From positions 1,426,001 through 1,490,000 of the forward strand of contig NZ_CP032549.1 in assembly GCF_012221945.1 (NCBI RefSeq): a DNA stretch of 64,000 bases, read 5' to 3'. Source of the DNA: Glutamicibacter mishrai (lineage in GTDB: Bacteria > Actinomycetota > Actinomycetes > Actinomycetales > Micrococcaceae). The notes under the pieces are model-generated. The model made no database searches. It saw only the letters and a program-made list of their open reading frames with translations, and had not been told where the DNA came from. The position numbers were made by a program, and so were the translations under genes. Position 1 is the stretch's first letter. The number at the start of each line of letters is the position of its first letter. Positions 1 through 64,000 of the stretch are shown here, piece by piece.

Positions 1-482
1 TGATGTTTGATGACTGCGCGGTAGAAATCATTCGCAAGGCTAGTAGTGCAGGGTTGCTACGACTCATTGCCCATGAGCCGGTCAAGATTTCTAAGCGGCG
101 CTATCTGCATAAGCATCAGCATGCCATCTTGGCTAGCCATATCCCCCAGCGGGCCCCCGTGGTGTTCTTGGAAATCAAGGTCAGCGACTATTCGGACTTT
201 GCTCAAGATATTGAGGTACGCGGTATTACCCGTCATGGCCAGTGGATCCTTGAAGCAACAGCACCGTCAGTGTCCACCTCCATTGCGGCCATTGCCATGG
301 CTATCCGAGATAACTACGAGGTAATGCCACACATCTACTTCCGTTGGACCGAAGGCAACCCGCTGCTCAACCTCGCCAAGTTCATCTTCCTTGGACAGGG
401 TGAGATTGCACCGCTGACCCGTGAAGTCCTACGTGAAGCAGAGCCGAATCTGCAACGGCGCCCATGGGTCCACGTGGGTTAG
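1..482 (+). CDS. APC-family amino-acid permease, C-terminal part (5' end outside window)
   Basis: The reading frame is open from the first base, so this is the 3' end of a longer gene. The roughly 159 visible residues form the soluble C-terminal tail typical of large actinobacterial APC-superfamily permeases: a VVFLEIKVSDYSDF strand, HIYFRWTEGNP, FLGQGEIAPLTREVLREAE, and a terminal HVG. No membrane segment is visible; those would lie upstream. The permease would import an amino acid or related compound across the cytoplasmic membrane; the substrate cannot be told from this fragment. A strong hairpin terminator follows the stop codon by about 25 nt, so the gene is not co-transcribed with anything in the window. 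The family call rests on recognition of the conserved tail. Confidence 0.75.
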   Translation, partial: MFDDCAVEIIRKASSAGLLRLIAHEPVKISKRRYLHKHQHAILASHIPQRAPVVFLEIKVSDYSDFAQDIEVRGITRHGQWILEATAPSVSTSIAAIAMAIRDNYEVMPHIYFRWTEGNPLLNLAKFIFLGQGEIAPLTREVLREAEPNLQRRPWVHVG

Positions 483-505
483 ATCTTGTTTCATCCGGAT
501 ACTCC

Positions 506-547
506 AAACAGCCGATGCCAACTTTCGTAAGTGGGCATCGGCTGTTT
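506..547 (+). terminator. Hairpin terminator after the permease
   Basis: A perfect 14-bp inverted repeat, AAACAGCCGATGCC and its complement, with an inner ACTT/AAGT extension, ends in TTT. It lies about 25 nt after the permease stop codon. Confidence 0.8.
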
Positions 548-950
548 GTGTCTCTTCATGTGCTTACGAACAAGCTCATTCGACTTTGTCGCTTACATTT
601 CACCACGGGTCTAAGCAACCCCGAGCTGGCTTATTTCAACTCTGGATTATGCGTAAGTGCAAGATATCTGAAAGCACTCGATCCGGATGACGATCGCTTC
701 TCCAGTCCGACCGACAAGGGCCACCCAAATCTGAGATCAGTAGTTCGACGTCTGGGTACACGACTAAGCGCCCCGTCCGTCGTCGTAGTATCCACTGATC
801 ACCGCTAAGCGTAAGTGTGCACCCGTGAGCGAGACACTGTTTAAACTCTGACAACAGTCGTCGCTTGAGTTGAAACTTGTTCAGTTCAGCGGTAGTCGTT
901 GAAACTCGAATGCCCCCTGGGCAAGCTCCACACATATTGGACTAGTCCCC
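548..950. other. Gene-free stretch between permease and SDR operon
   Basis: About 400 bp between the terminator of the plus-strand permease and the 3' end of the minus-strand SDR operon. A 99-codon minus-strand frame exists but has no recognisable domain and no ribosome-binding site. I see no gene here. Confidence 0.5.
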
Positions 951-1700
951 CTACGGCATTACATCGCCGCTGTTGGGCCCCAGCGTCTGGCCAACATATA
1001 TGTCGCCGCCAGGAGACGAAGCAAGCAACAAAGCGGTAGGAGCAATTTCCGCCGGAGTACCAAATCGGCCCAGTGGTAATTCCTTCTGTTTCGCCTTTTT
1101 CCATTCCTCAGTGACCCCGTTGAGCAAAGGCGTTTCAATAGGTCCAGGAGCGATGGCATTTACCAGTATGTTCTCACCGGCAAGCTCCAAGGCCATCGCC
1201 TTGGTCATACCAATGACCCCAGCCTTGGCCGCCACATAATGCACTAATCCAGTACCACCCTTGATTCCCAACTGTGAGGCGATATTGATGATGCGGCCGC
1301 CTCCACGTTGTTTCATGTGATCAACAGCCCAGCGCCCTGCCAGAAATACACCTTTTAGGTCGATATCGATGGTCCGGTCAAAATCGTGCTCGGTCATGTC
1401 AACGAATGGCTTCTCATCAAGGATTCCGGCAGCCGTCACCAAAATATCAATGCCACCTAGCTCATCAACAATAGAGTCAAACGCGATGCGCATCGACTCC
1501 GAGCTAGTCACATCAACCGCTCTGAATATCGCAACAGTTCCCGTAGCTTGGAGCCGACCAACCACACCATCCCCCGCCGCAGCATCGCGATCTAGGATGG
1601 CAATCTTGGCACCATGCTGTGCGAAGAGTCGGGCAATCTCGGCTCCAATTCCACTGCCGCCGCCGGTGATGACTGCGACCTTATTGTCTAGCGTCTTCAT
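951..1700 (-). CDS. SDR-family NAD(P)-dependent oxidoreductase
   Basis: A 249-residue classical short-chain dehydrogenase, the usual length for the family. The N-terminal Rossmann fold carries TGGGSGIG (residues about 12-19); the NAA-equivalent is VTAAG near residue 88. The catalytic Ser lies in NIASQLG, and the Tyr/Lys pair in HYVAAK around residues 154-159. It should oxidise an alcohol or reduce a ketone with NAD(P) in the cytoplasm. It is the last gene of a five-gene minus-strand operon, 25 nt behind a second SDR. Two SDRs in tandem suggest successive or stereochemically paired steps on the same intermediate. The operon is divergent from a LacI regulator, so substrate induction is likely. 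The substrate is unknown. Confidence 0.85.
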   Translation of the reverse strand: MKTLDNKVAVITGGGSGIGAEIARLFAQHGAKIAILDRDAAAGDGVVGRLQATGTVAIFRAVDVTSSESMRIAFDSIVDELGGIDILVTAAGILDEKPFVDMTEHDFDRTIDIDLKGVFLAGRWAVDHMKQRGGGRIINIASQLGIKGGTGLVHYVAAKAGVIGMTKAMALELAGENILVNAIAPGPIETPLLNGVTEEWKKAKQKELPLGRFGTPAEIAPTALLLASSPGGDIYVGQTLGPNSGDVMP

Positions 1701-1725
1701 TCTTGTCCTCGTTTCTTTGACCGGC

Positions 1726-2511
1726 TCAGCTTGGCCAGCGAACAGTTAGCCCGCCATCAACAATTAATTGTTGTCCAGTCATATACGCTGAATCATCGCT
1801 AGTGAGGAAGCGAATGGTTCGGGCTGCCTCATCAACAGTTCCGACTCTTCCCCACGGAATGATGTTGCCGGCCGCGTCCAGTCCCGCGTCGCCAAGCGAA
1901 TTCTTTGCGTCCATGGATTGTGGGCTACGGATGAGACCCGGGATTACTGAATTGACTCGAATCTTCCGTGGAGCAAGCTCGACTGCTAGCGAGCGACAAA
2001 GTCCGAGAACTCCGGATTTTGCTGCGGCGTAATGAGCATGTTCTTCCCATCCATAAACCCCACCAGCGATGGATGATGTTGCAACCACCGCACCGCCATC
2101 AGTCATCTTGGAAGAAGCAGCTCTGAACACGCGCATTACCCCAGTAAGATCCACATCTAGCATGTCTGACCAAGCTTTATCTTCCATCTGTCCCAGTGGA
2201 TCCCGTCGGAGAATGCCAGCAGCCGCTACTGCAATATCAAGGCGTCCAAAGTGCTTGATAGCGGCGTCGGCGAGTCCATTGCAATCTTCTGTACTTCGCA
2301 CATCGGCGGCAACAGCAATGCACTCGCCACCTATATTCGCTACTGCCTTTACCGTTTCCTGAGCATCATGCGGATCTTGTGGAAAATAGTTGACCACGCT
2401 GCGTGCACCGGCTCTGGCATAAGCAATTGCTAAGGCCTGTCCAATCCCGCTTGCTCCTCCGGAAATTAGCGCAACTTTACCTTCTAGGCCGTCGTCACGT
2501 TGTACCGTCAT
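1726..2511 (-). CDS. SDR-family NAD(P)-dependent oxidoreductase
   Basis: A 261-residue classical SDR. The nucleotide-binding motif is SGGASGIG near residue 18, the catalytic Ser is in TSSIAGG, and the active-site Tyr/Lys lies in HYAAAKSG; VDGGL near the C-terminus is also typical. The ATG overlaps the stop codon of the upstream MFS gene (TAATG), which fixes the start and shows translational coupling. With the following SDR it probably performs redox steps in breakdown of the compound imported by the MFS protein. It is not a duplicate of its neighbour, since the two differ widely outside the motifs. Substrate unknown. Confidence 0.85.
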   Translation of the reverse strand: MTVQRDDGLEGKVALISGGASGIGQALAIAYARAGARSVVNYFPQDPHDAQETVKAVANIGGECIAVAADVRSTEDCNGLADAAIKHFGRLDIAVAAAGILRRDPLGQMEDKAWSDMLDVDLTGVMRVFRAASSKMTDGGAVVATSSIAGGVYGWEEHAHYAAAKSGVLGLCRSLAVELAPRKIRVNSVIPGLIRSPQSMDAKNSLGDAGLDAAGNIIPWGRVGTVDEAARTIRFLTSDDSAYMTGQQLIVDGGLTVRWPS

Positions 2512-3866
2512 TATGCCGTTACTCCTTCATTTACGAGGTCCGAGGAATCCCTGTCCTCGGATTCAACTTTCTTGGTTCCAAGCATGCATAGGGCTGAGAA
2601 GAGCAGTCCCAGTGTTCCACTACAGATCGCGGCGGCAGTCATGCTAAATCCTGAATAGAGAACGAGGCTAAGTACGCCTGAACCCGCGATTGCACCTACC
2701 GGGGCCATTACGTGAGCAACGTTCGCGCCAGTACCTCGAATGTGAGCTGGGAACGACTCTCCCATGTAATAAAGCAACGCTGAATAAGGTCCCGTCAGGA
2801 AGAACAAGGTTAGACCATACATTGCGATAACGAACCATGTACTGCCAGGAATAAGCAGCATGCACAGACTTGAAGCGGCACCCGCAAACCAGCCGAATAT
2901 CACTGTGGATCGACGACCGATCCTGTCTCCCAGCCAGCCATGGAAAAGGTAGCCTATGAACCCGACAGCGTTGGCACCAATGAGAATTACGAGCGCATTT
3001 TCAAACGAAACGCCCTTGGCCCCCACCAATACGGTGGTACCCAGAACCGAAAAAACCTGAATGCCGATCCAGTTAAAGAACCAGGCAAGGGAAAGGAAAA
3101 TCGTATGTCTACGTAGCCCCTTGGAAAATACTTCTTTGAGGCCACCTTTAGATTTTTCGCCTAGCGCTAGTCCATGTTCGTCGACAAGCGCCTTGGCCCC
3201 ATCCAGGTCCCCAACAGCTTGTCGTCGTTTCGCCTCTTTGATGGCCGCGAAGGTTGGCGATTCTGGCAGGCGCGTGGCCCACAGCGCGACAGCTACAGCC
3301 GCGGTTCCAGCCACCACAAAGCTCCAGCGCCACCCTATAACGGGCAACAGGAGCGCTGACATGGTAGCTGCGACGAGAGCCCCGATCGGATATCCAGCTT
3401 GAACAACAGAAAAGAAGAACCCTTTGTTCTTAACATCCTTGTAGATCTCGCTGAGATAAACGGCGTTCACCACTTCCTCTGACAGGGATAAACCCGTCAC
3501 GGAACGAATGATCACAAATGCCACGGCTCCGCCGGCTAATCCGGTCACACCCGAAGCTATGCCGCCACCGATCATAAGAATGACCAAGGCATTTCGACGG
3601 CCCAACTTATCGATGATGGGGCCAACGGCGAGAGAAACAAGAAATACGCCCGCCTGAGCAATGGTGTTTATCGTCGTGGATTGCGCTGTGCTCCAACCGA
3701 AGTCCTCCGCAATCAGTGGCAGCAAAGTGCCAAAAAGCGTGAAGTCATAGACTGAAGCTACCCAGGCCACGAAACAGACAATCGAAACGTTACGGATCAT
3801 TTTCGGTGTCACGGCAACGTCCCATGGGGCGACAGGACCGCGAACGTTGGTACTGGAATCGGACAT
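2511..3866 (-). CDS. MFS transporter (sugar/aromatic-acid porter type)
   Basis: A 451-residue major-facilitator permease with about 12 hydrophobic segments. The inter-helix motif DKLGRRN follows TM2 and its repeat GDRIGRRS follows TM8, as in sugar porter and aromatic acid:H+ symporter families. I place the start at ATG 3866 (MSDSSTNVRG), because an AAGGAAA ribosome-binding site lies just upstream; the frame stays open to 3989 but that extension has no such site and overlaps the upstream gene. It sits between the deacetylase-like gene (28-nt gap) and the SDR (1-nt overlap) and most likely imports the operon's substrate. The substrate is not evident. Confidence 0.85.
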   Translation of the reverse strand: MSDSSTNVRGPVAPWDVAVTPKMIRNVSIVCFVAWVASVYDFTLFGTLLPLIAEDFGWSTAQSTTINTIAQAGVFLVSLAVGPIIDKLGRRNALVILMIGGGIASGVTGLAGGAVAFVIIRSVTGLSLSEEVVNAVYLSEIYKDVKNKGFFFSVVQAGYPIGALVAATMSALLLPVIGWRWSFVVAGTAAVAVALWATRLPESPTFAAIKEAKRRQAVGDLDGAKALVDEHGLALGEKSKGGLKEVFSKGLRRHTIFLSLAWFFNWIGIQVFSVLGTTVLVGAKGVSFENALVILIGANAVGFIGYLFHGWLGDRIGRRSTVIFGWFAGAASSLCMLLIPGSTWFVIAMYGLTLFFLTGPYSALLYYMGESFPAHIRGTGANVAHVMAPVGAIAGSGVLSLVLYSGFSMTAAAICSGTLGLLFSALCMLGTKKVESEDRDSSDLVNEGVTA

Positions 3867-3894
3867 GATTTTCCTTAGGTCTAGATGCGAAGGG

Positions 3895-4782
3895 TTATCC
3901 CGCGGAGCGCGGTGATCGTTTTGCGAAGTCGCGTGCAACATCTTCCATGAAGGAGAATTCGACACCATCGTGGCTTTGCATGTGATCAAATAGCCGTTCT
4001 AGCATCAGCAAGTTCTGTGGTCGCCCAGAAACATCTGGATGGATGGTAATCGGGAATACCGCGTAATCCTTTTCCCGGTAGACCCAGTCAAATTGGTCTT
4101 TCCACAACTGTTCAACGTCACGGGGCGAGACGAATCCGTGGCTATTTGGGCTCGACTTGATGAACATCATGGGAGGAAGGTCATCCAAGTACCAGGACGC
4201 CGGAATCTCAATGAGATCGGTTTCTTCCCCACGCACCAATGGCTTCATCCAGTCTCTGGCTGAGGCGGCGTCGTAATCGATCTTCGTCCACGAATCACCC
4301 ACACGTACGTAATACGGAGTGTGATCATCGTGCATCAGAGAATGGTCGTAAAGAAAACCACGTTCCAACAGGATCTCGTTAGTCACCTTTGAAAATTCCC
4401 ACCACGGTGCGACATATCCAACTGGCTTCTTACCTGAACGGCGCTCGATGAGATCAGTGCAGTAGTCGAGAATCTCAGTTTCCTGAGTCCGGGTCATCGC
4501 AATCGGATTTTCGTGCGAATATCCGTGGACACCGATTTCATGCCCAGCGGCTACAACCTGCTCAAACTGCTCTGGAAAGGTTTCAATTGAGTGTCCTGGC
4601 CAAAACCAAGTCACTGGAATGTCGCGTCGTTGCGCCAGTTGAAGCAGGCGTGGGACGCCGACTTCTCCCGCGAACATGCCGCGTGAAATGTCGCCTGGCG
4701 AGTCTTCGCCACCGTAGGAGCCGAGCCATCCTCCTACTGCGTCAACATCGATACCGACAGATACATAGATCTTCTTGGACAT
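3895..4782 (-). CDS. Polysaccharide-deacetylase-fold hydrolase (PuuE/imidase-like)
   Basis: A 295-residue NodB-homology-domain protein. Near the start it reads [17 protein letters not shown], and the metal-binding HGYSH motif ([13 protein letters not shown]) follows, with VTWFWPGH before it and [13 protein letters not shown] near the C-terminus. This arrangement resembles the PuuE allantoinase / HpPgdA / cyclic-imidase branch more than secreted xylan or chitin deacetylases. No signal peptide is present, so it acts in the cytoplasm. The start at 4782 is set by GAAAGGAAAG. It follows the asparaginase-like gene by 17 nt. Context with an amidohydrolase and dehydrogenases favours hydrolysis of a C-N bond in a small molecule, possibly a cyclic imide or amide; that is inference. 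Confidence 0.75.
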
Positions 4783-4799
4783 TTTCTTTCCTTTCTTAT

Positions 4800-5804
4800 T
4801 CAGCGATAGCTGCTGAATAGTTCCTTGAATTCGAAAACCGAAACTTCTTGAGTAATGAGGCAAGCCGCCAATATTCGCGCTTGGAACGGGCTAAGAACTC
4901 CAGCGCTTACTGCTCCTGCGGCAATCAAATCCACACCACCGCCATTGCCATAGATTGGAACCACTGGTCCAGATGGTGCCCTGCTAGCTAAAACAACTGG
5001 CACTCCCATGTCAGTCAGGTGCATGACCGCTTCAACATAACCAGGACCTGCGTTCCCAACGCCTGTACCCGCCAAGACGACTGCATTCGCGCCGCCACGT
5101 GCAGCTTTGATCAATTCACCAGAATCAGAACCGGGATAGGCGAAATGGACGTCAATTCGGACTGAACCAAAGCCATTGGCAGGTAAGGCCAAAGTCGAGC
5201 GTCGGTCAGGAGTAGCGACCATCTCCAGTTTGTTGTCATGGAACGTTGCCACCGTTGCTCCGCCTGAGAACGGCTGACTAGCTGTGGTGTGAGACTTTCG
5301 TACGCCTCTTGCCGACTGAACTACACCGTCAAAGCACACCAGCGCGCCCATACTGCTCACCCTTGGATCGGTTGCTGCCAAGATCGCCTGTCTGAGATTT
5401 CGCGGACCATCTGTATCCGCATGCTCTGCTGAACGCTGCGCACCAGTAAAAATAACTGCTTTAGAACCGTCGTTGACAAGCTCACTTAGAAACGCCGTTT
5501 CTTCCATGGTGTCAGTGCCATGAGTTACTACCACCGCGTTGATGTGCGGATCCTTGATCCGGTTCTGTATTTGATCGACGATCATCAAGATCTGACTCAT
5601 GTCCAAGGCGTAGCTACCGGTTAGCAGGAGGTCCTCCGACGAGACTTCCAGGTCACCCTCTACGGATGTAACCCCAATGATGTCCGCGATGCCAACCGAA
5701 GCGACAGCCCCGGAAGTCGAATCGTCGAGATCATTTGAACGACTCGCACTTTCAGGCTTAGAGGCAATCGTCCCTCCGGTACCGATGATGTGAACTCTCG
5801 TCAA
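4800..5804 (-). CDS. Type I/II asparaginase-family amidohydrolase
   Basis: A 334-residue asparaginase-fold protein with both catalytic threonine motifs: GTGGTIAS at the extreme N-terminus and [13 protein letters not shown] near residue 100, with the second-domain [12 protein letters not shown]. It hydrolyses an amide such as asparagine, glutamine or a half-amide in the cytoplasm; there is no signal peptide. I choose the TTG at 5804 (LTRVHIIG), preceded by GAGGGA at good spacing; an ATG at 5888 would add 28 residues overlapping the operator. It is the first gene of the five-gene operon and its promoter region holds LacI-type palindromes. True asparaginase activity is possible, but the operon context suggests a more specialised amide. 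Confidence 0.8.
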
Positions 5805-5841
5805 TTCGTTTTCCCTCAATTTCTTTGCTTTGTCGACAACT

Positions 5842-5869
5842 ACACAAACGATTGCCACAAACGTTTGTG
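5842..5869. promoter_or_regulatory. LacI-type operator pair in the divergent promoter
   Basis: A perfect 14-bp palindrome CACAAACGTTTGTG at 5856-5869 has the central CG typical of LacI-family sites. A second, imperfect copy (ACACAAACGATTG) lies just beside it at 5842-5854. They sit between the asparaginase-like start (5804) and the LacI-family gene (5997), so the regulator probably controls the operon and itself. Confidence 0.7.
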
Positions 5870-5996
5870 TTGTGTCGTAGAACACCATAAGTGACGGGGC
5901 TTACTTGGCGCAAGGGAAAATTTTCATAAAGTAGACTGGCAACGCAATGACACAAAGACCAAAGTCGTCTTTGACCGCAGGAAAGGCGGTGAGCAC

Positions 5997-7001
5997 GTGG
6001 CCAGACGAAGCGCAGTAACACTCAAGGAGTTAGCTCAGGCGCTAGAACTGAGCCCTTCGACGGTCTCCCGCGTACTCAATGATCCATCTGGTATCGACTC
6101 TCGCTGGGCTTCGCCCGAAACGAACCAAAAGATTTATGACCTCGCTACTGAACTGGGATACGTCAAGAATCAGTACGCCGCTTCATTAAGAACTGCTAAA
6201 TCTCTCCTGATCGGCGTCGTGGTTCCAAGACTTCAGGACTACGTGCTCGCCACCATGTATGAAGGAATTGACGAAGCTGCACTCGAACACGGTTACGCCG
6301 CGGTCGTCGCAAATTCTCTAGACCAACCCGCCACCCACGACCTGCGTGTCCGTAAATTCTTGGATCGCAGAATCGACGGACTCATCCTTGGCGACACTCC
6401 ATTTGATGGGGCGACGTTGAAGTCTCTAGATAAAGAAAAAGTACCATTTGTCCTGGTCAACCGCAGATCTCCAGGACATTTATCTGTCACGTGCAACGAC
6501 CAAATGGGCGGGCGTCTCGTGGGTGAACACTTCGCGGAGTTTGGTTCAAAGAAAATTTTTCTACTCGCTGGTGATCATCGAATGTCCACGTCGATTGATC
6601 GCACAACAGGCTTCATCGAAGCTCTAGCAGAACAGGGAATTCATCTTCCTGTCAGCCACATCGCTTACGGTGGATTCGATACGTCTAGTGGCGAAAAAGC
6701 CACTCGTGATCTGCTCGATGCACACGGCATTCCGGAAGCAATATTCGCTGTCAACGATTTCGCCGCCATTGGCGCTTTAGGTGTTCTACGCGAGCGCGGT
6801 CTTAAGGTTCCGGAAGATGTGAAGGTAGTTGGATATAACGACACTCCCCTTGCCAGCGGAGTTGGCCTGACTTCCGTGCATTCGCCGATGCATGAGATTG
6901 GGCGCAGGGGGTTTGACCTACTTTTGAAGAACATTCAAGGCGAAGAATGCGAGAGCGTCCAGCTTGATACAAATCTCGTGATTCGTTCAACGTCGCGGTA
7001 A
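5997..7001 (+). CDS. LacI-family transcriptional regulator
   Basis: A 334-residue LacI/GalR regulator. The N-terminal helix-turn-helix reads VTLKELAQALELSPSTVSRV, followed by LND and the hinge region. The periplasmic-binding-protein-like ligand domain starts at SLLIGVVVPRLQDY and ends with VGYNDTPLASGVGLTSVHSP. It starts with GTG at 5997 behind GGAAAGG. It is divergent from the five-gene operon, and matching palindromes lie in the shared promoter region. It most likely represses the operon until a pathway metabolite binds. No other regulator is nearby. The ligand is unknown, though LacI regulators usually bind sugars or small hydroxylated or amide compounds. Confidence 0.9.
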   Translation: MARRSAVTLKELAQALELSPSTVSRVLNDPSGIDSRWASPETNQKIYDLATELGYVKNQYAASLRTAKSLLIGVVVPRLQDYVLATMYEGIDEAALEHGYAAVVANSLDQPATHDLRVRKFLDRRIDGLILGDTPFDGATLKSLDKEKVPFVLVNRRSPGHLSVTCNDQMGGRLVGEHFAEFGSKKIFLLAGDHRMSTSIDRTTGFIEALAEQGIHLPVSHIAYGGFDTSSGEKATRDLLDAHGIPEAIFAVNDFAAIGALGVLRERGLKVPEDVKVVGYNDTPLASGVGLTSVHSPMHEIGRRGFDLLLKNIQGEECESVQLDTNLVIRSTSR

Positions 7002-7119
7002 CCTCTTTGGTCATTGACCTCAGTGGCACACTTTGCTGTCTGTCGCTGTTGGTCTACTACTGAAATTTTTGGATAACTTCAATCGCTCAGCCGGCATGTT
7101 AAATGATCAAATGACGCAA

Positions 7120-7153
7120 GGTGGGAACTGTACTTACTTGTTCAGTTCCCACC
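7120..7153. terminator. Inverted repeat after the LacI gene
   Basis: A perfect 11-bp stem, GGTGGGAACTG and its complement, flanks a 12-nt loop. It lies 119 nt after the regulator and 39 nt beyond the minus-strand small ORF, so it could end both transcripts. No T-run follows on either strand. Confidence 0.5.
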
Positions 7154-7191
7154 CTGCCGCGCCTTGCAACGCGTTCTTTGGCTCTCTTGGC

Positions 7192-7278
7192 TTAGTACGC
7201 GATACGGCGAACCAAGCGGTAAGTGAACGCTGCGGTTCCTAAAAGGGCTACAGCGACGACTGCCTTACGAATGCTCAC
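7192..7278 (-). CDS. Small 28-residue membrane peptide (putative)
   Basis: A short frame starting with GTG at 7278 encodes MSIRKAVVAVALLGTAAFTY followed by RLVRRIAY. A near-ideal ribosome-binding site, AGGAGAGGAAA, lies 5-6 nt upstream. The product has a positive start, one hydrophobic segment of about 15 residues and an Arg-rich end, as expected of a tiny inner-membrane protein. It reads toward the inverted repeat at 7120-7153. There is no similarity I can name. The strong ribosome-binding site and the sensible topology are the reasons to believe in it; its size is the reason for doubt. Confidence 0.5.
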   Translation of the reverse strand: MSIRKAVVAVALLGTAAFTYRLVRRIAY

Positions 7279-7398
7279 CACTTTCCTCTCCTAGAACCGG
7301 GCGTTCCCGATATACATCCAGTCTCACGGTGATCTAAGTTCAAAACGTCGTCTTTTTGAACCCCCTTTGACTTATGCACTGGCAGTGCCTCGACTGAT

Positions 7399-9000
7399 TT
7401 AGTTCTGCCACGGGCGAGGCCCGCCAGCATCAAGCATGATGGATAGTGCCTGCGGCATGATCTCAGCCCGGAAGAACGTGGATTCTCCGGCGTAGTCACC
7501 ATCCAGCTGGCAGGCCACCGGCTGATCCGCTCGAATCTCAATGACCTGACCCTGCTGATGGCTCAGCGACTTCGCATCGGTGCCTAGGACAATTCCTCTA
7601 GCTATGGAGGCTAGTTCCCGAGCTCCGGTGGGCGAAGCGATCATGGCGTCGATCTTTCCATCTGTGGGGACGGCGGAAGGGATCAAGTTGATTCCACCCA
7701 TCAATCGGCCGACATTGCCAATGAGGGTCATGATCGAAGAATGGTGTTGAATCGGCTGGTCATCGATGGTGAGAGTACATTCAAAAGGTGTGAGGCTGAA
7801 CTGTTGTGCCGCAGCTACCACGTAGGCTACGGCTTTGATGGTCTTTTTCAACTCTGGATTGGTATTGCCCATAATCTTGGCATCAAAACCTAGACCACAC
7901 ATCACGGCGCAAACAGAGTTTCCTGCCTCAGTGGTGCAGCTGATCAAGTCAATGGGAACCGCTTCACCAGCAAGAGCGGTACGGATGGCTTCGCTCTCAT
8001 CTAGTGAGGCTCCAAGGTTCCTGGCTAACAGGTTTCCGGTACCCGCCGGAATCGGTGCAACCGGGATTCCTTGATTGGCTAATTCCTGGCAGACCATTCG
8101 AACCGTGCCGTCGCCTCCGGCCACGATCACCACATCAACGTTGGCATCGATAGCCTGCTGAGACATCTTGCCCCCGGGGTTTTCACGTTCGGTTTCTAGC
8201 CACAAAGGCGGCTTCCACCCTGCAGCTTGTAACTCGTACTCCACACGTCGTCTGAACAGCGCAAAGTCCAATACCTTGGTGGGGTTGTAAATTACCGCAG
8301 CACGCTTGTCACTTTGTTCAACGGGTAGGCCCAGCCCGGCCCACCCTTGAAGTATCGGACCTACCCCAGTAACCACAAGGACGCCGCTGGCCCACGTGAT
8401 TCCCAACAGGACTCCGCCAATGAGCTGGCTTGTTGTTTGGGTACGCATTATCCATTGATCGCCTAAGACCATGAGGATCAATAAGGTAGCAATAAGTCGC
8501 GAACGCAACGCTGAACTAGTTGTTAGTCGTTGTGCATGGCCCAGGGTCGCCAGCACCCAGGCAAGTACAGACACCGCCACCATATGGGCCGAGGGATAAG
8601 CGGAGATTTGATAGGTCAGCGAATCTTCAAAGGGCGAAGCTGGACGCGGCTGGTTGGTAATGAACTGAATCCCAGCGGTTATCGGAATAACGAAGGCTAC
8701 TGCTCCCAGTGCTCCGGCCAACCGTCGTATCCGGCGTCGCAAGGTCCACAATGCCATCGCCAGAATGAAAGCAAATACCAGCGCCGGATGAGTCAGCAGC
8801 GCAAACGCTTCGGCAATCTGTCCTGCAAAGCTGCGCGCATTGATCCACGGCGCCAGCGTCAGTTCATCAAGATCTTCTAATCCCCAGACTGTAGAGAGCA
8901 GAGTCCATCCAGTGAACAAGAAGATGAACTTCATGAAGAATCGGCCCTGCGCCAGTGACGCCAAATCAAAACGACCGAGAGGTTTCAAGATTCGCGTCAT
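7399..9000 (-). CDS. PAP2-like membrane domain fused to diacylglycerol/lipid kinase
   Basis: A 533-residue fusion. Residues 1 to about 225 form a multi-pass PAP2/phosphatidic-acid-phosphatase-like domain. The rest is a DAGK catalytic domain beginning RAAVIYNPTK, with the nucleotide-binding GGDGT (VVIVAGGDGTVRMV) and PIPAGTGNLLARNL, and the second lobe LGFDAKIMG. Such fusions are common in actinobacteria and act on lipid phosphates at the inner face of the membrane. The PAP2 half keeps QPRP and PSAH. However, the Lys of motif 1 is Gln, and motif 3 reads MRTQTTSQLIGG, where the family has an SR-x5-H-x3-D pattern; the nucleophilic His and the Asp are missing. The phosphatase half may therefore be a membrane anchor only. 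The kinase half looks intact. Confidence 0.85.
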   Translation of the reverse strand: MTRILKPLGRFDLASLAQGRFFMKFIFLFTGWTLLSTVWGLEDLDELTLAPWINARSFAGQIAEAFALLTHPALVFAFILAMALWTLRRRIRRLAGALGAVAFVIPITAGIQFITNQPRPASPFEDSLTYQISAYPSAHMVAVSVLAWVLATLGHAQRLTTSSALRSRLIATLLILMVLGDQWIMRTQTTSQLIGGVLLGITWASGVLVVTGVGPILQGWAGLGLPVEQSDKRAAVIYNPTKVLDFALFRRRVEYELQAAGWKPPLWLETERENPGGKMSQQAIDANVDVVIVAGGDGTVRMVCQELANQGIPVAPIPAGTGNLLARNLGASLDESEAIRTALAGEAVPIDLISCTTEAGNSVCAVMCGLGFDAKIMGNTNPELKKTIKAVAYVVAAAQQFSLTPFECTLTIDDQPIQHHSSIMTLIGNVGRLMGGINLIPSAVPTDGKIDAMIASPTGARELASIARGIVLGTDAKSLSHQQGQVIEIRADQPVACQLDGDYAGESTFFRAEIMPQALSIMLDAGGPRPWQN

Positions 9001-9063
9001 ACCTTGATTCTCACTGTGTCAGGGCAAACAGTCAATTGACCAAAACCCGGCGCTTACATGGCT

Positions 9064-10476
9064 TTATCCCAGACGAATCTCATCAATACCGTCAAGATCC
9101 CACTGCCCGTCATCCCATTTCAAATTTTTGGCCAGTGGCAATTGATGAGAGGCACTTTCAATAATGTGCATCAGGTATCCCCCGGTATTTGGGAACGCCA
9201 CGATGTCGCCCTTGGCTACGCCTTGCGGGAATTCAAAGCGGCGGCGCAAGATGAGTTCTTCTTCAATGCAATAAGCACCTACGAGGAAGCCGCTGTACGG
9301 TGCGAGCTGTCTTGAATGTCTACCCGCCGTCTTGACCAGCAGTGGGTCAACTAGGAAATCTGCAGCCGTTGAACGGCACTGGGTGCGATTCATATGGAGA
9401 CCCACAAGGCTTACGCCATCACTGCGTTCCTTGGTGAAGGCCACCTGGGACAGCGTGAGCCCACAGCCATCGAGCAGTGAGCGCCCCGGTTCACACCTCA
9501 GCTGAATCCCGCGTTCATTGAGCATCTCGGCTACGCTTTGAGATCCATCGGCTCCCTTGGTAGTCAGGATCTGTTCTAGCCACGGACCACGAATCAACTG
9601 CTGGTGATACGGATATAGGGCCTTGCTGGCCTGCGGGCCCGTGGCACCAAGCCGATCAGCTTTCCAGGTCAAAGATTCGTCCCCCTCGGGCAGCTCGGCG
9701 AGCGCCTCCCAGAATCCTCTCCACTGGATTGAATCATCAAGATAAGACATGGGAATACCGCCGCCCATATCTACAAACTTCACCGAATGACCTTGCTGAC
9801 GCAGCGCATCAACTAAGTCCAGTGACTCCTGCAGCACTGCTGCGCGCTGCCCACCGTCGTAGCCGTTGAGGTGGAAGTGCACACCGATGACTTCGAGCGC
9901 CTTTTGATTGGTGACGCCACCCAAAAACTCCAGCCAACGCTCTGCGCTCAGTCCGAATCTGGTGGGTGGGATCTGCGGATCAGCAGAAGCCAGTCGCAGG
10001 GCAACCCGGGCTGGAGTGTTCGTAGCGTTAGCGATCTGAAGTAGATCATCTACTTCATCTTCATTATCTAGACTCAGCACCACATTGTTCTGGACTGCCA
10101 GCTCAAGTAGGGCTTGGGACTTCACCGCAGCGGTGACAATCAATGAATCGGAGCTGATTCCACGCTTCAGACACTGATCTAATTCGTGGAAGCTTGCTAC
10201 ATCCACTCCGCAGCCTTCGGCAAAAGCCTTGTCGATAGCACCAAGGGTCTTATTGGCCTTGCGCGCTAGATAGATTTGGAAGTCAACCTCATATTCAGCC
10301 GCTGCCTCACGTAGCTCGGTGATGTTCCGTGCCATCGATGAGAAGTTGTGAACGTTTAGTGGTGACCCATACTTGGTGAGTAGTTCTTGGCAGAGTTTAG
10401 GATTCTCAACAAGTTCTGTCATCCATGGTTCCAGACGGGCCGTCAGAGGTAGGGTTCCGTGCATCAGCGGTGGCAT
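9064..10476 (-). CDS. Y4yA-type PLP-dependent decarboxylase-like enzyme
   Basis: A 470-residue fold-type III PLP enzyme related to diaminopimelate/ornithine decarboxylases and SbnH. The PLP lysine lies in the N-terminal IYLARKANKTLGA, a variant of the usual YAxKAN. VHFHLNGYDG, FVDMGGGIP and CEPGRSLLDGCG follow as expected of the barrel. The C-terminal beta domain has YCIEEELILRR and FPNTGGYLMH. I place the start at ATG 10476, which overlaps the stop of the upstream gene (TGATG); the frame stays open to 10533. It is the last gene of a three-gene operon. It probably decarboxylates, or otherwise processes, an amino-acid intermediate made by the upstream SbnA-like enzyme. The substrate is unknown. 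Confidence 0.75.
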   Translation of the reverse strand: MPPLMHGTLPLTARLEPWMTELVENPKLCQELLTKYGSPLNVHNFSSMARNITELREAAAEYEVDFQIYLARKANKTLGAIDKAFAEGCGVDVASFHELDQCLKRGISSDSLIVTAAVKSQALLELAVQNNVVLSLDNEDEVDDLLQIANATNTPARVALRLASADPQIPPTRFGLSAERWLEFLGGVTNQKALEVIGVHFHLNGYDGGQRAAVLQESLDLVDALRQQGHSVKFVDMGGGIPMSYLDDSIQWRGFWEALAELPEGDESLTWKADRLGATGPQASKALYPYHQQLIRGPWLEQILTTKGADGSQSVAEMLNERGIQLRCEPGRSLLDGCGLTLSQVAFTKERSDGVSLVGLHMNRTQCRSTAADFLVDPLLVKTAGRHSRQLAPYSGFLVGAYCIEEELILRRRFEFPQGVAKGDIVAFPNTGGYLMHIIESASHQLPLAKNLKWDDGQWDLDGIDEIRLG

Positions 10477-12098
10477 CAATAAGCTACTTTCTGGCTTTGA
10501 ACGGTCACTTGCGTTGCAATGCGCTTGACCCATTCTCGGTACTCGGTATGCAAAGTTCGGTTCAAGGTGTCATGACCCAAGGTAGGGTCCTCCGTCGGAC
10601 GCCCCAGAGCGCTCAACGACTCATTGCGTTGGCCCTGTGAATCGATGCAGGTTCCGTCAGTGTCGGTGAGCAGTCCGCGCTCGCCGGACCTGATCATGAT
10701 TTCTCCTGCCGCCAACAGGCCATCAATGAGCGAGTTCGCTGGTTTGCCGTGAGGAGCTGCGGCGGTGAGCACGCCCGGCGCGGCAGTCACAGAGTCTATT
10801 TCAACGGTGTCTGTTCTTTGATCTTCGCCTTGATCAGTACTAGCTGTACTTGCTACGGATTGTTGGAGGCGCAGGATCCCCGCGTCGTGCAGGGCTAGCA
10901 GTTTTTGTGCTGTGGGCTCTGGTGGGCCAAAGGCCATACGTTCAAGGTTGCTTGCTGCTAGGTTAAATTCTCCTCGCTCGGTGTGGCTCCAGTTATATCT
11001 AGAGAGCGCACGGACCAGTTCTGAATATAGCTTTGACCAAGTTACCGCCCACACCCATTCATGGGTTCCGCTTACTAGTCCACGGTTAGCTTCCAGGCTA
11101 TAGCGTAATTGTTCAAAAGGTCGCTCATGTTCTGAGAATTGTGCGGATCTACCGGTACATACGGTGTCCCAGAGTGATTCCTTGGTGGCCGGTACGCCGC
11201 TGAAATCAGCGATGTGCTTCGCGCAGTCCAGCAGGATGCTCCACATTTTCCTAGTATAAGGCGTTGAAGAGCCCGCCCAGGCACGCAGTTGAGTTTGGTA
11301 AATGCCCAGAACGCTGTGCAGGTCTTCGCCAATGTCTCTTGGCTTTGGCGTCATCGCAATACCCTTGCGCGAAACCATCGTGATCAGCGCTGGCTCGTTT
11401 CCGCTGGGCAGATATCGCAGCGCACCCCCGGCATCATCGGCAACAGGTTCCCAACGGCCACCGCGCCCTTCGGTCAAGACCATGACCACGTCATAGGCTG
11501 TCAGTGCGGCACCGCGAATCTTGACCGTACTTCCAGCTGGTACTTGCGCGATGGCTTCAGGGGCTTGTTCCACGCTCAGCGCTGCTGCGGGAATTGTTGA
11601 AACCGGTTGCTCTTCATTCTTGTAGCCTGCCAACCCGTGGCCGGTAGCAAGGACAACTTCATCATAGAGTTCAGCACCAGAAGTCGTTGATACTGCCCAC
11701 TGTTCGCCTTGCCGTTGAACCCGCTGAACCACCAGCGGTCGATGGGATACCGATAGCTCACCGTGTTTGGTCAACAGTTCAAATTGCTCGCTGAGGTATG
11801 CGCCGACCTCGGCCCGTGGTGCAAAGACGTCTTGGATTTTATCCGAAGCATGCGGCTGCCTGTATTGATCAAACGTCTTTTCGCACAGACTAGAAGACGC
11901 GTCGATTATGCGCGAGTTGACGTTCAGCCTCAGTTCTTTGGGCTGCGTGGTATTCCATACCCGTCCGGCTCCCGGCGGGTAGGGGTCATAAACATCAACC
12001 TGAACAGTTTGGCCTTCGTTGTCGCTGAGCACATCGTTGAGTTCCAACAGAGCAAACAGACACTTTGGGCCGCCACCGACCATCGCTATGCGGATCAT
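10476..12098 (-). CDS. FAD/NAD(P)-binding protein (NAD_binding_9 type)
   Basis: A 540-residue protein opening with the Rossmann motif MIRIAMVGGGPKCLFALLEL, an acidic VDVYDPYPPGAG second strand, then LRLNVNSRIID and an ATGHGLAG segment. This organisation is typical of the FAD/NAD(P)-binding proteins of the pfam13454 group, distantly related to lysine/ornithine N-hydroxylases. It has no signal peptide. The ATG overlaps the stop of the upstream gene (ATGA), and its own stop overlaps the downstream start, so the three proteins are made together. It may oxidise or hydroxylate the amino-acid product of its partners. No experimentally characterised close relative comes to mind. Confidence 0.7.
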   Translation of the reverse strand: MIRIAMVGGGPKCLFALLELNDVLSDNEGQTVQVDVYDPYPPGAGRVWNTTQPKELRLNVNSRIIDASSSLCEKTFDQYRQPHASDKIQDVFAPRAEVGAYLSEQFELLTKHGELSVSHRPLVVQRVQRQGEQWAVSTTSGAELYDEVVLATGHGLAGYKNEEQPVSTIPAAALSVEQAPEAIAQVPAGSTVKIRGAALTAYDVVMVLTEGRGGRWEPVADDAGGALRYLPSGNEPALITMVSRKGIAMTPKPRDIGEDLHSVLGIYQTQLRAWAGSSTPYTRKMWSILLDCAKHIADFSGVPATKESLWDTVCTGRSAQFSEHERPFEQLRYSLEANRGLVSGTHEWVWAVTWSKLYSELVRALSRYNWSHTERGEFNLAASNLERMAFGPPEPTAQKLLALHDAGILRLQQSVASTASTDQGEDQRTDTVEIDSVTAAPGVLTAAAPHGKPANSLIDGLLAAGEIMIRSGERGLLTDTDGTCIDSQGQRNESLSALGRPTEDPTLGHDTLNRTLHTEYREWVKRIATQVTVQSQKVAY

Positions 12099-13093
12099 CG
12101 TTCAGCGCCAACTTCTAACTCAGACAAGTTCGCAGACTGAGGTGACTCACCAAGAGTTTTTTGCACCCATTCATCGTTGTAAACGGTGTGTAGATAGGGA
12201 ACCCCGGAATCGTGCACCAAGAAGGCAACCCGTGAGCCTTGGGGAATGCCTGGGAGCATTTTCCCCATGGCCGCGACAATTGCTCCGGTAGAGGCTCCGG
12301 CAAGGATGCCTTCCCGTTTGGCCAGTAGTCGGCAGCCACGAACCATCTCAATTTCAGGGATACGGAAAACTTCGTCGGGCTGCACTTCTAGGGACAGATC
12401 AGGGACGATTCCTGCGCCCAGACCGGGCAGGCGCCGTTCTGCCGATTGGCCACCAAAGAGCACTGAGCCAAGTGCATCCACCGCAATCAGTTTTGTTTTG
12501 AGCTGATGTTCTCGCACGTACTTTTGGCATCCGAGAATCGTGCCCGTGGTACTGGTGGCGACAAAGAGCATATCTAGATCTCCTCCCATCGCCTCCATAA
12601 TTTCTGGCATGGTCGTAGAGTAGTGAGCCTCAGGGTTGCGTGCGGATCCATACTGGTTGGTGGTCACCGCACCAGGGTTTTCGGACAGCAGTTGGGCGAC
12701 CCGTTTGCGGCGCGCGGCTAGCCTGTTGCCATCGGGTGGATCCATGACAAGATCTACGGTTGCTCCGTAGGCGCGCATGATGTCTAGAGCTGATTTGTTG
12801 GCGTTTTCATCAACCACGGCAACAAAGTTGATATCTCGCACGATGCATTGCCGGGCCAGTGAGATCCCCAAGTTACCTGAGGTTGATTCCACCACCATTC
12901 CGCCAGGCTTGAGTTCACCTGTTTCTAAGAACGCAGTGATCAGAGATTCAGCAGTGCGTTCCTTGGTGCTGCCAGAAAGTTGCAGTGAATCCAGCTTGGC
13001 GAAAAGCTCGATTTCACTTGAATCGAATAGCCTCTCAAGTTTCACAATCGGTGAATTGAAGGGTGTTAAAGCACCGGTAACTTCCATAGTCAC
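12095..13093 (-). CDS. SbnA-like PLP-dependent synthase (cysteine synthase family)
   Basis: A 332-residue fold-type II PLP enzyme. The Schiff-base lysine is in LSGSTKERTA, the substrate-carboxylate loop is VESTSGNLG, and the phosphate-binding glycine loop is ATSTTGTILG. GILAGASTGAIVAA near the C-terminus is also typical. The overall pattern fits SbnA, which joins O-phosphoserine and glutamate on the way to 2,3-diaminopropionate, better than CysK. No SbnB-like dehydrogenase is beside it; the next gene is an FAD/NAD(P)-binding protein. The start is GTG 13093 or ATG 13087; neither has a good ribosome-binding site. It heads the three-gene operon. Housekeeping cysteine synthase is unlikely given the context. 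Confidence 0.75.
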   Translation of the reverse strand: MTMEVTGALTPFNSPIVKLERLFDSSEIELFAKLDSLQLSGSTKERTAESLITAFLETGELKPGGMVVESTSGNLGISLARQCIVRDINFVAVVDENANKSALDIMRAYGATVDLVMDPPDGNRLAARRKRVAQLLSENPGAVTTNQYGSARNPEAHYSTTMPEIMEAMGGDLDMLFVATSTTGTILGCQKYVREHQLKTKLIAVDALGSVLFGGQSAERRLPGLGAGIVPDLSLEVQPDEVFRIPEIEMVRGCRLLAKREGILAGASTGAIVAAMGKMLPGIPQGSRVAFLVHDSGVPYLHTVYNDEWVQKTLGESPQSANLSELEVGAER

Positions 13094-13256
13094 TACTCAC
13101 ATTCTTACGACGCAGAACACTGCTGACGGTCATTTCCAGGTCAGTAGCTATGAGCTTGACTCGTCCCGTTTTTCGCAAGTCTATGTGTAGAAGTGAAGCG
13201 ATGGCTACCGGTGCCGCGGATTCAGATGTAAGCCCCAGACGGTGCACTCTTGCCGC

Positions 13257-14639
13257 TCAGCTGACGTTCTGAGATTCCTCCCTTACCAGGTGCTCAGACG
13301 GTGCAGTGTGGCCCTGATCTCGGTTTTTCCGTGACAGAGCCAGGTAGAGCAGGAAGCTGACAAAGAAGCATGGAACCGTGGCGCCAATTGGGCTGGGGAA
13401 CATGTAGGTCAGCAGGTAGGCGACAACCGCACCTGCCACCCACACGCCAACGGCAATCGGGTTCACTCCGTTGCGGTACCAGTAGGCACCACCGCTGTGG
13501 CGCAGGATGTCACGCGTGTAGCGCGAACGCTTAAGCAGGTAGTAGTCCACAATCATGATGGCGAAGACCGGAACGAAGAATGCACCGATGAGTGTCAAGA
13601 AATCAGTGAACTGATCCAGTAGTGCTAGCCAGGTAGCTCCGAGGATAGATACTGCGCCAACTACCAAAGCTGTGGCCAAGAACGGCAACTTACGTTCGGG
13701 ACGGGAGTTGACCACCGAGGTGATCATTCCGTAGACGGCCATTGTATTGGTAGCCATTACTGACAAGAAGATGGCGATAGCCAGTGGGGCACCAAAGGCT
13801 GCAACAAGAATTGTTGGGTCAAACTCTGTTGCTTGGCCACCGGAGAGGATGACGTACCCAATAGCAGTGGCGCCAAGGATCATGGCCAAGACGGTAGAAA
13901 GCGTATAGCCAATGCCTGAACCGACAATGCTGGCACGAGTATTGCGAGCCATACGGTTGATATCCGCCGAAAGCACGGTCCATGAAATCGCCGTGGCAAT
14001 CACGATATCCAGAACGATGAACGGTGTGTATCCAAGGGAGGCATCAACCGGAATCGCAGCAAACTCTTCAGGATTATATTTGCCGAAGGCCATGGCAAAG
14101 ACGTAGGCCATGATGGCCAAGATCAAGACAGCAAGCCAGGGTTCAACTTTCGAAATTCCTTCATGCCCAAACAGTGCCAGAGTCACGACAAAGACTTGGC
14201 AGATCACGGAGAATAGGACGGGATTGCTGAACCCGGTCAGCGAATCAACGAGGTAGTTGACGGTGACGCCTGCCAGCATGGCCTGCACCCAGCTCCAGCC
14301 CATCAGCACGATGACATTGGCTGCCACCGGCAGCAAGCTACCGCGAGCACCAAAGGCACCGCGTGTGATGGCCATGGTGGGCAGCCCGGTACGAGTGCCG
14401 ATGTTTCCTACCAGGACCAAGATGACGGCACCGATTAGCGTGCCGACAACAATCATCACCAGTGCAAGTGAGAAGTTCAGTCCGGGCACAAAGAATGTGC
14501 CGGTCAAGAGCGTGGTCACCACGAGGTTGGCTGCTAGCCAGATCATGCCAATACGCCCGGTGCCCAGCTGTCCGCGAATCGGGCCGGAGCTTTCGGCGCC
14601 GGCTTCTAGCTTCTGTTCAAATTTGCGGTAGAGATTCAT
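13257..14639 (-). CDS. NCS1-family purine/cytosine permease
   Basis: A 460-residue permease with about 12 membrane segments. The N-terminal RIGMIWLAANLVVTTLLTG, the TRTGLPTMAITRGAFGARGS loop and the GWSWVQ motif are typical of the CodB/CytX branch of nucleobase:cation symporters. It should import a nucleobase, hydroxymethylpyrimidine, allantoin or a related heterocycle. Its ATG overlaps the stop of the NTF2-like gene (ATGA), so the two form a pair. The pair is divergent from an XRE-cupin regulator that probably controls it. The substrate cannot be told from sequence. Confidence 0.85.
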   Translation of the reverse strand: MNLYRKFEQKLEAGAESSGPIRGQLGTGRIGMIWLAANLVVTTLLTGTFFVPGLNFSLALVMIVVGTLIGAVILVLVGNIGTRTGLPTMAITRGAFGARGSLLPVAANVIVLMGWSWVQAMLAGVTVNYLVDSLTGFSNPVLFSVICQVFVVTLALFGHEGISKVEPWLAVLILAIMAYVFAMAFGKYNPEEFAAIPVDASLGYTPFIVLDIVIATAISWTVLSADINRMARNTRASIVGSGIGYTLSTVLAMILGATAIGYVILSGGQATEFDPTILVAAFGAPLAIAIFLSVMATNTMAVYGMITSVVNSRPERKLPFLATALVVGAVSILGATWLALLDQFTDFLTLIGAFFVPVFAIMIVDYYLLKRSRYTRDILRHSGGAYWYRNGVNPIAVGVWVAGAVVAYLLTYMFPSPIGATVPCFFVSFLLYLALSRKNRDQGHTAPSEHLVREESQNVS

Positions 14640-15085
14640 GCGGTCTCACCGGTGGCTTCAGTTGCCGCTTGCTCCGGCACGGTTGAAAGGTGCTCGTGGA
14701 TTGCAATGAGTGAACCGTCTGCTTCGAGGCGGAAAACGATAGTTTCACGTTCTACGTAAGAGTCAATGGTGTAGTTCTCTGGATCATTTCCACTGCGCGT
14801 TTGTGTTGCCACGCTGTGGCTGAAGACTGCACCGCCAGCGAAAACATGAACGAGTTGGTCAGTGGACTGGCAACCGGTAACCTGCCATCCATCAGCTAGC
14901 CAGCTGCCCCAAAGCTTTTCGTAGCTAGCGCGATCATCTAAGCGGGATGCTTCGGGATGAAAAATGAAGGATGCGTCTGGCGCGAAGTGTGAGAAGTATT
15001 CTTCAGTGTTTGTCGTGCCAAATGCTTCTACGATCTTGGCGGCGGCGGCCAGTACGTCGCTTTCGGTAGGTGCAACTGTGCTCAA
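14636..15085 (-). CDS. Nuclear transport factor 2 / SnoaL-like protein
   Basis: A 149-residue small alpha+beta-barrel protein of the NTF2-like superfamily. It has a conserved N-terminal helix with YFSHFAPDASFIFHP, then LWGSWLADGWQV, and a C-terminal strand set with IDSYVERETIVFRLE. I choose the TTG at 15085 (LSTVAPTESD) because GGGAGAA sits five bases before it; the open frame reaches 15163 without a ribosome-binding site. Members bind small hydrophobic or heterocyclic molecules and may be hydrolases, isomerases or simple binding proteins. It is coupled to the NCS1 permease and presumably handles the imported compound. Confidence 0.7.
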   Translation of the reverse strand: MSTVAPTESDVLAAAAKIVEAFGTTNTEEYFSHFAPDASFIFHPEASRLDDRASYEKLWGSWLADGWQVTGCQSTDQLVHVFAGGAVFSHSVATQTRSGNDPENYTIDSYVERETIVFRLEADGSLIAIHEHLSTVPEQAATEATGETA

Positions 15086-15273
15086 CGGTTCTCCCAAGGC
15101 TGAGGTCCGGATTCGGACGCTTCTAGGTAGGCATATGGCGTGAGGTGGATTACCTATATGCATTTTTTGTTTACCCTAGGTGATCAATTGGTGCCGGTCA
15201 ATGAATTTCGCTCATATGACAGGTGCCCTATTACCCCGAAGTTACGGTCATTCCGGACACTAAATATGGGCTT

Positions 15274-15300
15274 TGCACTTTTAGTGCAGTATGATGCACT
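15274..15300. promoter_or_regulatory. Operator-like repeat before the XRE regulator
   Basis: TGCACTTTTAGTGCA at 15274-15288 is a perfect inverted repeat (TGCACT, 3-nt spacer, AGTGCA), and a third TGCACT follows at 15295-15300, ending one base before the ATG at 15302. No ribosome-binding site is present, so the message may be leaderless and the repeat an autoregulatory site. Confidence 0.55.
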
Positions 15301-15301
15301 C

Positions 15302-15910
15302 ATGGAGATTAACGCCGAACGGCTTGCGCAAACCATCGGTACGCGAGTAAAAAACGAACGCAAAAAGCACGAATGGACGCTGGATCAGCTCGCTGAGCAT
15401 GCCGGGGTCAGCCGCCGCATGCTCATCAACGTTGAGCAAGGAACAGCCAACCCCAGCGTCAGCATTCTGCTTAAGCTTTCTGATGCGCTGGGACTAGGAC
15501 TGCCCGCCTTGGTCGAACCACCGGAAGCACGCCACTCTAATGTGACGCGGGCAGGCGAAGGCGCCGTCTTGTGGAACGGTGAGAATGGCGGCCGAGGAAT
15601 TCTGGTGGCTGGCACCCAAGCCCCTGAAGTACTTGAGCTATGGGACTGGAATTTAGCTCCCGGCGAGCGCCACGAGAGCGAAGCCCACGCTGCAGGAACC
15701 CGCGAACTTCTGCACCTCCTTAAAGGCTCTATCACCGTAGTAGTTGATGGTGAATCCCATGAGCTCAAAGCCGGTGATGCCATGTCCTTTGACGGGGACA
15801 CCATCCACTCTTACTCAAATATTCACAAGACCACCGCCACATTCAGCCTGTGCGTATTCGAACCAGGTGTGGGCCACACACATAAGACGGAGAACAGCAA
15901 TGACGAATAG
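15302..15910 (+). CDS. XRE-family regulator with C-terminal cupin domain
   Basis: A 202-residue regulator. Residues about 8-65 form the XRE helix-turn-helix (WTLDQLAEHAGVSRRMLINV, then PSVSILLKLSDALG). The C-terminal cupin barrel includes ERHESEAHAAGTRELLHLLKG and SFDGDTIHSY. The ATG at 15302 is chosen because the protein then begins directly with the helix-turn-helix; the longer open frame is unlike the family. It is divergent from the NTF2/NCS1 pair and overlaps the start of the B3/B4 gene by 11 nt, so it heads a three-gene operon. The cupin probably senses a small molecule, perhaps an amino acid or heterocycle handled by the neighbouring transporters. Confidence 0.88.
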   Translation: MEINAERLAQTIGTRVKNERKKHEWTLDQLAEHAGVSRRMLINVEQGTANPSVSILLKLSDALGLGLPALVEPPEARHSNVTRAGEGAVLWNGENGGRGILVAGTQAPEVLELWDWNLAPGERHESEAHAAGTRELLHLLKGSITVVVDGESHELKAGDAMSFDGDTIHSYSNIHKTTATFSLCVFEPGVGHTHKTENSNDE

Positions 15911-16619
15911 GCTGACCCCCACCGAATTCCTCTACGGCTGCTCTATTGACCCGTCAGTCCTAGAACTACGCCCGGACTACCGCGCACTGTTGCTGGTGGT
16001 TGAAGGTATCGACCCACGGGCGAATTCTGAGATTGCTCATGAATTGATCAACAAGGCAGAAGCCCACGCTAATGAGCTGCTGGCCGCGACCCCAGTGGAC
16101 CAGTTGCCACAGATCAGCGCCTGGCGCGAGGCCTACCGCGGTTTTGGTGCCAAGCCTCAGCGCACCCGCAATAGCCTCGAAGCACTCACTCGTCGCGCGG
16201 GTGCAGGGTTACCGCGTGTGAATGCATTGACTGATATTTACAACGCCATTTCTGTACTACATCAAATTCCGCTTGGTGGTGAAGACTTTGATCTCTACGA
16301 CGGACCGGCCACGCTCACCCGTGCTACCGGGGATGAATCCTTTGATACGACCGCTGGCGGCGAAGTGGTGCTTGAAAACCCTGAAACAGGCGAAGTGATT
16401 TGGCGAGATAACACCGGGGTGACCTGCCGCCGCTGGAACTGGCGCCAAGGTAAGCGCACCGCGCTGTCCCAAGACACCACTAATGCTTTCTTCATCTTGG
16501 ATGCTTTGGCACCCATGAGCGATGAAGAGCTGGAGGCGACCGGCGAAGCCTTGAGCCAAGCCTTGGAGTCTTTGGGCACCGCAGTACAAGTTTCCAAGCG
16601 GATGGTAGGTGCCCAGTGA
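15900..16619 (+). CDS. Stand-alone B3/B4 tRNA-editing domain protein
   Basis: A 239-residue protein of the B3/B4 domain family, homologous to the editing domain of the PheRS beta chain. The family signature is present: AYRGFGAKPQRTRNSLEAL, GLPRVNALTDIYNAIS, PLGGEDFDLYDG and GVTCRRWNWRQGKRT. In PheRS this domain hydrolyses mischarged aminoacyl-tRNA; for free-standing copies the role is poorly known, though removal of a misacylated amino acid is a natural guess. It overlaps the XRE-cupin gene upstream and its stop overlaps the GTG of the EamA exporter (GTGA). Coupling to an amino-acid-type exporter suggests defence against an unusual amino acid. Confidence 0.85.
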   Translation: MTNRLTPTEFLYGCSIDPSVLELRPDYRALLLVVEGIDPRANSEIAHELINKAEAHANELLAATPVDQLPQISAWREAYRGFGAKPQRTRNSLEALTRRAGAGLPRVNALTDIYNAISVLHQIPLGGEDFDLYDGPATLTRATGDESFDTTAGGEVVLENPETGEVIWRDNTGVTCRRWNWRQGKRTALSQDTTNAFFILDALAPMSDEELEATGEALSQALESLGTAVQVSKRMVGAQ

Positions 16620-17515
16620 GCCCTCGCTCAACACTGAACGGTCTGCCGCCGTGGACCTTGGCAGTTACCGCGATGCTGGCAGTCCAGCTATCCAACGCCA
16701 CGTCCGTCTTTGTCATCGGGCAGGTTGGCGCCGGCGGCACAGCATGGCTACGTATGTGCTTTGGTGTTGTTTTCCTTTGGATCATCGCGCGCCCAAAGTT
16801 CCGCTCTATTCGCAAGCAAGACATCCCAGCGCTGATCGGGCTAGGCGTGGTCACCGGTTTTATGACCGCGTTGTTCCTCGAAGCCGTTGACCGCATCCCT
16901 CTGGGCACTGCCGTATCCATCGAGTTCCTCGGTCCGCTCACTGTTGCGGGGATCATGAGCAAAAACCGCAAGGCGTTGATATGGCCAATTTTGGCCGTTC
17001 TAGGCGTTGTACTGCTCACCGAACCGTGGCACGGGAAAATCGACGGCGTAGGTGTGCTGTTCGCATTGGGTGCCGGAACCTGTTGGGGTTTGTACAACAT
17101 ACTCACTCAACACGTTGGTGATCGTTTCTCGGGAATCAGCGGCTTGTCGCTGACCATTCCCGTGGCTGCCATCGCAACGATGCCGGTGGGTTTGCCACAA
17201 GTTATCAGCCACGATTTTGCGTGGTGGACTCTGCCCGCTGCCGCAGGCATTGCCCTCATCACCCCGGTCATCGCCTTTGGACTGGAGATGCTGGCCCTGA
17301 AACGAATGACGCACACCGCTTTTGGTACATTGCTTTCCATCGAACCGGCCTTTGGAATTCTTATCGGATTGCTCGTTTTGGCCCAGACTCCAAGCTGGCT
17401 CCAGGCCCTTGGCATCATTATCGTGATCGCTGCCGGAGCCGGGGCACAGCGAGGGGGCCGGCGTAAGAGTCAGGATCTTGCGTTCACTGATTTACCCTTA
17501 GAAACTCAAAAATAG
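16616..17515 (+). CDS. EamA-family exporter (RhtA-like)
   Basis: A 299-residue DMT-superfamily permease with ten hydrophobic segments in two EamA repeats. Typical segments are AVQLSNATSVFVIGQVGAGG, ALFLEAVDRIPLGTAVSIEF and LLSIEPAFGILIGLLVL. The closest well-known family member is RhtA, the threonine/homoserine exporter. GTG 16616 overlaps the upstream stop. As the last gene of the XRE-cupin operon it probably exports an amino acid or analogue from the cytoplasm. No terminator of note follows. Confidence 0.85.
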   Translation: MSPRSTLNGLPPWTLAVTAMLAVQLSNATSVFVIGQVGAGGTAWLRMCFGVVFLWIIARPKFRSIRKQDIPALIGLGVVTGFMTALFLEAVDRIPLGTAVSIEFLGPLTVAGIMSKNRKALIWPILAVLGVVLLTEPWHGKIDGVGVLFALGAGTCWGLYNILTQHVGDRFSGISGLSLTIPVAAIATMPVGLPQVISHDFAWWTLPAAAGIALITPVIAFGLEMLALKRMTHTAFGTLLSIEPAFGILIGLLVLAQTPSWLQALGIIIVIAAGAGAQRGGRRKSQDLAFTDLPLETQK

Positions 17516-17585
17516 TTGGTACCACGCCTTTAATGTTCATAAATGTATTTGAGTTTCCCCGCAACTAGTGAACACGTAATCCAGC

Positions 17586-17820
17586 TCATACAGTCAGCGT
17601 TAGCACGGTCCCGTAGGAGGCTGAGCCTTCGATGACCCACAAGGTGCTAGCGTCCCCGCCGGTGCGGCGCCCGGCCCAGATAATGGCGCGTTTGATGCCT
17701 GCCTCAGTGGTGGGGAAGTCGCGGGTTTCGATGTGCTCGCCGGTGTTGGCGAGGATGGCATAGACATGCTTTTTCGCGTGGGTATCCATGCCGATGATGT
17801 AGGAGTATGTTTTGGTGACG
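17586..17820 (-). pseudogene. IS110 transposase, N-terminal remnant
   Basis: The remnant reads YSYIIGMDTHAKKHVYAIL, then TRDFPTTEAGIKRA, and TLWVIEGSASYG. This matches the start of the DEDD/RuvC-like catalytic domain of IS110-family transposases (the G-x-DTH aspartate is present). The frame begins in TAG-CAG-ACC with no start codon before the internal ATG, and similarity stops after about 70 residues where an unrelated tail leads to a stop. Full-length family members have about 350-400 residues, so this cannot work as a transposase. Confidence 0.75.
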
Positions 17821-18065
17821 GTCTGCTAGATGATAGGCATGCGGCTGAAGTGATCCTTCATTTTCATGGATGGGGCATTCGGCCGGGATGCGGCCGGTAC
17901 CAGTCCGGGAGAAAGGTCACCGTCGGAGCAACACTGTGATGGGTCACACCCCATGGGGTGGACAGTCTTCTGATCAGGCTACCGTGGTGGGCCGGTTAGC
18001 TGCCGGCCGCTCACTACCGGGAACAGACAATTCTCCCGAATGACACCGTGAGGGTCGTGTCCACT
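17586..18065 (-). mobile_element. Truncated IS110-family element with its 5' non-coding end
   Basis: The first part of an IS110-family transposase reads leftward from about 17820. Upstream of it, to about 18065, lies a structured non-coding stretch with several short inverted repeats, including CACCCCATGGGGTG. In IS110 elements this 5' region encodes the bridge RNA. The right part of the transposase and the other end of the element are missing. Boundaries are approximate and no target duplication can be defined. Confidence 0.5.
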
Positions 18066-18072
18066 ATGAGTC

Positions 18073-18372
18073 ATGCTCTCGGCCGTGGGAGGCCTGGTTC
18101 CTACCTTGCCAGCTGATCCCAGACCAGCTACTACAAGACTCACAGCCGACTTCTATGTTGAACAGAACCAGGCTCGCTTTGGCATCGAGATCGGCTTGCG
18201 GGACAAAGACGACGCCATTAGCCCCGAAACGTTGGAATATGAACTGCGACTGGCCGAGGAACGCCATGTCCCTCGGCTTTTAATCACCCCTACGTCGCTG
18301 ATGGATCAGAAGGCGTGGGACATCTTGCGGCGCGTGTGGGGTTCGCCAGAGTCTTCCGACAATAAGAACTGA
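18073..18372 (+). CDS. Unrecognised short protein or fragment
   Basis: A 99-codon frame beside the IS110 remnant. The second half, from LTADFYVEQNQARFGIEIGL to VPRLLITPTSLMDQKAWDIL, looks like real protein with alternating hydrophobic and charged stretches. The first 20 residues look random. No ribosome-binding site is evident. It may be the C-terminal fragment of a gene cut by the insertion element. I do not recognise a family. Confidence 0.3.
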   Translation: MLSAVGGLVPTLPADPRPATTRLTADFYVEQNQARFGIEIGLRDKDDAISPETLEYELRLAEERHVPRLLITPTSLMDQKAWDILRRVWGSPESSDNKN

Positions 18373-18379
18373 TGTCTGG

Positions 18380-18757
18380 CTAGCTCACCGGTGGATGCTC
18401 AGCGATGCAGAACAAGTTGCCTTCTGGATCCGCAAGGGTGGTCCACTGAACGTGTTCGTGTTCTTCAAGGACATCCCACTTGTAGGTTGCGCCCAACTCG
18501 ATCGCTCGCCGGACTTCCTCTTCACGGGAGCCCCAAGGAACAGTCAGATCCATATGCGAGTCCTGCGACTGCAGACGTGGTTCGCTGCTTGGCTGGAAGA
18601 ACATTCCGAATCCGTCTGGCCCGTTCGGCGCAAGATAGAAGCTGTCGCCTCCACCGGAGATTTCATTGCCGGTCACTGCCGACCAGAAAGTCGCTTGCGC
18701 CTGCGGATTTTCAGCGGTCATGTTGATGGCGCCGAGGGAAATCTTAGAAGAGGTCAT
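18380..18757 (-). CDS. VOC-family (glyoxalase/bleomycin-resistance fold) protein
   Basis: A 125-residue vicinal-oxygen-chelate protein with two beta-alpha-beta repeats: ISLGAINMTAENPQAQATFW opens the first and HMDLTVPWGSREEEVRRAIE the second, with a DPEGNLFCIAEHPP end. The family binds divalent metals and includes lyases, dioxygenases and resistance proteins; short solitary members like this one are usually of unknown role. I use ATG 18757 (MTSSKIS); a GTG at 18790 would add 11 residues. It converges on the 18073-18372 frame and has no operon partner. Confidence 0.75.
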   Translation of the reverse strand: MTSSKISLGAINMTAENPQAQATFWSAVTGNEISGGGDSFYLAPNGPDGFGMFFQPSSEPRLQSQDSHMDLTVPWGSREEEVRRAIELGATYKWDVLEEHEHVQWTTLADPEGNLFCIAEHPPVS

Positions 18758-18930
18758 TTCCTCACGATAGCCTGCATTGCTCTCGATCACTACTAGCTGG
18801 TCATTAGACTTTCATATGGGTATTGACGGATGACAAAGTACTTCCCTCACCTATGCAGGCGGTTCTTGGCCGCTCACAATTTCTCGCCACACTGTACATC
18901 AGCTGTTAAATCTATACGTGGCAGACTGCT

Positions 18931-18956
18931 GAGCCTATGGTGTACCCATAGGGCTC
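18931..18956. promoter_or_regulatory. Inverted repeat upstream of the desaturase
   Basis: GAGCCTATGG and CCATAGGGCTC form a 10-bp stem with one bulged base around a TGTAC centre, 53 nt before the desaturase ATG. It could be an operator or a leader hairpin. The rest of the 250-bp gap shows nothing else. Confidence 0.35.
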
Positions 18957-19008
18957 TGCCGGCGCCATCGGAAGTCCAAGGAAATCTCATCTTGCATCGA
19001 GGCTCCTC

Positions 19009-20052
19009 ATGAATTCTCATCGCTGCGACGAAAGCTACCGTCAGCTAAGTGCCTAGGTGCATGACGCGGGTTTAGCTCGGCGCAGACATGCCTACTACGC
19101 AGCGTCCATCCTCGGATGGATACTTGCACTGGCGGGCACCATGGTGGCGGTCGCCTTTCTCGGCGATACCTGGTTTCAACTTGCCGTAGCGATATTGGCA
19201 GGCGTCGTTTTGACGCAACTTGGGTTCCTGACCCACGAAGCAGCACATCGTTCGATCTTTGCCTCACGAGCATGGAACGAATGGACTCGCGCTGCATTTC
19301 TGCACTGCTGATGGGCCTGAGCTACAGCTGGTGGATGGCAAAACACAATTCGCATCACGCCAACCCGAATAAGGAAGATGCAGACCCGGATGTTCATTCA
19401 ACGGTGCTGGTTCTCACCCCTGGAGCCACCATCCGCCGAAGAGGATTTCCTGCTGAGATATCTCGTTTTCAACGATGGTTCTTCCTTCCTTTGCTGTGTT
19501 TTGAAGGATTGAACTTGCACGTGGCTTCGCTGAAGATGTTGCTCTTCACCTCTGGAGTCAGACATCGGATAGTCGAACTGCTGATGATCATTGCCAGGCA
19601 TAGCGCTCTTGCGGTGTTCCTATTGGCATACCTACCTCCGGGAAAGACCCTTGCGTTCCTGGGTGTTCAGCTAGTCGTCTTCGGGGTCATGTTGGGCGGT
19701 GCTTTCGCACTCAATCACATCGGGATGCCAACAGTTCCCCGGGGAGTTCATCTTGACTTCTTAAGACGTCAGGTTCTCATGTCCCGAAATATCAGCGACG
19801 GTCCCCTGATTCGGTTTCTGATGGACGGATTACAATACCAGCTTGAACACCATCTGTTTCCGATCATCCCCGCGCCCACAACTGCCTGAAACGCATGGCC
19901 TAGTCCGTCAGCGTTGCAAGGAACTCGGCATTAGATACACAGAGAAGAGCTTGTCCGAAGCGTTGTTCCATGTCGTTTCGTACCTGAATCAGGTGGGATT
20001 GCGGACTCAAGATCCCTACGCATGTCCCTTGGTCCAGAGATACCGTGGCTGA
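19009..20052 (+). pseudogene. Membrane fatty-acid desaturase, inactivated
   Basis: A diiron acyl-lipid desaturase in three pieces. The first piece, from ATG 19009, has an in-frame TAG just before GTG 19054, then GFLTHEAAHRSIF (the first HxxxH-type box) and ends in TGA near 19311. The second piece is one base out of register and holds WWMAKHNSHHANPN (the second box) and YQLEHHLFP (the third HxxHH-type box). Near 19870 the frame shifts back to give RPQLPETHGLVRQRCKELG, the expected C-terminus. All three histidine boxes survive, so the gene was once functional, but one stop and two frameshifts prevent a full product. A ferredoxin gene follows, the usual electron donor. Confidence 0.85.
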
Positions 20053-20081
20053 CGCTAAAGAACGACAAAGTGGAGCTGACA

Positions 20082-20330
20082 ATGAAGATTAGAGTTCACG
20101 GTGCCATGTCTGTAGCCTCGGGCAATTGCGGGTTCACTGCTCCGCGGATATTTCAGAATCGCCCAGAAAATGGCGGTTTTGCGGAGCTGCTGCAGGATGA
20201 ACCTGGTGCGGAGGACCAAAAGGCCGCCCTGGAGGCAGAATATCTGTGCCCTTCTGGCGCGATCCAGATTGATAATCATCGAATTCCGGTTCAAAAATGG
20301 AGAAACGGTACACCTAGGTTCGAAGCCTAG
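20082..20330 (+). CDS. Small ferredoxin of the [3Fe-4S]/[4Fe-4S] type, probably defective
   Basis: An 82-residue ferredoxin. SVASGNCGFTAPRIF and EYLCPSGAIQ match the single-cluster actinobacterial ferredoxins that serve P450s and desaturases. The first cluster ligand should be Cys in a C-x5-C pattern; here it is Ser (SVASGNC, codon TCT), leaving only two of the usual cysteines. The ATG at 20082 has GGAG upstream. It follows the broken desaturase by 30 nt and was presumably its electron donor, so the loss of a cluster ligand fits relaxed selection after the desaturase died. It might still bind an altered cluster, but I would not count on function. Confidence 0.7.
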   Translation: MKIRVHGAMSVASGNCGFTAPRIFQNRPENGGFAELLQDEPGAEDQKAALEAEYLCPSGAIQIDNHRIPVQKWRNGTPRFEA

Positions 20331-20518
20331 GCAGTGGCATCTACAAAGCAGTGCGTCCAGCGAACAGCGAACGAGGCCTTACTGATCGTTGATCACAAGA
20401 ATCTATAGCCGGCGCATCGTTGCCCGTATTGACCCCAGCGTTGCTTCGGTCCATGCCTGGTCTTCGCGGGTAGGCGTTCCTCGCGGCGTCTTCCAAAGCT
20501 CTTGGCCAGGACGGCAAA

Positions 20519-20550
20519 CGCCCCCAGCCATAATCAATGGCTGAGGGCGC
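20519..20550 (-). terminator. Terminator of the amino-acid permease
   Basis: On the minus strand GCGCCCTCAGCCAT and ATGGCTGGGGGCG form a 13-bp stem with one G-U pair and a short loop, followed by TTT. It lies about 22 nt past the permease stop codon. Confidence 0.75.
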
Positions 20551-20571
20551 TTGTCACCTGATCGAGGATCT

Positions 20572-22035
20572 CTAGTGCTCGCTGATGCGCTCACTATTGG
20601 TGTCGTCGTGAATTGCTGTGGCATCTTGCGGTGTTCCGCGCTTCTTCAGGTTCTTGCGCACCAGTGGCCAGAAGGCAACGAGCACCACGGTGGCCAGCAA
20701 GCTGGTCCACACCTGGGTTCGACCGCTCTCGGAGCTGAGCATGACTCCCAGCACGCCGGCGATAGCGACAAACAGCAGGATGTTCAGCCACGGGTGCAGC
20801 CACATCTTCAGCTTCAAGCCGGCAACCTCTTCGGGGGTCATCTTCTGGCGCAAGCGCATCTGCGTCAGCGAAATGAAGACGTAGACGAACAATGCCACCA
20901 GGCCGGCAGAGTTCATGATGAAGTCGAAGACTCCCGAATTGGGAGCAGCGAAGTTCACGATGGTTGCGATTACCGCACCGGAAGTGGATGCCACCAGCGC
21001 CCACAGCGGGACGCCGTTCTTGGAACGGCGGGCCACGAACTTGGGTGCGAAGCCCTGGTCAGCCAGCGCGGCGAACATGCGCGAGGCCGAATACAGGCCG
21101 GAGTTGAGCACGGAAATCACCGCGGTGAAGATGACCAGCTGCATGATGATCGCCGCTCCCGGCAAGCCGAGCAGTTCGAAGACCTTGGTGAATGGCGCGG
21201 CGGCCACGTTCACTGGTTCAGGCAGCTCATCCCAAGGAATCACCATGGTGATGATCAATACGGCGCCGACGAAGAACAGCAGGATACGCCAGATCACGGT
21301 GCTGGTCGCCTGCTTGATTCCCTTGGCTGGGTCTTCCGACTCGGCCGCTGCCATCACCGCGATCTCAGTGCCGAAGTAGGAGAAGATCACCAGTGCCACA
21401 CCGGTCAGCGCCACACCGAAGCCATTCGGGGCAAAGCCTCCGTGATCCCACAGGTTGCTGACCGAGATTTCGGCATCAGGCCATAGGCCCAAGGCGAAGA
21501 GCAGACCGGCTCCGAGGAAGACCACGATGGCCAGGACCTTGATGCTCGCCAGCCAGAATTCGACCTCTCCGAAGGTGCGTACCGAGATGGCGTTGGTCCC
21601 GATGAATATCAGGATCAGCACCAGTGACCAGGCCCAGGCGGGGAGGAACGTGAACCACGAGTTCAGGGTTTCACCGCCAAGCACTGCCTCGTAGGCGAGC
21701 ACACCCACCCAGAAGTACCAGTACAGCCAGCCCACCAGGTAAGCGGCCCAATTGCCCAGCCCTACCCGGGCGTATTCCATGAAGGAACCGATCGTTGGTC
21801 GTGCGGCGGCCATCTCGCCGAGCATCCGCATGGCAAGGAATACCAGCAGGCCACCGATGAGGTAGGAGATGATTGCCGCTGGTCCCACCGAGCGGATGAC
21901 GTTGCCCGAACCGACGAACAAGCTTGCGCCGATGATTCCGCCGAGGGTAATCATCATGACGTGGCGCGAGCGCAGCCGCTTGGGCTCCGCCGTTGTTCCG
22001 GTTGGGTTGCTGGAGGGATCTTGTGTTCCTGCCAT
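20572..22035 (-). CDS. Amino-acid permease, AAT/GabP type of the APC superfamily
   Basis: A 487-residue permease with 12 hydrophobic segments. The start of the transport core, HVMMITLGGIIGASLFVGSG, is the classic signature of the amino-acid transporter family. It continues with GEMAAARPTIGSF, VIFSYFGTEIAVMAAAESED and SGLYSASRMFAALA. Relatives carry GABA, proline, lysine or aromatic amino acids. The start codon has a modest upstream region without an ideal ribosome-binding site. The gene stands alone: about 400 bp without genes precede it and a terminator follows it. Confidence 0.88.
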   Translation of the reverse strand: MAGTQDPSSNPTGTTAEPKRLRSRHVMMITLGGIIGASLFVGSGNVIRSVGPAAIISYLIGGLLVFLAMRMLGEMAAARPTIGSFMEYARVGLGNWAAYLVGWLYWYFWVGVLAYEAVLGGETLNSWFTFLPAWAWSLVLILIFIGTNAISVRTFGEVEFWLASIKVLAIVVFLGAGLLFALGLWPDAEISVSNLWDHGGFAPNGFGVALTGVALVIFSYFGTEIAVMAAAESEDPAKGIKQATSTVIWRILLFFVGAVLIITMVIPWDELPEPVNVAAAPFTKVFELLGLPGAAIIMQLVIFTAVISVLNSGLYSASRMFAALADQGFAPKFVARRSKNGVPLWALVASTSGAVIATIVNFAAPNSGVFDFIMNSAGLVALFVYVFISLTQMRLRQKMTPEEVAGLKLKMWLHPWLNILLFVAIAGVLGVMLSSESGRTQVWTSLLATVVLVAFWPLVRKNLKKRGTPQDATAIHDDTNSERISEH

Positions 22036-22459
22036 GGTGCCTCACTAGAGAAAAGTTCAATCTGCACGCGTTGCTGCAATGATTTTTCGTACGGTTCAGC
22101 ATAAACGCCACGCTGTGAGCGAAGAAATTGTGTGTCTGCGCTTCCAGAGGCGGTGATGGAGAACTGGATCGCTCAGTGAACCAAGCTTGCGCAGCATCTG
22201 AACGCCTCCATCGAGAACCCAACATAACCCCGGATGTATCTGCGAATCCACGCGGAATCCGGGGACATACCACCACTGCAAACATCAAACTCCGGTCAAA
22301 GAAGTTCTCCAGGCATGCCCGCCTGGAGAAGGATCCACGAAGCGATCTCGGTGGAGAAGCAACGCGGATCATGGGCATCAGAAACCCGGAAGAAATCACT
22401 TTTTAACAAGTCATTTACCAGTTCTGGTTGGCTGGCTCCTTATGCAACGGCAGCACGAA
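22036..22459. other. Gene-free stretch upstream of the permease
   Basis: About 420 bp that should hold the permease promoter. Frames on both strands are short, overlap one another and have no ribosome-binding sites or recognisable domains. I see no gene or clear operator. Confidence 0.5.
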
Positions 22460-22496
22460 GCCGGCGCCTCTTCCCTTGGAGGGAAGAAGCGCCGGC
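22460..22496 (-). terminator. Terminator after the tctA remnant
   Basis: GCCGGCGC-CTCTTCCCT and its complement AGGGAAGA-AGCGCCGGC form a long stem (about 16 bp, one mismatch) with a 3-nt loop, 18 nt beyond the tctA stop. Thus the 3' regulation of the old gene is still intact. Confidence 0.75.
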
Positions 22497-22513
22497 AACG
22501 TGTTCAGCAGGTC

Positions 22514-23734
22514 CTAGACGCTGGTCAATTCACTGGCTGAGGCAGACTCTGCGTCAGCCTGTTTGCGGCTGCGAATATGCTTCCACGCGGTGAAGGCCAC
22601 GGTGATCACGAGGATTGCGTACAGCACGATGGTGATCGGGCTGGAGACCAGGATTCCCATGTCCCCTTCGGAAACGGTCAGCGCGCGGCGCAGTTCGGTT
22701 TCCGCCAGCGGGCCGAGGATCACGGCAATCAGCACCGGAGCCAATGGGATCTCGTAGCGGCGCATGACAAAACCGAGAAGGCCGACGCCCAGTAGGATCC
22801 ACAGATCCAAGATGGCCGCGCTGATCGCGTACACGCCCAGCACCGAGAGCACCGTAATGCCGGCATACAGGTATTGGCGTCGAACCAGCAGCAGCTTGGC
22901 CCACAGCACCGTGAACTGCATGTTCATTATCAGCAGGATGACCAGGCCGATGAACAGCGAGGCGAGCAGGGTCCAGACCATCGGGCCGCTGCGTTCGAAG
23001 AGCAGCGGGTCTGGCTGCATGCCGTACTGTTGGAAGGCGGCGATCATGATGGCCGCAGTCGCCGAGGTCGGCAGGCCCAGCGCCAGTAGTGCGCCCATGG
23101 CGGTACCGGCCGTCGCGTTCGTGGCTGCTTCCGGAGCAGCCGCACCGCGGATCGAGCCCATCTGGCCGAACTCGATATCGCCGCGGCGCTTGGCCAGGCG
23201 CTTTTCGGTGGCGTAGGCCAGGAAGGTCGGAACCTCGGAACCGCCAGCGGGAATGATGCCGAAGGGCAGGCCGAAAGCGGTGCCGCGCAACCATGCAGGC
23301 AGTGCTTTCTTGATGTCGTGCCGGTGCAGGCGGGGACGTCCGCTGGGCTTGATCTTCTCGGCATCCGGGTCGCGGTGGATACGCGAGGCAATGTGCAGCA
23401 CTTCACCCAAAGCCAGCAGGCCCACGGTGATCACGACAATGGAGATGCCGTCGAAGAGCTGCGGCAGGCCCAGGGTGTAGCGAATGGTGCCCGAAGGGCC
23501 GTCAACACGCACCAGGGCGAAGACCAGGCCGATGGCCAGAGCCGCCAGGCCCTTGATGATCGATTCGGAAACCACCGAGGAAATCGCGAGGAAGGCGAAG
23601 ACCGCCAGGGCGAAGTATTCGGCCGGTCCGAAGGCGGTAGCCAGCTTGACCAGGGTCGGTGCGAAGAATACGACCACGGTGGTGGCCAGCAGGCCGCCGT
23701 AGTAGACGCCGGCGAACATGATGAACGCCGCGGT
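22514..23734 (-). pseudogene. tctA: Tripartite tricarboxylate transporter permease TctA, truncated and internally deleted
   Basis: The remnant carries most of a TctA large membrane subunit: AAFIMFAGVYYGG, FFAPTLVKLATAFGPAEYFAL, AFGLPFGIIPAGGSEVPTF, KRRGDIEFGQMGSIRGAAAPE and ALGLPTSATAAIMIAAFQQY. The first 65 or so residues are gone, replaced by antisense sequence of a GntR regulator. A second defect is internal: after VYYGG the normal stretch of roughly 50 residues containing the MYGGS...NTPGE motif is absent and the sequence resumes at LLATTVVVFFAP. The partner genes tctB and tctC are missing too. The open frame runs to 24046 only because of the fusion. No function is likely. Confidence 0.88.
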
Positions 23735-23737
23735 GCG

Positions 23738-24092
23738 CACCGAGGTCGACCTCGCCCGCCTGCAGGGGCTGGTTGATCGCGATCTGGCGCTGAGCGATCC
23801 CGATGACGCCACCCGCTTGTCGACAAATATCGGCTTCCACCGGGCGCTATGGCACGCTGCGCACAACCCGGTATTGGAGGACCTGCTGGAGCGCTTGGCC
23901 ACGCACCAGATCCACGCACCTTCATCCACGTTGTCGGTGGGCACCCGCTGGGTTGATTCCCTGGGCGAGCACCAGAGCATCGTTGACAGCATTCGCGATC
24001 GCGATGCCGCCAAGGCGCGCGATCTCATCCAGGCGCATATGGCCACCGCGAAGTCGATGCGCCTGAAGATGTTTGCGAATTTGATGCACTAG
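23738..24092 (+). pseudogene. GntR-family regulator, FCD domain remnant
   Basis: The remaining 115 or so residues are the C-terminal FCD ligand-binding domain: RLSTNIGFHRALWHAAHNPV, LEDLLERLATHQIH, GEHQSIVDSIRDRDAAKARD and a terminal HMATAKSMRL. The histidines of the FCD metal site are visible. The N-terminal winged helix-turn-helix is missing; the sequence joins directly to the truncated tctA on the other strand around 23734-23740. The original arrangement was probably a regulator divergent from the transporter it controlled. A good terminator follows. Confidence 0.85.
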
Positions 24093-24117
24093 TTCCCACC
24101 CACACGTCGCAATCACC

Positions 24118-24160
24118 AAGCCGACCGATTCCCCAGCAACTCTCGGGAACCGGTCGGCTT
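24118..24160 (+). terminator. Terminator of the gntR remnant
   Basis: AAGCCGACCG-TTCCC and CGGGAACCGGTCGGCTT form a stem of about 15 bp with one mismatch, 26 nt after the stop codon. Confidence 0.75.
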
Positions 24161-24622
24161 CTGTGTGCCTCCCTGCGATTATTCACAGATCACCCTGAAC
24201 AGGTCATCGGAAAGCAAGACCCACGCGAGACTTCTCTTAGTGGAAAACTCGACTTTTCGATTCTGATCATTATTCGCGGAGGCAACGAATGGGTAGTCAC
24301 GACGAAGGGAACTGGATCCTTGAGTGCCGGGCAAAGGTCGGGCACGACCTTCGACTTCTTCCCAACAATGTGGAAGTTCGCCTCTGAATAGGCCAGAAGA
24401 GCATTGCTTTCAACACGGAAGCAACCATCTGCAAACTTTGGTAAAACGATTGCTCCAATTTGACAACTGATTGTGAGCTCGATGCCCAACACTTACCGTT
24501 GCCAACCGCATGCTGCATGCCTATGGTTCAACGATATAAGAGAGGTGCGTGCTTGTTAGTCATAATGTCCGCCGTATGAATTATGAGTAAATTGGTTACT
24601 CAGAATTTTGGTGGAGGACTTT
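24161..24622. other. Gene-free stretch upstream of Fic
   Basis: About 460 bp, AT-richer than its surroundings near the right end. A 100-codon minus-strand frame (24190-24492) has no ribosome-binding site and no recognisable domain. The right part should hold the fic promoter. Confidence 0.45.
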
Positions 24623-25819
24623 ATGAGCAATCCTGATTCCTGGCCACAACTCGCCTATGAAGAACATATTTGGGAGTCCTCCGCTCACTTTTGGGGCGTC
24701 AACGCCGAATACACCAACACAGGACTGCGCTATGCAGCAGCCATTCCTCCACAGATCGCGTCCCAAAGCATTAGCGGGCTCAACGCCAGCACTCTGCGCC
24801 ATGCAGAGCAAGCAACCATGGAACTCATACGGTTCGATCAAGAACTCGGATCAATGATCGCCAATTTTGCTCCTGTACTGCTACGGTCAGAGTCCGCTTC
24901 TTCTTCGCAAATCGAAAACCTTTCCGCCAGCGCACGAGCTATCTTCAGCGCCGAACTTGGCCTGATCAAGAGTCGCAACGCAGAAATGATCGCTGCCAAT
25001 ACCAAAGCGATGGAAGCTGCCATTGACTTGGCTGAGGAAATAAGCAGCGGCTCAATCCTTAAAATGCACGAAGTTCTCATGTCTTCGCAAAATATTCATG
25101 CACCAGGTCAGTGGCGTGATGAACCGGTATGGATCGGCACCAATAGCCACAGCCCCCATGGGGCAGAATACGTGGCACCGCATTCTGCGCGTGTGCCAGA
25201 ACTCGTCGATGACCTTGTGCTTTTCCTTCAGCGACAAGATATTCCCCCGCTGGTTCAAGTGGCTTTAGTTCACGCCCAGTTCGAAGCAATCCACCCTTTC
25301 ACAGACGGGAACGGACGCACCGGCCGTGCACTAGCTCAGTCCACCCTCCGACACCGAGGTATTACGCGTAATGTAGCCATGCCCGTATCCGCCGGGCTTT
25401 TAGCAGACATCGACGGGTACCATCAGGCACTCACCGACTACAGGCAAGGCAAACCAGAGGCCATCATCCAAGCCTTCTCCGCGGCCTCGCTACGGGCGGT
25501 CGCGAACACACGGCAGCTCGTCACTGAAATTACTGAGCTCCGAAATTCATGGAACGACCGGTTCCACGCACGCAAATCAAGCAACGCGTGGGCAATCCTT
25601 GATTTGCTTATGACACAACCTGTTGTTACTGCGGCAACCGCAGCACAACACCTCGGCGTAAAAACACCGAACGTCTACCCGCCGCTGAAAGCATTGGTTG
25701 AAGCAGGAGTTCTCCAGTCAAAAAACGAGCACAAGCTCGGATTATTTTGGCGTAGCGACGAAGTGCTTCAGGCAATCGACCGGTTCGCTAAACGTGCAGG
25801 AAAGCGCAGCAAATCTTGA
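24623..25819 (+). CDS. Fic-family protein adenylyltransferase, class II
   Basis: A 398-residue Fic protein. The catalytic loop HPFTDGNGRTGRAL, near residue 224, has every residue of the HPFx(D/E)GNGRxxR consensus, so AMP transfer from ATP to a target hydroxyl is expected. The N-terminal Fic_N region contains SSQIENL, fitting the (S/T)xxxE(G/N) inhibitory helix, which places it in class II with the inhibition motif N-terminal to the Fic domain. A C-terminal winged helix (TAATAAQHLGVKTPNVYPPL) may bind DNA. ATG 24623 follows GGAGG at ideal spacing. It stands alone, with no separate antitoxin gene. The target is unknown. Confidence 0.9.
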   Translation: MSNPDSWPQLAYEEHIWESSAHFWGVNAEYTNTGLRYAAAIPPQIASQSISGLNASTLRHAEQATMELIRFDQELGSMIANFAPVLLRSESASSSQIENLSASARAIFSAELGLIKSRNAEMIAANTKAMEAAIDLAEEISSGSILKMHEVLMSSQNIHAPGQWRDEPVWIGTNSHSPHGAEYVAPHSARVPELVDDLVLFLQRQDIPPLVQVALVHAQFEAIHPFTDGNGRTGRALAQSTLRHRGITRNVAMPVSAGLLADIDGYHQALTDYRQGKPEAIIQAFSAASLRAVANTRQLVTEITELRNSWNDRFHARKSSNAWAILDLLMTQPVVTAATAAQHLGVKTPNVYPPLKALVEAGVLQSKNEHKLGLFWRSDEVLQAIDRFAKRAGKRSKS

Positions 25820-25879
25820 ACCGAGCCCATTGATATTATCTGCGGGAGATAAGCCGAAGATTGCCGGGTTCAACCAAAC

Positions 25880-27295
25880 TCACCACTCGCCGCTTGGCCT
25901 ACCCACCAATTCAGTACCCCCATGCATGGTTCCGGTCGGTATCCCTAACGCCACCGGTTGCGGACCGCTGCTGCAGCAAGAGGACTCCTGCTGCGCCGGA
26001 GCATCGCACGAGCCACCCAGATCCGTGGAGCAGACTCCGGTTTCCGGCAGTTCCAGCTCCAGTCGCTCAGCTGCTTGGGCATCCCCGGAGAGCGCAGCGG
26101 CGATCGAGCGGATCTGCTCATAGCCGGTGGCCAGCAAGAAGGTCGGAGCGCGGCCGTAGCTCTTCATGCCGACGATGTAGAAGTTCTTCTCCGGGTGTGC
26201 CAGAACCTTCTCCCCGTGGGCGCTGACCGTGCCACAACTATGGAATTCTGGATCGATCAATGGTCCCAATTGCCGTGGCGCTTCAACGCTTTCATCCAGA
26301 TCCAGACGCAGCTCAGAAAGCATCTGCAGATCCGGGCGGAAACCGGTCGCGGCAATAATGCGATCCACCACCAGCTCTCGCTCGTCGGCCAAGACAACCG
26401 TCAGTTGCTCTTCAGGCTTCATCGCTGCCACCGAGACGTTCTCCAGCAGTTGCACGTTGCCGTTCTCCACCAGCCGGCGCAGGCTTGTGCCTAGTTGCCC
26501 TCGCGCGGGTAATTGGTCAGCGGCTCCTCCTCCGTAGAGGCGAATCGGGTTGGCCACCCCACGCAAACCCCATTGGATCTTCGTGTCTGGGTACTGCTTC
26601 TGCAAGCGGCCCAGGGCGATGATCGTATTGGCCGCCGAATGCCCCGCTCCGAGCACCAGCAAGGATTTTCCTGCTAGTTCCTGCCGGTCGGCGCCCAGCG
26701 GGTCAGGAAGTCCACCGAGGATGAATCCGCGTTCGCGAGCTTCGGCTTCACCGATGGCGTCGATACCCGCTCGGCCGACCGGGCTTGGCTGGTTCCAGGT
26801 GCCGCTAGCATCCACCACGGCGCGGCCGATCAGGTCCACCGGTCCATCCGCGGTTTCCGTACGTACCAGGAATGCTGACTCGTCGCGCCCTGCGGTGCGC
26901 GCCTTATCAGCTCCGCGGCCATCCTCCAGCAAACGACTCACCTTCACCACGCGGTGGCCATACCGGATACGCGGCTGCATTTCGGGGTGGGCAGCCAGAG
27001 GTTCCAGGTACTCGCGTACCAGTTCTCCACCGGTGGGTAGCTTGGTGATCCGAGGCGCTTCCCAGTCCCCCGCATATCCTTCGCATGGGGTTTCCAGCAG
27101 GCGCCTGGCTGCGGCGTCGATGTTGAATCGCCAAGGAGAGAAGAGCTTAATGTGCGCCCACTGTTGCATGGCGGCGCCCGCATGCTCCCCTGATTCCAGA
27201 ACCAGGACTTCCTGTCCGCGTTCGCGCAGGTGTGCGGCGGTGGCCAGGCCGATAGGCCCGGCACCGATGACAATCACTGGATACGGCTGGCTCAT
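25880..27295 (-). CDS. FAD-dependent oxidoreductase of the arsenic cluster, Cys-rich tail
   Basis: A 471-residue flavoprotein of the flavin-monooxygenase/thioredoxin-reductase-like class. FAD binds at VIVIGAGPIGLATAAHLRER, NAD(P) at LLVLGAGHSAANTI, and the C-terminal ATG motif reads AATGFRPD. The last 40 residues contain CSTDLGGSC and SSCCSS, five cysteines in 25 residues, which could bind As(III). The gene is last in the acr3-arsC-flavoprotein order, with good spacing and AAGGAG before the ATG. Similar flavoproteins are frequent in actinobacterial ars operons, where roles in arsenic oxidation or thiol reduction have been proposed (ArsO-like). Which reaction it performs is not clear. Confidence 0.8.
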   Translation of the reverse strand: MSQPYPVIVIGAGPIGLATAAHLRERGQEVLVLESGEHAGAAMQQWAHIKLFSPWRFNIDAAARRLLETPCEGYAGDWEAPRITKLPTGGELVREYLEPLAAHPEMQPRIRYGHRVVKVSRLLEDGRGADKARTAGRDESAFLVRTETADGPVDLIGRAVVDASGTWNQPSPVGRAGIDAIGEAEARERGFILGGLPDPLGADRQELAGKSLLVLGAGHSAANTIIALGRLQKQYPDTKIQWGLRGVANPIRLYGGGAADQLPARGQLGTSLRRLVENGNVQLLENVSVAAMKPEEQLTVVLADERELVVDRIIAATGFRPDLQMLSELRLDLDESVEAPRQLGPLIDPEFHSCGTVSAHGEKVLAHPEKNFYIVGMKSYGRAPTFLLATGYEQIRSIAAALSGDAQAAERLELELPETGVCSTDLGGSCDAPAQQESSCCSSGPQPVALGIPTGTMHGGTELVGRPSGEW

Positions 27296-27330
27296 GGATT
27301 TCTCCTTACCTTGCTGACAACGGTAGGTGA

Positions 27331-27744
27331 TTAGTTGGCTGGAAGTAACTCGGAAATCAGGGTTTCAATCCGCCCGCGGATCTCATCGCGAATCGGGCGA
27401 ACGGCCTCCACGCCCTGGCCTGCTGGATCATCGAGCTTCCAGTCTTCGTAGCGCTTGCCTGGGAAGATCGGGCAGGTGTCCCCGCAGCCCATGGTGATCA
27501 CGACATCAGATTCCTTGACCGCTTCGGTGGTGAGGATCTTCGGGGTTTCTGCCGACATGTCGATGCCTTCTTCGGCCATCGCCTGCACCGCTGCGGGGTT
27601 GACGGAATCAGCCGGGGCGGAACCTGCCGAGCGGACCTCGATCCTTCCCTGGGCCAGATGCGAAAGGTAGGCGGCGGCCATTTGCGAGCGTCCTGCATTG
27701 TGGATGCAGACGAAGAGCACCGAGGGCTTATTGATATCAGTCAT
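27331..27744 (-). CDS. arsC: Arsenate reductase ArsC, low-molecular-weight phosphatase type
   Basis: A 137-residue enzyme reducing arsenate to arsenite in the cytoplasm. The phosphate-binding loop CIHNAGRSQMAAA supplies the nucleophilic Cys and Arg (C-x5-R). The second redox pair is in MGCGDTCPIFPG, and the Asp acid is in DDPAG. This is the thioredoxin/mycothiol-coupled family; mycothiol is the likely reductant in an actinobacterium. ATG 27744 follows AAGGAAC; the longer frame to 27807 overlaps acr3. The gene lies 11 nt behind acr3, so reduction and efflux are co-expressed. Confidence 0.93.
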   Translation of the reverse strand: MTDINKPSVLFVCIHNAGRSQMAAAYLSHLAQGRIEVRSAGSAPADSVNPAAVQAMAEEGIDMSAETPKILTTEAVKESDVVITMGCGDTCPIFPGKRYEDWKLDDPAGQGVEAVRPIRDEIRGRIETLISELLPAN

Positions 27745-27755
27745 GATGATGTTCC

Positions 27756-28844
27756 TTAGGCTGAAGTGGTGGCGAGTTGGGTGGAAGGAAAGAACTTGCG
27801 TGACCAAAGGGCCACGTAAACCAGGGCTACCAGGATGGGCACCTCGATCAGCGGGCCGACAACGCCGGCCAAGGCCTGGCCGCTGGTTGCACCGAAGGTG
27901 GCGATGGCTACCGCAATGGCCAATTCGAAGTTGTTTCCTGCGGCGGTAAAGGCCAGCGTGGTGGTGCGCGGGTAGCCGAGATTCAGCGCCCTGCCGATGA
28001 ACATGCCAGCGCCAAAAACGACTACGAAGTAGGTGAGCAGCGGGATCGCCATGCGAAGCACATCCAATGGCTTGGAAGTGATGTTATCTCCCTGCAAGGC
28101 GAAGAGCAGGACGATGGTGAACAGCAAACCGTAGAGCGCCCAAGGCCCGATTTTCGGGAGGAACTTGCCTTCGTACCATTCGCGTCCCTTGGCTTTTTCG
28201 CCAAGGATGCGAGTCAAGAATCCAGCCACCAATGGAATGCCGAGGAACACCAGGACCGAGGCGGTGATTGCTGCGATGGAGAATTCTGCGCTGGTGGTTT
28301 CCAGTCCTAGCCAAGATGGCAGCAGCTGGAGGTAGAACCAGCCCAGCGCGCCGAAGGCGATGACTTGGAAGATCGAGTTGATGGCTACCAGGACGGCCGC
28401 GGCCTCGCGGTCCCCACAGGCCAGGTCGTTCCAGATGAACACCATGGCGATGCAGCGGGCCAAGCCGACAATGATCAACCCGGTGCGGTACTCGGGCAAG
28501 TCAGCAAGGAAGATCCAGGCCAGCACGAACATGAAGGCTGGTGCGAGCACCCAGTTGATCACCAGCGAGGTGATCATGAGCTTCTTATCGGCCAGAACCT
28601 TGCCGGTTTCGTTGTAGCGGACCTTGGCCAAGACGGGGTACATCATCACCAGCAAACCGATGGCAATTGGAATCGAGACCCCGGCGACGGTGAACTGGTC
28701 AAGCAATTCCCCGAGCTTCGGGAAGATACGGCCGATTCCCAGACCCACGGCCATAGCAAGCAGGATCCACAGCGCGAGATATCGGTCGAGGAAAGAAAGC
28801 TTTTGCACCACGGGGGCGGTGTCTGGCGCGGGCGCGGCTGTCAC
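27756..28844 (-). CDS. acr3: Arsenite efflux permease Acr3
   Basis: A 362-residue permease with ten membrane segments. The Acr3 family signatures are clear: NWVLAPAFMFVLAWIFL, GLARCIAMVFIWNDLACGD with its conserved Cys, and AFTAAGNNFELAIAVAIATF. It expels arsenite using the proton gradient. Translation begins at GTG 28844. It heads the minus-strand ars operon and is divergent from arsR; the operator between them should let ArsR repress both directions until arsenite binds. Confidence 0.93.
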   Translation of the reverse strand: MTAAPAPDTAPVVQKLSFLDRYLALWILLAMAVGLGIGRIFPKLGELLDQFTVAGVSIPIAIGLLVMMYPVLAKVRYNETGKVLADKKLMITSLVINWVLAPAFMFVLAWIFLADLPEYRTGLIIVGLARCIAMVFIWNDLACGDREAAAVLVAINSIFQVIAFGALGWFYLQLLPSWLGLETTSAEFSIAAITASVLVFLGIPLVAGFLTRILGEKAKGREWYEGKFLPKIGPWALYGLLFTIVLLFALQGDNITSKPLDVLRMAIPLLTYFVVVFGAGMFIGRALNLGYPRTTTLAFTAAGNNFELAIAVAIATFGATSGQALAGVVGPLIEVPILVALVYVALWSRKFFPSTQLATTSA

Positions 28845-28868
28845 TGAGTCATCACTCCAAGATTAGAC

Positions 28869-28926
28869 ATCGACGATTATCGATATCTTGAGTATGATGA
28901 CATATATAGATGTTTGTCAATATATG
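28869..28926. promoter_or_regulatory. ArsR operator region
   Basis: Two inverted repeats lie between acr3 and arsR. ATCGA-N6-TCGAT is at 28869-28884, and CATATAT-N12-ATATATG is at 28901-28926, just before arsR. Both are plausible ArsR dimer sites; which is bound cannot be told. Confidence 0.6.
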
Positions 28927-28953
28927 GCAGGATCAACAAGAAAGCACGAAAAT

Positions 28954-29328
28954 ATGAGCGCGAACGCAGTGAATTCAACGGAACTCGAAGCCGAGATCCT
29001 TGATGCCCCGTGCTGCGTACCAGCCCAAGGCGACAACGTCTTGCAGGCCGAAGAAGCAGAGCAGCTGGCTGCACGATTCAAGGCGCTGAGCGACCCCAAC
29101 CGCCTGCGTATTCTCTCGATTGTTGCCGCGAACGACAGCGAAGAGACCTGCGTCTGCGACTTGCCAGAACCGCTGGGACTCAAGCAGCCCACCGTCTCGC
29201 ATCACCTGAAAATCCTGGTGGATGCCGGCATCCTGCATCGCGAAAAGCGCGGAGTCTGGGCCTACTTTTCCCTCGTGCCGGGAGCTCTGGAATCGCTGAG
29301 TTCCACCCTCGTGACACCCAAGAAGTAG
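28954..29328 (+). CDS. arsR: Arsenical-responsive repressor ArsR
   Basis: A 124-residue winged-helix repressor. RFKALSDPNRLRILSIV opens the DNA-binding domain and LKQPTVSHHLKILVDAGIL is the recognition helix. The metal-site motif ETCVCDLPEPL gives two of the arsenite-binding cysteines; an additional CC pair sits near residue 20. ATG 28954 is used because the protein then has normal length; the open frame extends to 28888 through the operator. It represses acr3-arsC and itself. It converges with the acetyltransferase gene, leaving only 10 nt between the stops. Confidence 0.9.
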   Translation: MSANAVNSTELEAEILDAPCCVPAQGDNVLQAEEAEQLAARFKALSDPNRLRILSIVAANDSEETCVCDLPEPLGLKQPTVSHHLKILVDAGILHREKRGVWAYFSLVPGALESLSSTLVTPKK

Positions 29329-29338
29329 TCGAAAGACT

Positions 29339-29860
29339 CTAGAGCCTCAACTCATAGAGGTAAGTATCCAGCCACTGTCCGGCCACCTCGCCCCGAGCGC
29401 CCTGTGCGATGCGCTCGCGCCGGCCCACCTCGCGGAACCCGGCTTTCAGATGCAGGGAACGGCTCGCCTTGTTCTGGGCGATAATCGAGGACTGAATGGT
29501 CCAATAGCCAAGCTCCCTGGCGCGGCTGACGAGTTCGTTCAGCAATGCCTGCCCGACTCCCCGGCCGGAACTTTTCGGATCAACATACACCGAATGCTCA
29601 ATGACTCCACGGTAGGCAGGCCGCTCAGAAATCGGCCCGGCGGCTGCCCAGCCAAGCACTTCATCCGATGGTGACAGGGCCACGATGTTCAGAGCAGCGA
29701 TTTTGCTCCGCAAGAATTTCTCCCGGGCCGGTGGCTCGGATTCGAAGGTCGCCAGGCCGCTGGAAATTCCAGCCGCATAAATCCGGGCTAATTCATCCCA
29801 GTGCTTTTCGGTCATATCGATGATTTGGAAGCCGAGTTCCTTGTTGATCGCCACACCCAC
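29339..29860 (-). CDS. GNAT acetyltransferase, phosphinothricin/ArsN1-like
   Basis: A 173-residue GCN5-related N-acetyltransferase. The acetyl-CoA loop reads SSGRGVGQALLNEL, preceded by HSVYVDP and followed by SSIIAQNKASRSLHLKAGF, the pattern of the phosphinothricin acetyltransferase group. Lying directly beside arsR, it fits ArsN1, which acetylates the arsenical antibiotic arsinothricin in other bacteria. That assignment rests on the subfamily and position, not on a diagnostic residue. It is encoded on the strand opposite to arsR with a weak start (GTG 29860 or 29854), so it has its own promoter. A generic phosphinothricin or amino-acid acetyltransferase remains possible. Confidence 0.8.
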   Translation of the reverse strand: MGVAINKELGFQIIDMTEKHWDELARIYAAGISSGLATFESEPPAREKFLRSKIAALNIVALSPSDEVLGWAAAGPISERPAYRGVIEHSVYVDPKSSGRGVGQALLNELVSRARELGYWTIQSSIIAQNKASRSLHLKAGFREVGRRERIAQGARGEVAGQWLDTYLYELRL

Positions 29861-29904
29861 ATCCTATAACCGTCGTTGAATTCCGCAGGCAGGCGAGCAG
29901 AAAA

Positions 29905-29942
29905 CAAGCGGTGCGAGCATCCCCATCTGCTCGCGCCGCTTG
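29905..29942 (-). terminator. Terminator after the interrupted secreted-protein gene
   Basis: On the minus strand CAAGCGG-GCGAGCA and TGCTCGC-CCGCTTG make a 14-bp stem with one mismatch and a 7-nt loop, followed by TTTTC. Confidence 0.7.
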
Positions 29943-29951
29943 CCAGCTCTC

Positions 29952-31097
29952 TTACTTGGCTATCGAAACGAACCGATCGATTGCCAGCTCACCCGAAGTG
30001 GCATCATCAGCGTCATCCCCCAGGCCCATGGCACCGATTGTCTCGGTGGCCGTTAAGGCTCGTGTATCAGTCGAATAATTTTCGACAACAATCTGGCCAT
30101 CCTCATGGATCCGCTGGCGATACTCAAATTTCTCGACTTCGCCTTGGCCCACGGCTGTGATATCAACCGGCACTTCCTTGAAGGTGCCCGACTCCCAATC
30201 CAGTTGCACCATGGCGCCAACTGCTGTGGCCCCCGTTAGCCGGGTGTCCATTGAGACTTCCAGCGGCTCGTCAACGTACAGATCCCGGGTCCCGTTCTCG
30301 ACGCAATTCGAGTCTGCACCACCGTTGGATTGCGTTGGAGGAACTTCGTCCTCGGGACAGGTCCAATCGGTGATCACCCCGTAACCACTCCCGTCCTCCC
30401 ACAGGCCCACATATCCGGTGTGCGCATCTCCCGCGACACCCTCCAGCTCTCCGATTTCGGTCCAGAACAGCTTCATCATCTGATCATGATTCTGCAAGTG
30501 CTCCACCGGTGGCACAATGGCCCGGCCTTCCGAACGCTCCAGCACCGCAGTGGCGGACGAGAAATCGATAGAACCGAACGTTCCGGACACCGTGGCTTCG
30601 CGGGTGCTGTAGCTGTTCGTGGAACTGTGGTGCCGCCACGAATCAGTGATTACTTCACCAACTCCGGTCACCACAAGATCAACCGGATATTCTCCGCCGA
30701 CCTCGAATTCTCCTGACTCATCGTTGTAGATGTAGTTGATGAAGGTTCCCGAGATCGATGCCGATGCCAATTCCGGGTCGATATTCGCCACGGTATTCTC
30801 TCCGCTGACTTCATGCGCGGAGAGCAGGTCGCAAGCGCCTTCCTGATCGATCGATTCTCCCGGTTCACAGTTATAGGATTCGATGTACGCAGGAGAATAA
30901 CCATCAGGATATCCGCTGATCAAAATCGCATGGACATTACCCTACAGCCCGTCCAACGAGCCTTCATGAACCATTTTCACGGAGAACCCGTAGTATTCCT
31001 CTTCAACAACCGGGCTCGCTTGGGCGGCACCGGCTCCCGACTTTGCCAAAGCCACCGCGCTCAGGCCCAGAGTTGTTCTATACAAGATCTTTCGCAT
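29952..31097 (-). pseudogene. Secreted protein of unknown function, split by an in-frame TAG
   Basis: The gene starts at ATG 31097 behind GGGAGA and encodes a Sec signal peptide (MRKILYRTTLGLSAVALAKS, cleaved near AQA-SP). After 51 residues a TAG at 30942-30944 stops the frame. The same frame then continues without interruption for 320 residues to 29952, ending in FVSIAK. The continuation has no start codon with a ribosome-binding site. Sequence after the stop is rich in Asp, Glu, Gly and Thr with several Cys (YNCEPGES, DWTCPEDE, SNCVENGT), suggesting an exported beta-rich protein with disulfides. I recognise no family. A recent nonsense mutation or a sequencing error are both possible. Confidence 0.65.
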
Positions 31098-31614
31098 AGT
31101 TTTGTCTCCCCATTGAGGCGAAAGGAATGCGGCCAGGATCCCGACCACCGGTGAATCATGCATCTAGACAAAAGGGGTGGCAAGGCAGTTCACCATACCG
31201 TGCTCTTACCGTTACCATCGCCATGCCTCAGATGACACCACCACCCACCGTCGACTGAACAGATTCAAACTCGAACCCTCAGGTCGACCCGCCATAAGCT
31301 ATGAGCGCGTCCCATCCTGTCTATAGTCAGTCCTACCAACTCGTTATCAAATGTCTGCGTCTTCCGTGACACCAGCAGCTCTTCAATATCGGCAATTTTT
31401 ACGGGACCGATGCTGCTGGCCGCGATGGCTTCATGGACCGGAGGCTGGAATTCAACATGGTGGCTGACGGTGTTCTTCGCTGCACTCGGCCCGCTGCTCA
31501 TCTTCCAGCTTTCGCTCAAGAATTGGCCATTCGCCAGTTCCCGATGACAGCACAGCAACGGCCACGGTGGGTGGCTGCGCCGCCCCGCCCTGGCCGTTAG
31601 CCGATGCTCCACCG
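31098..31614. other. Gene-free stretch
   Basis: About 520 bp between two minus-strand genes. A 115-codon minus-strand frame (31265-31612) has a plausible-looking C-terminal half (VKIADIEELLVSRKTQTFDN) but a random N-terminal half and no ribosome-binding site. It may be debris of an older gene. Confidence 0.4.
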
Positions 31615-32658
31615 CTATGGGGTACTGCGGTGCTCGTTCCTGATCTGCCCCACTAGCTCGGCAAGCATATCCTCCAAGGTCACCATGCCGGTCACTTGTT
31701 CTCCCTCGGCATCGCGCACCAGCGCCAGGTGCGCGCCGGAGAGCTGCATCTCCTGCAGCGCCGCGCGCACGCTTTGCTTGCCACTGAATGAGGGCAAGTC
31801 TCGGATCAAGCTACCTGGCAGCGGTTGCAGGCGAGCGTGCGCGTCTGCACCCAAGACGTCTTTGACGTGGACATACCCTATAGCAGTTCCGTCGGGTTGT
31901 ACCAGCGGGAATCGCGAGAAGCCATCAGCGGCAGCCATTTCGACGTCCTCCACGGTGCAATCCACAGGAAGCGTCTGGACTTCTTCGAAACTGATGGCCA
32001 CCGAATCGATGCGCCGGGCATCAAAGTGTAGCGCGCCCATCAACAGCTGCTCGTCGTGCTCGTCCAAGACGCCTCCTTCGCGGGATTCGGCGACCATGGA
32101 AGAAACCTCGTCACGCGTGAAGGTGCTGGCCACTTCGTTCTTGGGGGCCACCTTGAAGATGCGCAACACCACGTTGCCCATTGCGTTCATCAGCCACAAC
32201 ACCGGACGCAGGACCTTCACCAGAATAACCATGCTCGGCCCCAGGATCAGCGCCATGCGTTCCGGGCCAGCAAGGGCCATGTTCTTCGGCACCATCTCCG
32301 CGAGCACCACGTGCAGGTAAGTCACTGCGATCAGCGCGATCGCGTAGGACAGCGCGTCGATCATGCCCGCCGGGATGCCAATGGCCTCGAAAGGCCCGGC
32401 CACCGCGTACTTCACCAGCGGCTTGGTGACATAGCCCAGCGCCAACGAACACACAGTGATGCCCAGCTGCGCCCCGGCCATGACCAGAGAAACGTTTTCA
32501 ATGGCCCAGAGGGTCATCTTCGCGCTGCGGCTGCCTTCGATGGCCTTGGGCTCGATAATGCTCCGGCGTGCCGAGATCAGCGCGAATTCGGCGCCGACAA
32601 AGTAGAAGTTCGCAGCAAGCAACAGGATCGTGACAAGAATTCCGAGAAGATCGCTCAT
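31615..32658 (-). CDS. CNNM/HlyC-CorC-type membrane protein with CBS pair
   Basis: A 347-residue protein. The N-terminal DUF21 (CNNM) transmembrane domain has ANFYFVGAEFALISARRS and ELGITVCS-like helices (AQLGITVCSLALGY). A CBS-domain pair follows (VDCTVEDVEMAAADGFSRFP and LALVRDAEGEQVTGMVTLED). The CorC-type C-terminal domain is absent, so it is shorter than its upstream partner. The family is linked to magnesium/cobalt efflux or homeostasis; the old name hemolysin is misleading. The ATG lies within the stop of the upstream gene (TGATG) behind GGGGAGG. Confidence 0.85.
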   Translation of the reverse strand: MSDLLGILVTILLLAANFYFVGAEFALISARRSIIEPKAIEGSRSAKMTLWAIENVSLVMAGAQLGITVCSLALGYVTKPLVKYAVAGPFEAIGIPAGMIDALSYAIALIAVTYLHVVLAEMVPKNMALAGPERMALILGPSMVILVKVLRPVLWLMNAMGNVVLRIFKVAPKNEVASTFTRDEVSSMVAESREGGVLDEHDEQLLMGALHFDARRIDSVAISFEEVQTLPVDCTVEDVEMAAADGFSRFPLVQPDGTAIGYVHVKDVLGADAHARLQPLPGSLIRDLPSFSGKQSVRAALQEMQLSGAHLALVRDAEGEQVTGMVTLEDMLAELVGQIRNEHRSTP

Positions 32659-34001
32659 CACTTCGCCTCCCCTTCTACCTGCTCGCTGACCTTCACGTCA
32701 ATGGTGGCGATCCGCTGCTCATCCATGGCGTGAATAGTGAACTGCAGCTCCTTGGGCCCACTGCCTGGCTCGCCGGGCACAACTAGGTCAACGACATCGC
32801 CCACCTCGCCGAATCTGCCTAGCTGAACCGTGAGCAATCCTGCGAGGGTCTCGTAGTCCGCGTCGTGCGGGATGCGGCAGCCCAGCAGTTCATTGGCCTC
32901 GTCCGGGCGAAGTGCCGCGTCAAGCCGCCAGGTATCTTCCGAAAGCACCTGCACGGTGAAATCTTCAGGGTCATGCTCGTCGCGCACTTCACCGACGATT
33001 TCTTCCACGAGATCCTCCAAGGTCAGCATGCCAGCAACGTCGCCGGTCTCGTCAATCAGCACTGCCATCTGCAACCCGTCGCTGCGCAGCTGGTCCATCA
33101 GGTCATCAAGCTCGATGGTGTCAGGGACCAGCCGGGCTTCTTCGGCAAAGCCGCCCACCGGCGTCTGCTGGCGTTCTTCATAGGGGACAGCGAGCAGGGC
33201 ACGGATATGCACGAGCCCTAGAATCCGGTGTCCGCTCTCGCCGGCCAGCGGGAATCGGGAGTGCCCGGTGCGCGCCGCCAGCTGGAGCACCTCGTGCACC
33301 GTTTGCTCAGCGCCCACGGTGACCATCCGGGAACGGGCTGTCATCACGTCGTGGCCGCGGCGGTTGCCGAAAGCCACGGTCCGGCGAAGCATCTCCGCGG
33401 TTTCCGAAGGTAAGACACCTTCGCGGGCCGAGTGCCCCACCAGCGCCACGAGCTCCTCGGCAGAACGGGTGGAGGCCAATTCCTCCTGAGGCTCGATGCC
33501 GAAACGGCGGACAATCCAGTTCGCGTTGCCATTGAAGAACGCCAGGAATGGCTTGGTCACGGTGCTGAAGCCGCGCTGGAATCCCACCACGGCCTTGGCC
33601 GTCTCGAAGGGCTTGGCAATGGCCAGGTTCTTGGGCACCAGCTCGCCGAACACCATGGTCAAGACGGTGGCCAGCACCAGCGCGAGGGCTATGGAGGCCG
33701 ACCTGGCCAGCGCCTCGTTGAGTCCGAGGTCCTGTAGCGGCCCTACGACAAGGGCCGCGATGGCGGGCTCGGCCAAAAAGCCGATGCCCAAGTTGGTGAG
33801 GGTGATCCCCAGCTGCGCACCCGAAAGCTGGGTGGACAAGGTTTCCATGCCCTTCAGGACACCCGAGGCGCGGCGGTCGCCGGCCTCGGTGGCTTGCTTC
33901 ACCCGGTTTCGATTGACCGTGATCAGGGAGAATTCAGCGGCTACGAACAAACCGCATCCGAGAATGAGGAGCATTGCTATGAGCAGCGAGATCCATTCCA
34001 T
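32658..34001 (-). CDS. CNNM/HlyC-CorC-type membrane protein with CBS and CorC_HlyC domains
   Basis: A 447-residue paralogue of the downstream gene with the full domain set. The DUF21 domain opens with LLIAMLLILGCGLFVAAEFS and SAQLGITLTNLG-like helices. Two CBS motifs follow (SRFPLAGESGHRILGLVHIR and MAVLIDETGDVAGMLTLED). The CorC_HlyC transporter-associated domain at the end includes WRLDAALRPDEANELLGC. I use ATG 34001 because AGGGGG lies eight bases before it; GTG 34010 is the alternative. The two genes form an operon and may act as a heteromeric magnesium-homeostasis system, as similar pairs occur widely in actinobacteria. Confidence 0.85.
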   Translation of the reverse strand: MEWISLLIAMLLILGCGLFVAAEFSLITVNRNRVKQATEAGDRRASGVLKGMETLSTQLSGAQLGITLTNLGIGFLAEPAIAALVVGPLQDLGLNEALARSASIALALVLATVLTMVFGELVPKNLAIAKPFETAKAVVGFQRGFSTVTKPFLAFFNGNANWIVRRFGIEPQEELASTRSAEELVALVGHSAREGVLPSETAEMLRRTVAFGNRRGHDVMTARSRMVTVGAEQTVHEVLQLAARTGHSRFPLAGESGHRILGLVHIRALLAVPYEERQQTPVGGFAEEARLVPDTIELDDLMDQLRSDGLQMAVLIDETGDVAGMLTLEDLVEEIVGEVRDEHDPEDFTVQVLSEDTWRLDAALRPDEANELLGCRIPHDADYETLAGLLTVQLGRFGEVGDVVDLVVPGEPGSGPKELQFTIHAMDEQRIATIDVKVSEQVEGEAK

Positions 34002-34315
34002 TATTTGCACCCCCTGTCCTTCGAAGCCTGTGCGGTAATCCTGCCGGGCAGAGGGCTGGAACTATGAGATCTACTGTCGCCTGAAGCGTCCATCATTCCC
34101 TTCCGGCCACAGTATCTTCCTGTGGCCTGATGTGTTCTCACCATTATCCGGCACGCGGCAGGGCAATTTGCTTGAACCGTACATCTGTTTGCCGGATTCC
34201 CCACTTCTGCACAGCAATTTCATAGAAGAGCCAGCTGGAAGCCTCCATGAAGATGTCGGCGGCTTAGTCAATCACGTGACCATCAACCATCTTCTCCAAA
34301 CATGAGGGCATTGCC
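34002..34315. other. Gene-free stretch beside the ISL3 element
   Basis: About 310 bp upstream of the CNNM pair up to the left inverted repeat of the insertion element. No ribosome-binding site or domain-like frame was found. It should contain the promoter of the CNNM operon. Confidence 0.4.
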
Positions 34316-35766
34316 GGCTCTTCACAATTCAGAGTGTAAACCGGGCCTGAAACCACCGGCCTCCAACAATGACCGTGCGATATAGTGCACCAAATTCCTG
34401 AACCCCAACGCGATACCCCGCAAATGCTCCAAACGACCATTCAACGCTTCGGTAGGTCCGTTGGAACTGCCAATATGATCAAAATACGCGAGAATATCCG
34501 TCTTCCTCCTACTCAGGGTACCGCCGAGCTTTTTCAACTCCGGCAACCCCTTCGGAACCTTCCTACCGATCTCGCTGATCAGTTGCTCCAACGCCCACCG
34601 CCCAACCTCAGGCTTGGGCTGCCGATAAGCATCCACCATCCTCTGATACACACTCCACACCAGCTGCACCGGTTCATGCTCCGGGACCTTGAACAGGCCT
34701 TCAAGCTAGGTTCTCTGCTTCTCCGTAGCCAAACTCAGCCCCGTGGTCAGAGTGCGCCGGCACTGATACAAAAGGTCTTCCTTGCGCCCACGCCGCCCGT
34801 ACTGCTCACGCTGAACTCGTTGCCGCGTCGTATCCAACGCTTCGGAACCGAGCTTGACCACATGAAAAGGATCCAACACTTCCACCGCGTGGGGCAGTTC
34901 CTCGACGGCAGCGGTTTTGAAGCCGGTGAAACCATCCATCGCGACCACTTCAATGCTTTGCTTCCACCAATCATCTTGTTCGCCCAACCAGGTTTTGAAT
35001 ACAGCTTTAGATCTTCTAAGGGATCATGTCCAGCAGCCGTGCGGTACCGGTGCCATCACGCTCGGCAGTGAGATCCACAATGACCGTCACGTATTTGTCG
35101 CCGGTGCGAGTATGCCGCCAGACATGCTCATCCACACCAAGGACTTTGACCCCGTCAAAGCGGGTGGGGTCATCAATGAGCAGGCGTTGACCTTCGGCCA
35201 ATACCGCCTCATTAGCGGTATTCCAATTGACTCCTAGACCTTCGGCGATCCGCGACACCGACAGGTGCTGGCAGACCAAACCGACCAACGCCCAGTGCAG
35301 CCCGGTTCTGCTGATTTTCTGCCGTGGCGCCACTGCGCTGCTGAGGTCTTCAAGCCACACTCGTCGGCAATAGGCACATCGGTAGCGGCGATGCTTGATG
35401 ACCAGGACGGTGGGCCGCCAGCCGAAGGGTTGGTGGGCGATCCTGCGGATCACGGTATCGCGGGGAACACCCGGTGCACCGCAGGTGCGGCACCACGGGT
35501 CAGGGTTGGTGACGTGACAGACGATTTCGGCTTTCGTTTTACTCAAATGCTGACCGGCCGCGGTCAAGCCCAGCTCGTTCAGGCCGGTGAATGTCGTGAG
35601 GTCGGGTGCGGTGAAGGTAGAATTGAGCAACGCCGAGGTCTTTCGAAAATGGGTAGTGTGGTAACTTCCATTTTTCTGGGAGACCTCGACTTTTTAGTGC
35701 ATTAACGGCATGCCCGGGATCCGGGGTGTTGGGTTTAGGTCGTTACACTCTTATTTCTGAAGAGCC
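34316..35766 (-). mobile_element. ISL3-family insertion sequence (decayed)
   Basis: A 1451-bp element. The terminal inverted repeats at 34316-34339 and 35743-35766 match at 21 of 24 positions and begin GGCTCTTCA and end AGAGTGTAA. The 8-bp flanks (GCATTGCC and ACTTTGAC) are not duplicates, so the original target duplication has been lost or the flanks were rearranged. The single transposase gene is broken. Confidence 0.85.
34322..35630 (-). pseudogene. ISL3-family transposase, frameshifted and interrupted
   Basis: The N-terminal piece (35630-35016) has the zinc-finger region CRTCGAPG...CAYCRR, the helix-turn-helix SVSRIAEGLGVNWNTANEAV and the catalytic DDE-start VLGVDEHVWRH. An extra T near 35016 shifts the frame at DMIP. 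The second piece resumes with SKAVFKTWLGEQDDWW and contains VVAMDGFTGFKTA, DPFHVVKLGSEALD and GRRGRKEDLLYQ. A TAG at 34706 then interrupts QRT-LEGLFKV, and the final piece ends with NGRLEHLRGIALGFRN, carrying the last acidic residues. Two lesions make it inactive, although nearly full length remains. Confidence 0.88.
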
Positions 35767-36026
35767 ACTTTGACCAACTCCGAAAAGCGGATAGTTCTTG
35801 GAGAACGCCGCATTTTTTCGATCATGCCGTCTATTGATGGCATGATCCGATGATCCCACTATTGATACCACACGGGCAAGGTTGAGTTCGTTTTCCCTCG
35901 TTCATTCTTTGAAAATAGACGCGTACCCATGAACATTCCGGAGGCAGGACTCGAAATGTTAATAAGCTCTAGAGCCCTATGCCTGAGCTGGTGCGCCTCC
36001 ATAGGAAATACAGAGCGCTCTTACCT

Positions 36027-37916
36027 TTAGCGGAAGAGATCCAAGTAAGCCAATGAGTATCCAACGCGATATTCGGACGCTGGATTGTTGGCCACCATCT
36101 GTCGATCGCTGATCGCCATTTCGACCTGGTCGGTCACGATTCCATCCACCGGCATGCTCAGCAATTCACGGATGGTGGACTCGTCATTAACAGTCCAGAC
36201 ATAGACGTCTTGGCCTTGTTCGTGAGCCTGCTCCAATAGCTCGGGGCGGAAAGATGCCTGTTCCAACGTGTAGAAATCGCAGTTCACTCGTGGCAGCTTG
36301 CCCACGCTCATTGCGACAGTCAGGCCAACGCGGAGCTCGGGACGCTCGCGCTTGATTTCATTTACTGCCGTCGGACTCAACGAATGGTAAATGTTCTTGG
36401 TCGTTGTCCCCGTGGCATCAATGTCTTCAAGGAATCGATCCAGATACCCCTTGGATTCGTGGCCGGTGACCTTGAGCTCGACCAGAACGGGGATCCCCAG
36501 TTCGTCAGCATGTTCCAGATACTCCTGCATGGTGGGAATCCGATCGGTGAACCCGCCTTCGCGCACTGTCACATGTCGCACTTGTTCCAAGGTCATCTCA
36601 TAGATGTTCTTGTTGACCCCGGACACCATGAGCAAGTTGGTGTCATGGCTGGCAACGAAGTGGCCATCCTTGGTTTCCTGGAAATCTGCCTCAACATAAT
36701 CCGCGTGATGCTCCGCGGCAGCGTCTAGTGCGCCGAGGGTATTTTCAACGCCACCGGCCGAGTAACCGCGGTGCGCGAGAATCTGGGTGTCTTCCGCGCC
36801 GGAAACGGTTTGCCCCGAAGCCGGCAGTGCATAGAAGCTCACTGCCACGGCGAGCCCGAAGGCCACTGTTCCTGCCGAAGCGCGAGCGGCACGCGCCTGA
36901 ACCGTTCGATGCTCCTTGGTCCGGACTTCAAATACCGAAGTAAGACCAAGGCGGTCTCGGGTCAGGGCGACCAGTATCTGGAGTGCAACAACCGTTGCAG
37001 CACCGATGATCATGAAGCCCAGTGTGTGGCCCAACCCAATGCACAGACTGGCAATTACCCCCGAGCTTTGTTCCGTCATCAGGCTGGTGGCAAGGTCCGA
37101 AATCCACACCAGGACTCCAACCAGCGCTGAGGCGGACAGCGCTGCGACGCCCAGCGGCAGCCCCACCAGTACCAGGTATCTGAAGAAGTTCTTATGCGTA
37201 GCACGCAAGCTACCGCCCAGCGCTGACAAAGGCTTCTTCTCGCCGACAACCAACATTGGCAATGTCAGGATCAGTCGAAGATTCACCCAAAGGATGGAGC
37301 CGATCATCAATACGTAGATGGCGGTACTGAGCGGAACCTTCAGATACTCACGGGTGACAAAAGGAGGAATTCCCACACCCTGGATCAGCACCGAAGAGAG
37401 TCCCAGCCCGCCTAGCGGCAGGGCGAGGAAGAAATAGACCATCAGCAACGGTGACGGATAGCTGAGCAACCTGCCCAGGCAAGTCAGGGTGTCGGCAAAC
37501 ATCTCACCAAGGTTTGGCGGTCGGCCCGACTGCTGCCGATTGACCATCACAATCAGTGCGACAAACTGGAGGCTCACGGCAGCCAAGGCCAGAACGGCGA
37601 TGGCCAGAAGCAACAGCACAGAAATGGGCTGGCTCAAAAGCACGGTGTACGTCCGGTCGGTGACGTTTTCAAGGTGGCTGGTTTCAAGAGCCAGGCCGAA
37701 AAGGTACCGAATGGCGGGCAATACGCCTAAGCCGTTCACCAGCTGGATGACGCTGATGACGAGAAGATACCGGAATACGCGTGCGTGGCTAAGACGCCAG
37801 ATACGGCGAAGGAACTCTGGTATTTCGGTGAACTTCGGGGCGCCTTGGCTGGAATCAGCATGGATTTGAGCAGAATGATCTTGGCCGGTTGAACCAACAC
37901 CCATTCCACTGCCCAC
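36027..37916 (-). CDS. Membrane-anchored glycerophosphodiester phosphodiesterase
   Basis: A 629-residue protein with two parts. Residues about 45-345 form the multi-pass GPDPase membrane domain, with about eight hydrophobic segments. Residues about 380-620 are the catalytic TIM barrel: ILAHRGYSAGGVENTLGAL holds the first catalytic His, YVEADFQETKDGHFVASHD the metal-binding Glu/Asp and second His, and VLVELKV a further acidic ligand. VYVWTVND follows near the end. It cleaves glycerophosphodiesters to glycerol-3-phosphate and an alcohol, probably at the outer face. The start is GTG 37916 or ATG 37904; neither has a convincing ribosome-binding site. No operon partner. Confidence 0.88.
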   Translation of the reverse strand: MGSGMGVGSTGQDHSAQIHADSSQGAPKFTEIPEFLRRIWRLSHARVFRYLLVISVIQLVNGLGVLPAIRYLFGLALETSHLENVTDRTYTVLLSQPISVLLLLAIAVLALAAVSLQFVALIVMVNRQQSGRPPNLGEMFADTLTCLGRLLSYPSPLLMVYFFLALPLGGLGLSSVLIQGVGIPPFVTREYLKVPLSTAIYVLMIGSILWVNLRLILTLPMLVVGEKKPLSALGGSLRATHKNFFRYLVLVGLPLGVAALSASALVGVLVWISDLATSLMTEQSSGVIASLCIGLGHTLGFMIIGAATVVALQILVALTRDRLGLTSVFEVRTKEHRTVQARAARASAGTVAFGLAVAVSFYALPASGQTVSGAEDTQILAHRGYSAGGVENTLGALDAAAEHHADYVEADFQETKDGHFVASHDTNLLMVSGVNKNIYEMTLEQVRHVTVREGGFTDRIPTMQEYLEHADELGIPVLVELKVTGHESKGYLDRFLEDIDATGTTTKNIYHSLSPTAVNEIKRERPELRVGLTVAMSVGKLPRVNCDFYTLEQASFRPELLEQAHEQGQDVYVWTVNDESTIRELLSMPVDGIVTDQVEMAISDRQMVANNPASEYRVGYSLAYLDLFR

Positions 37917-38094
37917 CGCTGTAAATCCCGTTCCTGTTGCGTGTATTGCTAAAGAAGACTAGCTACCATTCTATCGCTGCAGCTCTTTATCGGCTGTGGA
38001 GGAGGTCTCAGAATGCTCGGCAAAATATCGGCGTTTGCTGAACGCCGACTACTGGCCGCTGGTTTGGCTGCGGCCGCAGCCAGGAAAGATTGCC

Positions 38095-38568
38095 CTACTT
38101 CTTGAACGCCGGGGTGGTGACATCGCACTGGACGCGTTCACCCGGAGCACCGGTTTCGGAGGCAATCTCCTTCACACCATCCAACAGAACGCGGCAGGTC
38201 GCGGTGCCATCCTTATCAGGTGTCGCGGCAACTGAGGCATCCTTCTCAGCGGTGACCATGCTCTCTACAGACCAGACCTTGTTTTTGTTCTTGCCTGTGG
38301 CTTCCGTTGTATTTACGGATTCTTCAGTCACCGGGGTCGAATCCTCGCCGCGTTTTTCGGCTTCGAGGTAAGACACATCGTGCAGGCTGTCATCGGTGGT
38401 TCCGGTTACAGAGACCTCATAGGTCACAGCCCATGCGTCAGAAACAGCTTTATCGTAGGACTCCACTGCACCGCAGCCGGCAACGCCTACTCCCAGTGCC
38501 AGCATTGCGGTGCTCGCAGAGATTCGGGCAATGTTTCGCGAGGGGTCCGAGGACGAGAAGCGGCTCAT
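38095..38568 (-). CDS. Putative lipoprotein of unknown function
   Basis: A 157-residue exported protein. The signal sequence ends in GVGVAGCGAVE, a lipobox (V-A-G-C), so the mature protein should be lipid-anchored at the outer face of the membrane. The rest is hydrophilic, with YEVSVTGTTDDSLHDVSYLE and a Cys pair (TATCRVLLDG and VQCDVTTP) that could form a disulfide. ATG 38568 follows AAGGA. I know no family for it. The small size and immunoglobulin-like strand pattern suggest a binding or structural role. Confidence 0.75.
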   Translation of the reverse strand: MSRFSSSDPSRNIARISASTAMLALGVGVAGCGAVESYDKAVSDAWAVTYEVSVTGTTDDSLHDVSYLEAEKRGEDSTPVTEESVNTTEATGKNKNKVWSVESMVTAEKDASVAATPDKDGTATCRVLLDGVKEIASETGAPGERVQCDVTTPAFKK

Positions 38569-38713
38569 TAAAATCCTTCAAGAAAAGTCATGCGGTTTAA
38601 TCCACTATCCAGACTAGGGCCTCGCTCAGGGCTGTGTCCTGCCGACCAAGGACGACTTCCTGCCAACTCGCCTCCGACCCTGGGTGGAATTCTTGATGGA
38701 TCAGTGCGCGGAA

Positions 38714-38958
38714 TCAGGACTCGTTGTATCCATTGGTCAAGATGTCTCGCATCGATTCCACCGGGACATCAGCCACTCCGCAATTGCTTCTGAGCCAAGC
38801 AGTGGATGCGACGACGTTGAACAAGTCATTGCCTGTCACCGAAGCCCGAGCATGGCCGTTCTTTTGCGCGGCGGCCAGCAAGTCGTTGGTCGTTTCTATG
38901 TTGGTTGTGCAGGGAACCGAGAGCGGGCTGTCCTTGTATCCCTCTTGAGCGGCGGCTA
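38714..38958 (-). pseudogene. TetR-family regulator, C-terminal remnant
   Basis: The minus strand reads EGYKDSPLSVPCTTNIETTN, then DLLAAAQKNGHARASVTGND, LFNVVASTAWLRSN and SMRDILTNGY before a stop at 38714-38716. This matches the ligand-binding half of TetR/AcrR regulators of the SPL-x-x-x-C, VTGDDLF, AAW type. The helix-turn-helix N-terminus is missing: at about 38958-38970 the sequence changes to the truncated MFS gene on the plus strand. No start codon with a ribosome-binding site exists. It would have been the repressor of the adjacent permease. Confidence 0.7.
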
Positions 38959-38964
38959 CCAGCG

Positions 38965-40010
38965 GTCCGGGCGCGTGGCCGGCGCATGGGCAGCATCACC
39001 GTGGTGATCGCGGTAGCTCCCGCTATTGGCCCCACCATCGCAGGCCTCATCCTGAGCCAGTTCTCTTGGCGTTTCCTGTTCTTCGTGATGTTGCTGCTGG
39101 CGTTGGCAGCCTTGATCCTCGGCGCGCTGTGGATGAAGAACGTGACCGAACCGGTTGCCACTCCGGTGGACGTATTCTCTGTTGTTCTCTCCGCCCTGGC
39201 GTTCGGCGGAATCGTCTTTGGGCTGAGCCATATCGGTGAATCCGGCGGCTCGGTGGGCGCGGGTGTCATCATTCCGCTGGCAGTCGGCGTGCTCGCTCTG
39301 GCAGTGTTCATCCTTCGTCAGGTCAGGCTGCAGCGCAAGGATCTGGCATTGCTGGATCTGCGAACATTCAAGACCCCGGTCTTCACGCTGTCCGTTATCG
39401 CCCTGGGCATTAGCGCCATGGTGCTCTTTGGATCATTGATCCTCTTGCCTACCTGCATGCAGAGCGTTCTGGGAATGAGCGTGCTGCAAAGCGGGCTGTT
39501 GTTGCTTCCCGGCGGCCTGGCCATGGGCCTGTCCTCGCCAATTATCGGACGTATCTACGACCGGTTCGGCCCCAAGCCTCTGGCAATTCCAGGCACCATC
39601 CTGATCACCCTTGCCATTGCCGCACTGTCGCTCTTGACGGTCCAGTGGCCATGGTGGGTTCTGCTGCTCATTCACGTCACCTTGAATATCGGTTTGGCGA
39701 TGACCTACACCCCACTGTTCTCCACCGCCATGTCTGAGCTGCCCACCAGCATGGCTCGGCTGCAATGGGCACGCTTCAGCAGGTTGCCGGCGCCATTGGC
39801 ACCGCGGTCTTCGTCTCCACGCTGAGCGCATTGAGCGCGACCGAGATGGCAGCCGGAACTCCTGCACCGCAGGCGATGGTTGCTGGCATGCATACCGCGT
39901 TCATCATTGCCGCTGTCATTTCTGTTGCGGGCATCGTGATCGCTTCATTCGTACGGCGTCCGGCCGAAAGCGCCGAGGGCAATCGCAGCGAAGTTCCGGC
40001 GCACTTGTAG
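38965..40010 (+). pseudogene. DHA2-type multidrug MFS permease, truncated and frameshifted
   Basis: The remnant starts in the middle of a 14-helix drug permease, at GRRMGSITVVIAVAPAIGPT (motif C region of TM5); TM1-4 are missing. It continues through WRFLFFVMLLLALAAL, LLDLRTFKTPVFTLSV and LPTCMQSVLGMSVLQSGLLL. At 39750 one base is missing from AGC-CAT, so the frame shifts inside the expected PTSHGSAAMGTLQQV. The new frame from 39765 finishes the protein (GTLQQVAGAIGTAVFVSTL, IASFVRRP). With the head gone and the frameshift, it is not functional. The head was lost together with that of the divergent TetR gene. Confidence 0.85.
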
Positions 40011-40092
40011 GAGCTGCGACGTGATTCGCGATAGTCACCAGATGTGAATCGACGGGTAAATCGCCTGAAATCACGTGCATCTGACCACTGAA

Positions 40093-40134
40093 AAACGCTA
40101 ATGGCGGGCCTTATATGGCCCGCCGTTAGCGTTT
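40093..40134. terminator. Bidirectional hairpin terminator
   Basis: AAACGCTAA-GGCGGGCC and GGCCCGCC-TTAGCGTTT form a stem of 17 bp with one mismatch and a 6-nt loop, followed by GGTTTT. It lies between the end of the MFS remnant and the end of the toxin gene, which converge. Confidence 0.8.
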
Positions 40135-40207
40135 GGTTTTCACCGACTACTTAACATCTTCATTATTGGACCTCAACTGGCAAGACCCACACGAAAGGGA
40201 CCGGGAG

Positions 40208-40519
40208 TCACTTTTCTTCCCGAAGCAGAACTTCGTGGTCACGTCCACCGTAAAATATGCCATGAATTTCAATACGGCTAGGCAACACGGCAAATGCGAC
40301 GATCACCCTGCGGCGAAAACCAAGTGTTCGAAGTCCGGGACGAATATCGTCACGTGAAACCCCGCGCAGAGGATACTGCGGCAAGTCTTCACAGAAATCC
40401 ATGATTTCCGAAACGAAAGCCTCTGCTCTCATCGCATAACCCGACTTTTCTGTGATCCAGGAATACAGGTCAGCCAGATGCTGTGCGGCGCTAGGAGAAT
40501 AAACAACCTCGTAGGTCAC
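40208..40519 (-). CDS. parE: RelE/ParE-family toxin
   Basis: A 103-residue toxin of the RelE/ParE superfamily. VVYSPSAAQHLADLYSWI is the classic N-terminal helix, and GLRTLGFRRRVIVAFAVLPS with IHGIFYGGRDHE supplies the basic core strands. ParE toxins poison gyrase, RelE toxins cut mRNA; the ParD-like antitoxin upstream favours ParE. GTG 40519 overlaps the antitoxin stop (GTGA), so the pair is translated together, antitoxin first. The symbol is given by analogy. Confidence 0.85.
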   Translation of the reverse strand: MTYEVVYSPSAAQHLADLYSWITEKSGYAMRAEAFVSEIMDFCEDLPQYPLRGVSRDDIRPGLRTLGFRRRVIVAFAVLPSRIEIHGIFYGGRDHEVLLREEK

Positions 40520-40800
40520 GATTCATTCGCTGCCAGTCGTTCACGGTGAACTTGCGCTAAATGAGCTCGCACATCCACCGCACTAATTCCTTGAGAAGGG
40601 TCATTTCGAAGCTCGTCGTACGAAGCTGCAACTTCCTCCCGCAGCCAAGCTTCAACTGCGTTGTCTCTTGCAAACAACGCTCGAAGTCCATCGCGGATGA
40701 CTTCACTTTCACTCGCGTAAGCCCCGGAAGCGACCCGGCTCTTAAGCTCTTTCGCCATTTCTTCAGGCAACGTAATGCTCAGCTGTTTAGTTGTGCGCAT
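40516..40800 (-). CDS. parD: ParD-like ribbon-helix-helix antitoxin
   Basis: A 94-residue antitoxin. The N-terminal ribbon-helix-helix reads KQLSITLPEEMAKELKSRVA, then GAYASESEVIRDGLRAL, the ParD/CopG signature. The C-terminal part, rich in Glu and Arg, would wrap the toxin. ATG 40800 follows GGAGG; the frame stays open to 40968 through the operator but without a ribosome-binding site. It should bind the palindrome just upstream and repress the operon together with the toxin. Confidence 0.88.
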   Translation of the reverse strand: MRTTKQLSITLPEEMAKELKSRVASGAYASESEVIRDGLRALFARDNAVEAWLREEVAASYDELRNDPSQGISAVDVRAHLAQVHRERLAANES

Positions 40801-40815
40801 AATGCTTCTACCTCC

Positions 40816-40834
40816 AGTAGGATTCAATCCTACT
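40816..40834. promoter_or_regulatory. ParD operator palindrome
   Basis: AGTAGGATTCAATCCTACT is a perfect 9-1-9 palindrome that lies directly upstream of the antitoxin ribosome-binding site. It is the expected site of autoregulation by the antitoxin. Confidence 0.7.
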
Positions 40835-41050
40835 CTTGCGAATCGCTGGCCAATAGATGCGGGTAGCAAAATGTGCAAAGTGAGCAACGCTGTCTGGTTG
40901 AGTACATCTTCCAAGGCAACAAACGATTCTCGCTTGGGCCTCTGATTGATCCAGCGAGTCAAATTCAATCAGCCCGTGTCGCACGCTGACCTGGAGGAAT
41001 AGTTGGAAGTCAGGCCACTTTTGAACTGGCCCGCCTCCCAGCTCATGGAT

Positions 41051-42127
41051 CTATTCGTCGGCTTCTTCGCCAAGCAACGTCGATTGCTCTGGCAAAGTGT
41101 CCCAGAAGGACGTATCTGCGGTTTCCACCGAACCATCAGCCACGGCCTTGATGGTGGATTCCAACGTCAGAATGGTCTGCTGGCGCAGATACCCATTGGA
41201 CTTCTGTCCTAGGACGTAGTCTTCGTTGTAGTGGTCGCTCATTCCGCGCATTTCAAAGAGCAGGGTCGAGATGCCGTATTCGGCGGCGATGCCATTGCGG
41301 GCAATGGTGTTTGCGGTGCCCCCGACGTACTTGCCCAGGCGGCCCCAGCCGGTGGAGTCCACGTTCTGATAGACGATGGAGCCCAGTCGCTTGGACCCTT
41401 CACGCACTTCTTCCGACACGTCGGTAGTCGTTGGGTAGAGAATCGATCCCGAGACCAGCTCGCCATTGATGGCCGAACGGGTTCCCTGATGGTGCAAATC
41501 AATCATGTAATCGATATTGAAGGCAGAGAGCACATTGTTGTGCAGGGCTTGGATTTCGGGCTGGGTCTTGGCAACGTGATCACGGTTGATGTCCACGTTG
41601 TTGGCGTTGTAACGGGTGAGATGGCGATCCCCGGAGGCGATGTAGTCATCAAGGGAGAAGTTCACATCTCCCATGGCGCCATCCGGGTTGAGCATTGGCA
41701 CCACCAGGATGTTGATGTCCTTGAGTACGTCCTTCATCCGGCCGCTTCCGAGGTGCTTGATCACTTCGAGGGTTCCCTCGGTGGTCAGCTGTTCGTTGCC
41801 ATGCTGCTGGGTCAGGAACAGGATGGTCGGGTTGCTCGGGTCCGAGATGTACTTGGCCAGATACAGGTCGCGGCCCTTGACCGACTGGCCGATGACCTCG
41901 AGATCCAACGCCGACTGCTTGGCGTCCTGGGTCGTCAGTTCGGCGACCATCGAATCATAGGTGTGCAGGATCGAGGTGTTGGTCGTTCCGTTTTCATTGT
42001 TGTTCGGTCCCCCTCCGACGGCTTGCGCCGGGGCCATCCCGAGGCCGAGCATCAATGCTGAACCGGCGATGATGCAGGCGCCCTTCTTCATCGTTTGGGT
42101 TAGGAACAGTGGCGAACTTGCTGGCAT
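41051..42127 (-). CDS. Secreted M14-family zinc carboxypeptidase
   Basis: A 358-residue exported peptidase. The signal peptide (MKKGACIIAGSALMLGLGM, cleaved at AQA) begins at residue 13. The mature enzyme has the zinc ligands HGNE in LFLTQQHGNEQ and the distal His in YMIDLHHQGT; the substrate-binding NVDINRDH and the catalytic Glu in LLFEMRGMS are present. It should remove C-terminal residues from peptides outside the cell; relatives include gamma-D-glutamyl-diaminopimelate peptidases, but that is not shown. ATG 42127 follows GAAGGAAG; the earlier frame to 42211 is an extension. It is transcribed alone. Confidence 0.88.
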   Translation of the reverse strand: MPASSPLFLTQTMKKGACIIAGSALMLGLGMAPAQAVGGGPNNNENGTTNTSILHTYDSMVAELTTQDAKQSALDLEVIGQSVKGRDLYLAKYISDPSNPTILFLTQQHGNEQLTTEGTLEVIKHLGSGRMKDVLKDINILVVPMLNPDGAMGDVNFSLDDYIASGDRHLTRYNANNVDINRDHVAKTQPEIQALHNNVLSAFNIDYMIDLHHQGTRSAINGELVSGSILYPTTTDVSEEVREGSKRLGSIVYQNVDSTGWGRLGKYVGGTANTIARNGIAAEYGISTLLFEMRGMSDHYNEDYVLGQKSNGYLRQQTILTLESTIKAVADGSVETADTSFWDTLPEQSTLLGEEADE

Positions 42128-42315
42128 GATTCTTCCTTCGTTCTTCCTCGACAGTGACGGGTGATGAAAGGATCGATATCCCCGGATCGAGGCGTTCGAT
42201 CCGGCACTCAATCAGGGATATCAACGCGTCAATGTGACGCCCATCGCACTTGGTGCTGACACTTATCCTTACCGAAGAAAATGCGCCTCGCAAGGGAAAA
42301 CAGGATATTACTAAA

Positions 42316-42363
42316 CGCCGAAAGCCAGTTGCGGCATGAAGAATCCGCAACTGGCTTTCGGCG
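42316..42363 (-). terminator. Terminator of purU
   Basis: A perfect 19-bp stem: CGCCGAAAGCCAGTTGCGG and its complement with a 10-nt loop. It lies 13 nt past the purU stop codon. Confidence 0.85.
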
Positions 42364-42375
42364 TATTCGACTGAG

Positions 42376-43248
42376 TTAGCGCAGCACCACGGTGCGCGAA
42401 CCGTCGAGGAAGACACGGTCTTCGCAGTGCCAGCGCACCGCGTCGGACAGGGCCTTGCATTCGGTGTCGCGGCCTGCGGCAACCAGGTGTTCCGGCTCGT
42501 AGCTGTGGTCGACTTCCTGGACGCGCTGGGTGATGATCGGGCCCTCATCCAGCTCGCTGTTCACGTAGTGCGCGGTGGCGCCCACGGTCTTCACGCCGCG
42601 TTCGAATGCCTGGTGGTACGGCTTGGCGCCCTTGAAGGACGGAAGGAAGGAGTGGTGGATGTTGATGGCTCGTCCGCTGAGCTTGCGGGTGAGGTCATCG
42701 GAGAGGATCTGCATGTAGCGGGCGAGCACCACCAGGTCCACGTCGAAGCGGTCCACCAGTTCCATCAGCTTGTCTTCGGCCTCGGGCTTGGTCGCTGCGG
42801 TGACTGGTACATGGAAGAACGGAATGCCGTTCCACTCGACCTGCTGGCGATGATCCGGGTGGTTGGAGACCACCGCAGCGATCTCCACCGGCAGTTCGCC
42901 GATGCGGGAGCGGAAGAGCAGGTCGTGCAGGCAATGGCCGAACTTGGAGACCATGATCAGCACGCGCTTCTTCTGGCCGGCTGGGCGCAGGCCCCACTTG
43001 GCCTCGTGCTCTTCACCCAGGCCCTTGAGGTTGGATTCGAGCTCGGCCATTTCCGCGGCGTTGTCATCGCTGGCCGAGATTTCGAATTCGATACGCAGGA
43101 AGTAGGTGCGTGAACGCTGGTCGTCGTGCTGCTTGAGTTCGCGGATGTCACCGTGGTGCTTGAGCAGCAAACCGGTGACTGCATGCACGATGCCTGGGCG
43201 TTCGGCACAGGTGTATGTCAGGACGTATTTGTTGTTCGGTTCGGTCAT
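42376..43248 (-). CDS. purU: Formyltetrahydrofolate deformylase
   Basis: A 290-residue enzyme that hydrolyses 10-formyl-THF to formate and free THF. The N-terminal ACT domain reads CAERPGIVHAVTGLLLKHHG. The formyltransferase-like catalytic domain has VLIMVSKFGHCLHDLLFR, the catalytic region INIHHSFLPSFKGAKPYHQA, and GATAHYVNSELDEGPII with its essential Asp. ATG 43248 follows AAGGAGCGG; the earlier frame to 43458 runs through the regulatory region. In this neighbourhood it balances the folate one-carbon pool when betaine methyl groups are oxidised. A shared palindromic motif lies about 200 bp upstream, near the divergent GntR gene. Confidence 0.93.
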   Translation of the reverse strand: MTEPNNKYVLTYTCAERPGIVHAVTGLLLKHHGDIRELKQHDDQRSRTYFLRIEFEISASDDNAAEMAELESNLKGLGEEHEAKWGLRPAGQKKRVLIMVSKFGHCLHDLLFRSRIGELPVEIAAVVSNHPDHRQQVEWNGIPFFHVPVTAATKPEAEDKLMELVDRFDVDLVVLARYMQILSDDLTRKLSGRAINIHHSFLPSFKGAKPYHQAFERGVKTVGATAHYVNSELDEGPIITQRVQEVDHSYEPEHLVAAGRDTECKALSDAVRWHCEDRVFLDGSRTVVLR

Positions 43249-43446
43249 CGTGCCGCTCCTTGCATTCGCCGAGTTAGCGCTAGCTTCGCCATGGCTCGTG
43301 GTGGTCATTGAGAACAAATATGGTGGCGTGGTGTGATCGTCGGGTCGCAAGCTGTCATCCAGTGAGTACTTGCTCCGCTGCTGCTTGCCACCCGAAGACC
43401 CTTGTGATCCCCTGCTTTCAGTGAGCCTGAAATCCCGATCAAGAGT

Positions 43447-43461
43447 CTGATATATCAATAG
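43447..43461. promoter_or_regulatory. TGATATATCA operator-like motif in the purU/gntR intergenic region
   Basis: CTGATATATCAATAG contains the perfect palindrome TGATATATCA. The same 15 bases occur, on the other strand, immediately before glyA (60483-60497), and a variant lies before fdhA (47673-47686). The divergently encoded GntR/FCD regulator is the natural candidate to bind it. The rest of the 415-bp gap shows no gene. Confidence 0.6.
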
Positions 43462-43664
43462 CTGATCACAATACTATGTGTGTGCCAGCACAGCGTCAAC
43501 AAGATTTCAAAGGAGATTTTTAAGTTCTTCCCGCACCCTGCATTTCGGCGCAAATCTGCACCAGAATGCGCCGACATCGCGGGGCACAATCACCCAATAC
43601 GCTCTCAAGCGATACCCTGTCACTATTGCAAGTGAGATTTGAACAGTGAAGAAAGCGATTTTTC

Positions 43665-44327
43665 ATGCCCACGGACTTCTCAAGCACCATTTCGGAACAA
43701 GGCTCCATGGCTGACCGAGCCTACTCGGCCCTTCGTGACCGCTTGATGCTGCTGGAAATCGCTCCAACCCACCCGATCCACGAACCGCAGCTGGCCGAGG
43801 AACTCGGTGTAGGACGCACCCCGATGCGCGAAGCCCTCAAGCGCCTGGAAACCGACCACCTGGTGGTCTCCTACCCTCGCCGCGGCACCTTCGCCACCGC
43901 AGTGGACTTCCATGAACTGAACTACATCTCAGAAATACGCCAGGTCCTTGAACCTCTGGCCGCCCGCAATGCCGCGGCCAACAAGGACCCCGAGATCCGC
44001 GCCCAGCTGGCCAGCTATCTGGAGCGGATCGATGAACTGGATCCCGCCCTGGACCAGCGTTCCCTGCTGCTGCTGGATATCCAGATGCACCGGCTGATCT
44101 ACAAGGCCGCTGGCAATAAGCACCTGGAGGAGACCCTGGTGCGCCTGGACAACTTGGTGACGCGTATCTGGTGCCTGGTCATCGATCAGATGCCGCCGAT
44201 TGCCGAACACATCAAGGAGCATTCGGCCATGTTGCGCGCGATCCTGGATGGCGACGCAGATCTGGCCGCCGAGCTCGTGACCAAGCACGTCACTCACTTC
44301 GAGCAGACGCTGCGCAGCGCCCCTTAG
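43665..44327 (+). CDS. GntR-family regulator, FCD subfamily
   Basis: A 220-residue regulator. The winged helix-turn-helix reads IHEPQLAEELGVGRTPMREA, then LKRLETDHLVVSYPRRGTF. The C-terminal FCD domain has SEIRQVLEPLAARNAA, LDIQMHRLIYKAAGNKHLEE and AEHIKEHSAML, with the His/Asp residues of its metal/ligand site. It is divergent from purU and 34 nt from the end of the convergent BCCT gene. It may sense a betaine- or one-carbon-related carboxylate and bind the TGATATATCA motif in this region, as FadR/VanR-type proteins favour short AT-rich palindromes. The start ATG has a weak ribosome-binding site. Confidence 0.88.
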   Translation: MPTDFSSTISEQGSMADRAYSALRDRLMLLEIAPTHPIHEPQLAEELGVGRTPMREALKRLETDHLVVSYPRRGTFATAVDFHELNYISEIRQVLEPLAARNAAANKDPEIRAQLASYLERIDELDPALDQRSLLLLDIQMHRLIYKAAGNKHLEETLVRLDNLVTRIWCLVIDQMPPIAEHIKEHSAMLRAILDGDADLAAELVTKHVTHFEQTLRSAP

Positions 44328-44361
44328 CCCGAAGGCCAAAGGGCGCTGCTAACAGTCCTTA

Positions 44362-46203
44362 TTACTTGCCGGCACCTTCCGGTTCCAGATCCGTATCAGG
44401 CTCGGACGCCGCTTCGGAAGCCGGCAGGATCACGGGCTCGCTGCCCGCCACCTGCACAATCGGCTGCTCCGAGGTCATCAGGCTGAAGTGCTCGCCGGCG
44501 TGGCGGTCAATGCCTTCATCCACGGCCTGTTCCAGGACCTCCTGGGCTACCTTTTCACGCAGCACCAGCGGGTCATGGCTCAAGTCCTTCCAAATGGCCA
44601 CGCAGAGCAGCAACATCACGAGCACAAACGGCAGGGCCGAAACAATCGTGATGTTCTTCAGGCCATTGAGCGCTTCGGCCGGGTGATCACCGCCGGCCAG
44701 CAGCATCACCGCGGCCACTGCGCCCACCGAGACGCCCCAGAAGATCACCGACTTCTTGGTGGGCTCCTCGGCACCTCGTTCGCTCAGTGCGCCCATCACG
44801 ATGGAGGCCGAGTCGGCGCCGGTGACGAAGAAGATCGCAATCAGCACCACGGTCAGGACCATCAGCGCCGTGGCGATCCAGCCCGGCAGGTTCAGGCTGC
44901 CCAACAGGGTGAACAGAATGGAGTCGAAGTTGATATCCGGCGCGCCGTCCACCATCTTGGTCAGCGCTTCGCCCATATTACCGCCGCGTTCGGCGCGTTC
45001 CTGGATGCCGATGGCTCCGCCACCGAAGATCGCGAACCACAGCAGGGTGACGGCCGAGGGAACCAGCAGCACGCCGGTGACGAACTGGCGGATGGTGCGG
45101 CCACGGGAAATGCGTGCGATGAACAGGCCCACGAATGGGGTCCATGAAACCCACCATGCCCAGTAGAAGATGGTCCACGAGGACAGCCAGCTGGCCATGT
45201 CCCCGTCACCCGAGGAGGCGGTGCGCGATGCCATCTGCGGCAGGTCCGCGATGAAGGAACCGACCGCATTCGGGATCACGTTCAGGATGAACAGCGTCGG
45301 GCCACCGATGAAGACTACCAGGGCCAGCGCCACGGCCAGGACCATGTTGATATTCGACAGCCACTGGATGCCGCGCTCGATACCGGAGACGGCCGAGGCG
45401 ACGAACAGCGCGGTGAGGATGGCGATGATCAGCACCAGCACCCCGGAACCGACCGAGGACATGATCCCTGCGGACTGGATGCCGCCGCCGATCTGCAGCG
45501 CGCCCAGGCCCAGCGAACAGGCCGAGCCGAAGAGGGTGGCCAAGATGGCTAGGATGTTGATGGCCTTTCCGCCCCAGCCGTTCACTGCCCGTTCGCCGAA
45601 GATCGAAGAGAACATCGAGGAGAACAGCTGCGGGCGGCCCAGCCGGAAGCTGCCGTAGGCCATGCCCAAACCGACGATGGCGTACATGGCCCAGGGGAAC
45701 AGGGTCCAGTGGAAGAGCGTGGTGCCCATGGCGGTTCCCACGGCGGCCGAAGTCTGCCCGCCGACGGTTTCCGGTGGCGGAACCATGTAGAAGTACAGCG
45801 GTTCGCCCACCCCGTAGAACACCAGGCCGATGCCCATGCCGGTGGCGAACATCATGGAGATCCATGAGACCGTGCTGAATTGCGGTTTTTCGTCGTCCTT
45901 GCCCAGCGGGATGCGCCCAAAGTTCCGGGCGGCCACCACGAGGACGAAGATGGTGAATACCGTTGCCGCGATCACGAAGACCCAGCCGGTATTGGTGATG
46001 ACCCAGTCCAGGGCGGTGGATGCGACGGACCCCAATCCTTCGGGGGAAGCGAAGCCCCAGATGATGAAGGCGAGGGTCAGGATTCCAGCGATACCAAACA
46101 CCCAATAGTCGGTGCCGCTGTTCAGATACCGTCGCGGCCTTCGTCTTCGTGCCGAATGCAGCTCGCTGACGAGATCTTTGACGGGTTGCTCGGTGCTCTT
46201 CAT
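44362..46203 (-). CDS. BCCT-family betaine/choline/carnitine transporter
   Basis: A 613-residue permease with 12 membrane segments. The family signatures are present: MFATGMGIGLVFYGVGEP, GVGEPLYFYMVPP and the tryptophan-rich WTIFYWAWWVSWTPFVGLFI, which forms the betaine-binding aromatic cage in BetP-like proteins. The GMGIG form is that of Na+-coupled betaine importers. The C-terminal tail is long and acidic, as in osmosensing members. ATG 46203 follows AAGGAAAAG. With GbcAB and dimethylglycine oxidase nearby, it most likely supplies glycine betaine as a nutrient as well as an osmolyte. Confidence 0.9.
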   Translation of the reverse strand: MKSTEQPVKDLVSELHSARRRRPRRYLNSGTDYWVFGIAGILTLAFIIWGFASPEGLGSVASTALDWVITNTGWVFVIAATVFTIFVLVVAARNFGRIPLGKDDEKPQFSTVSWISMMFATGMGIGLVFYGVGEPLYFYMVPPPETVGGQTSAAVGTAMGTTLFHWTLFPWAMYAIVGLGMAYGSFRLGRPQLFSSMFSSIFGERAVNGWGGKAINILAILATLFGSACSLGLGALQIGGGIQSAGIMSSVGSGVLVLIIAILTALFVASAVSGIERGIQWLSNINMVLAVALALVVFIGGPTLFILNVIPNAVGSFIADLPQMASRTASSGDGDMASWLSSWTIFYWAWWVSWTPFVGLFIARISRGRTIRQFVTGVLLVPSAVTLLWFAIFGGGAIGIQERAERGGNMGEALTKMVDGAPDINFDSILFTLLGSLNLPGWIATALMVLTVVLIAIFFVTGADSASIVMGALSERGAEEPTKKSVIFWGVSVGAVAAVMLLAGGDHPAEALNGLKNITIVSALPFVLVMLLLCVAIWKDLSHDPLVLREKVAQEVLEQAVDEGIDRHAGEHFSLMTSEQPIVQVAGSEPVILPASEAASEPDTDLEPEGAGK

Positions 46204-46276
46204 AGCTTTTCCTTCAGTGAGGGGGAATAGGCAGACGCCGGTTGGGTGTGGTCCTCGGCGTGCTGCCGGTGGCTAG

Positions 46277-46296
46277 ATCATGAAAATCCTCATGAT
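46277..46296. promoter_or_regulatory. Palindrome upstream of the BCCT gene
   Basis: ATCATGAAAATCCTCATGAT is a perfect 7-6-7 inverted repeat 74 nt before the BCCT start, a plausible operator. No obvious partner site was seen at the other betaine genes. Confidence 0.5.
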
Positions 46297-46380
46297 GCAG
46301 GGAGTCGGGAGGGTCAAGGACCCTAGCCCGGGCTAGAAATGGCAGGCAACCGGCTCCGTTGGCGGGCTTGCCGCAGTTGC

Positions 46381-46414
46381 TGCGGGGCCAAGGCTTCGCT
46401 GCCGTGGCCCCGCA
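46381..46414 (-). terminator. Hairpin after fdhA
   Basis: TGCGGGGCCA and TGGCCCCGCA make a perfect 10-bp stem with a 14-nt loop that can pair further, 29 nt past the fdhA stop. No T-run follows, so termination is only likely. Confidence 0.5.
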
Positions 46415-46442
46415 ACCTGCTGCAGGCTTAGTGGGCGCGTGC

Positions 46443-47657
46443 TCAGGCGCCGATCAGACCGTGCGGGTCCAGCACGAACTTCTTTGCTACTCCGCTGTCG
46501 AACTCGGCGTAGCCCTTCGGAGCGTCCTGCAGCGAGATCGCCGTGGCGTTCACGTTCTTTGCGATCGAAACCTTGTCGTTCAAGATCGCATTCATCAGGC
46601 CGCGGTGGTACTTCATCACCGGGCACTGGCCGGTGACGAAGGTGTGGGACTTGGCCCAACCCAGGCCGAAGCGCATGGACAGCGAACCGACCTTGGCGGC
46701 TTCGTCGACTGCGCCCGGGTCTCCGGTGACGTACAGACCCGGGATGCCCAGGCTGCCACCGGCGCGGGTGATCTCCATGATGGAGTTCAGCACGGTGGCA
46801 GGCTGTTCGGTGGCTGCGCCGTGGCCGTGGCCGCGGGCCTCGAAGCCCACTGCGTCAATGGCGCAGTCGACCTCTGGAACGCCGAGGATCTGCTCGATCT
46901 GCTCGGCAGGATCACCCAGCGCAACGTTGACGGTTTCGCAGCCCATGGCGCGAGCCTGGGCCAAGCGGTCCTCGTTCAGGTCGCCGACGATGACCACTGC
47001 GGCGCCCAGCAGCTGCGCCGAGGTGGCGGCGGCGATGCCCACCGGTCCGGCACCTGCCACATAAACGGTGGAACCGACGGTCACCCCGGCACCGATGGCA
47101 CCGTGGTAGCCGGTCGGGAAGATGTCAGAGAGCATGGTCAGGTCGAGGATCTTTTCCATGGCCTGGTCGCGGTCCGGGAATTTCAGCGCATTCCAGTCGG
47201 CGTAGGGAACCAGGACGTATTCGGCCTGGCCGCCAACCCAGCCGCCCATGTCAACGTAGCCGTAGGCGGAGCCCGGACGGTCCGGGTTCACGTTCAGGCA
47301 GATGCCGGTCTGGCCGGTCTTGCAGTTGCGGCAGCGGCCGCAGGAGATGTTGAAGGGCACCGAGACCACGTCGCCGACCTTGAGGAATTCGACGTCACGG
47401 CCGACTTCCACGACTTCGCCGGTGATTTCGTGGCCGAGGACCAGGCCTTCGGGTGCGGTGGTGCGGCCGCGGACCATGTGCTGGTCGGAGCCGCAGATGT
47501 TGGTGGCGATGGTCTTGAGGATCACGCCGTGGTGGACTTGGCGTCCGATGTTGGCCGGGTGGACTCCCGGGCCGTCTTTCAATTCGAACTCCGGGTACGG
47601 GGTGTCGATCAATTCGACCTTGCCCGCTCCTGCATAACTCACTGCTAAGTTGCCCAT
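46443..47657 (-). CDS. fdhA: Glutathione-independent formaldehyde dehydrogenase
   Basis: A 404-residue zinc-dependent medium-chain dehydrogenase. Zinc ligands are in NICGSDQHMVRGR and GHEITGEVVEVG; the structural zinc site is CGRCRNCKTGQTGIC. NAD binds at VYVAGAGPVGIAAATSAQLL. The length and the DMGGWVGGQAEYVLVPYADW insertion match Pseudomonas putida FdhA, which oxidises formaldehyde to formate without glutathione. Each GbcAB turnover releases formaldehyde, so its place next to the betaine genes is sensible. A variant of the TGATATATCA motif lies immediately before its ribosome-binding region. The LysR gene 130 nt upstream reads in the same direction. Confidence 0.92.
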   Translation of the reverse strand: MGNLAVSYAGAGKVELIDTPYPEFELKDGPGVHPANIGRQVHHGVILKTIATNICGSDQHMVRGRTTAPEGLVLGHEITGEVVEVGRDVEFLKVGDVVSVPFNISCGRCRNCKTGQTGICLNVNPDRPGSAYGYVDMGGWVGGQAEYVLVPYADWNALKFPDRDQAMEKILDLTMLSDIFPTGYHGAIGAGVTVGSTVYVAGAGPVGIAAATSAQLLGAAVVIVGDLNEDRLAQARAMGCETVNVALGDPAEQIEQILGVPEVDCAIDAVGFEARGHGHGAATEQPATVLNSIMEITRAGGSLGIPGLYVTGDPGAVDEAAKVGSLSMRFGLGWAKSHTFVTGQCPVMKYHRGLMNAILNDKVSIAKNVNATAISLQDAPKGYAEFDSGVAKKFVLDPHGLIGA

Positions 47658-47672
47658 GCCAGACCTTTCGCA

Positions 47673-47686
47673 TGAAATATCAGTTG
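47673..47686. promoter_or_regulatory. Operator-like motif upstream of fdhA
   Basis: TGAAATATCAGTTG differs by one base from TGATATATCAGTTG upstream of glyA (60487-60500). It lies 16-29 nt before the fdhA ATG. The common element suggests joint control with glyA and purU. Confidence 0.5.
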
Positions 47687-47786
47687 GATACTAATCGGAT
47701 GTAGGAAAGTCTCCCCATGAGTGTGAGCCATGTCAATAGCCCGGGCGGGTAATCAACCGAAGATGTCGGCAGGCCTGGCGGATCTA

Positions 47787-48722
47787 TCAGTCCAGTTCTT
47801 CGGCGGCGCGCTGGGAAATAATCCCCTTGGCGGTGTCCTGCAAGATTTTCAAGGATTCCTCGATCATCGGAGAACCCAGCGAGCCCTTGCGGGTCACCGC
47901 GACAATGCGGCGTGAAGGCTTGGCCACGCCGGTGATGCGGCGGCGCACCACATTGTCCACATTGCCCAAGGTGGCCAGCCGCGGCAGCAGCCCGACCCCG
48001 AGCCCGGCGCCGATGAAGGCGATCATGGTTTCCCATTCCACTGCCTCGTGGGCGATATGCGGGGTCACGCCCAGCGAGGTGAAGGCGGCGACAAACAGCG
48101 CACGGTACACCGACTGCTCGGATTCGGTGATCCACGGGTCCTCGGCCAGCTGCTCCAGGGACACCGACTTGTTCATCGCCAGGCGATGGTCGGCCGGCAG
48201 CACCACATCCAGCGGATCATCAAGCAGCACCGTCTGCTCGAAGCGGGCCTGCACCAGGGTGCCGGTCTGCGACTGGCTGGCCACGATCACCGCCAGGTCG
48301 ATGCGCTCGGAGAGCAGCAGGTCCAGGCAGCGCTGGGGCTGGGCCTCGACCAGGCGCACTTCCATCTCCGGCCGGCTGGTGCGCAGCTTCGCGGCCAGCG
48401 GGGCGAGCAGCTCGGCCGCGGCGGTGGAAAAACCGCCCAGGCCGAAGCTCGACTGCAGCTGCCCGGAGGCAGTGCGGGAGGAGGCCATCAGCAGCTCCCA
48501 CTGCGTCACAATCGAGTCCAGCCCCGCCACAAAATGCCGGCCGGTGGCGGTCAGCCGCACCCCGCGTCCGTCCTTGACCAGCAGCTCGATACCGAGGGTG
48601 CGTTGCAGTTCGCGCAGCTGTGCCGAGACCGCCGAAGGTGAATAGCCGGTCAGTTCCGCGGTTCGCGCTACATTGCCGGTGGAAGAGAAGACCCTGAGGG
48701 TGCTGATGCGTGGATCGATCAT
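47787..48722 (-). CDS. LysR-family transcriptional regulator
   Basis: A 311-residue regulator. The helix-turn-helix covers about residues 7-60: GNVARTAELTGYSPSAVSAQ, LRELQRTLGIELLVKDGRGV. The substrate-binding domain follows (GLGGFSTAAAELLAPLAAKL, DLAVIVASQSQ and GLGVGLLPRLA). ATG 48722 gives normal family length; there is no ribosome-binding site, so the message may be leaderless. It is divergent from gbcA, and overlapping inverted repeats lie in the shared promoter. It probably activates gbcAB-dmgO in response to betaine or a demethylated product. Confidence 0.87.
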   Translation of the reverse strand: MIDPRISTLRVFSSTGNVARTAELTGYSPSAVSAQLRELQRTLGIELLVKDGRGVRLTATGRHFVAGLDSIVTQWELLMASSRTASGQLQSSFGLGGFSTAAAELLAPLAAKLRTSRPEMEVRLVEAQPQRCLDLLLSERIDLAVIVASQSQTGTLVQARFEQTVLLDDPLDVVLPADHRLAMNKSVSLEQLAEDPWITESEQSVYRALFVAAFTSLGVTPHIAHEAVEWETMIAFIGAGLGVGLLPRLATLGNVDNVVRRRITGVAKPSRRIVAVTRKGSLGSPMIEESLKILQDTAKGIISQRAAEELD

Positions 48723-48802
48723 GCAATTATTCTGCACGATTACATCCAAAATCTTGCGCTTTTCATGGACACTAATTCTTCCTAGTCTCGATGCATGCGG
48801 TT

Positions 48803-48827
48803 GATCATCCTGGTGATCCAGTTCACC
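48803..48827. promoter_or_regulatory. Overlapping inverted repeats in the lysR/gbcA promoter
   Basis: GATCA-N6-TGATC (48803-48818) overlaps GGTGA-N6-TCACC (48812-48827). Both sit between the divergent lysR and gbcA starts and could be the LysR regulator's sites. Confidence 0.5.
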
Positions 48828-48879
48828 GCCTAACCACATCTCAAAAAGCGCCTCGGCGCTGTGTTTCTAGGAGTAACAG

Positions 48880-50180
48880 ATGACTGCTTCGGTAAGTGCC
48901 GCGCGGAGCACACGCGGCAAACTCTCTTCGACAGTTCAGGACCAACAGCTCGCCGAGATTACCGAACTTTTCCAGAACCGGCGCAAGGGCTACTCCCTGG
49001 AAGCACCGTTCTACACCGACCCATCCATCTTCAAGGTGGAGATGGAAGCCATCTTCGGCACCCACTGGCTCTTCGCCGCCAGCGTGGCCGAAGTTCCAGA
49101 GCCAGGCGACTACGTCACCTTGGACTACGGGCCGCACTCGCTGATCGTCCTGCGCAACGACGACGGCGGAGTCAACGTCCTGCACAACGTCTGCCGCCAC
49201 CGCGGCGCCCGGGTGCTGACCGAAAATTCGGGCAGCACCGGCAACCTGGTCTGCGGCTACCACTCCTGGACCTACTCGCCCGAAGGCGATTTGATCCACG
49301 CCTCATCGCCAGGCGAAATCGACTTCGACAAGAACTGCTTCGCCCTCAAGCGCGCCCACGGCCGGATTGTCGCCGGGCTGATCTTCGTCTCCATCGCCGC
49401 CGAGCCACCCACCGACTTCGACGAGGTCTCGAAGATCTTCGAGCCATACCTGGCCCCGCATGACCTTGGCAGCGCCAAGGTCGCCTACCAGCAGGACATC
49501 ATCGAAGAAGGCAACTGGAAGCTCGTGATGGAGAACAACCGCGAGTGCTACCACTGCGACGGCCACCCGGAACTGGCCTGCTCGCTGTTCCCCACCTGGG
49601 GCCTGACCGACGAGCTGGTCCCGCCGCACCTCGAAGAGGTCTGGGAGCGCAACAAGAACGCGCAGTCGGCACTGGAAGAACGCTGCCGCCGCTACTCACT
49701 GCCCTACGAGGTCGTCGAGGAGCTGGATACCCGCATCGCCGGCATCCGCATCTCCCGCGAATCCCTGGACGGCGACGGCGAATCCTTCTCCGCCGACGGC
49801 CGGCGCCTTTCCAAGAAGCTGCTCGGCGATCTGCGCGACTTCCGCCTGGGCCGCTGCTCCATGCACCTGCAGCCCAACTCCTGGTTCCACTTCCAGTCCG
49901 ACCATGTGATCACCTTCGCCGCCTACCCGATCAACGAGCACCAGACCCTGGTGCGCACCACCTGGCTGGTGGCCGATGACGCGGTGGAAGGCCAGGACTA
50001 CGATCTGGAAAAGCTGACCTACACCTGGAAGCAGACCAACCTGCAGGACAAGGCCTTTGTCGAGCTGTGCCAAACCGGCGCCGGCAGCCCCGCCTACCAG
50101 CAGGGCCCGTACATGAAGAGCGAATACCAGGTCGAGGCCTTCATCAACTGGTACACCCAGCGCGTGCTGGAGCACCTGGC

Positions 50181-50184
<4 letters not shown>
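48880..50184 (+). CDS. gbcA: Glycine-betaine demethylase, Rieske oxygenase subunit
   Basis: A 434-residue aromatic-ring-hydroxylase-type oxygenase. The Rieske [2Fe-2S] ligands are CRHRGARVL and CGYHSWTY (C-x-H and C-x2-H). The mononuclear iron site is NNRECYHCDGHPEL, with two His and the downstream Asp. The family subset with this ending demethylates glycine betaine to dimethylglycine, releasing formaldehyde (GbcA). The reductase overlaps its stop codon (ATGA). ATG 48880 follows AGGAG. Located beside LysR, FdhA and dimethylglycine oxidase, the assignment is strong by context. A related quaternary-amine oxygenase (stachydrine, carnitine) is the alternative. Confidence 0.87.
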
Positions 50185-54127
<3,943 letters not shown>

Positions 54128-54130
<3 letters not shown>

Positions 54131-54160
54131 CGGCTAGCTAGCGGCTAGCTAGCGGCTAGC
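54128..54160. repeat. Triple 11-bp tandem repeat over the dmgO stop codon
   Basis: TAGCGGCTAGC occurs three times in a row. The first copy contains the dmgO stop codon TAG. The repeat leads into the terminator. Each unit puts TAG in a different frame because 11 is not a multiple of three. Confidence 0.85.
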
Positions 54161-54164
54161 TGCG

Positions 54165-54213
54165 AAAAGGCCGGGCGGCTGTTCACCCTGAACTGAACAG
54201 CCACCCGGCCTTT
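54165..54213 (+). terminator. Terminator of the gbcA-gbcB-dmgO operon
   Basis: GGCCGGGCGGCTGTTC and GAACAGCCACCCGGCC make a stem of 16 bp with one mismatch, preceded by AAAA and followed by TTTG. Confidence 0.85.
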
Positions 54214-54476
54214 GCGCTGCCTGGATCACTGCTTGCCGGGCCGAAACGATCAGGATCGCTTACCACGCCCGCCCGATCCTACAAGATGCGTTGCACCACT
54301 GCTCTTGGATGTGCTAATTGCCAAGGCGATTTTCCGGGCATCACCAGCGCCGGGTTCTCAGGAAGCACCCAGCTTGGCATCGATGCTCCAGCGGCTTCTA
54401 GTACCTTGCTTATCTGGAAGGCGGTGCCAGCCGGCACCACCGGAGCACCGTGAAACCGAGCAGAGGAGAAATCTCC

Positions 54477-54737
54477 ATGGGCATTCTAGGATGGATCGTT
54501 TTGGGACTGATCGCCGGAGCTATTGCCAAGGCCATCAAGCCCGGGCAGCAGGGCGGCGGATGGATCGCGACGCTGCTCTTGGGCATTGTCGGCGCGCTCG
54601 TTGGCGGATGGATCGGCTCCGCGATCTTCAACGTGGGAATCAACCAGTTCTGGTCGCTCTCGACCTGGCTGCTGGCTATTGGCGGCTCGCTCGTTGTCCT
54701 GGTCATCTGGGGCTTGCTGACCCGCAAGCGCGCCTAG
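54477..54737 (+). CDS. GlsB/YeaQ/YmgE-family stress-response membrane protein
   Basis: An 86-residue protein with three hydrophobic segments. GILGWIVLGLIAGAIAKAI, the GGGWIATLLLGIVGALVGGW glycine-rich helix and VIWGLLTRKRA define this transglycosylase-associated (Tag) family. ATG 54477 follows GAGGAG. Members respond to stress in many bacteria; the molecular role is not known. It is a single transcription unit ending in a very strong hairpin. Confidence 0.88.
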   Translation: MGILGWIVLGLIAGAIAKAIKPGQQGGGWIATLLLGIVGALVGGWIGSAIFNVGINQFWSLSTWLLAIGGSLVVLVIWGLLTRKRA

Positions 54738-54748
54738 CTATCACGACA

Positions 54749-54790
54749 TTGACCGCGGGCGCGCCCTTTGAAGGGCGCGCCCGCGGTCAA
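54749..54790. terminator. Perfect 42-nt hairpin
   Basis: TTGACCGCGGGCGCGCCCTT and its exact complement flank a 2-nt centre (TG), a 20-bp stem that can extend by one more pair on each side. It lies between the convergent GlsB-like and 54825-55112 genes and can terminate both. Confidence 0.85.
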
Positions 54791-54824
54791 TGCTGATCCA
54801 GAATTCTTCGGTCCACCGCACGGC

Positions 54825-55112
54825 CTAGTCATGCGGGTCCGACTGCGTCTCGCGGCCCGGCCGCGGCCCGGATCCCGGGGGCCGACTCGAGTCCTCGGCT
54901 GCCGCTGGTTCCTCACGGCTGTGCTCGTTGACTTTTTCGAGCAGGCTTTGGACTTCATTGGCTCGGCCCGCCCAGTACTCGGGTTCCAGGCCAAGTCCGT
55001 TGGACGCTTCCTCGGCCATATCCGTGAATCCATTGCGGTGGTCTTCGAGCGCGTTGTTGAGGTCTTCGAACTCGTCATGGCTGACACTGACTTCAATGCG
55101 CCTGCGTGGCAT
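54825..55112 (-). CDS. Small acidic protein of unknown function
   Basis: A 95-residue hydrophilic protein starting MPRRRIEVSVSHDEFEDLNN at ATG 55112, with AGAGAGGG upstream at proper spacing. The first 60 residues are likely helical, with a VSHDEFEDLNNALEDHR stretch. The C-terminal third is disordered, rich in Pro, Glu, Ser and Gly. I recognise no domain. It lies beside the stress gene on the opposite strand. Two further ATG/GTG codons six and nine bases upstream are possible starts. Confidence 0.6.
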   Translation of the reverse strand: MPRRRIEVSVSHDEFEDLNNALEDHRNGFTDMAEEASNGLGLEPEYWAGRANEVQSLLEKVNEHSREEPAAAEDSSRPPGSGPRPGRETQSDPHD

Positions 55113-55254
55113 TGACATCACCCTCTCTCATGTAGTCACCTATTTCTGCTGGGCTTCAACCTACGCATCCAGCACAGCTTGAGCATCCGCTTCAAGGTTT
55201 TCTCCAGAATCGGCCAGGGAACCTTGGCCAGGGGGCCGCGGCCGCTGTCCGGCC

Positions 55255-55815
55255 CTAGGAAGATGCTAGGTTGCTCCCGGGGACATCGCGAAGCTCTTGA
55301 TCGCGCTGCGCCGCATGACCCAGATCAACGTCATTCCATTCCACGCTGGCTATGAGGGCATGCAGGAATTTTGCTGCTGCCTTTCGCTCTTCTGCGTCGA
55401 GCCCATCAACCGCAGACATCATCCGCTCATGCATCTGCTGCAAAGTTCCGCGGACCTCGGTATCGCTGTACTGGGTTGGGATAATGCCCACCGATCTGCG
55501 GTCTGCCGGATGCATGACCCGTTGCGCGTACCCGTCGCGGCAGAGCCTGTCGATCAGGGCTGAGACTGAGGCATTGGATATGCCGAGTTTCTCGGCGAAA
55601 TCACGCTGACGCGGCACTTCGCCCTTTCGGTGCGCTCCCAGCAAGAAGCGCAAAGCAGTCATGTCGGTCTCGTTCATCCCCATAGATCCGCGGGTATTGG
55701 CGCGCATGGTCCGCTCTGCATCGCGATAGCGTCGCATGAGGTTCAGCAAGTCGACGGCCTCCGGAGCCGACTGGTCGTCACCATACCAATATCCACTCGC
55801 CTCATAGCCGCTCAT
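55255..55815 (-). CDS. MarR-family transcriptional regulator
   Basis: A 186-residue winged-helix regulator. The DNA-binding core reads VPRQRDFAEKLGISNASVSA, LIDRLCRDGYAQRVMHPADR and RSVGIIPT, the usual MarR wing. Two flanking helices should form the dimer. ATG 55815 follows GGAG; the earlier frame to 55845 is an extension. It is divergent from an unknown gene, and a near-palindrome lies in the intergenic region. The ligand and targets are not evident. Confidence 0.87.
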   Translation of the reverse strand: MSGYEASGYWYGDDQSAPEAVDLLNLMRRYRDAERTMRANTRGSMGMNETDMTALRFLLGAHRKGEVPRQRDFAEKLGISNASVSALIDRLCRDGYAQRVMHPADRRSVGIIPTQYSDTEVRGTLQQMHERMMSAVDGLDAEERKAAAKFLHALIASVEWNDVDLGHAAQRDQELRDVPGSNLASS

Positions 55816-55921
55816 GAGAACTCCTTTCGTCGGATACGAGCACAACGCCCGAGGAATCTGAGGGTCTCGCGCTCCTCACTTCGAAATCCCGGCTTGCCTT
55901 TTCTGAAAAAAATAATGTAGC

Positions 55922-55936
55922 CTATCTAATAGTTAG
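55922..55936. promoter_or_regulatory. MarR-type operator candidate
   Basis: CTATCTAATAGTTAG is a near-palindrome of the form CTAnCTAnTAGnTAG, in the AT-rich promoter region between marR and the divergent gene at 55988. Confidence 0.45.
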
Positions 55937-55987
55937 CCAGTCTACATATATTCTACTACGAAAAACTGACCAGTGCCGGAGCACAAG

Positions 55988-56446
55988 ATGAAAGAGCAGT
56001 TAGCAGTTTCCGCAGATAAGAAAAACGCAGGCAACAACGCGTGGGCGGCGAGGATGCGGGATATAGCATTCTTCGGGACACAGCAATGCGAACTCCAGAG
56101 CACCGTTCATTCGGCGTTCTGCACTATCCAGGGAACCCCGGAAAAGCTGGTCGTCAACCTGGCCTGCACAGCAAAGAGCGAAGAACACGTCACGGCGCTG
56201 ATGCAGTACGTCAATGACCACCTGTTGCCGCAGATGGAGCAGTCACTGGGTATCCAGTTCGAAGTGCGCAACCTGCAGTTCGCCGTGGCCGGCCGGGAGA
56301 ATCTTTTGCCGCAGCCAGAACGCCTGCACGGTTCCGGGCACTGCGCCGGCTGGTTGGACGATCCCTTCGCAACCCCGGCTCTGACCGCCACCGAAGGCTT
56401 CCGGCCAGAGACAGGAGGGACACACGCAGATTTGAGCATGGCCTAG
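55988..56446 (+). CDS. Protein of unknown function, divergent from MarR
   Basis: A 152-residue soluble protein. ATG 55988 follows GGAG by six bases. The middle part, from LQSTVHSAFCTIQGTPEKLV to QFEVRNLQFAVAG, alternates strands and helices like a compact alpha/beta domain. It has three cysteines and no signal peptide or membrane segment. The C-terminal 40 residues look disordered. I do not recognise a family. Its position opposite the MarR regulator suggests that it is the regulator's target. Confidence 0.6.
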   Translation: MKEQLAVSADKKNAGNNAWAARMRDIAFFGTQQCELQSTVHSAFCTIQGTPEKLVVNLACTAKSEEHVTALMQYVNDHLLPQMEQSLGIQFEVRNLQFAVAGRENLLPQPERLHGSGHCAGWLDDPFATPALTATEGFRPETGGTHADLSMA

Positions 56447-56581
56447 TGCAGCACCATGGCCACTGTGGATCACTCGATGGTCCACGAAAACCGGGCCGGT
56501 CGATGATGCTCAGATGCATCGCAACAAGGCCCTGGGATGAACCATATTCACTGAGGAATGCAAGAAGGGGAAGTATCTACA

Positions 56582-57055
56582 ATGCCAGGCCGAATTGCTA
56601 GAACCCAGACCGCCGTGAGGGTCGCCGATTTTCTCGCCACCCGTGAAGGCAAGTCCCATTTGGCTTCATACGGCTGGGCACCGGGAATGCCCATCGTGAT
56701 GGCCCGCTCCAGCGAACCGCTTAATGACGTGATGGCGATGGTCTCCATCCACGGACAAGCAGTACTGGTCGCCATGCTCGATCCCCGCAGCGACGAGCTG
56801 CGCATGCTCCACATCACCACCCCGCAATCGGCGCTGCGCGTCGTTGCCCCCTCCCCTGCCACGGTCACCATCGGAGAATTCTTCGACCGTCTCAGCTCGG
56901 TGACGATTGCCGAGTTCCGCGTGAAGTTCTGGCAAAACACTGCCGTAGCCCACGTTGTCCCTTCTTGCCATGCCATGCAGGCGCCGGGCTTCGCGGGCAA
57001 GCGCTACCAGTTGCCAGACCCGCGGCAAGCCCTGGCATCCACTGGCGCAGAATAG
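56582..57055 (+). CDS. Protein of unknown function
   Basis: A 157-residue protein beginning MPGRIARTQTAVRVADFLAT, with GAAGGGGAAG upstream. It seems to have a mixed alpha/beta core: MPIVMARSSEPLNDVMAMVS, AVLVAMLDPRSDELRMLHIT, then VTIGEFFDRLSSVTIAEF. No signal peptide or membrane segment. I recognise no domain. It follows the previous unknown gene by 135 nt in the same direction and may be co-expressed. Confidence 0.6.
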   Translation: MPGRIARTQTAVRVADFLATREGKSHLASYGWAPGMPIVMARSSEPLNDVMAMVSIHGQAVLVAMLDPRSDELRMLHITTPQSALRVVAPSPATVTIGEFFDRLSSVTIAEFRVKFWQNTAVAHVVPSCHAMQAPGFAGKRYQLPDPRQALASTGAE

Positions 57056-57306
57056 CCAATCAGCCTTTTCCAGATAGCCGTCGTTGGACAGCTCCAGATC
57101 CGGCAGAGACAGGATCTGCCCAACCATGATTCTCTGCAGAACGATTGACAAGCGGGCCCACTGGCGGGTGGCGCGAGTGGTCCCAGGCCAAGCAGCAGCC
57201 AGCACTCAAAAGAGCAAAGCACCACGAAACACGGGTTTCTTGCGGCAGGCACCTGGCACCGGATCGCGGAACTTGGGCGGAAAAGTCTAGATTGGGCTTC
57301 GCGTCG

Positions 57307-58551
57307 CTACAATGCGATATTTTCTCTGGTTTCTGAAACCCGAAGATGCTGAGGGGCCTTCAAAGTGGCAGTCCAGTATGCTAAGGCGCCAAGGAGAATT
57401 GATGCACAAGTAATTGCCCAAAGTAGCAGTGCGTTTGTTTCCAAAAGACCGAGTAGTGCCGGATATAGAGCGATACCAACTGCCATCGACGTCTGGAAAA
57501 TAGATATCGATACGCCGCGAATGTTCCGAGGTGGCATTTCCGCCATTAGAGCATTAGTTGCCGGCATGTAAAGCATGTCCGCCACAGCGAGTATCACGCC
57601 GACATAGATGACGAAAAGCCATGCTGCGATGCCGCTCAATGGAGGCATGATGGCCACGAGTATCAGCATTACAGCCAGGAGGAAGGATGACCAAGAAATT
57701 AGAACTGCTCGCCGTATATAGCGGATCTTATGAGTCAGCCATGGCTGTGCCAAAGCAACCAACCCTGCATTTATGCCAAATAGTACTGCAGCAACAGCTG
57801 GATTCATGTCCCACGTCACTACGAAGTGGACAGAAAGTACAGCCGTAGGAAGGACCATGATGGGTGCGAGGAAAAATTGCCCAAACATCAATCCCCAGAA
57901 ACCTGGCTGAGTAAACAGAGCCTTAACGTTAGGCTTCGCGCTCTGTGGATCAGCGGTTTTATTGAGATCCAGCTCCTTCACTGGGGATGGCGCTAGTGCG
58001 TAAATCACCGCAGCCGCGACAGTCAACAGTACGTTAATGATGATTAGCCAGCGCGCTCCTGTAGCTGCGCTGATTGCAAGAACGATGGCGGCTAGTCCTG
58101 CACCTGATCCCATTGCGGCCATCTTGATAGACTCCAATCTGGCGAATATCTTCTCATATGGCCTTCCGGCCGACAGATCATGAATATAAGACGTCCAAGC
58201 TGCCCAATAGATCCTGTCTCCGATGCTCACCAACAAAACGGCTGACAGCACTAAGGCAAAATTGTCAGCTATCAAGTAAATACAGAATCCTGCCGCTGCA
58301 AGCACGTTGTTCATCACCATGCCAAATTTTGAACTAAAGCGGTCACAGATCCACCCTCCCATGACACCAAGTGGGAGTGCGATCAGAGCACCAGTGGCGG
58401 TCGCTAATCCAATCTCCGCTAGGGGAAGATTCGTAAGAAGTGCAAAATAAAGCACTGATAAGGCAGACACAAGCCCTGAACCAAAAGAATCCGTGAAGGC
58501 CGCAAGCGCTACTCCACGAGTGTTTTCCAAGGACTTCAATGCATTCTCCAA
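57307..58551 (-). CDS. MFS transporter (drug-efflux-like)
   Basis: A 414-residue permease with 12 membrane segments. The N-terminal half contains TATGALIALPLGVMGGWICD followed by RFSSKFG (motif A), and the central loop is about 25 residues. The second half has a weaker motif A. The family group resembles multidrug or small-peptide MFS exporters, but no substrate motif is evident. The gene and the 400 bp upstream look clearly richer in A and T than the surrounding genes, a sign of horizontal acquisition. It is transcribed alone. Confidence 0.82.
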   Translation of the reverse strand: MENALKSLENTRGVALAAFTDSFGSGLVSALSVLYFALLTNLPLAEIGLATATGALIALPLGVMGGWICDRFSSKFGMVMNNVLAAAGFCIYLIADNFALVLSAVLLVSIGDRIYWAAWTSYIHDLSAGRPYEKIFARLESIKMAAMGSGAGLAAIVLAISAATGARWLIIINVLLTVAAAVIYALAPSPVKELDLNKTADPQSAKPNVKALFTQPGFWGLMFGQFFLAPIMVLPTAVLSVHFVVTWDMNPAVAAVLFGINAGLVALAQPWLTHKIRYIRRAVLISWSSFLLAVMLILVAIMPPLSGIAAWLFVIYVGVILAVADMLYMPATNALMAEMPPRNIRGVSISIFQTSMAVGIALYPALLGLLETNALLLWAITCASILLGALAYWTATLKAPQHLRVSETRENIAL

Positions 58552-59270
58552 CTTTCAGTTTTTGAGTATTTACAAAAAAGTTAACCAAGAAATACCTTGT
58601 GCTCTAATTACTATTTGTTGATAGAATCTTTCCAAATGCTCGGTTAATAAATATTTGCAAATTCTCGGAGATTATTACATGTCAGTAGCCGGTAATGGTT
58701 TGGTTTGGACAAGTAGTTCTCGTAGCGAGTAGCCAAGTCGTTTCACGTTATCGACGAGATCGCTACTTACGAGGCTAAAAACTCAAATCAAGGTAAGGTG
58801 CGCTCCACAAGTTCCACGTCCAAGAGATCGCTGAATGTGAGTGGGAATGCTTTCTTGGACATTCCTTAGACCTTTAATGACCAGCCTTGAGGGTCGATCT
58901 GCGGCAGTCCCGATTGCAAAAAGCGTTACTTTTCATAACGTATCCTATCGACTTGGATGGCTTACGCAGGAAGCCAACTCTTTAAGTGAACTACGCCCGA
59001 TAACGAGTCCAGTTCAGTAGCGACGTTTCACCTAGAGGATCGTCGCTGCATTGTAAAGAGCAGCCACGGCTGTTGACGGTTTTCACGAAACATTGCATGG
59101 GCTTGTCTTCTAATATCCCTATCGTAGTGCCCGGCTCCCTCGCCAGCCGATCGGCGAATACGGAACAGGTCAGCGCCAGCGGACCAACCGATCTGGGATT
59201 TCATACCAATAGGCAGGCCACTGCAAGCGAGCAGCCAAGGTAAGTACGATCCAGCCAGAGGCAGGCAAAA
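58552..59270. other. AT-rich gene-free stretch
   Basis: About 720 bp. The left 150 bp are strongly AT-rich and should hold the MFS promoter. A partly symmetric segment lies around 58718-58773 (CTCGTAGCGAGTAG facing TCGCTACTTACGAG). I see no gene, tRNA or repeat. It may mark the edge of an acquired segment. Confidence 0.5.
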
Positions 59271-59320
59271 AGCCAGGAAACGGGCCTCCCCCAAATTACG
59301 AATCGCCCGTTCCCTGGCTT
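59271..59320 (-). terminator. Terminator of the fasciclin-domain gene
   Basis: On the minus strand AGCCAGGGAACGGGC and GCCCGTTTCCTGGCT form a 15-bp stem with one G-U pair, followed by TTTTTG. Confidence 0.85.
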
Positions 59321-59341
59321 CTTCGGCTTTAAGCCGTAATG

Positions 59342-60037
59342 CTAGTTCTTTGCCGGTGGCATCAGCACCGAGTCAACGAGGTAGACGGTGGCATTGGCAG
59401 TCTGCACGCCACCGCAAATGACCTTGGCATCGTTGACCATCAGGTCATCGCCGCTGCCGCTGATCTTGACCTTGTCGCCTTCAACGGTTTCCAGATCACC
59501 CTTCAACTCATCGGGGGTTATCTGGCCTGGGACCACGTGGTAGGTCAGTACCTTGGTCAGCATGTCGGCATCCGACACGACAGCGTTCAGGTCTTTTTCT
59601 GGAATAGCCTTGAATGCGTCATCCACCGGTGCGAAGACGGTGAACTCATCGCCGTTGAGCGTGTCTACCAGGTCCACGTCCTTATTCAGCTTTCCCGATA
59701 CCGCCTTGGTCAGGGTGGTCAGCAACGGGTTGTTGGACGCTGCCACTGCTACCGGATCCTGGGCCATGCCAGCAACGGAACCGTCACCTTCGGGCACGGC
59801 TTCTGCGTACGCTGCACATCCTGAACCAACGAGCTTGGCGGCTGGATCCATGGCCGATTCGCTGGCCATTCCGGAATCCTCAGATGCCTCCGGGCTGCTA
59901 GGAGCCATGCTTGATGCCGAACTTTCGCTGCTGGGAGTGGACTCGGCGCTGTTGTCCATCGAGCAGGCGCTCAATCCGAACGCGGCTACCGCGGCAATCG
60001 AGAGCAGTCCTACCGTCTTGCGCTGCATGGTTTTCAT
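59342..60037 (-). CDS. Fasciclin-domain lipoprotein
   Basis: A 231-residue exported protein. The signal sequence ends in the lipobox LSACSMDN (L-S-A-C). A Ser/Ala/Glu-rich linker follows, then one fasciclin (FAS1) domain from about residue 95: NPLLTTLTKAVSG, EFTVFAPVDDAFKAIP, LTYHVVPGQIT and VYLVDSVLMP. It should be anchored at the cell surface; FAS1 lipoproteins of this type (MPB70/MPT83-like) are common in actinobacteria and linked to adhesion. ATG 60037 follows AAGGAG. Confidence 0.9.
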   Translation of the reverse strand: MKTMQRKTVGLLSIAAVAAFGLSACSMDNSAESTPSSESSASSMAPSSPEASEDSGMASESAMDPAAKLVGSGCAAYAEAVPEGDGSVAGMAQDPVAVAASNNPLLTTLTKAVSGKLNKDVDLVDTLNGDEFTVFAPVDDAFKAIPEKDLNAVVSDADMLTKVLTYHVVPGQITPDELKGDLETVEGDKVKISGSGDDLMVNDAKVICGGVQTANATVYLVDSVLMPPAKN

Positions 60038-60482
60038 GTCGAACTCCTTACCTGGCGACCCCATTGGGCCAGTCGGTTTCCCAAGCCTCTTGGATTGGGC
60101 TGTCACAGGGCATTCGGGGCCATGGAGAATCCGGATTGGATTATTTAAAGGTTTTTTCCCTCGTGTCCGGAACTTGAGATGACAGGCAACAGCGCACCAT
60201 GTCGAACCGCGTACAAGGCATGGAAATCCCGAAGGAGATGCAGACATGCCCGCCAGGGCGTGCGCGAGCATTGCCGGAACCCTGAACAACCGCCCCTGGC
60301 TACCAGTGGGGCATGATTTCCACTTCAACCTCGGCAAGCGCATTTCGCCATGAACCTTCCTGCGCGCATGTGTATAAAAGGCCCTGATCCTTCCGCCGTT
60401 GCCCGCTTCCAGCTGTGGCCTTGGAATGAATGTTTCCAAGACTATTGACTCATCAGGATTCGACTCATAGCCTTTTCATAAA
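60038..60482. other. Gene-free stretch between fasciclin gene and glyA
   Basis: About 445 bp between divergent genes, holding the promoters of both. No frame with a ribosome-binding site or recognised domain. I looked for a folded glycine or folate riboswitch before glyA and did not find one. Confidence 0.5.
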
Positions 60483-60497
60483 CTATTGATATATCAG
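60483..60497. promoter_or_regulatory. TGATATATCA operator-like motif before glyA
   Basis: CTATTGATATATCAG is the exact reverse complement of the motif at 43447-43461 between purU and gntR. It ends 32 nt before the glyA start, where a bound regulator would overlap the promoter. Confidence 0.6.
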
Positions 60498-60529
60498 TTG
60501 TCTTCAATTCGTACATTAGGGAGAATTCG

Positions 60530-61846
60530 TTGACCAGTACCCAGGACCTGCCCATCAGCTCATTGACCGCAGACCTCGCCACACTGGACCCGGAGGTAGC
60601 ACAGCGCATCGACGCAGAGCTGGCCCGCCAGCAGCGCGGCCTGGAAATGATCGCCTCGGAGAACCACACCGCCCAGGCCGTCATGCAGGCCCAAGGTTCG
60701 GTGCTGACCAACAAGTACGCCGAAGGCTACCCGGGCCGCCGCTACTACGGTGGCTGCGAAGAAGTCGACGTCATCGAGACCCTGGCTATCGAGCGCATCA
60801 AGGAACTGTTCGGCGCGAACTTCGCCAACGTCCAGCCGCACTCCGGCGCCCAGGCCAACGCCTCGGTCTACCACGCACTGGTCCGTCCGGGCGACACCGT
60901 ACTGGGCCTGAACCTGGCTCACGGTGGACACCTGACCCACGGCATGAAGATCAACTTCTCCGGCCGCCTGTTCAACATCGTTCCTTACGGCGTGAACGAA
61001 GAGACCAACGTGGTGGACATGGACGAGGTCGAGCGCCTTGCCATCGAGCACCAGCCAAAGATGATCGTTGCCGGCTGGTCGGCGTACCCACGCCAGCTGG
61101 ACTTCCAGCGCTTCCGCGAAATCGCTGACAAGGTCGGCGCCTACTTGTTCGTGGATATGGCACACTTCGCTGGCCTGGTCGCAGCAGGCCTGCACCCGTC
61201 TCCTGTGCCGCATGCCCACGTGGTCACCTCGACCACCCACAAGACCCTCGCCGGTCCTCGTGGCGGCATCATCCTGTCCAACGACGCTGAAATCGCCAAG
61301 AAGCTGAACTCCGCAGTCTTCCCAGGCCAGCAGGGCGGCCCGCTGGAGCACGTGATCGCCGGCAAGGCTGTAGCCTTCAAGATCGCTGCGTCCGAAGAGT
61401 TCAAGGAGCGCCAGCAGCGCACCTTGGCTGGTGCCAAGATCCTTGCCGAGCGCCTGACCCAGGACGACGTGGCAGCCAAGGGCATCAGCGTGCTGACCGG
61501 TGGCACCGATGTGCACCTGGTCCTGGTTGACCTTCGCAACTCGGAGCTCGACGGCCAGCAAGCCGAAGATCTCCTGGCACAGGTGGAGATCACGGTTAAC
61601 CGCAACGCGGTGCCATTCGATCCACGCCCGCCAATGACCACCTCGGGTCTGCGCATCGGTACCCCGGCGCTGGCAACCCGTGGCTTCTCGGAGGCAGCTT
61701 TCGCTGAAGTTGCCGAGATCATCGCCCAGACCCTGATCGCTGGCGCTGATGGCAATACCTCGGTCTTGCCAGAGCTGAAGGACCGGGTCCTGAAGCTGGC
61801 CGAAGCCCATCCGCTGTACCCGGACCTGGCCAAGGTTTCCGAGTAG
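60530..61846 (+). CDS. glyA: Serine hydroxymethyltransferase
   Basis: A 438-residue fold-type I PLP enzyme. The motifs are [30 protein letters not shown], and the PLP lysine in [16 protein letters not shown], with [20 protein letters not shown]. It interconverts glycine plus methylene-THF with serine plus THF. The start is TTG 60530 behind AGGGAGAA. Sarcosine and dimethylglycine oxidation deliver methylene-THF, so this copy probably serves betaine use; a second housekeeping copy elsewhere would fit. It shares an upstream motif with purU and lies before an aminotransferase and a hydroxyacid dehydrogenase, giving a serine route to glycerate. Confidence 0.95.
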
Positions 61847-61962
61847 CACCATCTTGTGAAGATGAGGGCCCGGAAGGCTGAACTCAGCACCGACCGCGTC
61901 CTCGGCTATGGAATCCGCGCAGCAGCCCTGCGCCAACTGACCACCAACGAAAGATCTCCACT

Positions 61963-63159
61963 ATGCAACAACTGGCACAACGCCTCGAACGGCTAGGCAC
62001 CGAAACGGCATTCAGCGTGGCGCAGGCCGCCGCGGCATGGAAGGCCAAGGGCAACCGCGTCTACCCGTTCCACCTGGGCGACATCAACATCCCCACCGCG
62101 CCGCACATTGTCGACGCCATGAACCAGGCCATTTCCGAGGGCTACACCGGCTACTGCCCGGGCCCCGGTATCCCGCAGCTGCGCGAGGCCCTGGCCCATG
62201 ACATCGGCTCCCGGCGCGGCATGGAATTCACCGCCGACAACGTGGTGGTCATGACCGGCGGCAAGCCGGTGATCACCAAGTTCCTGCAGGCGGTCATGGA
62301 TCCGGGCCAAGAAGTGCTGTACCCGAACCCGGGCTTCCCGATCTACGAATCCCAAATCGAGTACCTCGGTGGCACTGCGGTGCCGTATAACTACGTGCCC
62401 ACCGAGTCGGGCTTCGCCATTGACCTGGAGCAGGTGCGCGCTTCGATCACCGAGAACACCACGGCGATCATCTACAACGACCTGCAAAACCCGATTTCCG
62501 CCGAATCCACGGCCGCCGAACGCGAAGCCGTGGCCCAGCTGGCCATCGAGCATGACCTCTGGGTGCTCTCCGACGAGGCCTACTTCGAAACCCGCTACGA
62601 AGGGGCTTCGAACTCCATCGCAGCGCTGCCTTCGATGGCCGAGCGCACCGTCATCCTCTACACCTTCAGCAAGAAGTTCGCGATGACCGGCTCCCGCCTG
62701 GGCTGCGCCGTCGCGCCGCTTGAGATCGCCAATGTCATGAGCAAGCTGAACACCAACGACGAGTCCTGCACCACCCACTACGTGCAGTGGGCGGGCATTG
62801 CCGCGCTGACCGGGCCCCAGGAGCCGGTCCAGAAAATGCTCGACACTCTCAAGGAACGCCGCGACGTCGCCTGCGAGATCGTGAATTCGATCCCGGGATT
62901 CAGCGTCGCCGTGCCGCAGTCCACCTTCTACCTGTTCCCGGATGTCACCGAGGCCATGGAGCGCAAAGGCTTCACCGAAGTCGGGGAATTCGCCACCGCC
63001 GCATTGGAGAACACCGGCGTCTCCTTCTGCACCCGCGAGCACTTCGGCCGCCGCCTGCCCGGCGAGGAACGCCAATACATCCGGCTGGCCTACTCGGGCA
63101 TTGAAACCGCGGACATCCGCGAAGGCCTAGGCCGGCTGCGCGAATGGATCGAGGCGTAA
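61963..63159 (+). CDS. Class I/II PLP-dependent aminotransferase
   Basis: A 398-residue aspartate-aminotransferase-fold enzyme. Visible motifs are YTGYCPGPGIPQLREALAHD, NDLQNPISAES (the NPxxP-equivalent), SDEAYFETRY and the PLP lysine in TFSKKFAMTGSRLG. The Arg for the substrate carboxylate lies in YIRLAYSG. It transfers an amino group between an amino acid and a 2-oxo acid. It follows glyA by 116 nt and overlaps the hydroxyacid dehydrogenase start (TAATG). A serine:2-oxo-acid aminotransferase making hydroxypyruvate is a reasonable guess from context but not proven by any residue. Confidence 0.85.
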   Translation: MQQLAQRLERLGTETAFSVAQAAAAWKAKGNRVYPFHLGDINIPTAPHIVDAMNQAISEGYTGYCPGPGIPQLREALAHDIGSRRGMEFTADNVVVMTGGKPVITKFLQAVMDPGQEVLYPNPGFPIYESQIEYLGGTAVPYNYVPTESGFAIDLEQVRASITENTTAIIYNDLQNPISAESTAAEREAVAQLAIEHDLWVLSDEAYFETRYEGASNSIAALPSMAERTVILYTFSKKFAMTGSRLGCAVAPLEIANVMSKLNTNDESCTTHYVQWAGIAALTGPQEPVQKMLDTLKERRDVACEIVNSIPGFSVAVPQSTFYLFPDVTEAMERKGFTEVGEFATAALENTGVSFCTREHFGRRLPGEERQYIRLAYSGIETADIREGLGRLREWIEA

Positions 63160-64000
63160 TGGCGAAGGTAGTAGTCACCGGCCGGATCCCGGAGGCCGCG
63201 CTGGAAAAGCTGCGCGCCGAGCACGAGGTTGACGCATGGGACGACGGGCAGTCCATCTCCCGCGAAGAACTGCTGGGCAAGGTGGCTGGCGCCGACGCGC
63301 TGGTCACCCTGCTGACCGAGCGCGTGGACGCGGAACTGCTGGAAGCCGCAGGCCCGCAGCTGCAGGTCGTCTCCAATGTGGCGGTGGGCTACGACAACAT
63401 CGTCGTGGCCGACTGCACCGCCCGGAACGTGCGCGCCACCAACACCCCGGGTGTGCTGACCGAGGCCACCGCGGATATCGCCTTCGGCCTGATCCTGATG
63501 GCCACCCGACGCCTGGGCGAAGGCGAACGCCTGATCCGCTCCGGAACCCCATGGAAGTGGGGCATGTTCTTCCTGCTCGGCTCAAGCCTGCAGGGCAAGA
63601 CCCTGGGCGTGGTGGGCATGGGCGGCATCGGCCAGGCCACAGCCCGCCGGGCCAAGGCCTTCGGCATGGAGGTCGTCTACCAGTCGCGCAGCGAAATCGA
63701 TCCGGCAATCGCCGCCGAGCTCGGTGCGCGGCGGGTCGAGCTCGACGAGCTGCTGGCCATCTCCGATGTTGTCTCGCTGCACTGCCCCTACGGCCCAAAC
63801 ACCCATCACCTGATCGGGGCTCAGCAGCTTGCGACAATGAAGCCGGAAGCCTACCTGGTCAACACCGCCCGCGGCCCGATCGTGGACGAGGCCGCACTGG
63901 CGCAAGCGCTGCGCGAAGGCGCCATCGCCGGGGCCGGCCTGGATGTCTTCGAGAAGGAACCAGCGGTCCACCCGGAACTGCTGGAGCTGGAAAACGTGGC
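63159..64000 (+). CDS. D-2-hydroxyacid dehydrogenase (glyoxylate/hydroxypyruvate reductase-like), 3' end outside window
   Basis: The 280 visible residues cover the substrate domain and most of the NAD(P) domain: NVAVGYDNIVVADCTARNV, TPGVLTEATADIAFGLILMA, TLGVVGMGGIGQATARRAKA (dinucleotide fold) and VNTARGPIVDEAALAQAL with its catalytic Arg region. This fits glyoxylate/hydroxypyruvate reductases (GyaR-like). The catalytic His lies beyond the window. It is coupled to the aminotransferase by a TAATG overlap. In context it may reduce hydroxypyruvate to D-glycerate or glyoxylate to glycolate. Confidence 0.88.
   Translation, partial: MAKVVVTGRIPEAALEKLRAEHEVDAWDDGQSISREELLGKVAGADALVTLLTERVDAELLEAAGPQLQVVSNVAVGYDNIVVADCTARNVRATNTPGVLTEATADIAFGLILMATRRLGEGERLIRSGTPWKWGMFFLLGSSLQGKTLGVVGMGGIGQATARRAKAFGMEVVYQSRSEIDPAIAAELGARRVELDELLAISDVVSLHCPYGPNTHHLIGAQQLATMKPEAYLVNTARGPIVDEAALAQALREGAIAGAGLDVFEKEPAVHPELLELENV

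Follow-up and report, generated by a model that had tools for sequence, protein, structure and literature searches.

A conserved three-gene unit of an SbnA-like enzyme, an FzmM-type flavoprotein and a Y4yA-type decarboxylase in Glutamicibacter mishrai and other bacteria

The staphyloferrin B pathway of Staphylococcus aureus involves SbnA, SbnB and SbnH, the last of which is a PLP decarboxylase, and the L-alanosine pathway contains diaminopropionate and N-oxygenation chemistry akin to that proposed for the locus described here. Selective binding of O-phosphoserine by SbnA has been ascribed to Arg132, Tyr152 and Ser185 (excerpts of PMC12414870), and FzmM, CreE and PcxL are N-hydroxylases (PMC10404684). 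Excerpts of PMC7676072 describe rhizobactin as ethylenediamine combined with alanine, lysine and malic acid; [S,S]-EDDS and EDHA are named as ethylenediamine-core metallophores in excerpts of PMC8914351 and PMC9252823, and the EDHA operon is given as four genes, AesA-AesD, in part of PMC10702961. Functions of the EDDS and EDHA genes were not found in the available parts of PMC9252823, PMC10486106, PMC9248904, PMC8914351, PMC10702961, PMC6103462 and PMC4993170. The combination of SbnA, a flavoprotein and Y4yA was not found in searches of openly licensed papers, nor was the three-gene unit in the available parts of PMC12096840 and PMC11479980.

The locus lies on the chromosome of Glutamicibacter mishrai (genome 3.57 Mb), within the stretch of 64,000 nucleotides from 1.426 to 1.490 Mb that was analysed as a whole and is referred to as the window. 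It is a minus-strand operon of three genes, encoding an SbnA-like PLP-dependent beta-substitution enzyme of 332 amino acids (12095..13093, Pfam PALP), an FAD/NADPH protein of 540 amino acids with PF13454 (NAD_binding_9) and an FzmM-type N-hydroxylase fold (10476..12098), and a Y4yA-type fold III PLP decarboxylase (9064..10476, Pfam Orn_Arg_deC_N). The overlaps of 1-4 nt said in the preliminary description to join the genes can be read directly in the sequence. The flavoprotein gene opens (ATG, 12098-12096) within the final 4 nt of the SbnA gene (ATGA, 12098-12095), and the decarboxylase ATG (10476-10474) overlaps the flavoprotein stop TGA (10478-10476) by 1 nt (TGATG). The longest open reading frame (ORF) of the decarboxylase begins at 10533, a 58-nt overlap with the flavoprotein; in the relatives L027 and L028 the decarboxylase ORF begins at the final nucleotide of the flavoprotein ORF, and the ATG at 10476 is the likely start. 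The arrangement is far from chance.

A scan of contigs seeded with a trio-type decarboxylase alignment (A2) confirmed 134 relatives, the best 80 of which were examined. The flavoprotein is carried by 79 of them, the contig of the remaining one (L042) beginning at the decarboxylase; it is partial at the contig edges of L034 and L059, lies in two frames in L056, and shares one ORF with the decarboxylase in L052 and L065. SbnA is present at all 77 of these loci whose contigs reach far enough. Because the scan was seeded by trio-type decarboxylases, the counts mean that decarboxylases of this kind come with the other two; they do not extend to Y4yA proteins in general. The 77-row counts given below omit L034, L042 and L059 (contig edge), L044 (decarboxylase cut), L056, L061 and the non-trio L023-L025, and take in L021, L022 and the window. 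Over these rows, correlations of 0.90-0.93 were obtained between the pairwise distances of the three proteins, which is weak evidence of co-evolution since a common species history could produce the same.

Within the genus, the flavoprotein is full length in 10 of 18 genomes, a patchy distribution. When an independent sample of 297 genomes of the order was searched with the flavoprotein and decarboxylase (E 1e-25), the flavoprotein was matched in 30, the decarboxylase in 29 and both in 25, and in all 25 the listed coordinates place the two within 0.7 kb on one strand. Conservation of the three genes as a unit, which the preliminary description had proposed to check, is borne out by the contig scan, and the pairing of flavoprotein and decarboxylase by the sample of the order. 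The decarboxylase alone was matched in four genomes: G212, where SbnA is followed by a single ORF of 896 residues holding flavoprotein and decarboxylase, and G032, G138 and G166, whose decarboxylase relatives (30-32%) are accompanied in the examined stretches by a divergent SbnA-like gene but not by a flavoprotein. The flavoprotein without partners was found in G019, G023, G192, G261 and G278 (30-34% relatives), with no SbnA or Y4yA match in the examined stretches. The unit is rare at phylum level (4 of 396 at E 1e-60, the window's genome counted). It is also plasmid-borne, in Tsukamurella and Sulfitobacter, and no viral relative was confirmed. The compact pathway recurs, in the same gene order, in distantly related bacteria. 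Divergent pairs of Y4yA and SbnA-like genes, with no flavoprotein or SbnB-like gene seen, were noted in L113 (6144-8811), L114 (5926-8987) and L112 (4439-7160), the contig of the last stopping directly after its SbnA-like gene.

The likeness to staphyloferrin B lies in an SbnA-type first step with O-phosphoserine-selecting residues and in the presence of a PLP decarboxylase, which in that pathway is SbnH. The best NCBIfam match of gene 1 is SbnA (TIGR03945), at 343.7 bits and 6 bits short of the equivalog cut-off of 349.95. This cut-off is passed by four of seven further trio SbnA proteins (L022, 358; L069, 392.6; L101, 420; L064, 386), from Sulfitobacter, Sphingobacterium, a planctomycete and a chloroflexote, and missed by three (L021, 344; L027, 346.9; L038, 317.6), while the two non-trio SbnA-like proteins scanned (L023, L025) gave no TIGR03945 match at 1e-80. 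Among solved structures, S. aureus SbnA is the best match (E 7.9e-57; the highest-ranking cysteine synthase reached 7.1e-43). Arg128, Tyr148 and Ser181 of gene 1 align with SbnA Arg132, Tyr152 and Ser185 and are kept in 77 of 77 rows; its first reading as SbnA-like is supported. Formation of ACEGA by this enzyme is well supported by the O-phosphoserine-selecting residues, with glutamate as the predicted nucleophile.

Unlike staphyloferrin B, the unit has neither SbnB nor an NIS synthetase and possesses instead a flavin N-oxygenase-like protein; the earlier observation that an unrelated flavoprotein takes the SbnB position is confirmed, the protein there carrying PF13454. Structural comparison gave it the FzmM fold across its full length, and the VIA-align list places FzmM first, followed by bacillithiol disulfide reductases and flavin monooxygenases. 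Asn59 (alignment numbering) corresponds to Asn62 of the aspartate N-hydroxylase, the catalytic residue over the flavin, and is present in 77 of 77 rows, and basic residues stand where FzmM has Arg13, Arg266 and Arg577. Identity to FzmM, however, is about 20%, and the FzmM substrate cluster Arg409/Arg412/Asn413/Arg416 is represented by Ser355, Tyr358, Ser359 and Val362 in the window's protein. The commonest residues at these positions are Arg (35 of 77 rows), Tyr (45), Pro (38) and Val (31), so that the Arg409 position is Arg in some rows while the other three differ. With this cluster mostly replaced, the substrate is not readable from FzmM, and the protein is classed from its residues as a relative of FzmM and not as an aspartate N-hydroxylase; a common fold by itself proves no reaction. 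The fold nevertheless makes N-oxygenation more likely than generic oxidation, which refines the earlier proposal that the flavoprotein might oxidise a diaminopropionate-derived compound.

Three further observations concern the flavoprotein family. The window's genome has a second match, L020 (G000:C1:2307052-2307903), in a frame of 674 residues, and matches like it are present in most genomes of the genus. On the Tsukamurella plasmid pTpau01 (L021 8493-9938), TPAU_RS23660, annotated as hypothetical, spans only the 3' half of the open flavoprotein frame. A Streptomyces protein (P0185) combines PF06368, which we take to be methylaspartate mutase E, with PF13454 in a single chain and might oxygenate methylaspartate.

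The third gene was originally read as a fold-type III decarboxylase of the Y4yA type, and this assignment stands. Besides the Orn_Arg_deC_N match it has the PLP lysine, His, EPGR motif and catalytic Cys and Tyr of the class, and Lys92 (the PLP lysine), His221, Glu348, Arg351, Cys422 and Tyr453 are present in 77 of 77 rows. Solved diaminopimelate decarboxylases align mainly over the barrel domain. Residues 382-385 (Asn-Arg-Thr-Gln) and His456 are not matched in the Y4yA proteins of Sinorhizobium and Mycobacterium avium, which points to a different substrate.

The strongest sign of a common pathway for flavoprotein and decarboxylase is their fusion. With a fused Kocuria protein as query, 68 proteins were returned, 33 of which (the query's cluster counted) carry PF13454 and PF02784; in all 33 both halves match the window's proteins, in the order flavoprotein-decarboxylase, and the sources named include Kocuria, Brachybacterium and Corynebacterium. 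In the flavoprotein tree (77 rows, quick search, SH-aLRT support only), the nearest relatives of the fusion-bearing L052 and L065 are unfused (Kocuria L046 and L057; Tsukamurella L021), suggesting that fusion arose more than once. A candidate SbnA-flavoprotein fusion (P0180) was rejected, because beyond about residue 182 its chain seems to run out of frame. In the same tree, the Actinomycetota fall on one side of a branch (98), the Pseudomonadota form a group (98), and the Bacteroidota with one Chloroflexota row form a third (100), with two Planctomycetota rows among the rest; the Planctomycetota and Chloroflexota rows come from metagenome bins. L044, whose label is Acidobacteria, is probably misbinned, its decarboxylase sharing 58% identity with the window's.

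A recurring fourth partner, for which the preliminary description had suggested a search, was not found at a fixed place by neighbour clustering or a Pfam scan. Clustering covered 86 sources (80 loci, five plasmid loci and the window), mostly 8 kb on each side, with mechanical gene calling, by which a short or divergent partner could escape detection. The largest non-trio families, a short-chain dehydrogenase (13 sources), TonB-plug outer-membrane proteins (9), ABC ATPases (8) and a sigma-factor-like family (5), vary in position between loci. TonB-plug outer-membrane proteins are numerous in Bacteroidota, and those found here, one of nine checked with Pfam, belong to nine Bacteroidota loci. 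The Pfam scan of 76 close co-directional ORFs (34 downstream and 42 upstream, from 77 loci) found catalase in four and, among the matches listed (25 of 47 families), no other family in more than two. The neighbour ORFs scanned contain no exporter or importer family that turns up repeatedly next to the unit; for a secreted product this would be unusual.

In the window itself, 7399-9000 encodes a YegS-type lipid kinase (DAGK_cat, YegS_C) with a PAP2-like N-terminal part under the PAP2 cut-off, whose relatives clustered in L026 and L028 only. Upstream of the operon, 13257-15163 holds an NCS1-type permease and a small, apparently SnoaL-like ORF, a region that clusters with L026-L028 only. An ORF on the opposite strand 3.5 kb from the operon (16616-17515), EamA-type exporter-like by eye, has relatives in L026, L027 and L050 only.

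The preliminary description saw no NRPS, NIS synthetase or siderophore transporter nearby, and in the genome all IucA/IucC, Condensation and Peripla_BP_2 matches lie outside the window. The single IucA/IucC match is at 2.73 Mb and the single Condensation match at 1.63 Mb; of five Peripla_BP_2 matches, the one closest to the operon (about 76 kb away) is at 1.515 Mb; no NIS ligase or siderophore-binding protein was thus linked to the operon by the IucA/IucC and Peripla_BP_2 searches of this genome. The single OCD-family (ornithine cyclodeaminase) match is about 0.57 Mb off.

Related pairs occur in other settings. Loci of Nitratireductor and Sinorhizobium contain Y4yA, an SbnA-like gene, an opine dehydrogenase and IucA/IucC, the Sinorhizobium locus adding an MFS protein and a TonB receptor. 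The SbnA-like and Y4yA proteins are common to these clusters and the window's unit, at about 30% identity, whereas the opine dehydrogenase and IucA/IucC replace the flavoprotein; by analogy, we infer that this layout fits rhizobactin. On the M. avium plasmid pMAH135 (L023 6325-11816), SbnA-like, OCD-like, Y4yA and MATE genes follow one another, with copper-related genes in the vicinity, and the locus may be a metallophore operon. SbnA and Y4yA may accordingly be seen as a module for aminoethyl-amino acids whose fate is set by a third enzyme, here a putative N-oxygenase.

The unit probably makes a small nitrogen-oxygenated molecule. In the proposed route, the SbnA-like enzyme would join O-phosphoserine and glutamate into ACEGA, the Y4yA-type enzyme would decarboxylate the serine-derived half through a Schiff base with its free alpha-amine, and the FzmM-type flavoenzyme, before or after that step, would place oxygen on nitrogen with NADPH and O2. 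A free alpha-amine is required by PLP decarboxylases, so that N-oxygenation, if first, would have to fall on the secondary (glutamyl) nitrogen; if last, the new primary amine would also be a possible target. The product would be an N-hydroxylated (or oxime or nitrone) N-(2-aminoethyl)-glutamate, or would break down to N-hydroxyethylenediamine and 2-oxoglutarate. The enzyme classes are computed, while for substrates, order and product we infer; on balance, the chance that the three genes form one self-contained biosynthetic unit for such a route is about even. Of the earlier proposal that the operon makes a modified diamine or amino acid, the SbnA-like start, the decarboxylase and the conservation stand, and the product is the putative part. 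The broader reading, of a free-standing three-enzyme pathway old enough to be common to several phyla, with phosphoserine and glutamate as starting materials, an N-oxygenated aminoethyl compound as outcome and neither ligase nor transporter linked to it, and so of a new small natural product from a minimal gene set (signal, chelator or antimetabolite), is put forward tentatively, at somewhat under even.

The flavoprotein could instead substitute for SbnB, oxidising the secondary amine of ACEGA to give L-2,3-diaminopropionate (or its N3-hydroxy form) and 2-oxoglutarate, with ethylenediamine (or N-hydroxyethylenediamine) made by the third enzyme. It does occupy the place of the OCD-like gene in the M. 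avium plasmid locus; its closest structural relative, however, oxygenates nitrogen, and the window has no NIS synthetase or NRPS condensation domain to use diaminopropionate, which leaves this option unlikely. If the product were a metal chelator like the aminopolycarboxylates or rhizobactin ([S,S]-EDDS, EDHA, rhizobactin), in which an N-hydroxy group might serve as an extra ligand, this would agree with the occurrence of related SbnA/Y4yA pairs in clusters of the NIS siderophore type (a TonB receptor being encoded in one), with the ethylenediamine group of rhizobactin (excerpts of PMC7676072) and with the outer-membrane proteins of the nine Bacteroidota loci. The likeness to EDDS and EDHA would lie in the ethylenediamine core. 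The TonB-linked proteins of those loci, though, stand at variable distance, on either strand and in no case joined to the unit, the neighbour ORFs scanned hold no transporter family that is found repeatedly at its side, and the nearest siderophore-binding protein match of the window's genome is about 76 kb away, so that a chelator of this type appears rather doubtful.

Action of the flavoprotein on a separate amino acid, as FzmM acts on aspartate, with the N-oxidised compound then used by the other two enzymes, would suit the FzmM-type fold; with the aspartate-binding cluster mostly replaced and no recurrent lyase-like partner among the clustered neighbours, we hold it to be quite improbable. 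Finally, the preliminary description had named an ordinary cysteine synthase and a lack of co-occurrence as evidence against a dedicated system. SbnA does belong to the CysK superfamily, but the three other CysK-like proteins of the genome are only 27-32% identical to gene 1, and conserved adjacency, co-occurrence and fusions contradict a cysteine synthase with unrelated neighbours, which is extremely unlikely.

Each enzyme is of a known kind; their combination is new to the searched literature (openly licensed papers) and is conserved across phyla. The unit is small enough to be rebuilt in vitro from three proteins. Solving it would give one product for many genomes, would aid in naming the reaction of the Y4yA family and would reveal how an SbnA adduct is processed without SbnB.
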